Of a stretch of 48,337 bases of DNA, positions 1 through 48,337 are shown piece by piece. Made by a program: the position numbers and the translations under genes. The DNA comes from Actinomycetota bacterium. GTDB taxonomy: Bacteria > Actinomycetota > Thermoleophilia > UBA2241. The notes beneath the pieces were generated by a model, which saw only the letters and a list, made by a program, of their open reading frames with translations, ran no database searches and had not been told where the DNA came from. Location: contig PKYG01000091.1 of NCBI GenBank assembly GCA_003132585.1, forward strand, positions 18,893 through 67,229, in the 5' to 3' direction. The stretch's first letter is position 1, and each line of letters begins with the position of its first letter.

Positions 1-237
1 GGGCTCACGCTCAAGGGCATCTACGGACGGGAGATGTTCGAGACCTGGTACAAGATGACGGCGATGGTCCAGAGCGGGCTCGACGTCACTCCCGTCATCA
101 CCCACCACTTCCCCGTCGCCGAGTACGAGGAGGCGTTCACGATCATGCGCTCCGGCCGCTCCGGCAAGATCATCCTGGAGTGGCCGGCCGCGCTCGGCGG
201 CGAAGGCCGCGAACGCCAGCCTGGAGGTGAGTCGTGA
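1..237 (+). CDS. tdh: L-threonine 3-dehydrogenase, C-terminal part (truncated by window start)
   Basis: Frame open from base 1: [19 protein letters not shown]...[27 protein letters not shown], a Tdh C-terminus; overlaps kbl start (GTGA). Confidence 0.9.
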
Positions 238-1430
238 TCACCGATGTCGTCAGGGATCGGCTTCTGCACGAGCTGCAGGACACGCGCGATCAGGGCCTGT
301 TCAAGATCGAGCGCCCGATCGCCGGGACGCAGGGCGCGTGGGTGCAGCTCGCCGACGGGCGCCGCGTGCTCAACATGTGCGCCAACAACTACCTCAACCT
401 GTCGTCACATCCGGACGTGGTAGCGGCCGCCGGCCGGGCCCTCGAGCAGTGGGGCTACGGCATGTCCTCGGTGCGCTTCATCTGTGGCACGCAGACGGTG
501 CACACACACCTCGAGGAGACCATCGCGAGCTTCCTCGGCATGGAGGCGGCGATCCTCTACTCCTCCTGCTTCGACGCCAACGGCGGCCTCTTCGAGACGC
601 TCCTCGGGCCGGAGGACGCGGTCATCAGCGACGCCCTGAACCACGCCAGCGTCATCGACGGGATCCGCCTCTGCAAGGCGAAGCGCTACCGCTACCGCAA
701 CTGCGACATGGCGGACCTCCAGGAGAAGCTCGAAGAAGCGCGCGGCGCGCGCACGGTCCTGATCGCCACGGACGGCGTGTTCTCGATGGACGGCGTGATC
801 GCGCCCCTCGCGGACATCTGCGACCTCGCCGAGCGCTACGGCGCCCTCGTCATGGTCGACGACTCGCACGCGCTCGGCGTGTTGGGCGAGCATGGGCGCG
901 GCACGCCGGAGCACCATGGCGTCGGCGAGCGCGTTGACATCGTCACCGGCACGCTGGGCAAAGCGCTCGGCGGCGCCAGCGGCGGCTTCACGAGCAGCTC
1001 CCGCGACGTGGTCGAGCTGCTCCGGCAGCGCTCGCGCCCCTACCTCTTCTCGAACACCCTGGCGCCGATGATCGCAGCCGCTTCGATCACGGCGATCGAG
1101 GTCGTGCAGAGGTCGCTGGACCTGCGCGCGCGGCTGCGACGCAACGCGCAGCACTTCCGCGCGGCGGTGGAGGCGGCGGGGTTCGAGACGCGCGGGGCGG
1201 GCCACCCGATCATCCCGGTCATGGTCGGCGAGGCGCGCGACGCCCAGTTGATCGCCGCTGGGCTGCTCGAGCGCTCCGTCTACGCCGTCGGCTTCTTCTA
1301 CCCGGTCGTGCCCAACGGCGAGGCGCGCATCCGCGTGCAGGTGTCGGCGCTGCACGAGATCGCCGACCTCGACTTCGCCGTGGAGCAGCTCACCGCCGTC
1401 CGCGACGGCATAGCGGCGAGCCGAGCGTGA
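234..1430 (+). CDS. kbl: glycine C-acetyltransferase (2-amino-3-ketobutyrate CoA ligase)
   Basis: 398 aa; PLP aminotransferase fold type [46 protein letters not shown]. Adjacent to tdh. Confidence 0.93.
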
Positions 1431-1450
1431 TCTCGCCCTTCGCACCTATC

Positions 1451-1565
1451 GCTTAGGACAATACGCAGACTGCATAACACCCCAACCCACGCGTGAAATG
1501 ATGTCTTACGTAGAAAGGCGTAGGCTACGGGGCGTGTTACACAGTCTGCATAATCACTGTTGGGC
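1451..1565 (+). repeat. putative integron attC site, family A copy 1
   Basis: Imperfect inverted repeat: CGCAGACTGCATAACACCCC (left) against GGGGCGTGTTACACAGTCTGC (right), ending in TCACTGTTGGGC (GTTRRRY box at 1559-1565). Left box degenerate (GCTTAGG). Core CCCACGCGTGAAATGATGTCTTACG is shared with 6409-6518 and 15011-15119. Confidence 0.65.
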
Positions 1566-1645
1566 AGAGCTGGCGGCAAGGTCGGAGGGGCGAGGATCTT
1601 CATCATCCGCGGCAGGTGTCCTTGATCGACGGAAGGGGGAGACGC

Positions 1646-2410
1646 ATGTCCAGTGCATCGGAGCGACCGCAAGGACCTGCGAGAGGCCAAGGAACCGGAA
1701 TGCCCGGCGAAGGCGTTCACCTGGCGCCGGGCAAGATGGCTAGAATCGCGGGCGGCTTCTACCTCGCGTTCGTCCTAGCCTCGGTGCTTGCCGGCGCGTT
1801 GGGGCACATCGGGATGGGTGGAGCGGAGCAGGTTTACCAGGCGATCGTCACGAGTGTTGGGTCGTTTCGCCTCGCGCTTGTTGTCGCGCTCATATCAGCC
1901 TTCCTGTTCCTCATGGCCGCCTGGAGTCTCTATGTCCTTCTGCGGCCGATCAACGAGCGGCTGGCGCTGCTCTTCCTGCTGCTCAACGCAATCGGCGTTG
2001 CCATACAGTGCGCAAGCATGTTCCCGCTCATATCCGCGTTGTTGCTCGGAGACGGTGCCAGTCGGATGCAGGCGTACTCGGCGCCGCAGCTGGAGGGACT
2101 GGCCTACTTGTCCATCAACCTCTACAAGACGGGCTTCGTCACGGCCCAGCTGTTCTTCGGCACGTGGCTGTTCCCGCTAGGCTATCTGGTGTACAAGTCC
2201 GGATTCCTTCCCAGGTTCCTGGGCGTCCTGCTGATACTCGACGGTTTCGGTGTCTTGATCTGGTTCCTTCAGGCCCTACTGCTGCCGGCCTACCCCGCGA
2301 TCAGCTACCCAGCGTGGGCCCTAGGCTTCATTGCTGAAGTCGGGCTGGGATTGTGGCTCCTCGTCAAGGGTGTGGAGATTGTCGACACCGAAGCGGGTCT
2401 AGCCGGCTAA
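1646..2410 (+). CDS. DUF4386 domain-containing membrane protein
   Basis: MARIAGGFYLAFVLASVLAG...LRPINERLALLFLLLNAIGVAIQC...; multi-TM DUF4386-like pattern. Confidence 0.75.
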   Translation: MSSASERPQGPARGQGTGMPGEGVHLAPGKMARIAGGFYLAFVLASVLAGALGHIGMGGAEQVYQAIVTSVGSFRLALVVALISAFLFLMAAWSLYVLLRPINERLALLFLLLNAIGVAIQCASMFPLISALLLGDGASRMQAYSAPQLEGLAYLSINLYKTGFVTAQLFFGTWLFPLGYLVYKSGFLPRFLGVLLILDGFGVLIWFLQALLLPAYPAISYPAWALGFIAEVGLGLWLLVKGVEIVDTEAGLAG

Positions 2411-2430
2411 TCGGCGTCCCGCGATTGCCT

Positions 2431-2514
2431 GCCCAACAAAGGCATCAACCCGACGGCGCAAGCGCCGTCCGACCGAGAGCGTATCGGCCGCGGGTTATGC
2501 CTACACCGTTGGGC
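2431..2514 (+). repeat. putative integron attC site (well formed)
   Basis: GCCCAACAAAGGCATCAACCCG ... CGGGTTATGCCTACACCGTTGGGC; perfect RYYYAAC/GTTRRRY boxes, arms pair with extra bases in one arm; internal GACGGCGCAAGCGCCGTC hairpin; 84 bp. Confidence 0.85.
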
Positions 2515-2548
2515 GGCTCTCTAGGATGAAGTGAGGTGGAACTCAAGA

Positions 2549-3379
2549 ATGGATTGCGAACTCAAGGACACCACAGTTCACTATGAAGCGTTGGGTGAGG
2601 GCAGACCCATCGTCATGCTCCATGGTTGGTCTATAGACCATCGCCATATGGTGAGTGATATGGAACCACTCTTCAGGCAGCGTGACGGATGGAAACGCAT
2701 CTATCTTGATTTGCCTGGTCACGGAACGACGCCAGGAAAGGATTGGATCACTAACCAAGACAGGATGCTAGACGTCGTTTTGGATTTCATTGATAGCCTT
2801 ATCCCTGGGCAACGGTTCGTGGTGGCCGGCGCGTCAGCCGGAGCGTATCTTGCCCGTGGCGTAGTCCATCACCGATCGGCATCAATAGATGGATTGCTGC
2901 TGACCGTCCCCCTGATCGTGGCTGACGATGCAGAACGGCATGTGCCTTCTCCCGTTACCCTGGTAGCGGACCCTGCGCTTGTGTCCGAATTGGGACCAGA
3001 TGAGGCGGAGGGGTTGTTCCAGATCGCCGTTGTTCAGAGTCGAAAGGTTGTTGATTACATTCGGGCCAATTTTACGTCTGGAAGTGAGACTGGTGATCAG
3101 GCCTTCCAGGCGAAGATCAGAGAGCATCCGGAGAACTACGCGTTCTCATTTGACGTGGATGCGCTTCCCAAGCCATTTCCTGCTCCAACGCTCATAGTCG
3201 CAGGTAGACAAGATTCTGTCGCTGGTTATCGCGACGCCTGGGGAATCCTGGAGAACTATCCGAGGGGAACATTTGTCGTCCTGGATCGTTCAGGGCATTT
3301 CTTGCCCTTTGAGCAAGAAGACCTGTTCCACGCGTTAGTGGGTGAGTGGCTTGACAGAGTGGAGGAATACGCTGCTTGA
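2549..3379 (+). CDS. alpha/beta hydrolase
   Basis: MLHGWSIDHRHM, VVAGASAGAYLARG (nucleophile elbow-like), DRSGHFLPFEQ (His). Confidence 0.85.
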   Translation: MDCELKDTTVHYEALGEGRPIVMLHGWSIDHRHMVSDMEPLFRQRDGWKRIYLDLPGHGTTPGKDWITNQDRMLDVVLDFIDSLIPGQRFVVAGASAGAYLARGVVHHRSASIDGLLLTVPLIVADDAERHVPSPVTLVADPALVSELGPDEAEGLFQIAVVQSRKVVDYIRANFTSGSETGDQAFQAKIREHPENYAFSFDVDALPKPFPAPTLIVAGRQDSVAGYRDAWGILENYPRGTFVVLDRSGHFLPFEQEDLFHALVGEWLDRVEEYAA

Positions 3380-3438
3380 CGGGACCTTACTGCTGTATGG
3401 TTACCAATTCGCCTCTACTCATTGAAAGGAGAAAGCGT

Positions 3439-3750
3439 ATGTCCCAGAAAATTCTGCAAGTCAATATGAAGTTCAGCATTCCAAGAGCCGATCTGGAGGC
3501 AGCATGGCTCCCCGTCGCCCAACCGATTGCCGACTTGCCCGGTCTGCTCTGGAAGGTCTGGTTGATGAACGAGGCAGAACACGAGGCGGGCGGCATCTAC
3601 CTGTTTGAAAGCGAAGCCGCTGCGCAGTCGTATCTGGCTGGCCCGATCGTGGCAGCACTCAAGGCCAGCCCTGCAGTCAGCAATATCAGCGCCAAGTTGT
3701 TCGATGTGATGGAAAGCCATACCGCAATCACCCGCGGTCCGCTGAAGTAG
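3439..3750 (+). CDS. YdhR-like monooxygenase (dimeric alpha/beta barrel) family protein
   Basis: MSQKILQVNMKFSIPRADLEAAWLPVAQPIADLPGLLWKVWLMNEAEHEAGGIYLFESEAAAQSYLAGP; preceded by AAAGGAGAAAG RBS. Confidence 0.75.
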   Translation: MSQKILQVNMKFSIPRADLEAAWLPVAQPIADLPGLLWKVWLMNEAEHEAGGIYLFESEAAAQSYLAGPIVAALKASPAVSNISAKLFDVMESHTAITRGPLK

Positions 3751-3790
3751 GCGTTGGACGCCCACTCCGCCGCCACCACTCCCGAACCAG

Positions 3791-4609
3791 ATGGCGATGA
3801 CAGTCGATTTGAGGCTACGGGTGCTACGCCGTGCCGTAACGGAGCTCATCGCCTTCGAGAGTGATCTTGAGGCGAGGCTCGAGCGGGAGCGAGACGTGGT
3901 TCGCGCGTATCCCGAGGCCCTGGCTGCCATCGAGCGCTTCCGGCCGACGGTGCACGCCCAGCGGGACCGACTCGTGAGCTACCTCGAGGGCATCGGTGGC
4001 GCCGAGGCGGGGGCCGCCATAGAAAGCGGCTTGACGTTCACTCCCGCCGCCGGGGTTTCGGGGGCGTTGCGCGGCATCTGCGTCGCATTCAATCACGGCG
4101 CGATCGGCTACGCGATGCTGTACGAGACGGCGCTCCGTCTGTACGAGCCCGCTCTCCGGGAGATCGCGCCGGAGCACTTGGAGGCCTACGTTGATGCGGC
4201 GTCAACGCTCTACCGTCTTGTGCCAGCCGCTGTAGCCTGGGAGTTGGCCCAGGACGGGTTTCATTGCTCCTGCATCTGCCCTATGTGCGGGCTCGGAGCC
4301 TGCGGGTGCGTTGCCCACGGGACACAGACTCTGGTGGAGGCCTGGCGCGAGGCGATGGCCGCTGAATCGGCACTGCCCGGCTTCGGTCTCCAGCCTCCCA
4401 AGCCCGAGAGTGAGCTAGCGCGGGCCGGTGTGCGCGGCGGAGAACGACTCCTCGCCGTCGACGGCCAAGAAGTCCGCTCCGTGGCCGACATTCAGGCCGC
4501 GATTCGGAAGCACGCGCTCGGGGAGAAAGTGCGGCTCCTGGTCCAGCGAGGTTCGAAACCTGCGCGCGAGATCGGCGTCAGGCACGTCAGCGACTATCTC
4601 GAGACATAA
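3791..4609 (+). CDS. uncharacterised protein with Cys-rich motif and C-terminal PDZ-like domain
   Basis: CSCICPMCGLGACGCV cluster followed by ARAGVRGGERLLAVDGQEVRSVADIQAAIRKHALGEKVRLLVQRG (PDZ-like). Confidence 0.6.
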   Translation: MAMTVDLRLRVLRRAVTELIAFESDLEARLERERDVVRAYPEALAAIERFRPTVHAQRDRLVSYLEGIGGAEAGAAIESGLTFTPAAGVSGALRGICVAFNHGAIGYAMLYETALRLYEPALREIAPEHLEAYVDAASTLYRLVPAAVAWELAQDGFHCSCICPMCGLGACGCVAHGTQTLVEAWREAMAAESALPGFGLQPPKPESELARAGVRGGERLLAVDGQEVRSVADIQAAIRKHALGEKVRLLVQRGSKPAREIGVRHVSDYLET

Positions 4610-4641
4610 TGAGTGCGTTCCGCAGCTGAGGAGGTGTAGTC

Positions 4642-5088
4642 GTGGATGCGAACCAGAACGCGCCCGCGTTTGCTCGTCACGAGATCCACATCGAGGCCCC
4701 GCCGGAGATGGTCTGGGCGCTTCTGTCAGACATCGATCGATGGAGCTCATGGCAACCGGACATCGCCACCGCGAGGTTGACTGGACCGCTTGCCCCAGGC
4801 TCCACATTCAAATGGAAATCGGCAGGCACCGGCGTCTCTTCGACGCTCGCAGAAGTCGACCCGCCGCGCCGACTTGGGTGGACCGGTCGCGCGATGGGCG
4901 CCAGGGCCAAGCACGTCTGGATGCTCGAGCCGCAGGGTTCCGGAACGACGGTCACGACGCAGGAATCGTTCGAGGGCCTGGTCGTGGTGCTGCTGAAGAA
5001 GAGGATGCAGCGCCTGCTCGATGACTCGCTCCAGAAATGGCTTGCGCGGCTCAAAGAAGCTGCGGAGCAGTCGTCGACCCGCGCCTAA
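4642..5088 (+). CDS. SRPBCC family protein (polyketide cyclase/START-like)
   Basis: HEIHIEAPPEMVWALLSDIDRWSSWQPDIATARL...GSTFKWKSAG; GTG start, AGGAGG RBS. Confidence 0.85.
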   Translation: MDANQNAPAFARHEIHIEAPPEMVWALLSDIDRWSSWQPDIATARLTGPLAPGSTFKWKSAGTGVSSTLAEVDPPRRLGWTGRAMGARAKHVWMLEPQGSGTTVTTQESFEGLVVVLLKKRMQRLLDDSLQKWLARLKEAAEQSSTRA

Positions 5089-5110
5089 CCAGCGCGTCGC
5101 CAGTGCACCG

Positions 5111-5151
5111 TTGACGCTCCCCTGCCGCTGTGGCTATACTTCGGATAGCCA
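5111..5151 (+). promoter_or_regulatory. promoter/operator of mazEF-like module
   Basis: TTGACG (5111-5116), 18-bp spacer, TATACT (5135-5140); dyad TGGCTAT-ACTTCGG-ATAGCCA (5131-5151) overlaps the -10. Confidence 0.7.
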
Positions 5152-5164
5152 TTGGAGGTGCGGC

Positions 5165-5413
5165 ATGATCACCAAGGTCCAGAAGTGGGGCAACAGCCAG
5201 GGTCTTCGCTTGAGCAAGGAGCTGCTCTCGACCGTCCGCATCGACGTCGGGGACGTGGTGGACATCAGCGTGCACGACGGCGCGCTCGTCATCACACCGG
5301 CGCGCCGCGTCAGAGGCGGACTCGACCTCGCGCAGCTCGTCGAGCGCATCCCGGCGGACTACAAGCCGGAAGAGCTCGACTGGGGTCCGCCGGCCGGCCG
5401 GGAGGTCTGGTAG
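5165..5413 (+). CDS. AbrB/MazE-type antitoxin
   Basis: MITKVQKWGNSQGLRLSKELLSTVRIDVGDVVDISVHDGALVITPAR; immediately upstream of a MazF-like ORF. Confidence 0.9.
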   Translation: MITKVQKWGNSQGLRLSKELLSTVRIDVGDVVDISVHDGALVITPARRVRGGLDLAQLVERIPADYKPEELDWGPPAGREVW

Positions 5414-5749
5414 ATGGCGGCCTACGTCCCTCGCAAGGGGGACTTCGTCGCGGTGACATTCGACCCGCGGTCCGGGCACGAACAGCGCGGCCGCCGACTG
5501 GCGCTCGTCGTCAGCAACGACCTGTTCAACAAGGCCACGGGGCTCTGTATTGCGTGTCCCGTGACCAACACACGGCGCGACTACCCGTTCCACGTCTCGA
5601 TCCCTGACGGCCAAGACGTGACCGGGATGGTGATGGTGGAGCAGGTGAAGTCACTCGACTTCCGCTCCCGCAACGTCAAGCGCATCGGGACCGCGCCTGC
5701 GCCGGTGCTGGAGGAAGTGCTCTCGATACTGGATGCCTGCATCTACTGA
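5414..5749 (+). CDS. MazF-family endoribonuclease toxin
   Basis: YVPRKGDFVAVTFDPRSGHEQRGRRLALVVSNDLFNKATGLCIACPVTNT...VMVEQVKSLDFRSR. Confidence 0.9.
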   Translation: MAAYVPRKGDFVAVTFDPRSGHEQRGRRLALVVSNDLFNKATGLCIACPVTNTRRDYPFHVSIPDGQDVTGMVMVEQVKSLDFRSRNVKRIGTAPAPVLEEVLSILDACIY

Positions 5750-5824
5750 GAACTGCCTTGCCCCACGGAAGCATTATCGTTAGTATAGACGTTGTACGTT
5801 CTTGTTATCGATAAGGAGGTCGTG

Positions 5825-6031
5825 GTGGAAACGGTGACCATCTCGCCCAAGTTCCAGGTCGTCATCCCCAAGCGCATCCGTGAGAGACTCGGCCTGCATC
5901 CCGGCCAGAAGGTCCAGGCGATCCAGTATGGCGACCGCGTGGAGCTGGTTCCGGTGAGGCCGATCAGGCAGATGCGCGGCTTCCTGCGCGGCATCGACAC
6001 CGACGTGCCGCGCGAGGGTGATCGCCTGTGA
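5825..6031 (+). CDS. AbrB/VapB-type antitoxin
   Basis: VETVTISPKFQVVIPKRIRERLGLHPGQKVQAIQYGDRVELVPVRP; RBS AAGGAGG. Confidence 0.85.
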   Translation: METVTISPKFQVVIPKRIRERLGLHPGQKVQAIQYGDRVELVPVRPIRQMRGFLRGIDTDVPREGDRL

Positions 6032-6408
6032 ACGTCGTCGACTCCTCCGCCTGGCTCGAGTACTTCGCCGCCGGTCCCAACGCCGACTTCTTCGCCGACG
6101 CCGTAGAGGCGACCGACGAGCTGGTGGTGCCCACGGTAAGCGTCTACGAGGTCTTCAAGCGCGTCCTGCAGCAGCGCGGCGAGGGCGACGCGCTCCAGGC
6201 GGTCGCGCTCATGCAGCAGGGCTCAGTGGCCGAGCTCACGACGCCGATCGCGCTCGAGGCGGCGCGCACCAGTGCGGCACTCGGCATCCCCATGGCGGAC
6301 AGCATCATCCTCGCTACAGCGCGAGCGTTCGAAGCTACGCTCTGGACACAAGATGCGGACTTCGCGGAGATCGAGGGCGTCAAGTACGTCCCGGTGAAGT
6401 CGGCGTGA
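6028..6408 (+). CDS. VapC-like PIN-domain toxin
   Basis: VNVVDSSAWLEYFA...TVSVYEVFKRVL...PMADSIILATARAFEATLWTQDADFAEIEGVKYV; start overlaps antitoxin stop. Confidence 0.88.
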   Translation: MNVVDSSAWLEYFAAGPNADFFADAVEATDELVVPTVSVYEVFKRVLQQRGEGDALQAVALMQQGSVAELTTPIALEAARTSAALGIPMADSIILATARAFEATLWTQDADFAEIEGVKYVPVKSA

Positions 6409-6518
6409 TTTCAACACTCAGACCGCCTCACACCCCAACCCACGCGTGAAATGACGTCGTACGTGGAAAGGCGTACGCTACGGTGCGCGTTACACCGTCT
6501 GCATGACCACTGTTGGAC
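6409..6518 (+). repeat. putative integron attC site, family A copy 2
   Basis: Starts TTTCAAC at the vapC stop, ends GTTGGAC (6512-6518); contains CACACCCCAACCCACGCGTGAAATGACGTCGTACGTGGAAAGGCGTACGCTACGGTGCGCGTTACACCGTCTGCATGACCACT, near-copy of 1451-1565. Confidence 0.7.
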
Positions 6519-6539
6519 CGAACGGGGATGGGAGGTCAG

Positions 6540-6947
6540 ATGACGATATGCCGGCGTGGACTCCTTGGACTGTTGCTCGTCACCCTAGCCATCGCGAGCG
6601 GGTTCGGACTGCTCGCCTGCGGCAAGTCGGGTTCGCACGATCGGTCGCTGACATCTTCCGTCACGGCGCACAAGGGTGGTCTCACAGCGACGGTGGCCGA
6701 CAACCGTGCCGGCACGCACACAGTGTGGGTCGTCCTTCTCAATCCGCCAAAGGGCAGGCACCATGAGTGGTTTGCCACCTCCAATGACGGAACCAACGGC
6801 ACCGGTTGGACGAGCGCGAGGGGGCCTGTGCCCGCCGGCACATATGCCTACGCCGTGTACGACGCCGATGGCATCATCTACTCCAGTGGCGCCAAGTACT
6901 GGACGCCTCAGAACCATATCGCCACAGGCCAAGTGACGGTGCCATGA
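6540..6947 (+). CDS. putative lipoprotein
   Basis: Signal sequence with lipobox-like LLAC: MTICRRGLLGLLLVTLAIASGFGLLACGKSG. Confidence 0.6.
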   Translation: MTICRRGLLGLLLVTLAIASGFGLLACGKSGSHDRSLTSSVTAHKGGLTATVADNRAGTHTVWVVLLNPPKGRHHEWFATSNDGTNGTGWTSARGPVPAGTYAYAVYDADGIIYSSGAKYWTPQNHIATGQVTVP

Positions 6948-7087
6948 CCGCGGGGCAGGCCGAAGGGCGCTGGAGCTTGGCCGGTCGGTCCGCCTCCACT
7001 GGAAGCGAACCTTCGATGATGGTCGGGCGTCTCTAGGCAGTTGGCCGGCGCGAGCCGGGATGGTGGCATGGGCGGGGGAGGTAGGGG

Positions 7088-8269
7088 ATGAATCGCAGGC
7101 TTCTCTTTACAGCACTGTTCGCGGTCGCCGCGATCGCGGTGCTCGGCGTGGTCGGTTGGAGGCACTCGCCGCAGGCCGGCGCGAGCACGCCACTGCCGAC
7201 TCCCTCACCGAGCTTCTCCGCGATCTGGATGTCGACGATCAACGTGGAGTACAACGGCTCGAGCACCCGCATCGAAACGGGGACCTTCCTCGCCGATGGG
7301 GCCGGCGACGTGCGTGTGCGTGAGTCGCAGGGGGCCATGGGCCGCAGCTCGGCGATAATCGTCTACGACAACTCGTCCCAGACGCTGACGCGGGCGCGCA
7401 ACAGTAGCGACGGCAGCGTCGGCTACTGGCGCAGTACCAACATGTCGCCCGACTACGGCATGCGGGACAGCGTCGTCTCGCCGTTTGAGTACATCTACAG
7501 TGCCGCCACGATCGTCAAAGCGGCGCTGGTCGAGAACGACCCCGCGATCGCGGTCACCGAGACGACCTGCCTGGGCCGTCCCGCCTGGCAGGCCGCGTAC
7601 ACCAAGCACGGGTGGCAGCACACGATTACGGTCGACCAGGCGACCGAGTTTCCGCTGCGCTACGTCCTCGTCGACATTCGCGCGCCGCGGACGAGCAAGA
7701 GCGTCTGGCGCGTGGTCGACATCGAGACCGACGTGCCGGTGACCGCGGCTGACTTCACGCTGGAGATCCCCGCCGGCGCCCCGATCGACAGTACCAGCCT
7801 GTACGAGCACTTCACGACGACCGACCAGATCGCCGCCAACGTCGGCTATCAACCCTTCCTGCCGGCCTGGCTTCCCGATAGCTGCGTGCTTGCCTCGGCA
7901 TCGACGCTGCCCGACCCCTGGGGCCCATACGGCTGGATCTTCCCCTTCTCGCACCCCTGGGTCGACCTCTCCACCCTGCCCGACAACGAGGCGCACCTCT
8001 ACTACCATCGCGGCTTCGACTGGTTCACCGTGATCGAGTCGCCGCGGATCGGCACCGCCAACTCCGTGCCCGCCGGGCTCGATCAACACCCGCCCTTCGC
8101 CTATCGCAAGACCGTCCTTGCAGTCGGCGCCTTTGCCGGCAAGACGGCGCGTACGTGGATGGGCGACGGCACCACGCTCTACGTTCAGAACGGCACGTAT
8201 GCCGTCGAGATCACAGGAGACCTGACACGCAGCGAGATACTGGCTGTGGCGGCCTCGCTGCAGCAGTAG
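7088..8269 (+). CDS. exported protein of unknown function
   Basis: N-terminal hydrophobic anchor; 393 aa ORF; no family confidently recognised. Confidence 0.6.
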   Translation: MNRRLLFTALFAVAAIAVLGVVGWRHSPQAGASTPLPTPSPSFSAIWMSTINVEYNGSSTRIETGTFLADGAGDVRVRESQGAMGRSSAIIVYDNSSQTLTRARNSSDGSVGYWRSTNMSPDYGMRDSVVSPFEYIYSAATIVKAALVENDPAIAVTETTCLGRPAWQAAYTKHGWQHTITVDQATEFPLRYVLVDIRAPRTSKSVWRVVDIETDVPVTAADFTLEIPAGAPIDSTSLYEHFTTTDQIAANVGYQPFLPAWLPDSCVLASASTLPDPWGPYGWIFPFSHPWVDLSTLPDNEAHLYYHRGFDWFTVIESPRIGTANSVPAGLDQHPPFAYRKTVLAVGAFAGKTARTWMGDGTTLYVQNGTYAVEITGDLTRSEILAVAASLQQ

Positions 8270-8331
8270 CGTCGTCTCAAGACGCGACGTTCGACGGGAC
8301 GGAGGGTCTCGCCGTCCGACGGAGGTGAGCA

Positions 8332-8814
8332 ATGCATCGATTGCGGCTAGCGGTGCTCCTTGCTGGGCTGGCGCTCGTCGCGTTCGCGTGCGGCTGCGCG
8401 AGGGCGGTGGTGATGGCGCCGCCACTGAAGCCCGATGCCAGCGTGACCGCTCAATCAGGCAAGCTGGTCGTCTCCATCCACGTCGACCCGGTGCGAGCAT
8501 CGGTCGGCGAGCTGATCACGGCGACGGTGTCGATTCGCAACATCTCAGCCCATCACTACCGGCTTGTCGAAGGAACCTTGGCGTTCATGGTGCGTGTCAC
8601 CGACGCCAGCAGCACAGTCGTGTTCGACTCAGCGGACGCTTACCGGGGCATGAAGATGCCGCTATTCACCATGAAACTCGCTCCCGGAGCCACGACCTCG
8701 GGGAGAATCACCTTCCGATTGAATGCACCCGGTAACTACGACGCCGTGGCTTACTCCACCAACAACCCTCAGCTGAAGACGCCCCCCGTCCGTGTGGTCG
8801 TCTCGGCGCTGTAG
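8332..8814 (+). CDS. putative lipoprotein with beta-sandwich (BsuPI/CARDB-like) region
   Basis: MHRLRLAVLLAGLALVAFACGCA lipobox-like; VSIHVDPVRASVGELITATVSIRNISAHHYRLVEGTLAFMVRV. Confidence 0.55.
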   Translation: MHRLRLAVLLAGLALVAFACGCARAVVMAPPLKPDASVTAQSGKLVVSIHVDPVRASVGELITATVSIRNISAHHYRLVEGTLAFMVRVTDASSTVVFDSADAYRGMKMPLFTMKLAPGATTSGRITFRLNAPGNYDAVAYSTNNPQLKTPPVRVVVSAL

Positions 8815-8830
8815 CGGAGGTTGGGAGCAA

Positions 8831-9466
8831 TTGCTGAAGCGCAGAGACGTTAGCCCGACCAGAGGTGGACCATCGCGGCTGATTCTGGGCAGCCTCGTCG
8901 TCGCGGCCGTGCTCGCTCTGACGGGCTGCGGTCTGACCGGCGATTCCCGTTCCACCGCCGTCAGCCCGCCTCTGACGACGTTCACGAGCGCTCTCTACCA
9001 CTTCTCCGTGAGCTACGATCCGCACCTCTTCGCGGTCGCTACGCAGCAGAACGCCTGGACGTCGCCGCCCGAGATCGAGTTCCTCGCAAAACCACGCCTG
9101 CCCGGTCTGCCCAGCGACTACCAGGTCCCGCGCCCCTTCTACTTCGTGGACTGCGTCTACATCTCCGTCTCGACGACGCCGCCGTGGCACTCGTGGCCAG
9201 CCGTGACTACCAAGGCCGACGTGCGCGCGTACGAGAAGGTGCAGAAGCGCAGGGATGCGCAGCATCGCGTCACCCTGGGCGACCTGGTGGGCACGCGGTT
9301 CGCGGACAACGGCGGGGAGAACGGCGTGAACAGCAAGGAGATCATCTGGAACCTGCGGCGCGGCAAAGTCTACTTTCACATCCAGCTCGACTGCCCCGTC
9401 CACAACTGGCCGATGTGGTGTCCGCGGATGCTCGCGCTCGTGAACTCGCTGAAGGCGGGCGAATGA
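8831..9466 (+). CDS. putative lipoprotein of unknown function (TTG start proposed)
   Basis: LGSLVVAAVLALTGCGLTG lipobox; RBS GGAGG upstream of TTG at 8831. Confidence 0.5.
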   Translation: MLKRRDVSPTRGGPSRLILGSLVVAAVLALTGCGLTGDSRSTAVSPPLTTFTSALYHFSVSYDPHLFAVATQQNAWTSPPEIEFLAKPRLPGLPSDYQVPRPFYFVDCVYISVSTTPPWHSWPAVTTKADVRAYEKVQKRRDAQHRVTLGDLVGTRFADNGGENGVNSKEIIWNLRRGKVYFHIQLDCPVHNWPMWCPRMLALVNSLKAGE

Positions 9467-9476
9467 TGCGGCGGTC

Positions 9477-10094
9477 GTGAGCGCAGGCACTGACACTCCG
9501 AGGTCGTCAGAGTCTCGTGCGTCTGCGTTGATTCGCGCCCTGATCGTTGGGGCTGGCCTTCTTCTGGCCGTCGGCTTGGTCTGGGCGATCGCGTCACGAA
9601 CCACGGCGGGTCGGCGCCAGACAACCGCATCGACTGTGGTCGCGTTCACGGGCAAGTACATGTCCGTCGAGCCGATCGCGAACTTGCAGGCGCAGATCAT
9701 CCCACTCGTGAAGGGGCCAAAGCTGCGTCAGCGAGTTCTGGAGAACCTCGGTCTCACCTCACAGGAGTTCGGCAAGTACCACATCGACTGCCACGCCAAA
9801 GCGTCGGATTACCCGTCGCCTCCCCAGTTCGTGATCACGACGTCCGGGCCCGACCAGGCAACGACGGCGCACATAAGCAACGCCGCCGCGGCCGTGCTCA
9901 TCGCCATGAGGCAGGAGGCAGAGCGGGCGTCGATACGCAGGGCCGAGCAGGTAATAGGGAGCCTGATGTCTCGGATTGCCGGCAATGCCAAGCGAAGCTC
10001 CGACTACCGCGCCCTCCGGCAACGCCTGCGACAGCTCCGCTCCCTCGAGAAGTCCGTGACGGGGAACCTGAGCATCGTGCAGCCGGCGAGCTGA
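9477..10094 (+). CDS. single-TM protein of unknown function
   Basis: N-terminal TM LIRALIVGAGLLLAVGLVWAIA; soluble C-terminus. Confidence 0.5.
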   Translation: MSAGTDTPRSSESRASALIRALIVGAGLLLAVGLVWAIASRTTAGRRQTTASTVVAFTGKYMSVEPIANLQAQIIPLVKGPKLRQRVLENLGLTSQEFGKYHIDCHAKASDYPSPPQFVITTSGPDQATTAHISNAAAAVLIAMRQEAERASIRRAEQVIGSLMSRIAGNAKRSSDYRALRQRLRQLRSLEKSVTGNLSIVQPAS

Positions 10095-10172
10095 CGCGTC
10101 CCAGCCGAGGAGTAGACTGAGGCGCAAGGACGCGCCGCTGAACCGCGAGAACCTTAGGCACACGGGGGGTCA

Positions 10173-10787
10173 ATGGCCAGCAAGTCTCCAAGGATGAAAG
10201 CCATCAATCGCCTTCGCTGGACAATCACAATCGGCGCTCTCCTCGTCGTGATCGCGCATCTCGTCTGGCCTCATGTCAAGGTCGATATGGTCGCTGTGAC
10301 GCTTCTAGTGGTTGCGATTCTCCCGTGGCTGACACCCCTCGTTAAGTCCGTCGAATTGCCTGGTGGGTTCAAGGTCGAGCTGCAGGATCTGCAGAAAGCG
10401 GCGTCGCGCGCAGATACGGCAGGCCTGCTGGCGCAACCGGCGAAAGCGGAGCACGCATTCACATTCGAGGCCATGGTCGCACGAGATCCGAACCTCGCAT
10501 TGGCGGGACTGCGTATCGAGATCGAGCGTCGGCTCGGCCTACTCGCACAGGCGCATGGCCTGGACGCAGGTCGCCAGATGGGAGTTGGCCAACTGCTTCC
10601 TGCTCTTGTTGGCGCAGACGTGCTCTCGCAGGACGAAGGATCGGTGCTCGCGGACATGACCAGCCTGCTCAACGAAGCCGTTCACGGAGCCGACGTCGAT
10701 CCACGTGCGGCCGAGTGGGCGTTTGACGTTGGTCCGCGACTGTTGGCGTCTCTGGACGAACGGGTCGATGAGAAGTCCGGCGCCTAA
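10173..10787 (+). CDS. membrane protein of unknown function
   Basis: Two N-terminal TM segments, then VKSVELPGGFKVELQDLQKAASRAD... Confidence 0.55.
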   Translation: MASKSPRMKAINRLRWTITIGALLVVIAHLVWPHVKVDMVAVTLLVVAILPWLTPLVKSVELPGGFKVELQDLQKAASRADTAGLLAQPAKAEHAFTFEAMVARDPNLALAGLRIEIERRLGLLAQAHGLDAGRQMGVGQLLPALVGADVLSQDEGSVLADMTSLLNEAVHGADVDPRAAEWAFDVGPRLLASLDERVDEKSGA

Positions 10788-10867
10788 CCTCAGCGGTACA
10801 CTCGGCGGCCGTTGTTGTACACCCAGAGGGTGTTGCGAACACCGCCTCCAAAGGGCGCACTGAGCAC

Positions 10868-11098
10868 ATGCAGACCACCGACCTTGACATCAGCAAGCTT
10901 TCGGTCTCCGAGCGCATCCAGCTCGCCGAGGACCTCTGGGAGAGCGTCGCCGCTGACACCGGCGACCTACCGCTAAGCGCCGCCCAAAAGGCCGAGCTGG
11001 AGCGCCGCCTCGCCGACCTCGAGCGCGACCCGGGCGCAGGCGAGCCTTGGGAGGACGTGCGCGCCCGCATCGAGAAGCGGCTGGCCCAAACCGGATGA
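10868..11098 (+). CDS. addiction-module antitoxin (RelB/ParD-like, putative addiction module component family)
   Basis: DISKLSVSERIQLAEDLWESVAADTGDLPLSAAQKAELERRLADLERDPGAGEPWEDVRARIEKRL. Confidence 0.85.
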   Translation: MQTTDLDISKLSVSERIQLAEDLWESVAADTGDLPLSAAQKAELERRLADLERDPGAGEPWEDVRARIEKRLAQTG

Positions 11099-11271
11099 CG
11101 CCTCGCCTCGTCGTCCGTTCGGCCGCCGAGGCAGACATCGCCGAAGCCGCCATCTGCTGCGCCGCTACTCGTATGCCGTTTACTTCGTCGCAACCGCCGA
11201 CCTGACCAGCGTGCTCGCCTGTATGCACGTCCGCCGTGATCCACGCCGCTGGGAAGAGCGCGTCGATGAAT
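11095..11271 (+). pseudogene. RelE/ParE toxin remnant with internal deletion and frameshift
   Basis: Frame 1 gives MTPRLVVRSAAEADIAEAA (ParE N-term); the +1 frame resumes LRRYSYAVYFVATADLTSVLACMHVRRDPRRWEERVDE* (RelE/ParE C-term); middle missing. Confidence 0.75.
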
Positions 11272-11273
11272 GA

Positions 11274-11361
11274 CCGGCAACAGCGCTTCCAGCGGACGCG
11301 CCATTGACCGCCGGTAGGCTTCGGATTGGCGGTTCGCGCCGCTGAAGCGCCGAGACGTAGG
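11274..11361 (+). repeat. degenerate attC-like site after the toxin remnant
   Basis: CGGCAACAGCGCTTCCAGCGGACGCG ... CGCGCCGCTGAAGCGCCGAGACGTAGGT; arms pair as GCGCTTC(C)AGCGG(A)CGCG with two extrahelical bases; right box has lost a T. Confidence 0.5.
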
Positions 11362-11721
11362 TGGAGTCATGGAACACCCAGCAATCGCTACCCACAGTTG
11401 TCTGCCGGTGGGGAGTTGGTGACCGTTGCTTTCTGCCAAACGGCTCGTCGTTCGCGCGCTCAACGGCCTCTGCGCCGGCGTCGACGCGGTTGCCTACCGG
11501 CCTGCGGTCGTCCGCCTGGGAAGGCGCCTGCCGCGGTGGTGGAACTGCCAGCTCGCGAAGCTGTCAATCCGGCTGGATGATCGGTGGCTCCGCGGACGTG
11601 CCCGACCGCGACTCTGTCTGGGAAGGCGACGACGACTCGTTCATGGCCCACCGGCAAGTCCACATCGCTCCTTGCGACTGTCGAGGCCATCTTCAACCTG
11701 GGTACGCTCAGGCGGAATCCC

Positions 11722-12141
11722 TTAGGACTTCGCTTTCTTCGAAGGTTTCGACTTGCCAGAACTGTTGAGGGCGACCGCTTGGCGAACGAGCGCCTTGAAG
11801 GCGGACTCGTCAACTTCTTCTCCTTCGTGGATGTCGATCGCGCGGCGTGCGTTTCCGTCGAGACTCGAGTTGAAGAGACGGGCCGGATCCTTCAGAGACG
11901 CGCCCTTGAAGAAGGTAAGCTTCACGACATTCTTGTAGGATTCGCCAGTGCAGATGATGCCGTCGTGCGACCAAATCGGAGTGCCCATCCACTTCCACTC
12001 CTCGACGACGTCCGGGTCTGCTTCCTTGATGAGCTTGCGCATTCTGCTGAGGGTTTCCCCGCGCCAGTCCCCGAGTTCGGCGATTCTTTTCGAGATGAGC
12101 TCCGATGCCGACTGGCCTTGGCTCGCGCCCGACTCTTTCAT
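11722..12141 (-). CDS. DUF1801 domain-containing protein
   Basis: [82 protein letters not shown] upstream. Confidence 0.85.
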
Positions 12142-12347
12142 GTTCTCCTCCTAGAAGTTCCAGATATATTTCACTTGCAGGACAGTGGAGGATAGTCATG
12201 TAAGACTTCAGAGCAATGTTACGGCGCCTTGCAGGCCCGTCCTGTCGGGAATAGGTCCGTCTCGGTTGACAGATGGTTCCCCGCCGTCGGTACTTCCAAG
12301 CAGCATTCGGCAATGCGGGCGTCTGGACTTCCTCGACAGGCAAGGCC

Positions 12348-12431
12348 ATCCAACAAGCGTTTCGAGCGGACTGCGAACGCGCTAGATTGAAGTGAGCGGC
12401 TGCTCGGCCGCTCAAGCGGTGGGCGTTAGTA
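12348..12431 (+). repeat. putative integron attC site
   Basis: ATCCAAC (RYYYAAC) ... GTTAGTA; arms AAGCGTTTCGAGCGGACTGCG / CGGCTGCTCGGCCGCTCAAGCGGTGGGCG pair imperfectly; 84 bp. Confidence 0.7.
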
Positions 12432-12449
12432 GCCGACATCGGAGGGGCC

Positions 12450-12860
12450 ATGGAGTTCCATCGTGGCAGGCTGATAGACCACATACATTTGCGTGTGGCA
12501 GATCTGGCAGCCAGCAAACGATTCTACAAGGCCGTGCTTGCCGCGCTGGGTCGCCTGGACGCCATAACGGAAGGTGCCGACTACTTCTCCGCCGATGAGC
12601 TTTGGGTGGACATGGCGGACGGACCAGTCTCGCGGGTTCATCTCGCGTTTCAAGCGCGAGACCAGGGCGAAGTCGGTCAGTTCTTTGCTGCAGCCATTGC
12701 AGCGGGTGGCAGGGACAACGGCGGCCCGGGCGAACGCGCGTACCATCCAGGCTACTATGCGGCGTTCGTTCTCGACCCAGATGGAAACAACATTGAAGCG
12801 GTCTACGACGGGCCGGTGCGCAAGTCCGCCGAGTCGATAGTTGTCACTCCGCTGGATTGA
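12450..12860 (+). CDS. VOC (glyoxalase/bleomycin-resistance-like) family protein
   Basis: LIDHIHLRVADLAASKRFYKAVLAALGR...HPGYYAAFVLDPDGNNIEAVYDGP. Confidence 0.92.
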   Translation: MEFHRGRLIDHIHLRVADLAASKRFYKAVLAALGRLDAITEGADYFSADELWVDMADGPVSRVHLAFQARDQGEVGQFFAAAIAAGGRDNGGPGERAYHPGYYAAFVLDPDGNNIEAVYDGPVRKSAESIVVTPLD

Positions 12861-12877
12861 GCGTTGAACGAAACGTG

Positions 12878-12964
12878 CGCCAACAGGGCGTTCGCGCAGA
12901 CTCGCAGAAGGCCTGCGTTTGACCGGGGCGTCGGCGCTCGCAGCTCAACGCCCGCACGTTAGGC
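12878..12964 (+). repeat. putative integron attC site
   Basis: CGCCAACAGGGCGTTCGCGCAGACTCGCAG ... CTCGCAGCTCAACGCCCGCACGTTAGGC; perfect GTTAGGC right box, arms pair with extra bases in the left arm; 87 bp. Confidence 0.78.
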
Positions 12965-13087
12965 CGCAACGCAAGTCTGGCAGGCCTTTGCGCTCAGGGA
13001 CTACGGCCCCCATCTCCAACACCGGAGATGGCCGTGGGGCTATCATGGCAAGCGGACCAGTCGCGCGCACGTACAGGAGGGCACATC

Positions 13088-14143
13088 GTGGACGACGCCT
13101 ACGAACGGCTGGCTGACGCGCTCGACCGGCTGGCGAACGGCTTTCCGAGGACGACCGCCGGCGTCGAGATCCGCCTGCTGCAGAAGATGTTCTCACGCGA
13201 GGAGGCGGCGGTCGCCGCCGCTCTGACCGCGACGCCGCAAACGAGCGCAATGATCGCGGAGCGGGCCGGCGCGGCCTCCGGCCACGCCCGCGCGCTCCTC
13301 AAGTCACTGGTGGAGCGCGACCTGGTGTGGCTCTCGACCAAGCCTGGCTTACGTGGCTTCCGGCTCGCGCCCTTCGTCGTGGGATCCTACGAGGCCCATA
13401 TGTTGACGACTCGAGACCCGGAGTACGCGGCGCTCGTCGAGGAGTACCTGACGACCGGCGGGGCGGCGGCCATGATGGCGCCGCAGCCGGCGATCCATCG
13501 CACGGTGCCCGCGCGCGCAGCGGTGAAGGAGGAGTGGGTGCTGCCCTACGACGACGTGCGGCAGCTCCTGCTCGGAGCCGACGCCTTCCGTCTTGAGGAC
13601 TGCGTCTGCCGCGTCCAGCAAGAACAGCTCGGTCAGCGGCGCTGTGATTTCCCCATCGCGACCTGCCTCTGGTTCTCGAGCGGGGAGCCCAGCGCTGCAG
13701 AGGGGACGATCTCGCGCGCGGAAGCCCTCGCCTTCCTCGACCGTGTCGAGGAGATCGGCCTGGTGCACACGGTGAGCAATGCCATGGAGGGTGCAGGCTA
13801 CGTCTGCAACTGCTGTGGCTGTTGCTGCGGCCTGCTGCGCGGGATCACCGAGTGGGGCATCGAACACTCGGTGGCGCAGGCCAACTACTTCGCACTCATC
13901 GACTCCGACGCATGCTCGAACTGCGGCATCTGCATGGAACGCTGCCAGGTGCATGCCATCTCCGAGGCGGACGATGTCCCTGTCATTGACCTCGCCCTGT
14001 GTATCGGCTGTGGCCTGTGTGTCACCGGCTGCGGCCAGGACGCGGTCCAGCTCCAGCGCAAGCCACAGGACGAGATCGTCGTGCCGCCGATCGACTTCGG
14101 CGCCTGGGAGCGCGAGCGCCTGCGCAACCGCGGCCTGCTGTAG
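13088..14143 (+). CDS. 4Fe-4S binding protein with N-terminal winged-helix-like region
   Basis: CSNCGICMERCQVHAI and CIGCGLCVTGCGQDAV ferredoxin motifs, plus CNCCGCCCG cysteine motif; GTG start. Confidence 0.8.
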   Translation: MDDAYERLADALDRLANGFPRTTAGVEIRLLQKMFSREEAAVAAALTATPQTSAMIAERAGAASGHARALLKSLVERDLVWLSTKPGLRGFRLAPFVVGSYEAHMLTTRDPEYAALVEEYLTTGGAAAMMAPQPAIHRTVPARAAVKEEWVLPYDDVRQLLLGADAFRLEDCVCRVQQEQLGQRRCDFPIATCLWFSSGEPSAAEGTISRAEALAFLDRVEEIGLVHTVSNAMEGAGYVCNCCGCCCGLLRGITEWGIEHSVAQANYFALIDSDACSNCGICMERCQVHAISEADDVPVIDLALCIGCGLCVTGCGQDAVQLQRKPQDEIVVPPIDFGAWERERLRNRGLL

Positions 14144-14230
14144 GTGTGCCCTGCCCGCAGGAGTTCCATGAGCCGGAGAGGAGTGGCCGGTATCTGGGGC
14201 GCTGAGGCGCCGAGCCTTAGGCCCGGCGCC

Positions 14231-14836
14231 ATGAAACGACCTTCCGTACTATTGTTCGACCTCGGTGGAGTCCTCGTCGAGATCGCGGCCTTCGACGCGC
14301 TCAAGTCGATGGTCGCCGAGACTCTCGACGACGATGCCATCAGATTGCGTTGGCTGCGGTCACCCGCGGTCCGAAGCTTTGAGCTGGGACGCATCGCGCC
14401 GGCCGCATTCGCCGCGCAGTTCCTCGACGAGTGGCAGGTTGGGCTCACACTCTCAACGCCGGAAGCCTTCCTTGAGAACTTCGCCACCTGGGTCAAGCGA
14501 CCGTATGAGGGTGCCGAGACTCTCATCGCGCGTCTGCGGGTCGAGTATCGCGTGAGCTGCTTGAGCAACTGCAACGAGCTGCACTGGTCGCAGCTTGGCG
14601 GCTTGCTGAACTGCTTCGATTCCGCGTTCTCGTCCCACCTGCTGGGGGCGATCAAGCCAGACGAAGAGGTCTTCCAGAAAGTCATGAGCGAACTGCGCGT
14701 GGAGCCGGACCAGCTCTGCTTCTTCGATGATTCGTACTTGAACGTTCAGGCAGCCAAGAGGCTCGGAATCGGAGCGTACCGGGTGGACGGAATCAGGGGT
14801 GTTCGGCGCGTTGTGCAGAGCGAGGGATTGCTCTGA
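14231..14836 (+). CDS. HAD family hydrolase
   Basis: LLFDLGGVLVEI, CLSNCNELHW, KPDEEVFQ, CFFDDSYLNVQAAKRLGI (motifs I-IV). Confidence 0.88.
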   Translation: MKRPSVLLFDLGGVLVEIAAFDALKSMVAETLDDDAIRLRWLRSPAVRSFELGRIAPAAFAAQFLDEWQVGLTLSTPEAFLENFATWVKRPYEGAETLIARLRVEYRVSCLSNCNELHWSQLGGLLNCFDSAFSSHLLGAIKPDEEVFQKVMSELRVEPDQLCFFDDSYLNVQAAKRLGIGAYRVDGIRGVRRVVQSEGLL

Positions 14837-14843
14837 GGAATAG

Positions 14844-14940
14844 GCGTGACGTCAGGTTTGAAGTGTAACGCTTGCGCTCGCATCGCACCGGCCGCCTGAC
14901 TCCGCCCTCCACTTTGCACCTGCCCATGCAGCGGTTAGGA
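14844..14940 (+). repeat. attC-like imperfect hairpin after HAD gene
   Basis: Stem CAGGTTTGAAGTG (14853-14865) with CACTTTGCACCTG (14910-14922); right box GTTAGGA at 14934-14940; left box degenerate. Confidence 0.5.
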
Positions 14941-15010
14941 CGACCGGGCGGGAGGAGTGGCTACGCTGCCGGTTTGCGCCGGTTACACAAGACAGCTGCC
15001 CTCCCGCGAC

Positions 15011-15119
15011 TCTACTACTCAGACCGCCTCACACAGCAACCCACGCGTGAAATGATGTCTTACGCAGAAGGGCGTAGGCTTCGGTGCGTGTTGCGCAGTC
15101 CGCATAACCGCTGTTAGCA
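15011..15119 (+). repeat. putative integron attC site, family A copy 3
   Basis: CAGACCGCCTCACACAGCAACCCACGCGTGAAATGATGTCTTACGCAGAAGGGCGTAGGCTTCGGTGCGTGTTGCGCAGTCCGCATAACCGCTGTTAGCA; near-copy of 1451-1565 and 6409-6518. Confidence 0.65.
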
Positions 15120-15262
15120 GGTGAACCGCATTCTGGGGTTCCACGGGCCTACAGCAGCAGACTTGCGACCAACGAATTGTCGGAACAGGCTCGGACCAGC
15201 TGTTCACCCGGTGGGCACTGCTTGGCGCACCGATGGACAATGCTCAGTATTGAGAGGCAGCG

Positions 15263-18200
15263 ATGGGAGCTGACGACACCGCCACACTCTGGAATCAAGA
15301 CAGACAATCTCTCCACGGGTTGATTGGGGAAGTAGACCCCGCCCTTGCCGGTCTTTATCGGCAGGCCATTCTACTCATGGACTCCCAGCCGATGCCGGGC
15401 GACGACAAAGCCCGCCTCTCCCTCGTCAGCCACTGCGTCCGTGAGCTGATGAACAACCTGCCAGACGCCCTTGGCGATGTGAAGGACTTCCCGGCAAACA
15501 GGAGAGGCGACGAAGAGAAGGCGCGCGCTGATCTCATTGCTGCTGTCGAAATGCTCGAGGGCATGCCACGTGATCAGCCGGTTGAAGCCGGAAGTCCTTT
15601 GGACAAGCCGGGCAAGGTGACTGTGCCTGCCGACTTTCTCGACGCCGCGGTGAATTTTGCAGGTGTGTTCAAGGACGGGGAGACTCGCGTAAGACTCAGG
15701 GACTCGGCCGCTCTCTTGGGCTACATTGACCGCTATCATCCAGCCCTGAAGCCGTGGAAAGCTGCCAGGGACTTCTTCATGTCCTTCGCCCACCTGGATC
15801 GGCACAAGTCGGACCGGCCCGGCGGGCACGGTCTTCCCACAGACGAGCGGGTGATGGCACATATCGCGATCATCGAAGCGTCGATGCGCGTCCGTCTCGG
15901 CGCGTTCTTTGACAGTCTGAACGAAGTCAGAGCCCTTGCTGGACAGGCGAACGAGGTCGGCGCGGATGGCATTGAGGTCCCGTCCGATGATGATGTTCGT
16001 GCGATCTTGGCACGTTTGGGCTCGCTTCAGCTGAGGCGCGCGTTCTACGCTCAGTTTGAGAATCCGTATTGGGTCGGGGCACTGGCGAAACAGGACGCTT
16101 TCGGCAACCCACCCGCCACTGAGGTCATGCCGGATGGAACGGTCCGTTCGGACCCATGGCCCGAAATCGGCTATCTCGTTCGCATGGCTCCGGTCGCCAG
16201 CATTGAGGTCGGTGGGGTCTTGGAGAGGATTGCGGACTCCAGTAGTCAATGGGTGCGCCGAGGGATTGCGGAAGCCGCGACTGTGCTTGCGCCCGAAGAC
16301 GCAGCTGGCCTCGTGCCGAAAATGAAGGAATGGCCTGGCGGCGAGCTGGCGAACTTCCGTATTGATCCAAATGACATTACGCAGGTGATTGTCAGGTTGC
16401 TCGGGAGCACGGAGCGCGCCAAAGGTCGGCAGCTTGCGAACGCCTACTTCACACCGCGTCCGCCCTCCGAGACGCCCAAGTTCGGGTCACCTGAGCCGGT
16501 CGCAGGGATTGACTCCTACTGGTATGCGGAGGGCCTTCCGGCAGTCGCAGAGGCGCTCGGCAGCGACCGCGTCCCCGCACTGGCGGGATGGCTGCGCGAG
16601 TACCAGATGCACTCCAACTCATACGCGGGAGAGCGGCACTACGACTTCAGCCACATCTGGCGTTCATCTATCCGCACCTCAGCCGAACACCACGCCCGCG
16701 AGATAGGCGACTCCCTGGTCGACGTACTTCGCTCTGCTCTGTCGGAAGAAACTCAACAGTCCACCGAACCACTTGCTCGGCTCCTCCAGGATGATCAGCC
16801 GCTGTTGCGTCGCCTTGCTCTCGACGTTCTGGCAGAGGCTATTGACCAGGTGGAGGACAAGTCAGACGAAAATACGGCCGATCTGAGCGAACACGAGGCT
16901 GAGCTTGTCGTTCAAGCTGCAGGTGTTCTCACTGACGAGACGTTCACCGAGAGCGAGTATTCGGCGGAGTACCATCCGTTCATCAGAGCGTGTCTAGCTT
17001 GGCGCGCAGTCGTTGACGTGTCGCCGTTCTTCGCCTTCGTCCGTATGGGTCCGTTGGCTCTGCGAGATGAGCGCCGCGAGCGATTCGCCGACGACGGCGA
17101 TACCGCAGCAGATACGGCAGCCCGGATTGATGACTACAGGAAGCGGTGGCAGCACACGATGTTGACCATGGTCGGCGCTGCGGGCCTGCCCGAGGATCTC
17201 CGCGAAATGCTAACCGCGCTCGACGCCGAGTACGGAACCCTCGAGGTCAGCGATGGCGAGATGCATTTCCGTAGCTTCCGTGGGCCAAGCAGTCCAATCG
17301 ACGCTGAAACGATGCAGAATCTCAGCGACGACGACCTGATAGAACACCTACGTTCTTGGCATCCGGAAACAGACAACTGGACGGGCCCCAGCCACAGGGG
17401 GCAAGGGCACGTTCTTGCCGAGGCTCTATCCTCGCAACCCGGTCGTCTGGGTGACCGGATTGAGGATTTGAAGACTCTTCGACCAACCTACATCCGGTCA
17501 GTCATCGGCAGTTGGAGGGAGGCAATCAAGGCAGGCAAGGTCCTGCCTTGGGGCGAGATCGTGCCGTTGTGCGAATGGGTTACTGGTCTTGGTGACGACA
17601 CCACGGTTGCCAGCGAGGGCGACCCATTTGATGACGACTCTGACTATCGGAACTTGAAGTTCGAAGTGCTCCAGCTACTCGAGGCAGGGCTAGCCATCCA
17701 GCCACGTGACGAGGACCCTGGAATCGGGGAGACCAATGCGGGACGCATCGGAGCTATTCTCGCCAGCTTCAGTGACAATCCTGAGCCCACGCCTGAGTAC
17801 GAAGTCAAGTACGGCGGCAGCAACATGGACCCGCTTACACTGTCCATCAACACTGTCCGACCTGGGGCCATCCGCGCACTCATCCGACTTGTTCATCGTT
17901 TCCCAGAGACCGACGCTGCCGCTGATGCGCTAGCCATCATCGACCGGCACATCGCAGGTGTCGACGCGAGTCTGGCCGTTGCGGCAGCCGTGGGGGAGGG
18001 GACCGGTCGACTCTTCGAATCGGCACATTCCTGGATTGAGGAGCGAGTAGCGGCGATCTTCGGCGTCAGGCTTCCGACAACGGAATACCAGCAAGTCGCC
18101 CTCTCGATGGCGCTGGCCATCCATCTCTTTCACACCCCTCTGCTTGAGCTACTGCGCCGGCCAATACTGCTAATGATCGAGGAGATCGGGAGAGTCGAGC

Positions 18201-18865
18201 ACGTTTCGGGCTGGAGGACTCATGATCGCACCTTCAATCAGCTGATAGGCGACTGGATCCTACGCGGAATCATCGATGGCCACCTCAGCTATGACGACCC
18301 GCTTGTACAGAGCTGGTTTGAGCACGCCGACGCCGAGCTTCGGGGGGATGCGCTTGGTCATCTTGCCTGGCTAATGACGAGGTGGGGTTCGGTACCAGAT
18401 GACGTTGTCGAACGGGTGGCAGATCTCTGGGACCGCCGCGTGGCTCATGTGAAGGAACACCGGGAAGATGCGGCCGAATTGGCAGGCGTCTACTGGCTGG
18501 CGCGCTCAGAGAAGTACGAAGTCCAGTGGTGGCTGCCGAGACTGGAGTACGCGTCATCCGTTGTGCCGGACTTCCGCACACGCGGCATGCTTGGCGAGTG
18601 CTTGGCCGGTGCCTCCGCTGTCGACCCGGATACAGCACTCAAGGTAGTTGAGAACGTGCTCGGCGAACGTGGATCTCATAGCTCGAGTATGGAGTACGAC
18701 CTGATGGAGCGTGCCGTGCCGCAGGTGATCGCCTCAGCACTTGACACAGGCGAAGCCGAACTTAAGCAGCGAGCGACAGACCTGATGAATCGGCTCGGAA
18801 GAGCTGGATACATCGACCTTCAAGACCGGGTCGAGCAGCTTCGCAGAGCGTCCGATGAAGAGTAG
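15263..18865 (+). CDS. 1200-aa protein of unknown function, probably largely alpha-helical
   Basis: Single uninterrupted ORF; helix/repeat-like composition; no catalytic motif recognised; located between attC-like sites. Confidence 0.8.
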   Translation: MGADDTATLWNQDRQSLHGLIGEVDPALAGLYRQAILLMDSQPMPGDDKARLSLVSHCVRELMNNLPDALGDVKDFPANRRGDEEKARADLIAAVEMLEGMPRDQPVEAGSPLDKPGKVTVPADFLDAAVNFAGVFKDGETRVRLRDSAALLGYIDRYHPALKPWKAARDFFMSFAHLDRHKSDRPGGHGLPTDERVMAHIAIIEASMRVRLGAFFDSLNEVRALAGQANEVGADGIEVPSDDDVRAILARLGSLQLRRAFYAQFENPYWVGALAKQDAFGNPPATEVMPDGTVRSDPWPEIGYLVRMAPVASIEVGGVLERIADSSSQWVRRGIAEAATVLAPEDAAGLVPKMKEWPGGELANFRIDPNDITQVIVRLLGSTERAKGRQLANAYFTPRPPSETPKFGSPEPVAGIDSYWYAEGLPAVAEALGSDRVPALAGWLREYQMHSNSYAGERHYDFSHIWRSSIRTSAEHHAREIGDSLVDVLRSALSEETQQSTEPLARLLQDDQPLLRRLALDVLAEAIDQVEDKSDENTADLSEHEAELVVQAAGVLTDETFTESEYSAEYHPFIRACLAWRAVVDVSPFFAFVRMGPLALRDERRERFADDGDTAADTAARIDDYRKRWQHTMLTMVGAAGLPEDLREMLTALDAEYGTLEVSDGEMHFRSFRGPSSPIDAETMQNLSDDDLIEHLRSWHPETDNWTGPSHRGQGHVLAEALSSQPGRLGDRIEDLKTLRPTYIRSVIGSWREAIKAGKVLPWGEIVPLCEWVTGLGDDTTVASEGDPFDDDSDYRNLKFEVLQLLEAGLAIQPRDEDPGIGETNAGRIGAILASFSDNPEPTPEYEVKYGGSNMDPLTLSINTVRPGAIRALIRLVHRFPETDAAADALAIIDRHIAGVDASLAVAAAVGEGTGRLFESAHSWIEERVAAIFGVRLPTTEYQQVALSMALAIHLFHTPLLELLRRPILLMIEEIGRVEHVSGWRTHDRTFNQLIGDWILRGIIDGHLSYDDPLVQSWFEHADAELRGDALGHLAWLMTRWGSVPDDVVERVADLWDRRVAHVKEHREDAAELAGVYWLARSEKYEVQWWLPRLEYASSVVPDFRTRGMLGECLAGASAVDPDTALKVVENVLGERGSHSSSMEYDLMERAVPQVIASALDTGEAELKQRATDLMNRLGRAGYIDLQDRVEQLRRASDEE

Positions 18866-19036
18866 CGACGGCAGCTGCAATGTCGCGGGAGCGGCCTGGC
18901 TGATGTGCGTCCCGACGGGAGGTCTCGCATTCTTCGTGACGACTGTTATCGCCCCCATTTGCCAGAAGCCTACTCGGGCGTCACTGCCTTGGATCGGTCA
19001 TGGATGCCGTCACGGTTGGCAAAGCATGTCAGTCCC

Positions 19037-19096
19037 TGCTAACAAACGGATCAACCTGGCTCGCTTCGCTCGCAGGTTATCCGTCAGACGTTCGCC
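19037..19096 (+). repeat. putative integron attC site (compact 60 bp)
   Basis: TGCTAACAAACGGATCAACCTGGCTCGCTTCGCTCGCAGGTTATCCGTCAGACGTTCGCC; AAACGGAT-CAACCTG pairs CAGGTT-ATCCGTCAGACGTT with offset extrahelical bases, GCTCGC-TTCG-CTCGC tip. Confidence 0.72.
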
Positions 19097-19132
19097 GTCG
19101 ATCCGCCAGAGACCGAACTCGAGGGGCATAGG

Positions 19133-22100
19133 TCACGCCTTCTCGATGCTTGATTCGACGATTGCGATATCGTCGTCGGTGAGACCGTACGCAGCATAGA
19201 CAGCAACGTCTACGCGAGCCCGCAGCATCGTCGCCTCTCTCTCCCAGCGTCGTTGATCTTCCGAAACACGACACAGCTGGACTTGCTTCTTGGCTTCCTG
19301 CAGCGCAGTCACTGACTCGGTGATGTCATCGTGGATTCGTCTCTCATGTGCGTTGTTGGGACTCAGCACGCGAACCGGCCGTCTCTCGATGTACTGCTTG
19401 TTCGCGGCATAGTAGCCGCCTCGGAAGCTGGTTGAGATGCGCTTGAGGTAGAAGTCGAGTGCTCGATTGTTCAGAAGCGCACAGAGATACGCCATCGACC
19501 CGAAGGAGGGGTCGACGGTGAGGCCGTAGCCTCCCGTGGTCACGTTGATGAAGTAGAAGTTGTCGGTCAAATCGCAGTAGGCGGCTAGGTCAGTGACCAT
19601 ATACGGGACAAGCAGTTTAGGCTGCTCCCAGCACCCGAGGTTCTGGGTGCGACCGAACCGATACCACGACGCATCTCTGAACCCACCGTGCTCGCGGGCT
19701 TCGAGTTCGCAACGATTGAGCTCCAGATAGGCACGGGCAAGTGGATAGCGATCCTGCAGCGCCTGTCCGGTAAGAAGATGCGCATCGGTGCCCACGAGGT
19801 CGTACGGAAACAGAACCTTCGCCGTCGCGTGCGCCCAGTATTGGCCAATCGAGCCGCTACGGACGACGTCTTTCAAGGCCGCCGACTCAAGCGTTACCCA
19901 CCTGCCAATCGACTTCGAGAACACGTCCGTCAGCCCGCTCTCTTGAGACAGGTTATGCTCCTTAAACACGAAGACCGGATCCGCGCTGGTCTGTTGCCCA
20001 ACGAACATGCCCGTAACAACATCGCGCAAGCGGACCGGCATGGTATCGAGCCGCTCGAACAAGCTCGCGCACCGTCCAACAACGAAAGCCCAGTCCGAAC
20101 TCCCATAGGAATCGGCCGGCAGCTCGTCGACAATCGGCTTCTCACCATTGCGCCAAGCTGGAATATCGTCAACCGGCACAAAGGCGAAGCGTGGTGAACG
20201 TGCCTTGCTGAGAAGAAGGAGGCACGTGTACGTCGAAGCGTTGGTGAAGACCTGGCTGTGGCCAAAGTGAACGACCCGATCTAGGTGCCCGCCCTTGGCG
20301 AGTAGGCCGCGCAACGGCTCCCCGTACTGTGCGTTGAAGAACTTGTGCGGCAGGATGTAGCCAAGGCGGCCGGCCTCGTTGAGCAGAGACAGGCCCCGCT
20401 CGACGAACACCACGTAGATGTCGTAGTTGCCCTTGCTCGCCGCGACGTATCGCTTCTTGTAGAACTCAACTTCGCGCGGCGCGAACTCCTTCAGGTTCTG
20501 GATGCGGATATACGGCGGATTCCCGATCACTGCGTCGAACCCGCGCTGCTCCTCCGGCACCGCCTTCCCCTGAATCTGCGGGAACTCCGCCTCCCAGTCG
20601 AAGACGTTGATGCGGTAGCGCTCCTCGTCGTCGAGGCCGGTGAGACCGAGCTGCTGATCGTCGTAGAAGTCCGGGCCGATCAGCGAATTGCCGCACTTGA
20701 TGTTGGCGGCCAGGTCGGGCAGGGCGCGCTCGTGCAAGAAGCTGAGCTGGGCGTCGATTGTCTCCGACGTCTCGCCCTCGAGCACCTTGAGCAGCAGGCT
20801 CAGTTTGGTCGTCTCCACGGCCTGGGAGTCGATGTCGACGCCGTAGATGTTGTTCAGCAGTATCCGCTTCTTTTCGGCCGTGGTGAGCTGCCACTCGCCG
20901 GCGCGGCCCTGCACGATCGGCTTGTTCTTCTTGTCGAGCGCGTGCTCCACGTACCAGTCGCGGTGCCAGTCGAGCAGGCACTGGTAGGCGCCGATGAGGA
21001 ACGAGCCCGAGCCGCAGGCGGGATCGAGGATGCGGAGGTCGGCCGCCTGCTTGGGCGCAAGCCCCTCGAGCAGGCGGCCCACTGTGTTCTTGACGATGTA
21101 GTCGACGATGTAGGTCGGCGTGTAGTACACGCCGCCGGCCTTCTTGACCTCGGGCTTGTCCTCGACCTTGGCCTGGTGCCCCGTCGTGAGGCGGATCACC
21201 TTGCCGAGGAACTGCTCGTAGACCTGCCCCAGGATGTCGGCGGGCAGCACGCTGAACTCGTACGGGCTCTCCGGGTAGTACAGCCGCTTGAGGATCTCCT
21301 TGAGCACCCTGTCGTCGATCACCAGATCGGGGGTGAGCGTGTCGGGCGCGTCCGCGCGCCCCCTCTCTTGCTCGAAGTGGAAGAGGCCGGAGTTGTAACG
21401 ATGGTCGGCCTCGAAGAACAGGGTTCTCAGCCGCTCCCACACGTTCTGGCCGTTCACCAGACCCTGCAGCCGCCCGTAGGGTTCGATCAGCCGGTCCTCG
21501 CAGATGCGCAGGAAGATGATGCGGTCGATCGTCGCCTGCACGGCGTAGTTGAGCTCGCGCGTGCTCAGCGAGCGGTTGCGCAGCGCGATGTTGCGCGCGA
21601 GCTCGTCGCGCCAGCTCTCGATCTCCTTGAGAAAGGCGGTGTCGACCTCGGCCGTGCCCTTCTTCGCCTTGGTCGACTCGGCGTACTGGTCGAACGAGCC
21701 CTTGTAGATCGCGTCCTTGCTGAAGATCGACGCGATCTCGTCCCAGCGGTGCTCGTACTCGTCGAAGGTCGCGTACATGATGCGTGCGACCGGCGATTTG
21801 TCGGTGTTCGCCGGTCGCACGCGGCAGTCGTAAACGACGAACTCCTGGAAGTCGGTGACGATGCTCAGCGGCAGCTTGGCCGACCAGGCGTAGCGGCGAA
21901 GCTGGTAGGCCGGGCTGGGGTCGTCCTTGAGGTTGACCGCGGGCTTCTTCGCCTCGACAAAGAACTTGCGCGCGCCTCCTACTCTGAACGAGTAGTCCGG
22001 CGCCCGGCTGTCGATGCCCACCTTGATCGCGTCTTCGTGCACCACGTCGCGGTACTGCGGCGCGTTGCCGGCGGAGTTGTCGACGTCCCAGCTCAGCGCC

Positions 22101-22222
22101 TTGAAGAACGGGTCGATGAACTCGATGCGCACCTGGGTCTCGTTGTAGGCGGGGTTGAGATAGGTGGTGAAGTTGTGCCTGAAGCGCTCAACGAGCTCGA
22201 CAACCGCATCGGGTGCGCCCAC
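19133..22222 (-). CDS. type IIG (Eco57I-like) fused restriction endonuclease/N6-adenine methyltransferase
   Basis: N-terminal PD-(D/E)xK: APDYSFRVGGARKFFVEAKKP; MTase motif I DPACGSGSFLIGAYQ; motif IV GNPPYIRIQ; C-terminal target-recognition-like region. Confidence 0.9.
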   Translation of the reverse strand: MGAPDAVVELVERFRHNFTTYLNPAYNETQVRIEFIDPFFKALSWDVDNSAGNAPQYRDVVHEDAIKVGIDSRAPDYSFRVGGARKFFVEAKKPAVNLKDDPSPAYQLRRYAWSAKLPLSIVTDFQEFVVYDCRVRPANTDKSPVARIMYATFDEYEHRWDEIASIFSKDAIYKGSFDQYAESTKAKKGTAEVDTAFLKEIESWRDELARNIALRNRSLSTRELNYAVQATIDRIIFLRICEDRLIEPYGRLQGLVNGQNVWERLRTLFFEADHRYNSGLFHFEQERGRADAPDTLTPDLVIDDRVLKEILKRLYYPESPYEFSVLPADILGQVYEQFLGKVIRLTTGHQAKVEDKPEVKKAGGVYYTPTYIVDYIVKNTVGRLLEGLAPKQAADLRILDPACGSGSFLIGAYQCLLDWHRDWYVEHALDKKNKPIVQGRAGEWQLTTAEKKRILLNNIYGVDIDSQAVETTKLSLLLKVLEGETSETIDAQLSFLHERALPDLAANIKCGNSLIGPDFYDDQQLGLTGLDDEERYRINVFDWEAEFPQIQGKAVPEEQRGFDAVIGNPPYIRIQNLKEFAPREVEFYKKRYVAASKGNYDIYVVFVERGLSLLNEAGRLGYILPHKFFNAQYGEPLRGLLAKGGHLDRVVHFGHSQVFTNASTYTCLLLLSKARSPRFAFVPVDDIPAWRNGEKPIVDELPADSYGSSDWAFVVGRCASLFERLDTMPVRLRDVVTGMFVGQQTSADPVFVFKEHNLSQESGLTDVFSKSIGRWVTLESAALKDVVRSGSIGQYWAHATAKVLFPYDLVGTDAHLLTGQALQDRYPLARAYLELNRCELEAREHGGFRDASWYRFGRTQNLGCWEQPKLLVPYMVTDLAAYCDLTDNFYFINVTTGGYGLTVDPSFGSMAYLCALLNNRALDFYLKRISTSFRGGYYAANKQYIERRPVRVLSPNNAHERRIHDDITESVTALQEAKKQVQLCRVSEDQRRWEREATMLRARVDVAVYAAYGLTDDDIAIVESSIEKA

Positions 22223-22411
22223 GTTACCCCCCTGGCAGGTGTGGTGACGCGCCCAGTCTACACGGGCGCGGGGACGTCGGCGTGCGGCCAGTCCGCGGAA
22301 CCTCCATCACCGAAAGTCGCCATTGTTCAAACGGTTTGACGATTACCAGCAAGAGCGTACTGTCGCTGCTTCTGGTCTACGACTTCAATCTGGCAACTTG
22401 GAGGTGCTGGT

Positions 22412-23014
22412 ATGAGTCAAGTCGTTGGGAGTCAAGCCATTGCGACGACTCCCAAAGCCAAAGCAGGACCATTCGTGCCCTTGTGGGGTGTTGCAGTCTC
22501 CGGCGCGGTCATTGTGGCGCTCATCGTGACCATCGCCAGCAACTCGCACTTCGGGCTGGATTTCTTCCATGTCTTCGGCGGCGCCCTGTGGGTCAGTATC
22601 GATCTCTTCATGGGCTTCATCATCGGCCCGATCATGGGCCGGCTGGACATTCCCGCCCGAATGGTGTTCTCCAAGAACCTGATGACAAAGATGATGGTCG
22701 TCATGCCCACCGTGGTGATCTGCACTCTGACGTCAGGCTGGCAGCTTGCCCGCTTGGACAATCTCTTCACCACCCCGTACTCGCCCCAGCACGGCTGGAT
22801 TCTGGCAGCGTTGATAGTGGTGGCCTTCCTCGCCATCATCGCCTACGCCTTTCTTGAACCAGCCAACATCGTGGTGCTCATGGAACTGCGCAAACCGGAA
22901 CCCAACGGCTTGCTTATCGGCAGGATGATGCGGCGCTTCCTCTATACCGCCGGCGTTTTGGGGATTCTGCAGCTCTCGATAATCGTCATCATGGTGAGGT
23001 TGGCGACATGGTGA
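22412..23014 (+). CDS. multi-TM membrane protein of unknown function
   Basis: Several TM segments; RBS GGAGG; overlaps the next ORF. Confidence 0.65.
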   Translation: MSQVVGSQAIATTPKAKAGPFVPLWGVAVSGAVIVALIVTIASNSHFGLDFFHVFGGALWVSIDLFMGFIIGPIMGRLDIPARMVFSKNLMTKMMVVMPTVVICTLTSGWQLARLDNLFTTPYSPQHGWILAALIVVAFLAIIAYAFLEPANIVVLMELRKPEPNGLLIGRMMRRFLYTAGVLGILQLSIIVIMVRLATW

Positions 23015-23427
23015 ATACACCACAACCCTACGCCGGAGACACCAAGCGCTCACCAGTTATCGCGTGCATAGTAGGAACGATCATCTCCTGCATTCTGGCT
23101 GCCGGCATCATCATCGCGCATATTCCCGGACCGGCACCAATGTGGGGATCCATCATGTGGGTGTGCATAGCCGCGGTGCTGACCATAGCTACGATAGTTC
23201 TCATTCTCCGGAAGCGGCCATTCGCCCGGAACACGTTCTTCACTGTGGCGAAATGGGTGTTCCTGTACATCCTGGTGTTGACCGGGATGGGAGAGTACGT
23301 CATTGCATTTGACGGCACGAGGGGGGAACCGCTCGTCGTCATGACCATCATTCTTCTGCTGTTCCTGGTCAATATCCCGATGCTCTGGGGCTTCTCGGTC
23401 GCCCGCCACGAGCGGACTCCTGGTTGA
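23008..23427 (+). CDS. multi-TM membrane protein of unknown function
   Basis: Four predicted TM stretches; translationally coupled to the upstream ORF. Confidence 0.65.
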   Translation: MVNTPQPYAGDTKRSPVIACIVGTIISCILAAGIIIAHIPGPAPMWGSIMWVCIAAVLTIATIVLILRKRPFARNTFFTVAKWVFLYILVLTGMGEYVIAFDGTRGEPLVVMTIILLLFLVNIPMLWGFSVARHERTPG

Positions 23428-23487
23428 TCGCGGCTGACCATAGGGCCGAGGTGTTGCCTTCCGCTGTCCCGCGGTTATACTTCTGGT

Positions 23488-23724
23488 ATGAAGACAGCGA
23501 TCTCCATCCCCGATGAACTCTTCGACGACGCCGAGAGGCTGGCCCTTGCGCTGAAGAAGTCACGCAGCCGGCTCTACGGCGACGCGGTGCGCGAGTACGT
23601 GGCGCGTCACTCGGCCGATGAGGTCACGGAGGCGCTCGACGTCATCTGCGCAGAAGCAACGTCGAGCGACAGTGACTTCGCCGTCACTGCGGCGCGGAGC
23701 ACGCTCGAGCGGTCCGACTGGTGA
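23488..23724 (+). CDS. ribbon-helix-helix antitoxin (MazE/CopG-like)
   Basis: MKTAISIPDELFDDAERLALALKKSRSRLYGDAVREYVARH; overlaps toxin ORF. Confidence 0.9.
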   Translation: MKTAISIPDELFDDAERLALALKKSRSRLYGDAVREYVARHSADEVTEALDVICAEATSSDSDFAVTAARSTLERSDW

Positions 23725-24062
23725 TCGCCCAGGGCGAGGTCTGGTGGGCCGAGCTGCGCGAGCCGTCGGGCTCCGAACCCGGCTTTCGGCGGCCGGTCGT
23801 CGTCGTGCAGGGCGATTCGTTCAACCGTAGTCGCATCGCCACCGTGGTGTGTGTCGCGCTCACCAGCAACCTGCACTGGGCAGAGGCTCCCGGCAACGTG
23901 TTGCTGACGTCGAAGGCGACGGGGCTGCCCAAGGACTCCGTTGCCAACGTGTCGCAGATCGTTGCGCTCGACCGAGCGTCGCTGACCGAGCGGGTCGGCA
24001 CCCTGCCCGACAAGAAGCTCGAGCTCGTGCTGAGCGGTATCGATATCGTGCTCGGTCGCTGA
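23721..24062 (+). CDS. MazF-family endoribonuclease toxin
   Basis: QGEVWWAELREPSGSEPGFRRPVVVVQGDSFNRSRIATVVCVALTSNL...SQIVALDRASLTERVGTL. Confidence 0.93.
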   Translation: MIAQGEVWWAELREPSGSEPGFRRPVVVVQGDSFNRSRIATVVCVALTSNLHWAEAPGNVLLTSKATGLPKDSVANVSQIVALDRASLTERVGTLPDKKLELVLSGIDIVLGR

Positions 24063-24097
24063 GGCGTTGGTCCTCTTCCCGGTCGCGTTCGGTTGAC

Positions 24098-24352
24098 ATG
24101 AATCCATTGACCGCCTTCGGCGCCGGAGCCGTCACTCTCATGCTGATCTCCTATGCACTGGAGCATCGCGCGGCTCTGTGGATATTGATCTTTGCCTTCG
24201 CCTGCGCTGCTTCGGCGGTCTACGCAGCGCTCGCGAATACTTGGCCCTTCATGGTCGTCGAAAGCATATGGGCGCTGGTAGCCTTGCGGCGGTGGTGGAC
24301 GACGCGCGGCTCAAGCCGTAGGCGCGGCCAACGAGGCAAGCGTTGGACGTGA
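24098..24352 (+). CDS. small membrane protein of unknown function
   Basis: MNPLTAFGAGAVTLMLISYALEHRAALWILIFAFACAASAVYAALANTWPFMVVESIWALVALRRWW. Confidence 0.6.
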   Translation: MNPLTAFGAGAVTLMLISYALEHRAALWILIFAFACAASAVYAALANTWPFMVVESIWALVALRRWWTTRGSSRRRGQRGKRWT

Positions 24353-24939
24353 TATTCGACCTCGGCGGCGTGCTACTGACCTGGGATCCTCCCGCCATGC
24401 TCTCGTCCGTGTTCGAGGATCCCCACGAGCGTGCGCGGGTGCTCGATCGCCTCTTCGGCGATCCGGACTGGATCGAGCTCGACCGCGGCACGCTTCCGGT
24501 CGCAAAGGCGATCGAGCGCGCCGCGCAGAGAACGGGCATCAGCGCCGACAGGCTGCGCACCTTGTTCGATGTGATGCCTAGCTGGCTGGTGCCCGTGCCG
24601 GCGGCCATCGAGCTCGTCAGAGCCCTTCGGGCCGCCGGCAATCGACTGTTCGTGCTCTCGAACATGCAGCGCGCCACGCTTGCGCACATCGAGACCGCCT
24701 ACGACTTCCTTGCACTGTTCGACGGTCGCGTCTTCTCCTGCGAGGTCGGCGAGTGCAAGCCGGAGCCGGCGATCTATCGCCGCCTCCTCGACACATTCGC
24801 GCTCGACCCAAGCGCCACGGTGTTCATCGACGACCATCAGGCCAACCTCGACGCGGCGGCCGCGTTCGGCATCGCGACTATCAGGTTCGAGACGGTTGAG
24901 GGGTGCCGTGCGGAGCTCGAGGCGCTGGGGTGCGTCTAA
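24343..24939 (+). CDS. HAD family hydrolase (TTG start)
   Basis: VIFDLGGVLLTW, LFVLSNMQ, CKPEPAIYRRLL, TVFIDDHQANLDAAAAFGI. Confidence 0.88.
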   Translation: MDVIFDLGGVLLTWDPPAMLSSVFEDPHERARVLDRLFGDPDWIELDRGTLPVAKAIERAAQRTGISADRLRTLFDVMPSWLVPVPAAIELVRALRAAGNRLFVLSNMQRATLAHIETAYDFLALFDGRVFSCEVGECKPEPAIYRRLLDTFALDPSATVFIDDHQANLDAAAAFGIATIRFETVEGCRAELEALGCV

Positions 24940-25331
24940 CCCAGGTGCGAACGCAGCCATGCCGCGAGTTCCTCTTCATCGAGTTCGCCGGCAGCGAGCG
25001 CGAGCATGACGGTCACGACCTCCGCCTCAGGCGCAGCGAGATCGCGGCCGTTGAGCCCCAGGAAGACCCCCATCGTCACGAAGGCGATGCGCTTGTTGCC
25101 GTCGTTGAACGGGTGACTCCGCGCCAGCCCGTGTCCGTACGTCGCAGCCAGACCGGCCAGATCGACTGTGGGCTCGTAGGCGAAGCGCTGCTGGGCACGG
25201 GCAAGCGCGGACTCCAGGGCGTGCTCGTCGCGGATGCCCGGCATCCCTCCATGCTCGCGGATCAGGTCGAGGTGCACTGCCTCGACGACCAGCCGGTCGA
25301 CCCACCGCGGCTCCGCGGTTTGACGCGCCAC
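24936..25331 (-). CDS. Doc/Fic-type death-on-curing toxin
   Basis: HGGMPGIRDEHALESALARAQQRF..., Fic motif HPFNDGNKR. Confidence 0.92.
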   Translation of the reverse strand: MARQTAEPRWVDRLVVEAVHLDLIREHGGMPGIRDEHALESALARAQQRFAYEPTVDLAGLAATYGHGLARSHPFNDGNKRIAFVTMGVFLGLNGRDLAAPEAEVVTVMLALAAGELDEEELAAWLRSHLG

Positions 25332-25334
25332 CGG

Positions 25335-25562
25335 CTACTTGGCCAGCTCGCGGAGTGCGTTGCGGTACTTCCCAGAGACCTTGGTAGCCAGAGCAAGCGC
25401 CTCCTCGGTCTGCGGGTCGTAGGGCGTGAGCAGGATGCCGCGATCGGTCTCGACGGCGAGCACGGTGTCGCCGGCCGACAGGTGGAGTCTCTCCGCCATG
25501 TCCTTGGGCAACGTGGCGCTGATCGAGCCCCCGGCCTGGCGCAACTTCAGTCCACGAGTCAT
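25335..25562 (-). CDS. AbrB-type antitoxin paired with Doc
   Basis: LKLRQAGGSISATLPKDMAERLHLSAGDTVLAVETDRGILLTPYD; 3 bp upstream of doc. Confidence 0.85.
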   Translation of the reverse strand: MTRGLKLRQAGGSISATLPKDMAERLHLSAGDTVLAVETDRGILLTPYDPQTEEALALATKVSGKYRNALRELAK

Positions 25563-25588
25563 GGATCCTCCAGTCGGTCGTGCAGAGT

Positions 25589-25606
25589 GTAGCATTCTAA
25601 TGCTAC
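25589..25606 (-). promoter_or_regulatory. probable operator of AbrB-Doc module
   Basis: Perfect palindrome GTAGCATTCTAATGCTAC 27 bp upstream of the antitoxin start. Confidence 0.65.
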
Positions 25607-25621
25607 CACATCGCGGGGCTC

Positions 25622-25673
25622 GGCTAACAGCGTGTCGAGCATGCGCGCTCCGCGCGCACCTCACGCGCTAGAC
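25622..25673 (+). repeat. degenerate attC-like hairpin, possible right limit of the attC cluster
   Basis: GGCTAACAGCGTGTCGAGCATGCGCGCTCCGCGCGCACCTCACGCGCTAGAC; boxes one mismatch from canonical, arms GCGTG..TGCGCGC / GCGCGCACC..CACGC. Confidence 0.35.
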
Positions 25674-25806
25674 GGTCGGCCCAACCGAGACGCATCGCCG
25701 TCTACGAACCCGCGAACTGTGAGCCCATGGTGCTTTCGAGTACCTGGAGACGCGCCGCGCGTCGCTGCGGTTCGCGGCCGAGACCCCAACGCGCTGGCCG
25801 GAAGCC

Positions 25807-26871
25807 CTACCGCGGCCGCCAATCGGGTTCCTCTGCGTTGTCGATGCCCGGCACCGCGGAGAGCCCGGAGCCGTCGGCGTTCACGATGTAGAGGCGAGAG
25901 CCGTGAGACCCCATGTGAGAACTGCTCGCCATTGCCAAAGCCTTCCCGTCCGGCGTCCACGCTGGCGCGGCGTAGGGGTCCGGCGTGATGAAGTCCGAGA
26001 TGGGGTGGAGGACCGTCACCGGAGTCCCGCCCCCACGCGCGGGCACGATCTCGATGCTCTGACTCGTCTTGCTGTCGATGGCGATCCTCTTGCCGTCCGG
26101 CGAGAGTGCGAAGTCGCCGATGTTCCCGACCTTCGTCAGCTGGACGAGTCCGCTCCCGTCGTGGCCGATCGCGCAGACGTCGCTGAGCCGTAGGAAGAGG
26201 ATCTTGCCGCTCGGCGCCCAGGCGGGGAAGTGGTCGACCTGCCCACCAGGAGGTGTTCCAGGAGCCGGGTGCGTCACGCGCCTGAGACCGCTGCCGTCGG
26301 CCTTCACCGAGAAGATGGCGTGCTCCTCCAACGACAGAGCTCTCATGAAGGCGATCTTCTTGCCGTCCGGTGACCACACCGCCCAGTCGCCTCTCACCGA
26401 CCCCTTCGTCAGGCGCCTCTTGTTCGAGCCGTCGGCGTTCATGACCCACAAGGTGGCGTATATCGTGTCATCGGCCCTGGGGGCGTACACGGCGTATACG
26501 ATCCTGGTTCCGTCCGGAGACCAGGAGGGGTTGGTCTCCCAGCCGGGGGTATCTGTCAGCTGCTTGAGAGCCGTGCCGTCGGGGTTGACGACATAGATGT
26601 CACTGTTCCCGCCGTCCCCAGTTGTTACGACTTTCGCGAAGGCGATGGTGCCGGCGACGGTGGGTCTCGGCAGAGGTGTCGCGCTCTCGCTCGGCGCCAC
26701 CGAAGGCGAGGGCGAAGCGCTCGGCGAGGTCGATGCCATAGGGCTCGCGCCGCCGCAGGCGCCGAGCGCGAGCACGAGAACTGCGACAACGACGAGCGAC
26801 GAGAATGCGGCGGTCAGCGCGGTCACGCCCCACGTGGGCGCGCGTGACGCTGATCTCCCGATCCCTCTCAT
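25807..26871 (-). CDS. TolB-like PD40 beta-propeller lipoprotein (paralog 1)
   Basis: Repeated SWSPDGTRI/VWSPDGKKI/ALSPDGKRI blades and lipobox LALGACGG. Confidence 0.88.
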   Translation of the reverse strand: MRGIGRSASRAPTWGVTALTAAFSSLVVVAVLVLALGACGGASPMASTSPSASPSPSVAPSESATPLPRPTVAGTIAFAKVVTTGDGGNSDIYVVNPDGTALKQLTDTPGWETNPSWSPDGTRIVYAVYAPRADDTIYATLWVMNADGSNKRRLTKGSVRGDWAVWSPDGKKIAFMRALSLEEHAIFSVKADGSGLRRVTHPAPGTPPGGQVDHFPAWAPSGKILFLRLSDVCAIGHDGSGLVQLTKVGNIGDFALSPDGKRIAIDSKTSQSIEIVPARGGGTPVTVLHPISDFITPDPYAAPAWTPDGKALAMASSSHMGSHGSRLYIVNADGSGLSAVPGIDNAEEPDWRPR

Positions 26872-26887
26872 GGCCTTGCCCCCTCCC

Positions 26888-27937
26888 CTATCGCGGCCGC
26901 CAGGCGGGGTCGACAGCATTGTCGATGCCCGGGACCGCGGAGAGGCCGGAGCCGTCGGCGTTCACGATGTAGAGGCGAGAGCCTCCTCCGTCTGCGTGCC
27001 CGGTCCAGCTGCTGCTCGCTAAGGCCAGCGCTTGCCCGTCCGGCGTCCACGCAGGAGCGGCGTTGGGGGCATCTGGGATGAAGTCCGAAACTGGCTCCAG
27101 AAGTGCCACTGGGCTCCCGCCGCCATGGGCGGCAACCACCGCGACACGGTCACTGTTGTTGTAGTGGACGGCGATCCTCTTGCCGTCTGGCGAGAGCGCG
27201 AACTCGACGATGTTCTCGCCCTTCGTCAGCTGGACAAGTCCGCTCCCGTCGGGGTTCACCGCAAACACCTGGCCCTGCCGAAGGAGGAGGATCTTGCCGT
27301 TGGGCGCCCAGGCGGGGAACAAGTCGTTGACCGCCGCACCAGGCGTCCCCCCAGCAGGCGGGCGCGTCGCGCGCCTAAGACCGCTGCCGTCGGCGTTCAT
27401 GACGAAGATGCAGTACCCGTCTGGCAGGGGATTCACGAAAGCGATCTGCTTGCCGTCCGGCGACCACGACGGGTATATGCCTCTGACCGCACCCTTCGTC
27501 AACTGTGCCTTCCCGGAGCCGTCCGCGTTCATGATCCACACGCTCGCGTCTTCGACTCCAGACCATCCTCGAGGGTAGCCGCCGTAGACGATCCTGCGCC
27601 CGTCCGGCGACCAGGCGGGGCGCTCCTCGACGCCGGGGTCGTCGGTCAGCCGCTCGAGGCCTGTGCCGTCGGCGTTGACGACGTAGATGTCGGCGTTGCC
27701 GCCGATCCCAGGTTCTACCAATCTCGTGAACGCGATGGTACCGGCGACGGTCGGCGTGGGCAGAGGAGTCGCGCTCTGAGACGGCTCTGCCGAGGGCGAA
27801 GCCATCAGGCTCGGCGAGTTCGATGCCGTGGTGCTCGTGCCCCCGCACGACGCGAGTGCGAGCGCCGCAATCGCGACGAGCAACGACAGTGCGACGTTGA
27901 TGGCTACGCATGGTGGTGACTCTCCTAGCCTCTTCAT
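26888..27937 (-). CDS. TolB-like PD40 beta-propeller lipoprotein (paralog 2)
   Basis: PAWSPDGRRI/PSWSPDGKQI/ALSPDGKRI blades; lipobox LALASCGG. Confidence 0.88.
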   Translation of the reverse strand: MKRLGESPPCVAINVALSLLVAIAALALASCGGTSTTASNSPSLMASPSAEPSQSATPLPTPTVAGTIAFTRLVEPGIGGNADIYVVNADGTGLERLTDDPGVEERPAWSPDGRRIVYGGYPRGWSGVEDASVWIMNADGSGKAQLTKGAVRGIYPSWSPDGKQIAFVNPLPDGYCIFVMNADGSGLRRATRPPAGGTPGAAVNDLFPAWAPNGKILLLRQGQVFAVNPDGSGLVQLTKGENIVEFALSPDGKRIAVHYNNSDRVAVVAAHGGGSPVALLEPVSDFIPDAPNAAPAWTPDGQALALASSSWTGHADGGGSRLYIVNADGSGLSAVPGIDNAVDPAWRPR

Positions 27938-27984
27938 GACCCGCCCCTTCCCCTTTGGCCCCTTGGCTCCTAAGAGGTCGGTCC

Positions 27985-28018
27985 CCAGAAAGCACGAAGA
28001 CCGGCCGACGGGCCGGTC
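27985..28018 (-). terminator. terminator-like hairpin inside the TolB paralog 2 leader
   Basis: Minus strand GACCGGCC-CGTC-GGCCGGTC followed by TTCGTGCTTTCT; upstream of start codon (attenuator position). Confidence 0.6.
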
Positions 28019-28090
28019 TCACTAGTGGCTCCCCGCCGGACTGCGGTGGCCGCAGCGGTACGTCCGGCGGATCACAGCCTCCCGTGTGCA

Positions 28091-28160
28091 GTGCTGCACC
28101 TATCAGGAGTCTCGTACGACGATTGTATATCCCGACGCGGTGACGAGGTCAAGCGTACGG
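28091..28160 (-). promoter_or_regulatory. repeated promoter/5'-leader element, copy 1
   Basis: Minus strand TTGACC (28147-28152), 17 bp, TATACA (28124-28129), then TACGAGACTCCTGATAGGTGCAG. Confidence 0.7.
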
Positions 28161-28192
28161 GGATCGCGGCGATCGACCAGAGCGCGGTGAGC

Positions 28193-28525
28193 TCAGGGCT
28201 GTTCGAAGAGCAGGACTCGGATACATTCGCCCGCAGCGGGTTCCATCCTGTGGGCGTCTGCTTCACCGGCGAGGATTATGCCGGTGTCGCCCGGCCGCAA
28301 GCGGATGGCTCTCCCTCCGTCCCTGAACCGAAGGGTGGACTCACCGGCGAGCACGTGGAGGAGGTGCCCCTGCGTGCACCAGCTGTCCCTCACGTATCCT
28401 TCCGCGAACTCGATCAGATCCACCTCCTGACCGTCGCGCACGCAGGTCTTGCTGCGAAAACCCTTTTGGGGCTCGCCCTCGACCTCGTCCCAAGGCATGT
28501 TCTCCCAATCGATCATGACGTCCAT
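28193..28525 (-). CDS. cupin domain protein
   Basis: HLLHVLAGESTLRFRDGGRAIRLRPGDTGIILAGEADAHRMEP. Confidence 0.8.
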   Translation of the reverse strand: MDVMIDWENMPWDEVEGEPQKGFRSKTCVRDGQEVDLIEFAEGYVRDSWCTQGHLLHVLAGESTLRFRDGGRAIRLRPGDTGIILAGEADAHRMEPAAGECIRVLLFEQP

Positions 28526-28570
28526 GGTTCCCTCCTCGTATCCTCAGCTTCCTCTGGCAGTCCCGTCGCC

Positions 28571-28640
28571 GCGCTGCACCTGTCAGGAGTCTCGTATGGT
28601 GGCGGTGTACCCCCGTGCAGTGATGGGTTCAAGCGTTTGG
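28571..28640 (-). promoter_or_regulatory. repeated promoter/5'-leader element, copy 2 (upstream of cupin gene)
   Basis: Minus strand TTGAAC (28627-28632), 17 bp, TACACC, then ATACGAGACTCCTGACAGGTGCAG. Confidence 0.65.
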
Positions 28641-28682
28641 GGCGCGCGGTCCGCTGGCTGAACCCGCGGCCGGCCGTCGGAG

Positions 28683-28967
28683 TCAGAGCTCCTTGGTCTC
28701 CACCGTCTCGACGATCCGCGCTTGCGGCTCCACGATCACCGTCCCCTCCACCCGACTCCACACCTGGCGCATCGCGGCGAGAAGTGCCTCGGCCTCGCTC
28801 TGAGTGTCGAACTCGAGGTCGATCATGACGTAGTTGGGATCGTCGATCGATCGCAAGACCTGGTAACGACGCACGCCCGACTTTTTCCGATCGACAGGGT
28901 CGCTGTCGAAGGCCCTCTTCCAGCCGTCGAAGTTGGGGACTGAGTGTTCGATTCGCAGAATTGGCAT
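28683..28967 (-). CDS. small dimeric alpha/beta-barrel-like protein of unknown function
   Basis: MPILRIEHSVPNFDGWKRAFDSDPVDRKKSGVRRYQVLRSIDDPNYVMIDLEFDTQSEAEALLAAM. Confidence 0.7.
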   Translation of the reverse strand: MPILRIEHSVPNFDGWKRAFDSDPVDRKKSGVRRYQVLRSIDDPNYVMIDLEFDTQSEAEALLAAMRQVWSRVEGTVIVEPQARIVETVETKEL

Positions 28968-29053
28968 GTCATCTCTCCCCTGCTTGGCATCGTCGACCAG
29001 CAGGCGCTCTCAGTGGCAAGGTACGCCGCGGCAATCGCGCGGATTCGGAAGGC

Positions 29054-29096
29054 AAAGTGCGCCGAGGGCGCAGTTCACACCGCGCCCTCGGCGCAC
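29054..29096 (-). terminator. Rho-independent terminator-like hairpin
   Basis: Perfect 15-bp stem GTGCGCCGAGGGCGC-N10-GCGCCCTCGGCGCAC; minus strand continues TTTGCCTT; just 3' of the 29118-29417 gene. Confidence 0.7.
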
Positions 29097-29117
29097 TCGA
29101 TCAAGCTGTCGGCCTGG

Positions 29118-29417
29118 TCAGGCGGCCACGCGGCTTGCGTACGTGCGGGTTTCGCCATCGCGCACCCACGTCGCCACGGGTGGTGTCTCCACGCCGGCAC
29201 GCTTCATGATCGCCGCGAGCTCCGGATCCGTGCGCAGGGAGTCCCCGGCCTCGCGGGACGGGAAGCGCAGATGGACGGTCAGGTCATTGCCGTCTTCGTC
29301 GCCGCGGAAGATCTCGTGACCGGTGCAGCCATGCTTCGCGCGCAGCGGCTCGCCGTCGTCGAAGACCGACTTCCACGTGTCGTAGTCACGTACTCTCTCT
29401 CGCATGATGAGGATCAT
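29118..29417 (-). CDS. small dimeric alpha/beta-barrel-like protein, related to 28683-28967
   Basis: MILIMRERVRDYDTWKSVFDDGEPLRAKHGCTGHEIFRGDEDGNDLTVHLRFPSREAGDSL. Confidence 0.7.
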   Translation of the reverse strand: MILIMRERVRDYDTWKSVFDDGEPLRAKHGCTGHEIFRGDEDGNDLTVHLRFPSREAGDSLRTDPELAAIMKRAGVETPPVATWVRDGETRTYASRVAA

Positions 29418-29475
29418 GATCGCCTCTCGAAGGGAGCGGGGGCGCCGCTCCTGTCCAGAGTCGCACGCTTGCCCA

Positions 29476-29501
29476 CAATAGTGTGTCGTACCGCACTATT
29501 G
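29476..29501 (-). promoter_or_regulatory. operator-like inverted repeat upstream of 29417
   Basis: CAATAGTG-TGTCGTACCG-CACTATTG, perfect 8-bp arms. Confidence 0.5.
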
Positions 29502-29546
29502 CCGACCACTAACGCGTTGCGTGGCGGGGACGACTGAGGGGTTGGC

Positions 29547-29600
29547 TGGTGGACCGCGGTGGAGCCGCGCCCCCAACCTCCGCCGTGCTGACGCGGGCCT
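29547..29600 (-). pseudogene. decayed 3' half of a tRNA-Ala
   Basis: TGGTGGACCGCGGTGGAGCCGCGCCCCCAACCTCCGCCGTGC aligns base for base to the 3' half (including CCA) of tRNA-Ala at 32291-32366; roughly three quarters identical, T-arm pairing lost. Confidence 0.65.
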
Positions 29601-29645
29601 GTCGCGTCCCCGCGTGCCGAGAGCCTAACGCGCTGGCCGGAAGCC

Positions 29646-30689
29646 CTACCGCGGCCGCCAGGCGGGGTCCTCCGCGTTGTCGATGCCCGGAACCGCGGAG
29701 AGGCCGGAGCCGTCGGCGTTCACGATGTAGAGGCGAGAGCCATAGAATCCAAGGTAGTCGCTGCTCGCCACCGCCAGCGCGTGTCCATCCAGCGTCCACG
29801 CAGGAGCAGCTTTGGGGTCGTTTGGGATGAAGTCCGACACCGGGTCGAGGAGCGTCACCGGAGTGCCGCCGCCATGCGCCGGAACCACCGCGACACGGTC
29901 ACTGTTGTTGTAGTGAACGGCGATCCTCTTGCCGTCCGGCGAGAGCGCGAACCATATAATGTTCTCGCCCTTCGTCAGCTGGACAAGTCCGCTCCCGTCG
30001 GGGTTCACCGCGAACACCTGGCCAAGCCGAAGAAGGAGGATCTTGCCGTTCGGCGCCCAGGTGGGCGAGTTCTCGTCGGCCTGCGTACCAGGCGATGTCC
30101 CGGCAGCCGGGCGCGTCACGCGCTTAAGACCGCTGCCGTCGGCGTTGATCACGAAGGTGGCGAACCGTTCTGGCAGCAAGAGCCTTATGAAGGCGATCTG
30201 TTTGCCGTCGGGCGACCACGTCGGCCAGGCGCCTCTGCCCGACCCCTTGGTCAGCTTGACCTTCCCGGAGCCGTCCGCGTTCATGACCCAGACGGTCGCG
30301 TCTTCGATGTCATCGCTTCCTTCGGCAATGACGTCGTAGACGATCCTGCTCCCGTCCGGGGACCAGGAGGGGTGGTCCTCCCAGCCGGGAGCTTCGGCCA
30401 AGGCTTTGAGACCCGTGCCGTCGGCGTTGACGACGTAGATGTCGCCGTTGCCGCCCTCGCCTGGTCTTACTACTCTCTCGAACGCGATCGTGCCGGCGAC
30501 GGTCGGTGTCGGCAGGGGAGTCGCACTCGGAGACGGCTCGGCCGAGGGTGAGGTCATCGCGCTCGGCGAGGTCGATGCCGCGGTGCTCGCGCCGCCGCAC
30601 GACGCGAGCGCGAGCACCGCGATCGCGACGAGCAGCGGTAGCAGCAACGCGACCGATGCAGGTGATCTGGATCCCCACGGCGTCTTCAT
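29646..30689 (-). CDS. TolB-like PD40 beta-propeller lipoprotein (paralog 3)
   Basis: PSWSPDGSRI/PTWSPDGKQI/ALSPDGKRI blades; lipobox LALASCGG. Confidence 0.88.
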   Translation of the reverse strand: MKTPWGSRSPASVALLLPLLVAIAVLALASCGGASTAASTSPSAMTSPSAEPSPSATPLPTPTVAGTIAFERVVRPGEGGNGDIYVVNADGTGLKALAEAPGWEDHPSWSPDGSRIVYDVIAEGSDDIEDATVWVMNADGSGKVKLTKGSGRGAWPTWSPDGKQIAFIRLLLPERFATFVINADGSGLKRVTRPAAGTSPGTQADENSPTWAPNGKILLLRLGQVFAVNPDGSGLVQLTKGENIIWFALSPDGKRIAVHYNNSDRVAVVPAHGGGTPVTLLDPVSDFIPNDPKAAPAWTLDGHALAVASSDYLGFYGSRLYIVNADGSGLSAVPGIDNAEDPAWRPR

Positions 30690-30722
30690 GACTCTCCCCC
30701 TCCACTTGGCCGTTTGGCTCTT

Positions 30723-30757
30723 GAGCGGCCCGGACCCCGCCGGTGTCCGGGCCGCTC
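30723..30757 (-). terminator. GC-rich hairpin between 30797 gene and TolB paralog 3
   Basis: GAGCGGCCCGGAC-N9-GTCCGGGCCGCTC, perfect 13-bp stem. Confidence 0.55.
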
Positions 30758-30796
30758 GCGTGTGCTCGTGAAGTCAGTCTGTGATGCTCAGCGACG

Positions 30797-31375
30797 TCAA
30801 CGCACGGCGCGCATCGCCGCTTGCCGGCAGCCGCTGCCGATTGCCTCATGGTGAGGCAATCGACACCCATCGGATCCCTTCCAGCGGATCATCCCAGCGT
30901 ACGTCGCACTGCTGTCGAAGCCGGAGCTGACCCATGTGCCGCTCCCGCTCACGTGCTTCAGCGCCTTCGTCCCGGAAAGGATGACCCAGGTCCCGGTCAT
31001 CACCGTACTGTTCGCCGCCTCGCGAATGGTGAAGAACATCGTCATGTGGCCGTTCTTGCCACCAACCTTGCCCTTGAACGTAGCCGTGAGCGTGCCCCAG
31101 GCGGCGCCCCACTCCGGACCCTCCAAGGGTGGCGCGAACGTCATCTCGAAGACGTCGTACGAGCTGCCTGCGAACGTGCCCGTCCACGTGCCGTATTCGT
31201 CACCGTCGACCAACATGTCCCCGTTGTCCAGCGTCGTTATCGTGGCGCTGTTGTTGACCCACGACCAGTTGCCCGACACGTGGGTCGTGGTGCAGGGCGG
31301 CGCCGCCAGAGCGGCAGGTGCGACGGCCATGGCCAGCACCAACACGATCCCTGCGATGATCAATCTCGCTTTCAT
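30797..31375 (-). CDS. secreted protein of unknown function
   Basis: Signal peptide MKARLIIAGIVLVLAMAVAPAALAA; AGGAGGGG RBS. Confidence 0.65.
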   Translation of the reverse strand: MKARLIIAGIVLVLAMAVAPAALAAPPCTTTHVSGNWSWVNNSATITTLDNGDMLVDGDEYGTWTGTFAGSSYDVFEMTFAPPLEGPEWGAAWGTLTATFKGKVGGKNGHMTMFFTIREAANSTVMTGTWVILSGTKALKHVSGSGTWVSSGFDSSATYAGMIRWKGSDGCRLPHHEAIGSGCRQAAMRAVR

Positions 31376-31981
31376 CAGAGTCCCCTCCTCGTTACCTCGG
31401 TTTCCGTTGTCCGTGCCCGCGTCTCTCGTGCATAGGCCCTCCTTCTGCTCTCCGCCGATGTCGTGGCGACCGCGGACCATCGCTCCGACCCGCGACGCAG
31501 CCCCGTTGCCGGGCGCCGCGCTGGGCAGCGCACGGCGAGGACGTCCGCGGCGGCACGAGGCGCGCAGCCGCGGTCGTCCTCTTTGGAGGGATCAGATCAG
31601 CAGGCAGAGGCCGCCGGGAACGGCGGCGAGCAGGCCCGGGGCGCTGAGGCGCAGCCGGGCGGGAAGCGTGGCGGGACGCCGGGAGGCGTCGCCGGCGGGT
31701 ACTGCGCGGGAGACCTCGTCACGTGCGCAGGAGAAGCCGTCGGCCCGGCAGAGCGAGACGCTGAGGTCGCCGTCTTCGTCGAAGGCACAGACGAGACCGA
31801 AGAGCACGGCGAGGACGACGCAGCACAGAACGAGCGTCCACTCAAGGCGCGTGCCCGAAGCGACGCCGAGACAGCCGGTGGAATACCGAGGTGTCAACGT
31901 CGCCCTCGTTTCTCCTTCACGGCCCGACTCCTCCTCGTCGGCACCTGCTCCCCCGAGGGGTCGGTCCCCAGAAAGCACGAA

Positions 31982-32001
31982 GACCGGCCCGCGGGCCGGT
32001 C
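31982..32001 (-). terminator. terminator-like hairpin in second copy of structured leader
   Basis: Minus strand GACCGGCCC-GC-GGGCCGGTC then TTCGTGCTTTCT. Confidence 0.55.
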
Positions 32002-32073
32002 TCACCAATGGCTCCCCGCCGGATGATGGTGGCCGCGACGTGCCTCCGGCGGATCAGAGCTTCCCGTATAGAG

Positions 32074-32143
32074 CGCTGCTCGTATCAAGAGTCTCGTACT
32101 TTGATGGTCTATACCTACGCAGTGACAGCGTCAAGCATTCTCA
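32074..32143 (-). promoter_or_regulatory. repeated promoter/5'-leader element, copy 3
   Basis: Minus strand TTGACG (32129-32134), TAGACC at 17 bp or TATAGA at 15 bp, then TACGAGACTCTTGATACGAGCAG. Confidence 0.65.
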
Positions 32144-32290
32144 CTCGGTGCCGCGGCGCTAAGCCGCAGAAGACGAACGAGACGGACTCGGCGCGGGATT
32201 CGGTGCGTTGCCGCGAGGCCCGACAAGCCTCTGTCGACGCCGCCGAGCAGCATGCTGCCGCCCGCGAAACACGCTTTCCCTGCAAATGGT

Positions 32291-32366
32291 TGGTGGACCG
32301 CAGGGGAGTCGAACCCCTGACCTCCGCCGTGCAAAGGCGGCGCTCTCCCATCTGAGCTAGCGGCCC
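32291..32366 (-). tRNA. tRNA-Ala (anticodon UGC), CCA encoded
   Basis: Minus strand GGGCCGCTAGCTCAGATGGGAGAGCGCCGCCTTTGCACGGCGGAGGTCAGGGGTTCGACTCCCCTGCGGTCCACCA; full cloverleaf. Confidence 0.97.
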
Positions 32367-32794
32367 ACAGGGGCACAGTATAGCGCGGTGGGGTTTCCAT
32401 GGTCAGCATAGAGGAAAACAAGCCGGTGACGCCGCCCCGGGAAGAGGGCCGACAGGCGCATGGGCGCGGCACTGGCATTCGCGAAGCAGCCGTCGCCCGC
32501 CGGCGGCAGCGGGACGTCGACCGTACTCAACACGATAGCGCCGAAGACGGTCGCCGGGTCGCTTGGGGCGCTGTCCGGAAGTCGCGCCGAAGAGGGCCGC
32601 GACATGGCTCCCCAGACGACGGCCGGCAGGCTCGCCGAGAGTCACGAGCCGCAGCCTTTGGGCGCAACGACATCGGCAGCGACAGGCACCGCGTCGACGG
32701 GCCTCCCGCGCGAGGAGACGACCGAGACCCCGCCGAGGAACCCGGTCGCGGCGCTGACAGAGCGCAACGAACCCTGATCCGGGGAGATGACCAT

Positions 32795-32838
32795 GCACGA
32801 GGCGGGGGGGCCGCGATCGCGGCCCCCCCGCCTCGTGC
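32795..32838. terminator. perfect 44-bp GC palindrome, probable bidirectional terminator
   Basis: GCACGAGGCGGGGGGGCCGCGATCGCGGCCCCCCCGCCTCGTGC equals its reverse complement. Confidence 0.6.
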
Positions 32839-32928
32839 TGCTACACTGGCCGATTAGGAGTGACTCGCCGGCGGGCGTGAAGTCGGGCGCCACGACCGGC
32901 CGGGCGGCGGCCACTGAGCAGAGGCGAC

Positions 32929-34110
32929 ATGGGCGACGACCAGATCGGCGGACGCGGCGCTGGCGCAGCGCCCGAGCGCGGCACAGGCGCGGCACCGCCG
33001 CGCCAGCAGAAACGGCACCGCGCATTCATCATCGCCCTGCTGGTTGGCGTGCTCCTGATCGCCGTGTTCCTGCTGATCGATGCCGTCCGCCAGCATCCGC
33101 ATCTCGACCGCCCCGGCAAGCCGCCGTTGGGCTACCTGCGCAAGCCGCTCGGCGGGCGCACGTACCGTGTGAGTGCGTGGACGCTGGGCGACACACACTC
33201 ACTCCAAGTTGCGACCGCCGCCAACGCCGTCGACGAGATCGACTTCGACTGGTACCAGTCGCGGCGCGACGGCAGCGTCGCCGCGCACAACGAGAACCTC
33301 GACCTCGTCGCCGCCGCCCGCGATCACAACCTCAATATCTTCGCCACGGTGACCAACTATGCCGGCGGCAAGGCCGGCTTCGATCAGAGTGCAGCGGCGG
33401 CGATCCTCGCTTCGCCCGACAGCCGCCGCCTCCACATCGACAACCTCGTCGCCCTGGTCATCAACAAGGGCTACGACGGCATCGACCTCGACTGGGAGAG
33501 CCTCAGGGCGAGCGATCGCGAGCTCTTCGCAACGTTTGTCACCGAGCTCGCCGCGGCGCTGCACGCCAAGCATCGATTCCTCTCGATCGCCGTCTTCCCG
33601 AAGACGTCCGAGCCCGGCCCTTGGGACAATCAGATCTCCCAGGACTACGCGCGTCTTGGCGCAGCCGTCGACGAGTTCAAGATCATGACCTACAACTACA
33701 GCGGCTCGTGGAGCGCCCCCGGGCCGCAGGCGCCGGCGGCCTGGATCAACGCCGTGCTCACCTTCGCCGAGAGCAAGGTGCCGCCGGCCAAGATCAGCAT
33801 GGGCGTGCCGTTCTACGGCTACGACTGGCACAGCGGCTCTACGTCCACGTTCCTCGCCCGTGACGCCGTCGCGGCGGCGGCCAAGTACAACCTCGAAGTC
33901 GCCCGCGAGCCGGCGTCAAACGAGGCGAAGCTGAGCTTCACCGACACCGGCGGCACCAGCCACGTCGCCATCTACCAGGACGCGGCGGCGATCTCCACCA
34001 AGCTCCGCCTGCTCGCCGACAAGCACCCACACATCGCCGGCATCGCGATCTGGGTGATGAGCCAGGAGGACCCGGGGTTCTGGACGGTGATCGAGCAGAA
34101 GCTGCGCTGA
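32929..34110 (+). CDS. glycoside hydrolase family 18 protein (YaaH/chitinase-like) with N-terminal TM anchor
   Basis: YDGIDLDWESL (DxxDxDxE), KIMTYNYSGSW, MGVPFYGYDW. Confidence 0.88.
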   Translation: MGDDQIGGRGAGAAPERGTGAAPPRQQKRHRAFIIALLVGVLLIAVFLLIDAVRQHPHLDRPGKPPLGYLRKPLGGRTYRVSAWTLGDTHSLQVATAANAVDEIDFDWYQSRRDGSVAAHNENLDLVAAARDHNLNIFATVTNYAGGKAGFDQSAAAAILASPDSRRLHIDNLVALVINKGYDGIDLDWESLRASDRELFATFVTELAAALHAKHRFLSIAVFPKTSEPGPWDNQISQDYARLGAAVDEFKIMTYNYSGSWSAPGPQAPAAWINAVLTFAESKVPPAKISMGVPFYGYDWHSGSTSTFLARDAVAAAAKYNLEVAREPASNEAKLSFTDTGGTSHVAIYQDAAAISTKLRLLADKHPHIAGIAIWVMSQEDPGFWTVIEQKLR

Positions 34111-34128
34111 GGACGGCCGGCGGCCATC

Positions 34129-34686
34129 TCAGCCGTCACCGCGCAGCCGCCGCGTCCACGCCACCAGCGCTTCGAGCTGGGCGCGGACCACGGCGCGGGT
34201 CTTCTCGTCCACGAGAGTGCCCTTTTCGTCGAACCGCTCCGTCGCGAAGGAGACCATCACCTCGGGCTTGTTGAGCACAAGCGCCTCGACGAAGACCATC
34301 GACTGGCGCAGATGATACTGCATGCGCGCCGTGCCCATGGCACCGCTCGTGGCGCCCATGATCGCCACCGGCTTGTCTCTGAACGGCTGACCGGCAACCG
34401 GCCGTGACACCCAGTCGATCGCGTTCTTCAACACCCCCGGCATCGAGAAATTGTACTCGGGCGAGATGAACAGCACGGCGTCGGCGGTGGCGATCTGCTC
34501 GCGCAGTCGTTTCACGGGCTCGGGATGACCGTGCTCGACGAGCACGTCCTCGTTGTAGAGGGGGATCGCCGAGATGTCGGCAGCGTCAATCGTCACCGCG
34601 TCGGGAAGAAGGTCTCGCAGGTTCTCATACAGCATTCGGTTGTACGACGCCCGCCGCAGGCTCCCGATGATCGCGAGGATGTGCAC
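34129..34686 (-). CDS. NADPH-dependent FMN reductase
   Basis: VHILAIIGSLRRASYNRMLYENL, FISPEYNFSMPGVLKNAIDWVSRP, KPVAIMGATSGAMGTARMQYHLRQ. Confidence 0.92.
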   Translation of the reverse strand: MHILAIIGSLRRASYNRMLYENLRDLLPDAVTIDAADISAIPLYNEDVLVEHGHPEPVKRLREQIATADAVLFISPEYNFSMPGVLKNAIDWVSRPVAGQPFRDKPVAIMGATSGAMGTARMQYHLRQSMVFVEALVLNKPEVMVSFATERFDEKGTLVDEKTRAVVRAQLEALVAWTRRLRGDG

Positions 34687-34828
34687 TATCGCCTCCGTTC
34701 TCCGTGACGCGAACCGCGAGCGCGGTTGACCGCAGCTCCACAGTGCAGTGATACCCGGTGGGAAACGTGGCGGGCGGTGGCGCAGCAAGGCCGTCGCGGG
34801 CGGTGGCGAAGCCGCGTCCGCCCGCCGC

Positions 34829-35638
34829 CTACTTCTCCGAGGCCGCCTGCTCCTCCGACGCCGCCGTGCGCGGCCCCATGGCGACCCAGCCACCGTTGCC
34901 GTCACGCTGCACGGGCACGACCGGCCGGCCGCCCCAGAGGCGCGGCCGCAGCCAGTTCTCCGTCGCGATCGGCTCGTCCCCGCGCAGTATCGGCGCGTCG
35001 CGGTCGAGCGCGGTGACGGCGATGCCTGCGGCCGCGAGCTCGGCGACGGTCACCGGGTCGCCGAACTCGCGCAGCGGCACGTGGTAGTCGATCATGCGGC
35101 CGCTCCAGCCATCGTGCGTGAGCCCGACCCCGGCGGCAGCGCCGATGACGCCGTCCTCGCTGCCGCCGTGGCCGGAGAGATGCACGCCTTCGGCGGCCGC
35201 GTACGCCTCGGCTTGCGTGACGACCTCGGTCGCCGCCCGTCGCCCGAAGGCGGCGAGGCGCTCCAGCGCCGGCGACCCGTCCCAGGCGACGCAGAGGCCC
35301 GGGTCGCTGCCGTCGAGCCAGTGGCGCGCGAGGTGCCGCACGGCGCGCTCGACGAGGTCGTCGAGACCGGGCGGCACGGCGGAGCCGTCGCCGCCGCCCA
35401 CCTCGGCGCCCACGTACTCGAGTACGCACACCGCGGCGCTGTTGTGCGACGTGTACGGCACGCGCGGATCGACGAGCAACTGCTGGCGCACGACTGCCCA
35501 GGGCCGCCACGGCACCACGAGTTCGTCGCAGAACCAGCGACCGACCTTGCCGGTGCCGCGCTCGGCGCCGAGGTAGTCGGTGTCGTCGAAGGCGACGTAG
35601 ACGCGTCGCCACGCCGCGACCGGCATGGCCGGCGTCAT
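34829..35638 (-). CDS. FDDTD-motif protein (TiaS-like N-terminal domain)
   Basis: RVYVAFDDTDYLGAERGTGKVGRWFCDEL...VPYTSHNSAAVCVLEY. Confidence 0.6.
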   Translation of the reverse strand: MTPAMPVAAWRRVYVAFDDTDYLGAERGTGKVGRWFCDELVVPWRPWAVVRQQLLVDPRVPYTSHNSAAVCVLEYVGAEVGGGDGSAVPPGLDDLVERAVRHLARHWLDGSDPGLCVAWDGSPALERLAAFGRRAATEVVTQAEAYAAAEGVHLSGHGGSEDGVIGAAAGVGLTHDGWSGRMIDYHVPLREFGDPVTVAELAAAGIAVTALDRDAPILRGDEPIATENWLRPRLWGGRPVVPVQRDGNGGWVAMGPRTAASEEQAASEK

Positions 35639-37587
35639 CGCCCGATCGCTTTCAGCTGGGGGCCGTCGATGCCGGTCGGAGGCGTGACGTGGTCGAAGCG
35701 CGCCAGGCGCCGCAGGCGCCGGCCGACAACGAGTCCCGGCACGAAGAAGATGCCGACGGCGGCGCCGAACAGGCCGGCGGCGAGCGATGCCGCGCTCACA
35801 TGCGAATCGAACCCGCCGCCGGCAGTGCTGTCGGCGCCGCCAGCGCCGATGATGCCCTGCACGGGGATGCCCGTGACCTCGCTGCCGGACCCCGTGGTCG
35901 CCGTCGCCGGAACGATTCCCGGTGACTGCGTGCCGGCGCCGTTGCCTGATGTGCCGGCGCCGGCAGCTCCGCTGCCCCGACCGGCTCCCGTGCCCGAGCC
36001 CGACCAGCCGCCCGGCCCAACCGGCAAGATCGTGCTCAAGTCGGGGCTCAGCGGCGGCTGCGGGTGCACGGCCGTCTTGTCGTCGGTGTCGTCGCCCGAT
36101 CCGTTACCGCCACCGGACGTGACCGGCACGGAGGCGATCGTCACATCGGCGAGTACCGGCGAGACAGCGCAGGCGGCGCTCGTCAGGGTCACCCGGTACG
36201 CAATCGTCGCGGCGACGCTGCCGGCGGGAAGAGAAAAGCGCGACGCGCCGTCGAGCGAGACGGCGCCGGCGGCCGGGAGCCACGCGCCGCCGCCGAGCCG
36301 ATACTCGAGCCCGACATCGGCGCCGTCGGGCACCGTCGCGCTGCACGCGATCCGCAGAAAACGCTTTTTGGCGAAGGCGCTGCCTGCATCGAGCGGCGCC
36401 GACGTGAGCGTCACGCTCTGCAGCATGCCGATCTCGACGATGCGCCGGAAGCCGCTGTCGGCGACCAGCACCGATCCGTCGGCGGCGAGTGTCGCCGAGC
36501 GCGGCGCCGATACGGCAGTCGTTCCGGCGCCCGCCGGCGGGTCGAACGCCGCCATGTCGTAGCTGCGCACCACTTGCCTGGCTTCCGTCACCTCGAGTAC
36601 GCGGCCGTTGCCGGTGTCGCAGATCAGCGTGTCGCCGTTGGCCATCCGCTGCGCGTAGGTGGGGTCGGAGAGATGACCGGCTGCCGTGCCGGCGACATCG
36701 GTCGTGCCGTACTGCCAGACGATGTCGCCGCCGCGGTCGACCTCGATCACGCGCTGGCCGTCGGCGTCGGTGATCAGCGTGTCGCCGTTCGCCAGCCGTT
36801 GCGGCGAACGCGGCTTCTTCAGTTGGTCGGGGCCGCTGCCGTAGACGCCGGGCATGCCGTACTGCCAGACGATGCTGGCGGCCGTGAAGCCGTTATCGGG
36901 CTCACCGGCGCGATAGTCGGCGTAGCGCACTTCGATCACCCGCTCAGCGCCGAGGTTGTCGGCGATCAGGATGTTGCCGTCGGGTGTGCGCGAGGCCATG
37001 AACGGGTCTTCGAGCCGGTTCACGCCGAGACCCGGTTTGCCGGCCTCGCCGTACTGCCATACCACGGTCTTGCTCTGATCGACGACGAAGACGCGCGCGG
37101 CGTAGCGGTCGGCGATCAGCGTGTACGGCCGGCCGTGATCGTAGAAGCGCCAGGCGAAGAATGGCTTCTGCAGGTTCGGATCGTCGGCCTGGGTGTACGA
37201 CCACAGGGCGTGACCGTCGGGTGCGACAACGGCGACGAACCCGGACGTCGGGTCGTTGAAGAAGCGATTGGTGATCAGAACGTTGCCGCCGGGCAAGGGT
37301 TGAGCGCTGCGCGGGTCGACGGTCGTCGGATCGAAGCCGGCGTAGATCGGGCTGGTGCCGTCGAGCCGCCACTTCACGATCGGCGCGAGCGCCAGGGACT
37401 GGTCCGCACCACCCGACAGAGCGACGCCGGCGGGCACGGTGCCAAACGAGAACGGATAGCCGCTCGTGCCTTCGAGCGTGAGCGTCGGCGCGAGGGCGGC
37501 GGCCGCGGCGGCGTTCGCCGCCCCGGCCGCCGCGCACAGCGCCGCGACGAGAAGGGTCTGGATAAGGCTGCGCAGCCGCCGGCTCAC
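35635..37587 (-). CDS. arylsulfotransferase/NHL-repeat-like exported protein with C-terminal TM
   Basis: Repeated TPDGNILIADNLGAERVIEV..., IVWQYG blades; signal sequence; C-terminal TM. Confidence 0.7.
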   Translation of the reverse strand: MSRRLRSLIQTLLVAALCAAAGAANAAAAAALAPTLTLEGTSGYPFSFGTVPAGVALSGGADQSLALAPIVKWRLDGTSPIYAGFDPTTVDPRSAQPLPGGNVLITNRFFNDPTSGFVAVVAPDGHALWSYTQADDPNLQKPFFAWRFYDHGRPYTLIADRYAARVFVVDQSKTVVWQYGEAGKPGLGVNRLEDPFMASRTPDGNILIADNLGAERVIEVRYADYRAGEPDNGFTAASIVWQYGMPGVYGSGPDQLKKPRSPQRLANGDTLITDADGQRVIEVDRGGDIVWQYGTTDVAGTAAGHLSDPTYAQRMANGDTLICDTGNGRVLEVTEARQVVRSYDMAAFDPPAGAGTTAVSAPRSATLAADGSVLVADSGFRRIVEIGMLQSVTLTSAPLDAGSAFAKKRFLRIACSATVPDGADVGLEYRLGGGAWLPAAGAVSLDGASRFSLPAGSVAATIAYRVTLTSAACAVSPVLADVTIASVPVTSGGGNGSGDDTDDKTAVHPQPPLSPDLSTILPVGPGGWSGSGTGAGRGSGAAGAGTSGNGAGTQSPGIVPATATTGSGSEVTGIPVQGIIGAGGADSTAGGGFDSHVSAASLAAGLFGAAVGIFFVPGLVVGRRLRRLARFDHVTPPTGIDGPQLKAIGR

Positions 37588-38159
37588 GCCCCCACTCCCG
37601 GGATCTTCCTCAGTTGCGCGACCAGCAGGACGCCGAGCAGGCCGCCGATCGCGCCGAACACCACATGCGTCGTCGCCGCGTAACCCAGGCCCCAGAAGAG
37701 GAAGCCCAGCGGCAGCTTGAGGATCGCGCCGATGATCAGCGTCGTGATCAGCTTGGCCAGGTTCGCCAGCGCGCCGATGACGGCGACGCTCACCTTGTTC
37801 GAGATGCCGCCGGGCAGGAGCGCCGCGCCGAGGTCGACCGTGAGCCCCATGGCGACGTACTTGACCCACTCGAGAAACGGCGCGTGGCCGTGGCCGAGCA
37901 AAGTCAGGAGAACACCGGCGAGCAGTCCCATCAGCAGGCCGGTGCCGCGCCTGCCGACGATCCCGCGCCCGACGACGAAGAGCGCCACGACGACAGCGCC
38001 GGTGTGACCGGGCACGTGCAGCGGCACGTTGATCAGCACCTTGCCGAGCACGACAAGGTCGGCGATCAGCGCCACCAGGAGAGCGTCGCGCAAGGTGAGC
38101 GACCAGATGAAGCGCCGGCTCGTCGCCGGCGCGTTAGTGGACACGGAGCTCTGTGACAT
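37584..38159 (-). CDS. multi-TM membrane protein, ECF-transporter S-component-like
   Basis: RDALLVALIADLVVLGKVLINVPLHVPGHTGAVVVALFVVGRGIVGRRGTGLLMGLLAGVLLTLLG; translationally coupled. Confidence 0.6.
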   Translation of the reverse strand: MSQSSVSTNAPATSRRFIWSLTLRDALLVALIADLVVLGKVLINVPLHVPGHTGAVVVALFVVGRGIVGRRGTGLLMGLLAGVLLTLLGHGHAPFLEWVKYVAMGLTVDLGAALLPGGISNKVSVAVIGALANLAKLITTLIIGAILKLPLGFLFWGLGYAATTHVVFGAIGGLLGVLLVAQLRKIPGVGA

Positions 38160-38616
38160 CGCGCACCCTCAGGCGCCAGTCCATCGTCGGCGACACGATC
38201 TTGACCGTGCCGCGGTCGTTAAAGTCGAGGATCGTGTCGCCGGTGACCGCCTTCGCCGCCAAAGTGAGGCGGCCGCTGTCACGCAGCCCCATGCCGCGCA
38301 CTTCCAGTGTCGTGAAGCTCGTCACGCCGGCCGCCGTGAGCACCGTCTGCACGGTCGGGCCGTGCTGCGGCTTGCCGTCGGCGATGATCGTCACCGCGGG
38401 CAAGGCGCGCAGCGCGGCGACACTGAACTGCTTCAGCACAGTGTCGCCGCGCATCACCTTGACCGCGTAGCCGGGCGCCGGCCGGCCCGACGCCGACTGC
38501 GTCGTCCCGGTCACCCGCCACTCGACGATCCAGGCGAGGGCGACCAGCACGAGCACGGCAGCGACCAGCGCCGCCAAGCGGCGCGGCGTAGCTTTCCGTG
38601 TGCGCTGGTCGCCCAT
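38134..38616 (-). CDS. anchored protein with molybdopterin-oxidoreductase-like domain
   Basis: N-terminal TM; VMRGDTVLKQFSVAALRALPAVTIIADGKPQHGPTVQTVLTAAGV. Confidence 0.5.
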   Translation of the reverse strand: MGDQRTRKATPRRLAALVAAVLVLVALAWIVEWRVTGTTQSASGRPAPGYAVKVMRGDTVLKQFSVAALRALPAVTIIADGKPQHGPTVQTVLTAAGVTSFTTLEVRGMGLRDSGRLTLAAKAVTGDTILDFNDRGTVKIVSPTMDWRLRVRDVTELRVH

Positions 38617-38636
38617 CGCCCTCCGTCACATTACCG

Positions 38637-40778
38637 TCACGTTACCGTCAGGTACCGGTACGCCGACTTCGTCGCCGCGTGCAGCGCGTCGGCCGGATGG
38701 TAGGCGCGCAGCCGCCAGCGGCCGGCGCTCGGCAGCGCGAACCGCGCCCGGTACTTGCTGTAGGTCGAGTAGTTCAGGTTGGCGGCGTTCACCGTCAGTT
38801 TGAGCACCCACGTGCCGCTCCGCAGCTTGTAGCAGAGGATCCTGACTGAGCGCTGCCCGGCCGGATGCCGCGGCTGAAGCGTGCCGGTCGAGGTGAAGGC
38901 GACACCGTGACGCACTCTCAACGGTGCGCTCGGCGTGCCGAGCAGCACGTGCGGCGTGACGGTCACCGGCGCACTCTGCGAGCCCGCGAAGTCGACATCG
39001 CCGGGGAAGCGCAGACGGTACATCGTCTTTTGCCTGAGATGGGCCGCGGCCAGCACGCTGTACGAACCGTCGGCCGAAGGCAGGTCGGCTACCCAGGACC
39101 ATACGCTGCCGTCGGGTGAGCTCTCGAGCACGACTTGCTTGCCGCCGAGCGGCGCGCCATCGGTGCTCAGCTGCCCGCTGAGCTGCACTGCGCCGCGCCA
39201 CGGGACGACGAGCAGAGGCGGCGTCAATGTGAGCATCGTCGCGCCCCGCGGCACGACGCTCCCGAAGACGCCGCTCGACCAGTTGCCGGCAGCATCGCGG
39301 GCGAAGATGCCGTAGTAGTACGTAGCGCCGTTGCTGAGACTGGAGTCGTCGTAAGCGGTGCCTGCGCCGGAGTAGACCGCCGTGCCGTCGGCGGCGTCGG
39401 CCGGCTGGTGGCTGTCGTTGCGCACCACCGTCGTCGCGCTCCAATCGGGGTCGCCGGGGTTGGTCCACGCAATCGACGCCGCTTGATCGCCCGGCGTGAA
39501 GGTAGCGCCGGTCACCGGTCCCGGCGGCGTGCCGTCGGGGGTCGCCGTCGCTTCGTTCGAACGCGGCCCCTCGTTGGTCGCCGCGTCGTGTGCGCGCACG
39601 AGGTAGTGATACGTCGTGTCGTTCGCGACCGTTGCATCGGTGTAGGTCGTCTCCGTTGTCGTGCCGATGACGACGGCGGGCGCCGTTTCGACGGCCAGGC
39701 CGAGGTCGACCCAGCGGTAGATCGTGTAGCCGGTGACGCCGACGTCGTCCGTGGCTGCCGTCCAGGAGAGCGCGACGCTGGCGTTGTGCGCCGTCGCGCT
39801 CAAACCCGTCGGCGTGTCCGGCGGCGTCTGATTGGAAGCGCCGTAAGCGATGTCGACGTCGCTCGTGGCGCCGGTGAAGCTGCTCGCGCCCGTCGGCCAG
39901 ATCGTGGTGCCCTGCAGCAGCACGTCGAACGCGAGGCCGGCGGGCACCGCCAGCCGGAAGTCACCGGCGGTGCCCGCCGGCCCGTAGTCTTCGTTGTCGA
40001 GGATCCCGTCGGCGTTGTCGTCGCAGAGATTGGGCTCGGTGCGCTGCAGGCTCCACAGCGTCGTCGTGCCGCCGGCGACACTCTCTGCCCGCTTGGCGCC
40101 CGTCAACCCAGTGGCCACGCCGTTGTGGACCCAGAAACCGCCGCCGCTCGTCGCCGTCATGTCGAGCACGGTGACGGCCGGCGCGGACGAGCCGTTCAGA
40201 GTCGATCCGCTCGCCCCCGGGTTGAGCGACACGATCCAGTGGTAGGTGCCCGACAGCCGCGTGTCGCCGAACTTGACGTAGTACCAGGAATTCGTCGTGA
40301 TCAGTCCGGAGCTGTCGGTCGTGATCGACGGGAAGTCCGCCCAGGTCGCGTCGTCCGACTGCACCCACTGACTGGTGGTGGAGTTCCAGATGAAGCCGCG
40401 GTTGGCGCCGGAGACGGGGCCCGTGGAGGGGCTGAAGCGGATCTTCACGTAGTACGTCGTGCTCGTGGCCAGCCCGGCGGACGCCGAGAAGCGCACGGCA
40501 GTGACAGTGTGATCGTTGGCCACATACGTGGCGCTGTCGGCGGCGGTCACCCCGCCGGTGTACGAGCCGCTGGCGGCGAAGGCGGCGGGGGCCGCGAGCG
40601 CGACAAGCGCGGCGGCGAGCGCGAGTGCAAGACCGAGGCCGACGAGAGCGGCGATGCGCGCGCTCGTCATTCTCCGTCGGGTGCTCGCGCCCGTCATCCT
40701 CCGTCGCTCGCTCGCGCCCGGCTTCTCTGCCACCGGCCTCCTCATGGATGTGCCTGACACTGGTTTCTCTTGGAGCAT
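38637..40778 (-). CDS. secreted fibronectin type III domain protein
   Basis: Signal region; PDTPTGLSATAHNASVALSWTAATDDVGVTGYTIYRW...TTYHYLVRAHDAATNEGPRSNEATAT. Confidence 0.85.
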   Translation of the reverse strand: MLQEKPVSGTSMRRPVAEKPGASERRRMTGASTRRRMTSARIAALVGLGLALALAAALVALAAPAAFAASGSYTGGVTAADSATYVANDHTVTAVRFSASAGLATSTTYYVKIRFSPSTGPVSGANRGFIWNSTTSQWVQSDDATWADFPSITTDSSGLITTNSWYYVKFGDTRLSGTYHWIVSLNPGASGSTLNGSSAPAVTVLDMTATSGGGFWVHNGVATGLTGAKRAESVAGGTTTLWSLQRTEPNLCDDNADGILDNEDYGPAGTAGDFRLAVPAGLAFDVLLQGTTIWPTGASSFTGATSDVDIAYGASNQTPPDTPTGLSATAHNASVALSWTAATDDVGVTGYTIYRWVDLGLAVETAPAVVIGTTTETTYTDATVANDTTYHYLVRAHDAATNEGPRSNEATATPDGTPPGPVTGATFTPGDQAASIAWTNPGDPDWSATTVVRNDSHQPADAADGTAVYSGAGTAYDDSSLSNGATYYYGIFARDAAGNWSSGVFGSVVPRGATMLTLTPPLLVVPWRGAVQLSGQLSTDGAPLGGKQVVLESSPDGSVWSWVADLPSADGSYSVLAAAHLRQKTMYRLRFPGDVDFAGSQSAPVTVTPHVLLGTPSAPLRVRHGVAFTSTGTLQPRHPAGQRSVRILCYKLRSGTWVLKLTVNAANLNYSTYSKYRARFALPSAGRWRLRAYHPADALHAATKSAYRYLTVT

Positions 40779-40800
40779 GACGTGGTTCCCTCCCTGTTCT

Positions 40801-41802
40801 TCAGGCGCTCAACTGGATGACAGCGCCGGTTGCCGATGTGTCGTAGCCGGTCAGATCCTCGACCTGCCGCTTGAAGTCGGCCGACTCGAGGCGCGCGAGG
40901 ACGGGGTGAAAGCGCGCGCTGGCGAAGATATCGTGCGGCATGACGAGGTCGAACTGCTCCTTGAAGAGCGGCACGAACCCGAGCCCCTGGCGGGCGGCGG
41001 CGGCGCGGATGCCGAGCGCCGCGTCGGCGCGGCCGGCGGCGATCAGCGCGGCCGCCTCCCCATGGCTCGTCACTTCCGTGACGTAGCCGTTCAGGGCGGC
41101 CGCGCCCAGCCCCTTGCCGGCCAGATACCGGTCCAGCCACACGCGCGTGCCCGAGCCGACGTTGCGATTGACGAACACGGCGCCGGAGGCGGCGACGTCG
41201 GCGATCGAGCCGAAGCCGCGCGGATTGCCGGGAGCGACGATCAGCCCCTGCTCGCGATGCGCCAGTGTCACGAGTGAGAGCGGGCTGCCGGGAAACAGGT
41301 GCTGCGCGTAGGAGCGGTTGTACTCGCCCGTGTCGGCGTCGAGCAGGTGGCAGCCGGCGGCGTCGCCGAGGCCGTGACGCAGGGCGATGAGACCTTCGAG
41401 GCTGCCCATGCGCATCGTCACGATGTCAGGTGCAGCCGGGTCAGCGCGCAGGTCGGCGGCCAGCAGGTCGAGCGCCGCGTCGTCGCTGCCGACGATCACC
41501 AGCAGGCCGCGCTCGCGCGCCTCGGGCACGACGATGAAGTCGACGGCGAAGGCGCGCGCCGTCGCGGCATAGTACTTCTCCTGATGGCCGCGGACGGCAC
41601 GGGTCTCCGCGAGCTCGATCAGACCGGCGCGCTCGAGCGCGAGCACGTGGTGGCGGATCCAGGCGGGGTGCTTGCCGAAGCGCGCGCCGAGCTGCGTCAG
41701 CGTCGCCGGCGCCGCCATGACGTGACGAAGAATCGCCAGCCGGTCGGCGTTGGCGAGCACCTTGAGTTGTTCGTACTGGTCGACGTGATGGATGTCGTCC
41801 AC
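40801..41802 (-). CDS. ArsR-type HTH fused to PBP-like substrate-binding domain
   Basis: LKVLANADRLAILRHVMAAPATLTQLGARFGKHPAWIRHHVLALERAGLIEL (HTH), then GSLEGLIALRHGLGDAAGCHLLDADTGEYNRSY...VNRNVGSGTRVWLD. Confidence 0.85.
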   Translation of the reverse strand: MDDIHHVDQYEQLKVLANADRLAILRHVMAAPATLTQLGARFGKHPAWIRHHVLALERAGLIELAETRAVRGHQEKYYAATARAFAVDFIVVPEARERGLLVIVGSDDAALDLLAADLRADPAAPDIVTMRMGSLEGLIALRHGLGDAAGCHLLDADTGEYNRSYAQHLFPGSPLSLVTLAHREQGLIVAPGNPRGFGSIADVAASGAVFVNRNVGSGTRVWLDRYLAGKGLGAAALNGYVTEVTSHGEAAALIAAGRADAALGIRAAAARQGLGFVPLFKEQFDLVMPHDIFASARFHPVLARLESADFKRQVEDLTGYDTSATGAVIQLSA

Positions 41803-41811
41803 GCTGCTCCT

Positions 41812-41866
41812 GCGACTGCGGTCGGGCCGCTAAGGAAGTGCTTAGCGGCCATTCTACCGCAGTCGC
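41812..41866. promoter_or_regulatory. nested inverted repeat upstream of the ArsR-PBP regulator
   Basis: GCGACTGCGGT-N2-GGCCGCTAAG-N6-CTTAGCGGCC-N5-ACCGCAGTCGC. Confidence 0.65.
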
Positions 41867-41975
41867 CGGCGCCGGTGAAGTCCTCGCGCCGCCGCGCTTC
41901 ACAGCACGCCCACCTGTGCGCTACTCTTGCGGCAGCGCGGTGACCCCCGCGCGTCGGCGTCGGAGGGATGAGACC

Positions 41976-42266
41976 ATGGGATGCTGCTTCGGCTGCGTAG
42001 GGCTGATCGCACCGCGTCTGGCGACGCTCTTCCTTTGGCTCTTCACTAATCTCGTCACGCGCGCCTTCACCAGCTTGGTGTTCCCGCTGGCCGGCATCAT
42101 CTTCCTGCCGTTCACGACGCTGGTCTACGTGCTCGTCTATGCGCCCGGTCGCGGCGTCACAGGCTTGGGCTGGGTGTGTGTGGTCGTCGCCTTCTTCATG
42201 GACTTCGGCTCGTACGGCGGCGGTTACTCGAATCGCAAACGCCTGCCCGGATACGGCCGGTACTAG
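41976..42266 (+). CDS. small membrane protein of unknown function
   Basis: MGCCFGCVGLIAPRLATLFLWLFTNLVTRAFTSLVFPLAGIIFLPFTTLVYVLVYAPG. Confidence 0.6.
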   Translation: MGCCFGCVGLIAPRLATLFLWLFTNLVTRAFTSLVFPLAGIIFLPFTTLVYVLVYAPGRGVTGLGWVCVVVAFFMDFGSYGGGYSNRKRLPGYGRY

Positions 42267-43438
42267 CTCTTCGCGCCGCCGCGGCGCAACTTCGCGGCCA
42301 ACCGCTGCGTCAGCGGCCGCGTGTCTTTGACCGGCGGCGGCGCCGCCGCCCTCGTGAGCTCCGAGTCGAGCACCTCGTGGCGCTGGGCGAAGGTCTCGAT
42401 GCCAGCCTGGATGACCGCCGTCACGGGCAATGCCAGGATCCCGCCGATCGCTCCGAAGAGACTGGCGCCGACGATCACCGAGCCGAAGGCGATGCCGGCG
42501 TTCAGCTCCATCGTGTGCGCCGTCACGCGCGGGCTGAAGATGTAGTTCTCGAGCTGCTGGTAGACCAGGACGTAGATGAGGAACACCAGCGCCCGGGACG
42601 GAGACACCAGCAGCGCGACCATCAACGGTAGCGCCGCGCCGATGTACGTGCCGATCGTCGGGATGAACTGCGAGACGACGCCCATGAAGAGCGCCAAAGG
42701 CAGGGCGTACCCGACGCCGATGATCTTCAGCGCGGCGTAGCCGAAGACCGCCGAGAGCGCCGCCAGCAGCGCCCGCGAGTAGAGGTAGCCGCCGACCTTG
42801 TCGACGGCCGTCTCCCAGCCCCAGAGAAAGTAGTGCTGGCGCCGCTCCGGCAGGTAGGAGAGCACGGCCCGCCGCAGTCGCGGCCCGTCGGCCAGCAGAT
42901 AGAAGGCGAAGAGGCCGATCGTCAATGCCTTGAAGACGGCGCCGACGACGGCCGCGCCGAAGCCGAAGAGCTTGCCGGCGATGTCGCCCCTGTAGCTGAG
43001 CAGCTTGGCACTCGCCGCGCGCAGCGTGTCCGTGACGTGCTGCGTGGAGAGGTCGATGCTCAGCCACTTGTTGCTGTACTTGCTGATCCGCGCCAGCCAG
43101 TCCGGCAGGTGGTCGATGAGGGCGCGCGCCTGGCTGATGAACAGCGGCATCATGAGGATGATCGTGCCGACGGCGAGGATGACGAGCACGACCAGCATCG
43201 TGAACGCGGCGAGCCCGCGGGGCCAGCCGTGCCGGGCCAGCCACTGCACCGCCGGCTCGAGCGCGAACGAGAGAAAGAGCGCGACGACGACCATGGTGAT
43301 GAAGCTGCCGAGTTGGCGGACGGCGGCGATCGTGAGCAGCACCGCGAAAACGGTGACGAACAGACCCGCCATGAACGGCACGATCCAGGCCGGCCGCTTC
43401 AGTTCGGGATCGTGCAGTTCGACCTGCGGGTCTGTCAT
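42263..43438 (-). CDS. AI-2E family transporter
   Basis: PFMAGLFVTVFAVLLTI...LLADGPRLRRAVLSYLP...VGYALPLALFMGVVSQFIPTIGTYIGAALPLMVALL. Confidence 0.92.
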   Translation of the reverse strand: MTDPQVELHDPELKRPAWIVPFMAGLFVTVFAVLLTIAAVRQLGSFITMVVVALFLSFALEPAVQWLARHGWPRGLAAFTMLVVLVILAVGTIILMMPLFISQARALIDHLPDWLARISKYSNKWLSIDLSTQHVTDTLRAASAKLLSYRGDIAGKLFGFGAAVVGAVFKALTIGLFAFYLLADGPRLRRAVLSYLPERRQHYFLWGWETAVDKVGGYLYSRALLAALSAVFGYAALKIIGVGYALPLALFMGVVSQFIPTIGTYIGAALPLMVALLVSPSRALVFLIYVLVYQQLENYIFSPRVTAHTMELNAGIAFGSVIVGASLFGAIGGILALPVTAVIQAGIETFAQRHEVLDSELTRAAAPPPVKDTRPLTQRLAAKLRRGGAKS

Positions 43439-43464
43439 CCCGGCTCCTTCGACTCGTGGGGTCG

Positions 43465-44910
43465 CTAGAGGTTGGTCTCGCTCGCTGCCGGCTGCCCGCC
43501 GGCGCCCAGCGCCTTGCGGGCAGCCTCGGCGATCTCGCGCTCGTGCTCGCGGCTGGTGGCGAACACGCGATAGAGATGCGCCTTGGCGGGCACGAACTCG
43601 AGGATCCCCGAGAGCAACTGCTCCTCGATCGCATCGGTCGAGGGGTCGTACACGGGGATGCGCTTGGGCCCGCGCATCGGGTTGAGCGGGCGCGGGTCCT
43701 GCGAGGCGATGTCGACCTTGAACTCGATCGCGCGCAGGCGCGAGGGCAGGTTGGCGACGATCGCCGCGCGGAAGTCGTCGGCGGTGAGGTCGCGGCTCGC
43801 CGGCGCCGGCTGCTGGCGCTCCACCGACTGCTCGTAGACCATGTGGTACTTCACGTCGCGGTGGATGATCGCCTGCCACTCTTGGCCGAGCCGGCGGCGC
43901 TGGCTGCCGGCCGGCTCTTCGAGCCAGCTCTCGACGGTGTTGAAGAGCGACCACTCGGTGAGCTTGCGGTAAGCCTCGAGGTCGTCGAGCGGGCTCTCCG
44001 GCAGGATCAGCTGCAGAGTCTCGCGGAAGATCTCATGCAGGTGCATGTCGATCGCGTGTCCGATGCGATGGAAGTAGACGTTCTCGTACATGTAGAAGCG
44101 CGCGTTGAGGAACGCCCGCAGGGCGCCCAACGCGCGCTTGTGGAACGTCAGCCCCTCGGCCGTGCAGAACGTGTAGTAGAGCAGGCGGTCGACGTCGACG
44201 GCGTTGAGCGACACGCCGCACATGTAGGCGTCGCGGCGCACGTAGTCCATGTTGTCGACCGTGACCGCGCCGGCGAGCGTGCGCTGCAAGAGACCGACCC
44301 AGCGGGGCAGCTCGGCGGCGCCGGCGCCGCCCTTCCCTGCCCCGCCCGTACCCCCGACCTGCTCCGTGTCGCCGTCGGCGCGGATGAGCGCCGCCACGTG
44401 TGCCGGATCGACCCTTTCGCCGGGCGCGAAGGCGCCGCTCGGGCTACGTTCGAGCGCCGCGATCGCCCGCCCCAGCGAATGGACGATGAGGTGTTGCGAA
44501 ATGATCTCGTGGTTGAGCGAGAAACAGGGTTGCAGGTATTCTTCGTCAAAGAAATGACTGAAGGGGCCATGACCGAGGTCATGCAGTAGCCCCGCCAGCC
44601 GCAGGGTCTCTTCCACCAGCGGCAACGAAGGCGTGTCGGCTTCTACCGCTGAGAGAGTGGGATAGACCTGCTTCGCTAACTCTCCCGCCAAGTGCATGAC
44701 ACCCAGGCTGTGGGCGAACCGGCTGTGCTCCGCCGTGGGGAACACCCACCACGAGCTTTGCAGCTGGTGGATGCGCTTGAGGCGCTGCACCCACGCGTCG
44801 TCGATGACGTCGGCCTCGGCGACCTCGCCGTCGCGGCCCGCCATCGTAATGCGCAGGTAGCCGTACAGGGGGTCGGCGATCAGGTGGATGTCGTCGTAGG
44901 GAAGGGCCAT
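43465..44910 (-). CDS. HD-domain phosphohydrolase (SAMHD1/dGTPase-like)
   Basis: DPLYGYLRI, WVFPTAEHSRFAHSLGVMHLAG, LAGLLHDLGHGPFSHFFDE. Confidence 0.92.
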   Translation of the reverse strand: MALPYDDIHLIADPLYGYLRITMAGRDGEVAEADVIDDAWVQRLKRIHQLQSSWWVFPTAEHSRFAHSLGVMHLAGELAKQVYPTLSAVEADTPSLPLVEETLRLAGLLHDLGHGPFSHFFDEEYLQPCFSLNHEIISQHLIVHSLGRAIAALERSPSGAFAPGERVDPAHVAALIRADGDTEQVGGTGGAGKGGAGAAELPRWVGLLQRTLAGAVTVDNMDYVRRDAYMCGVSLNAVDVDRLLYYTFCTAEGLTFHKRALGALRAFLNARFYMYENVYFHRIGHAIDMHLHEIFRETLQLILPESPLDDLEAYRKLTEWSLFNTVESWLEEPAGSQRRRLGQEWQAIIHRDVKYHMVYEQSVERQQPAPASRDLTADDFRAAIVANLPSRLRAIEFKVDIASQDPRPLNPMRGPKRIPVYDPSTDAIEEQLLSGILEFVPAKAHLYRVFATSREHEREIAEAARKALGAGGQPAASETNL

Positions 44911-45059
44911 GAGAGCAACCATAACGAGCCGCGCGCCGGGCGGCAAGGAGCTCCGCTGGAACGTCCGTAGCCAGTTCCTTGTCGCCTACCTCTGCGCGGC
45001 GGTCGCCTCGCTCAACTGACGCGTTCGGCGGCCGCCGCGCAGGTCCGTCCCGCTCTCAC

Positions 45060-46115
45060 TCAGGCGCGTGGGTCCCGATCCGACGCTTCTTCGAGCATCC
45101 GTCGGTAGGCGTCCTCATGGGCGACGACGAAGCGGTCGATACCGAAGCGCTCCTCGACCGCCTTGCGGCACTCCTGCGGGTCGATCTCATCGATGTGTCG
45201 CGCGGCATCGACCATCTCGTCGATCGTGTCGACGATGAAGCCCGTGCGCCCGTGCTCGATCACCTCGGGCACCGAGCCGCGGCGGAAGGCGATCACGGGT
45301 GTGCCGGCAGCGAGCGACTCGATCATCACCAGGCCGAACGGCTCCGGCCACTGGATCGGGAAGAGCGTGCAGCGCGCGTGACGGTAGAGCTCGGCCTTGC
45401 CATCGTGGTCGACCTCGCCGCGGTAGTGGATCTTGTCGCTCAAGTACGGCTCGATCTGCTTGGCGAAGTAGCTCTTCTCGGCCGTCTCGTTCACCTTGCC
45501 GGCCATGATCAGGCGCACACCGAGGCGGCGCGCCACCTCGCAGGCGGTGTGCGCACCCTTGTCGGCGATCATCCGACCGATGAAGAGGAAGAAGTCGTCC
45601 TTCTCGGCCAAGAAGCGGTGTTTGGCGATGTCGATCGCGTTCGCGATCGTGCCGACGAAGTGCAGGTCAGGAAAACCATTGCGCTGGTAGTCCGAGATCG
45701 CGATGAAGCTCAAGTCGTCGCGCAAGGCGCTGAGGCTCTCCAGTGTCGACTGGTCGGCCGGGCCGTGAAGAGTCGCCACGACAGGCACGCCGAGGAGCCG
45801 CTTGAGGAGCGCTCCCATCGCCCGCGAGGCATAACCGTCGTGGTCGTGAATCACGTCGAACTCGCGCGCCCGGGTATATGCATCGAGCCCGTGGGCGATC
45901 TCGAGATGGGCCCCGTGCTCGATGCGTTCGAACGGGGCGCGCGCGAACACATACGACAGACGCGCCGCGGTGACCGAGTCGCCGCTGGCGAACAGCGTCA
46001 CGTCGTGCCCGCGCGCAACGAGACCCTCGGTGAGCAGCGACACAACGAGCTCGATGCCGCCGTAGCCACGCGGCGGCAGCGGGAACCACGGTGGCGCGAT
46101 CATGCCGATCTTCAT
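45060..46115 (-). CDS. family 4 glycosyltransferase
   Basis: MKIGMIAPPWFPLPPRGYGGIELVVSLLTEGLVARGHDVTLFASGDS...EPFGLVMIESLAAGTPVIAFRRGSVPEVIEHGRTGF. Confidence 0.94.
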   Translation of the reverse strand: MKIGMIAPPWFPLPPRGYGGIELVVSLLTEGLVARGHDVTLFASGDSVTAARLSYVFARAPFERIEHGAHLEIAHGLDAYTRAREFDVIHDHDGYASRAMGALLKRLLGVPVVATLHGPADQSTLESLSALRDDLSFIAISDYQRNGFPDLHFVGTIANAIDIAKHRFLAEKDDFFLFIGRMIADKGAHTACEVARRLGVRLIMAGKVNETAEKSYFAKQIEPYLSDKIHYRGEVDHDGKAELYRHARCTLFPIQWPEPFGLVMIESLAAGTPVIAFRRGSVPEVIEHGRTGFIVDTIDEMVDAARHIDEIDPQECRKAVEERFGIDRFVVAHEDAYRRMLEEASDRDPRA

Positions 46116-46161
46116 GGCGTTTCCTTTCGTCAGCCACAGGGATTCTATCCGCTACCGGCCA

Positions 46162-46211
46162 CCCGAACGATAGCACGGCGCCGGCGCGCCGACGCCGTGC
46201 TATCGTTCGGG
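46162..46211. promoter_or_regulatory. 19-bp perfect inverted repeat between divergent genes
   Basis: CCCGAACGATAGCACGGCG-N12-CGCCGTGCTATCGTTCGGG. Confidence 0.65.
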
Positions 46212-46212
46212 C

Positions 46213-47067
46213 GTGATCGACCTGCACGTGCATACGACCTGCTCGGACGGTACGCTGTCGCCCACGGAGGTCGTCGCGCTCGCCGCCGGGCTCGGCCTGT
46301 CGGCGGTGGCGATCACCGACCACGACACCGTCGACGGGCTCGAGGAGGCGCTCGCCGCCGGGCCCCGATACGGTATCGAGGTCGTGCCCGGCGTCGAGAT
46401 CAACCTCGAGCATGGGCAGATCACGCTCGACCTGCTCGGGTACTTCCTCCGCGGCCTGCCGGACACGGCGCTGCGCGGCTGTCTCGCCGAGCTGTGCGCG
46501 TACCGCGACGAGCGCAACGCGCGCATCCTCGAGCGGCTCGGCGAGCTCGGCGTGCCGGTGCAACCGGCCGAGCTCGCCGAGATCGCCGGCGGCGGCGCCG
46601 TGGGTCGGCCGCACATCGGCGAGGCGATGCGACGTCGAGGCTACGTGACCAGCATCAGCGACGCCTTCGCGCGCTACCTGCGGCGCGGCGCGCCCGCCTT
46701 CGTCGACCGCCGACGCCTGACGCTTGCCGAGAGTGTCCGCTTGCTGCAGCGCACCGGCGGCCTCGCCGTGATCGCTCATCCCGGCATCATCCGCACCGAC
46801 GAGGCCGGGCTGGCGGCGATCGTCCGTGAGGCCGTTGCCCTCGGCGTCGCCGGTCTCGAGTGCTGGCACCCCGATCACAGCACCGAAACGGTCGCCCGCT
46901 GCCTCGAGCTGGCGCGCGGCAACGGCCTAGTCGCCACCGGCGGCTCGGACTACCACGGCACGATCAAGCCCGATGCCCATCTGGGTCGGGGGGCCGGCGG
47001 CGCGCCGATCGCCGACGACGTGCTCGAAGCTCTAAAGAAGCGCGCCGCGCAGACCGTCGCCGGCTGA
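46213..47067 (+). CDS. PHP domain-containing phosphoesterase
   Basis: MIDLHVHTTCSDGTLSPTEVVALAAGLGLSAVAITDHDTVDGLEEAL; GTG start. Confidence 0.95.
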   Translation: MIDLHVHTTCSDGTLSPTEVVALAAGLGLSAVAITDHDTVDGLEEALAAGPRYGIEVVPGVEINLEHGQITLDLLGYFLRGLPDTALRGCLAELCAYRDERNARILERLGELGVPVQPAELAEIAGGGAVGRPHIGEAMRRRGYVTSISDAFARYLRRGAPAFVDRRRLTLAESVRLLQRTGGLAVIAHPGIIRTDEAGLAAIVREAVALGVAGLECWHPDHSTETVARCLELARGNGLVATGGSDYHGTIKPDAHLGRGAGGAPIADDVLEALKKRAAQTVAG

Positions 47068-47128
47068 CGCCGGCGCGCGCCAAACGAGCCGCGGCGCCCG
47101 GCCGCCCAGGCGGTCCCGAATCGAAGTG

Positions 47129-47866
47129 TCAGTCGGTCGAGTCGGGTCCCGTCGCCGCGGCGTCAGTGGAGTCCGGAGTGGCGCCTGCGCCGGAGTCCGG
47201 ACCCGCGTCGGCGTCGGCAGCGCGCGCCGCAAGCTTGCGCAAGCGGCGCCGCCCCGCCTGGCGCACGAACACCATCGCGGCGACCAGCGCCAGACCGGCG
47301 AGCACCCAACCCGCGACGCCGAAGACCCGGGCGATTGTCTTGACGCTGCTCGCGAACATGTACGCCAAAGTCGCCATCGTCACGACCCAGGTGATGCCGC
47401 CGAGAGCGTTGAAGACGACGAAGCGCTTCCAGTGCATCCGCGACGCGCCGGCGAACAACGCCCCCCACACGCGCAGAAAGGCTACCCAGCGGGCGGCGAA
47501 GACCGTCTTCGCCCCGTGGTCTCTGAAGTAGCCGTCGAGGATCGCGATGTGGTCCTCCCGTACATGAATGATGCGGCCATAGCGCTCGAGGAAAAGGCGC
47601 CCGCCTTTGCGCCCAACCAGGTAGCCGAGGTTGTCGCCGATGATCGCCGCGCTGGCGGCGACGACGATCACCCAGAACAGGCTGAGGTCACCTTGATGGG
47701 CTGCCACGCCGCCGGCGAGAAGGAACGTCTCGCCGGGCAGTGGCAGCCCCGCGCACTCGAGCAGGATCAGCCCAAAGATGATCGGGTAGCCATAGGTGTG
47801 GAAGGCGGCCTCGAGATGCGTGACGAGGCCGCCGACGACGATCGTGCTGACGACGAGGTGATGCAT
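47129..47866 (-). CDS. DedA family membrane protein
   Basis: YPIIFGLILLECAGLPLPGETFLLAGGVAA...GDNLGYLVGRKGG...ARWVAFLRVWGALFAGASRM. Confidence 0.93.
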   Translation of the reverse strand: MHHLVVSTIVVGGLVTHLEAAFHTYGYPIIFGLILLECAGLPLPGETFLLAGGVAAHQGDLSLFWVIVVAASAAIIGDNLGYLVGRKGGRLFLERYGRIIHVREDHIAILDGYFRDHGAKTVFAARWVAFLRVWGALFAGASRMHWKRFVVFNALGGITWVVTMATLAYMFASSVKTIARVFGVAGWVLAGLALVAAMVFVRQAGRRRLRKLAARAADADAGPDSGAGATPDSTDAAATGPDSTD

Positions 47867-47933
47867 GTCCGCATTGTCCCATGTCCGGCCGGCCGAGAGG
47901 TACACGAAGTCATGTGAAAATGATTGCATGCGT

Positions 47934-47950
47934 TGGCCCCGAGGGGGTAT
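47934..47950 (+). promoter_or_regulatory. CsoR-type operator-like dyad
   Basis: TTGGCCCCGAGGGGGTAT, G/C-tract dyad just upstream of a CsoR/FrmR-family gene. Confidence 0.45.
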
Positions 47951-47960
47951 CGTTCGTGTC

Positions 47961-48254
47961 ATGGAGGGTCATCTCGGCAGCGAAGACCTCGCACGTATGG
48001 TCAATCGCCTGCGGCGTGTCGAAGGCCAGGCCCGCGGCCTGCAGCGGATGCTCGAAGAGGGCCGTTCGTGCGAGGAGATCTTCACCCAGCTCGCCGCCAC
48101 CAAGGCCGCGCTCGACCGCGTCGGCGTGCTGCTCATGTCACTGAAGATGCGCGACTGCCTCGAGGAAGCAGGTGAAGACGGTTCGTTCAACGCGCCAGAC
48201 GCGGTCGAGCGCGCACTGGAGGCCTTCCTCAAGTACGCTCAGCGCGTCAAGTAG
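47961..48254 (+). CDS. metal-sensitive transcriptional repressor, CsoR/FrmR family
   Basis: LARMVNRLRRVEGQARGLQRMLEEGRSCEEIFTQLAATKAALDRVGVLLMSLKMRDCLEEA. Confidence 0.93.
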   Translation: MEGHLGSEDLARMVNRLRRVEGQARGLQRMLEEGRSCEEIFTQLAATKAALDRVGVLLMSLKMRDCLEEAGEDGSFNAPDAVERALEAFLKYAQRVK

Positions 48255-48266
48255 CAGCGTCCCGCC

Positions 48267-48337
48267 ATGGCTGAGAAGTTCGACCCGGCCAACGCTCCCA
48301 ATCTCGAGAACCCCGAACGCCTGCGCGAGTTGCCTCC
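48267..48337 (+). CDS. start of an ORF truncated by the window end
   Basis: MAEKFDPANAPNLENPERLRELPP, open to the end. Confidence 0.5.
   Translation, partial: MAEKFDPANAPNLENPERLRELP

What the first reader, a model, noticed from the sequence alone, without database searches (positions are those of the whole stretch)
15263..18865. 1200-aa uncharacterised protein as an outsized putative cassette (candidate defence gene)
Seen: one uninterrupted 3.6-kb ORF with helix/repeat-like composition, no recognised catalytic motif, bracketed by attC-like sites at 15011-15119 and 19037-19096, and facing a type IIG restriction-methylase. Established: integron arrays and their neighbourhoods carry toxin-antitoxin and anti-phage genes; cassettes are usually about 1 kb or less. 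Inference: unusually large cassette (~4 kb) encoding a possible novel defence effector or scaffold. This is the most likely undescribed system in the window.
Basis: partly seen in the sequence, partly recalled or inferred. Interest (0 to 1): 0.8.

Follow-up and report, generated by a model that had tools for sequence, protein, structure and literature searches.

The report
Dsr1-like defence protein in integron cassette
A 1200-residue bacterial protein, carried on an unusually long mobile gene cassette, has the same long sensor-like arm as the known anti-phage protein Dsr1, but an unfamiliar helical domain sits where Dsr1 has its NAD-destroying head, so it is probably a phage-defence protein with a new kind of warhead.

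Summary
The ORF 15263-18865 (+, 1200 aa) is real. Residues ~241-1200 form a HEAT solenoid homologous to the whole post-SIR2 part of the anti-phage protein Dsr1: PADLOC Dsr1 matches 22 of 23 family members, and profile-profile comparison with SIR2-/TIR-HEAT proteins gives E 9e-102. The SIR2 head is absent. Residues ~1-230 are a helical domain of no known family with invariant H57, R60, E61, W165 and H177. Elsewhere this domain is fused to the HEAT arm or encoded just upstream, exactly as SIR2 is, so it probably fills the effector slot. Relatives are patchy across more than 12 phyla. 14 of 28 loci carry restriction-modification genes nearby, several inside hsdRMS operons; for one methylase family 8 loci were seen against 0.25 expected. 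Here the neighbour is a convergent type IIG enzyme. The cassette idea largely holds: GTTAGCA at 15113, unique on that strand, exactly complements R'' TGCTAAC of a hairpin attC at 19037, outlining a lone cassette 15114-19090 (3977 bp) in a genome with a true integron integrase. The left 'attC' is only a core site. Most likely: a Dsr1-like abortive-infection sensor with a swapped, chemically unidentified effector. HEPN membership was tested and not met. Defence itself is untested.

The parts
15263..18865 (+). 1200-aa gene: helical N-terminal domain plus Dsr1-type HEAT region
   Evidence: ORF; relatives; models; PADLOC Dsr1
15263..15952 (+). N-terminal helical domain (~residues 1-230), candidate effector; H57 (15431-15433), R60/E61 (15440-15445), W165 and H177 (15791-15793) invariant in the 23-sequence alignment
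   Evidence: Alignments; AF2 pLDDT 90.6 / pTM 0.86 on the family representative L028; no significant fold or family match; stand-alone gene in split loci L077, L078, L081
15983..18862 (+). Dsr1-type HEAT solenoid (~residues 241-1200), candidate sensor arm
   Evidence: A4 vs SIR2/TIR-HEAT proteins: hhalign probability 100, E 8.6e-102, 919 columns; L028 matches Dsr1 profile 304-1214 of 1227; Foldseek HEAT proteins
15113..15119 (+). Left core site G|TTAGCA, probable 5' boundary of the cassette (cassette begins at 15114)
   Evidence: Unique on the + strand of the window; exact complement of R'' at 19037
19037..19096 (+). attC hairpin at the 3' end: R'' TGCTAAC, arms ACGGAT(C)AACCTG / CAGGTTATCCGT with one extra-helical base, cleavage G|TT at 19090
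   Evidence: Folds; shuffled-window null
15114..19090 (+). Inferred lone integron cassette, 3977 bp, inserted at a GTT secondary site
   Evidence: genome encodes an IntI (TIGR02249, 488 bits) on another contig
19133..22222 (-). Type IIG restriction-methylase, convergent neighbour outside the cassette
   Evidence: PADLOC REase_MTase_IIG 2.6e-251; Pfam Eco57I, HSDR_N, TaqI_C

Best explanation
The gene encodes a Dsr1-like innate-immunity protein. Its ~950-residue HEAT arm holds the protein silent and senses infection, by binding a phage protein or by monitoring the integrity of a neighbouring restriction-modification complex. Binding switches on the N-terminal helical domain, which replaces the SIR2 NADase of Dsr1 and is a cell-stopping enzyme whose chemistry is not known; invariant H57, R60, E61 and H177 are candidate active-site residues. 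The gene travels as a single long integron cassette and has landed beside a type IIG restriction-methylase. Shown here: gene, HEAT arm, homology to Dsr1, absence of SIR2, domain swapping and splitting, restriction-modification association of the wider family, attC with matching core. Inferred: sensing, effector activity, abortive infection, mobility of this copy.
For: C-terminal homology to the whole post-SIR2 part of Dsr1. The same arm is joined to SIR2 (L022/L087, L023/L088, L082, L083), TIR (L021/L086) and STAND ATPases (L006, L007), and is split with SIR2 encoded just upstream (L048, L084, L090, L091). The N-terminal domain of this type is likewise fused or a separate overlapping upstream gene (L077, L078, L081). 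Invariant polar residues. Restriction-modification genes in 14 of 28 own-type loci vs 0 of 13 other loci (Fisher p 0.0013); PF02384 methylases in 8 loci vs 0.25 expected, P 2.7e-11. Embedded in hsd operons: 4-bp overlap with an hsdS-like gene in L043, 2-bp gap after hsdS in L028, with hsdRMS in L046, L036, L080. Patchy: 0 of 14 same-family genomes, 3 of 98 relatives besides this one; one type I-linked clade spans six phyla.
Against: No experiment and no catalytic motif of known type. The N-terminal domain matches no solved or viral fold at E<0.001. H57 is lost in L080 and L089. In the window the restriction gene is convergent, outside the cassette, and of another type than most relatives' partners; the nearest relative (L025, 34%) has only McrBC and a helicase nearby. 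The HEAT arm is not purely defensive: it is fused to a DUF255 thioredoxin-like protein in housekeeping surroundings (L092-L095).
Confidence: 0.55

Rival explanations
1. The protein is a guard of restriction-modification: it binds the restriction-methylase complex, stays silent while that is intact, and fires when a phage anti-restriction protein disables it, as PrrC does for EcoprrI.
For: Type I-linked members form one clade across six phyla; genes lie inside hsdRMS operons. PrrC precedent: PMC3710099.
Against: Half of the loci have no restriction system in reach (some contigs are short). Partners differ (type I, IIG, DrmMI-like, type II), so one physical partner is unlikely. In the window the partner is convergent and outside the cassette. 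The closest relative lacks a type I or IIG partner.
Confidence: 0.3
2. The N-terminal domain is a diverged HEPN ribonuclease.
For: HEPN structures (8xdj, 6m6u, 8yuf, 2q00) are among the closest solved folds (TM by target 0.56-0.62, probability 0.63-0.89). Conserved R and H residues, and an E-x3-R in many members, recall the layout described in PMC3710099.
Against: No E below 0.5. No Rx4-6H motif. hhalign against PF05168 HEPN gives 0.2% probability (positive control 99.9%) and against DUF4145 0.1%.
Confidence: 0.25
3. The N-terminal domain is not an enzyme but an adaptor that docks the HEAT arm to other proteins; the protein is an accessory or regulatory subunit.
For: All-helical, no known catalytic motif; long HEAT arms are protein-binding; many different neighbouring systems.
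Against: It occupies exactly the slot of SIR2 and TIR enzymes and keeps invariant H, R, E and H residues.
Confidence: 0.25
4. Not a cassette: the attC hairpin and the matching core are coincidental, and the gene arrived by other means.
For: R'' and R' deviate from consensus in their outer bases; 1 of 40 shuffled windows gives an equal pair; the left flank has no attC; the integrase is on another contig.
Against: The pair brackets exactly one gene in the correct orientation; the core is unique on its strand; circularised attC z -4.5; no copy in 14 same-family genomes.
Confidence: 0.25

Closest known systems
Dsr1 (defence-associated sirtuin 1; PADLOC PDLC04166)
   Same: Whole C-terminal HEAT region: L028 residues 175-1123 align to Dsr1 profile 304-1214 of 1227; similar total length
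   Different: No SIR2 domain; a ~230-residue helical domain of no known family takes its place
TIR-HEAT and split SIR2 + HEAT systems seen here (L086, L084, L090, L091, L048)
   Same: Same HEAT arm; L086 lies next to a IIG enzyme related to the window's (337 bits)
   Different: NADase-type effector domains
DSR2 (structures in PMC11263360)
   Same: General plan: N-terminal effector plus long helical HEAT arm that binds phage tail-tube protein
   Different: SIR2 effector; no sequence match of this family to any PDB chain was found
PrrC anticodon nuclease of EcoprrI
   Same: Some members sit inside a type I restriction operon, suggesting a second line of defence
   Different: No ABC ATPase; HEPN membership not shown; the window copy is not in such an operon
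Integron gene cassettes
   Same: attC with hairpin and extra-helical base, core G|TT, one gene in the usual orientation
   Different: 3977 bp, about four times the usual size; no array beside it

Membership tests
Dsr1 | C-terminal Dsr1 helical region | tested here: met
   22 of 23 members match PDLC04166 (best 2.8e-58; window 9.4e-8); profile range 304-1214/1227 for L028
Dsr1 | N-terminal SIR2 domain | tested here: not met
   No SIR2 match in Pfam, NCBIfam or PADLOC; all-helical N-terminus
Dsr1 | NAD+ depletion / phage protection | not testable with these tools
   Needs experiment
HEPN superfamily | Rx4-6H motif | tested here: not met
   Alignment of 23 N-termini: no conserved R before H177
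HEPN superfamily | Profile or fold similarity | tested here: not met
   hhalign probability 0.2% (PF05168) and 0.1% (DUF4145), positive control 99.9%; Foldseek HEPN hits only at E>0.5
PrrC-type restriction guard | Gene inside an hsd operon | tested here: inconclusive
   Met in L028, L036, L043, L046, L080; not in the window
PrrC-type restriction guard | ABC ATPase + HEPN anticodon nuclease | tested here: not met
   No Pfam match
STAND / Avs | STAND NTPase core | tested here: not met
   No NTPase match; only some distant relatives (L006, L007) have one
Integron cassette | attC 3' of the gene with R''/R', L''/L' arms and extra-helical base | tested here: met
   19037-19096, circularised z -4.5; outer bases of R''/R' off consensus
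Integron cassette | 5' boundary core complementary to R'' | tested here: met
   GTTAGCA at 15113, unique on the strand
Integron cassette | Integron integrase in the genome | tested here: met
   G000:C61:27464-28405, 488 bits vs cut-off 265
Integron cassette | Excision by IntI / empty site | not tested
   No same-genus genome among the relatives listed; experiment needed

The most novel reading that the evidence does not exclude
The N-terminal domain founds a new class of immune effector (a helical H/R/E/H enzyme) that is interchangeable with SIR2 and TIR on Dsr1-type sensor arms, used widely as a back-up to restriction-modification and moved between hosts, here as a giant integron cassette.
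Probability: 0.35. Interest if true: 0.75.

Novelty: new variant of a known kind. Interest (0 to 1): 0.55.

Why it matters
It separates the Dsr1 sensor arm from its sirtuin head. The same arm carries SIR2, TIR, a STAND ATPase or this new domain, so arms and warheads can be exchanged and tested in the laboratory. PADLOC's Dsr1 profile matches these SIR2-less proteins strongly, so annotation by that profile alone could call them sirtuins. The repeated position inside type I restriction operons makes a back-up role for restriction directly testable, and a 4-kb defence cassette widens what integrons are thought to carry.

Tried and rejected
HEPN: suggested by the helical bundle and weak Foldseek hits; rejected as a membership by hhalign with a positive control (the first two used partly misframed HEPN sequences and were redone). 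Viral fold library: nothing significant. Solved-structure sequence search with single sequence and profile: nothing. PHROGs, phage records and viral contigs: no relatives, so not phage-borne in these collections. First genome-contig scan with the single protein found nothing; the alignment found 22 loci. Left attC at 15011-15119: rejected as a folded attC. A simple R''/R' scanner missed the right attC because its linear R' belongs to the target site. Housekeeping HEAT protein: considered because of DUF255-HEAT fusions, but those lack the N-terminal domain of this type. No sigma-70-like promoter was found upstream of the gene, which says little in this group.

Full report
The observation. The window lies in a 3.0-Mb draft genome (contig C85). 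The ORF at 15263-18865 is intact and has full-length relatives, so it is a gene. Pfam and NCBIfam give no family above cut-off. PADLOC gives Dsr1 at 9.4e-8 over residues 660-809. The neighbour at 19133-22222 is a type IIG restriction-methylase (2.6e-251), convergent with the ORF.

Relatives. A search of related genomes found three others (L002-L004), none among the 14 of the same family. An alignment-based scan of 85,462 species genomes through the motif L[VI]xH[LC]xRE found 22 loci in Actinomycetota, Bacillota, Pseudomonadota, Bipolaricaulota, Acidobacteriota, Myxococcota, Patescibacteria, Planctomycetota, Hydrogenedentota, Chloroflexota, Gemmatimonadota, Cyanobacteria, Aminicenantota and others. 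The nearest is Arthrobacter globiformis, 34% identical. A later search of one further phylum found 12 genomes of 297 with relatives of some kind. No phage or viral-contig relatives were found.

The C-terminal arm. Twenty-two of 23 members match PADLOC Dsr1, best 2.8e-58. For L028 the match covers Dsr1 profile positions 304-1214 of 1227, that is, everything after the SIR2 domain. hhalign of the family with SIR2-HEAT and TIR-HEAT proteins aligns 919 columns from about window residue 216 to the end at E 8.6e-102. The AlphaFold2 model (pLDDT 79.6) is a HEAT solenoid by Foldseek.

The N-terminal slot. Across loci the same arm is preceded by SIR2 (L022/L087, L023/L088, L082, L083), TIR (L021/L086), STAND ATPases (L006, L007) or the domain seen here. 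SIR2 is also found as a separate gene just upstream of the arm (L048, L084, L090, L091), and so is the present domain (L077, L078, L081). This parallel is the main argument that the domain is an effector; it is inference. The domain of L028 folds confidently (pLDDT 90.6, pTM 0.86) as a helical bundle. In the 23-sequence alignment five residues are invariant (window H57, R60, E61, W165, H177); the split and more divergent copies keep R60, a D or E at 61, and H177, while H57 varies. No fold match reaches E 0.001. HEPN proteins are among the weak hits, but profile comparison does not support HEPN and the Rx4-6H motif is missing.

Context. Restriction-modification genes lie in 14 of 28 loci with this architecture (window, L026, L027, L028, L030, L031, L034, L036, L037, L042, L043, L046, L080, L085) and in none of 13 other loci searched the same way (Fisher p 0.0013). 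The comparison loci are a convenience set, the search seeds were taken partly from these same loci, and several own-type contigs are short. An independent count used Pfam N6_Mtase: 86 hits in 103.6 Mb of 22 genomes predict 0.25 loci with a neighbouring hit; 8 were seen, P 2.7e-11. The gene overlaps the end of an upstream hsdS-like gene by 4 bp in L043, follows hsdS by 2 bp in L028, and lies with hsdRMS in L046, L036 and L080. A tree shows one type I-linked clade spanning six phyla, one clade linked to DrmMI-like methylases, and scattered others; the label needs nine changes and is not significantly clustered beyond shuffles. The window protein pairs with L025 on a long branch outside those clades, so the guard model is weaker for it than for the type I clade. 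Neighbours elsewhere include PtuA-like and GajA/OLD-like ATPases.

The cassette. The genome has an integron integrase (488 bits, cut-off 265) on contig C61 and an attC-like site in that neighbourhood. At the 3' side of the gene, 19037-19096 folds as an attC with a single extra-helical base. Its linear R' (GTTCGCC) does not complement R'' (TGCTAAC), but GTTAGCA at 15113, unique on the + strand, does so exactly. That is what a circular cassette inserted at a secondary G|TT site leaves: first bases TTAGCA on the left, target TTCGCC on the right. The circularised attC has z -4.5 (0 of 1000 shuffles). A window-wide search for such pairs is matched by 1 of 40 shuffled windows, so the statistical support is moderate and the anatomy carries the rest. 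The left site has no attC of its own.

Mechanism. By homology to Dsr1, and by the plan of DSR2, whose helical arm binds phage tail-tube protein and releases the SIR2 head (PMC11263360), the HEAT arm is most likely the sensor and the N-terminal domain the effector. The shown steps are homology, architecture, conservation, context and the cassette ends. The inferred steps are sensing, catalysis, abortive outcome and mobility of this copy. One review notes that Dsr1 itself inhibits phage without killing the cell (PMC10952713), so abortive infection should not be taken as certain. A guard role over restriction-modification, as for PrrC (PMC3710099), is attractive for the type I clade and open for the window protein.

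Novelty. The arm is known; the head is not in any library searched. Literature searches for the combination found no description, but the library holds open-licence papers only, so this is weak evidence of absence.

Noticed in passing
window 2431-2514: A second attC-like palindrome (GCCCAAC...GTTGGGC, 84 bp) with possible partner cores at 881 and 1559; suggests another cassette near the left end of the window.
   Followed up: partly
window 28002-28091 and 31985-32073 (-): Two c-di-GMP-II-GAG riboswitches about 4 kb apart on the same strand, with a tRNA-Ala at 32291-32366.
   Followed up: no
window 46162-46211: Near-perfect 50-bp inverted repeat (CCCGAACGATAGCACGGCG...), a strong hairpin of unknown role.
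   Followed up: no
L086 1021-7999: TIR-HEAT protein preceded by a stand-alone SIR2 gene and a type IIG enzyme related to the window's (337 bits): a possible three-gene defence unit.
   Followed up: partly
L093 6887-11740, L094 7203-11969, L012-L017: The Dsr1-type HEAT arm fused to a DUF255 thioredoxin-like (YyaL/SSP411-type) protein in several related Actinomycetota genomes, in housekeeping surroundings such as a biotin operon; unexplained.
   Followed up: partly
L006, L007, L047, L049, L050: Haloarchaeal plasmids carry large proteins with the same HEAT arm, in L006 and L007 behind a STAND-type ATPase: undescribed Avs-like candidates.
   Followed up: partly
L041 8942-11116: A relative with an extra N-terminal part containing a helix-turn-helix domain before the usual N-terminal domain.
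   Followed up: no
G000:C61:27464-28405 (L051, L060): Genuine integron integrase in this genome with a 101-bp attC about 11 kb away; the array was not mapped.
   Followed up: partly
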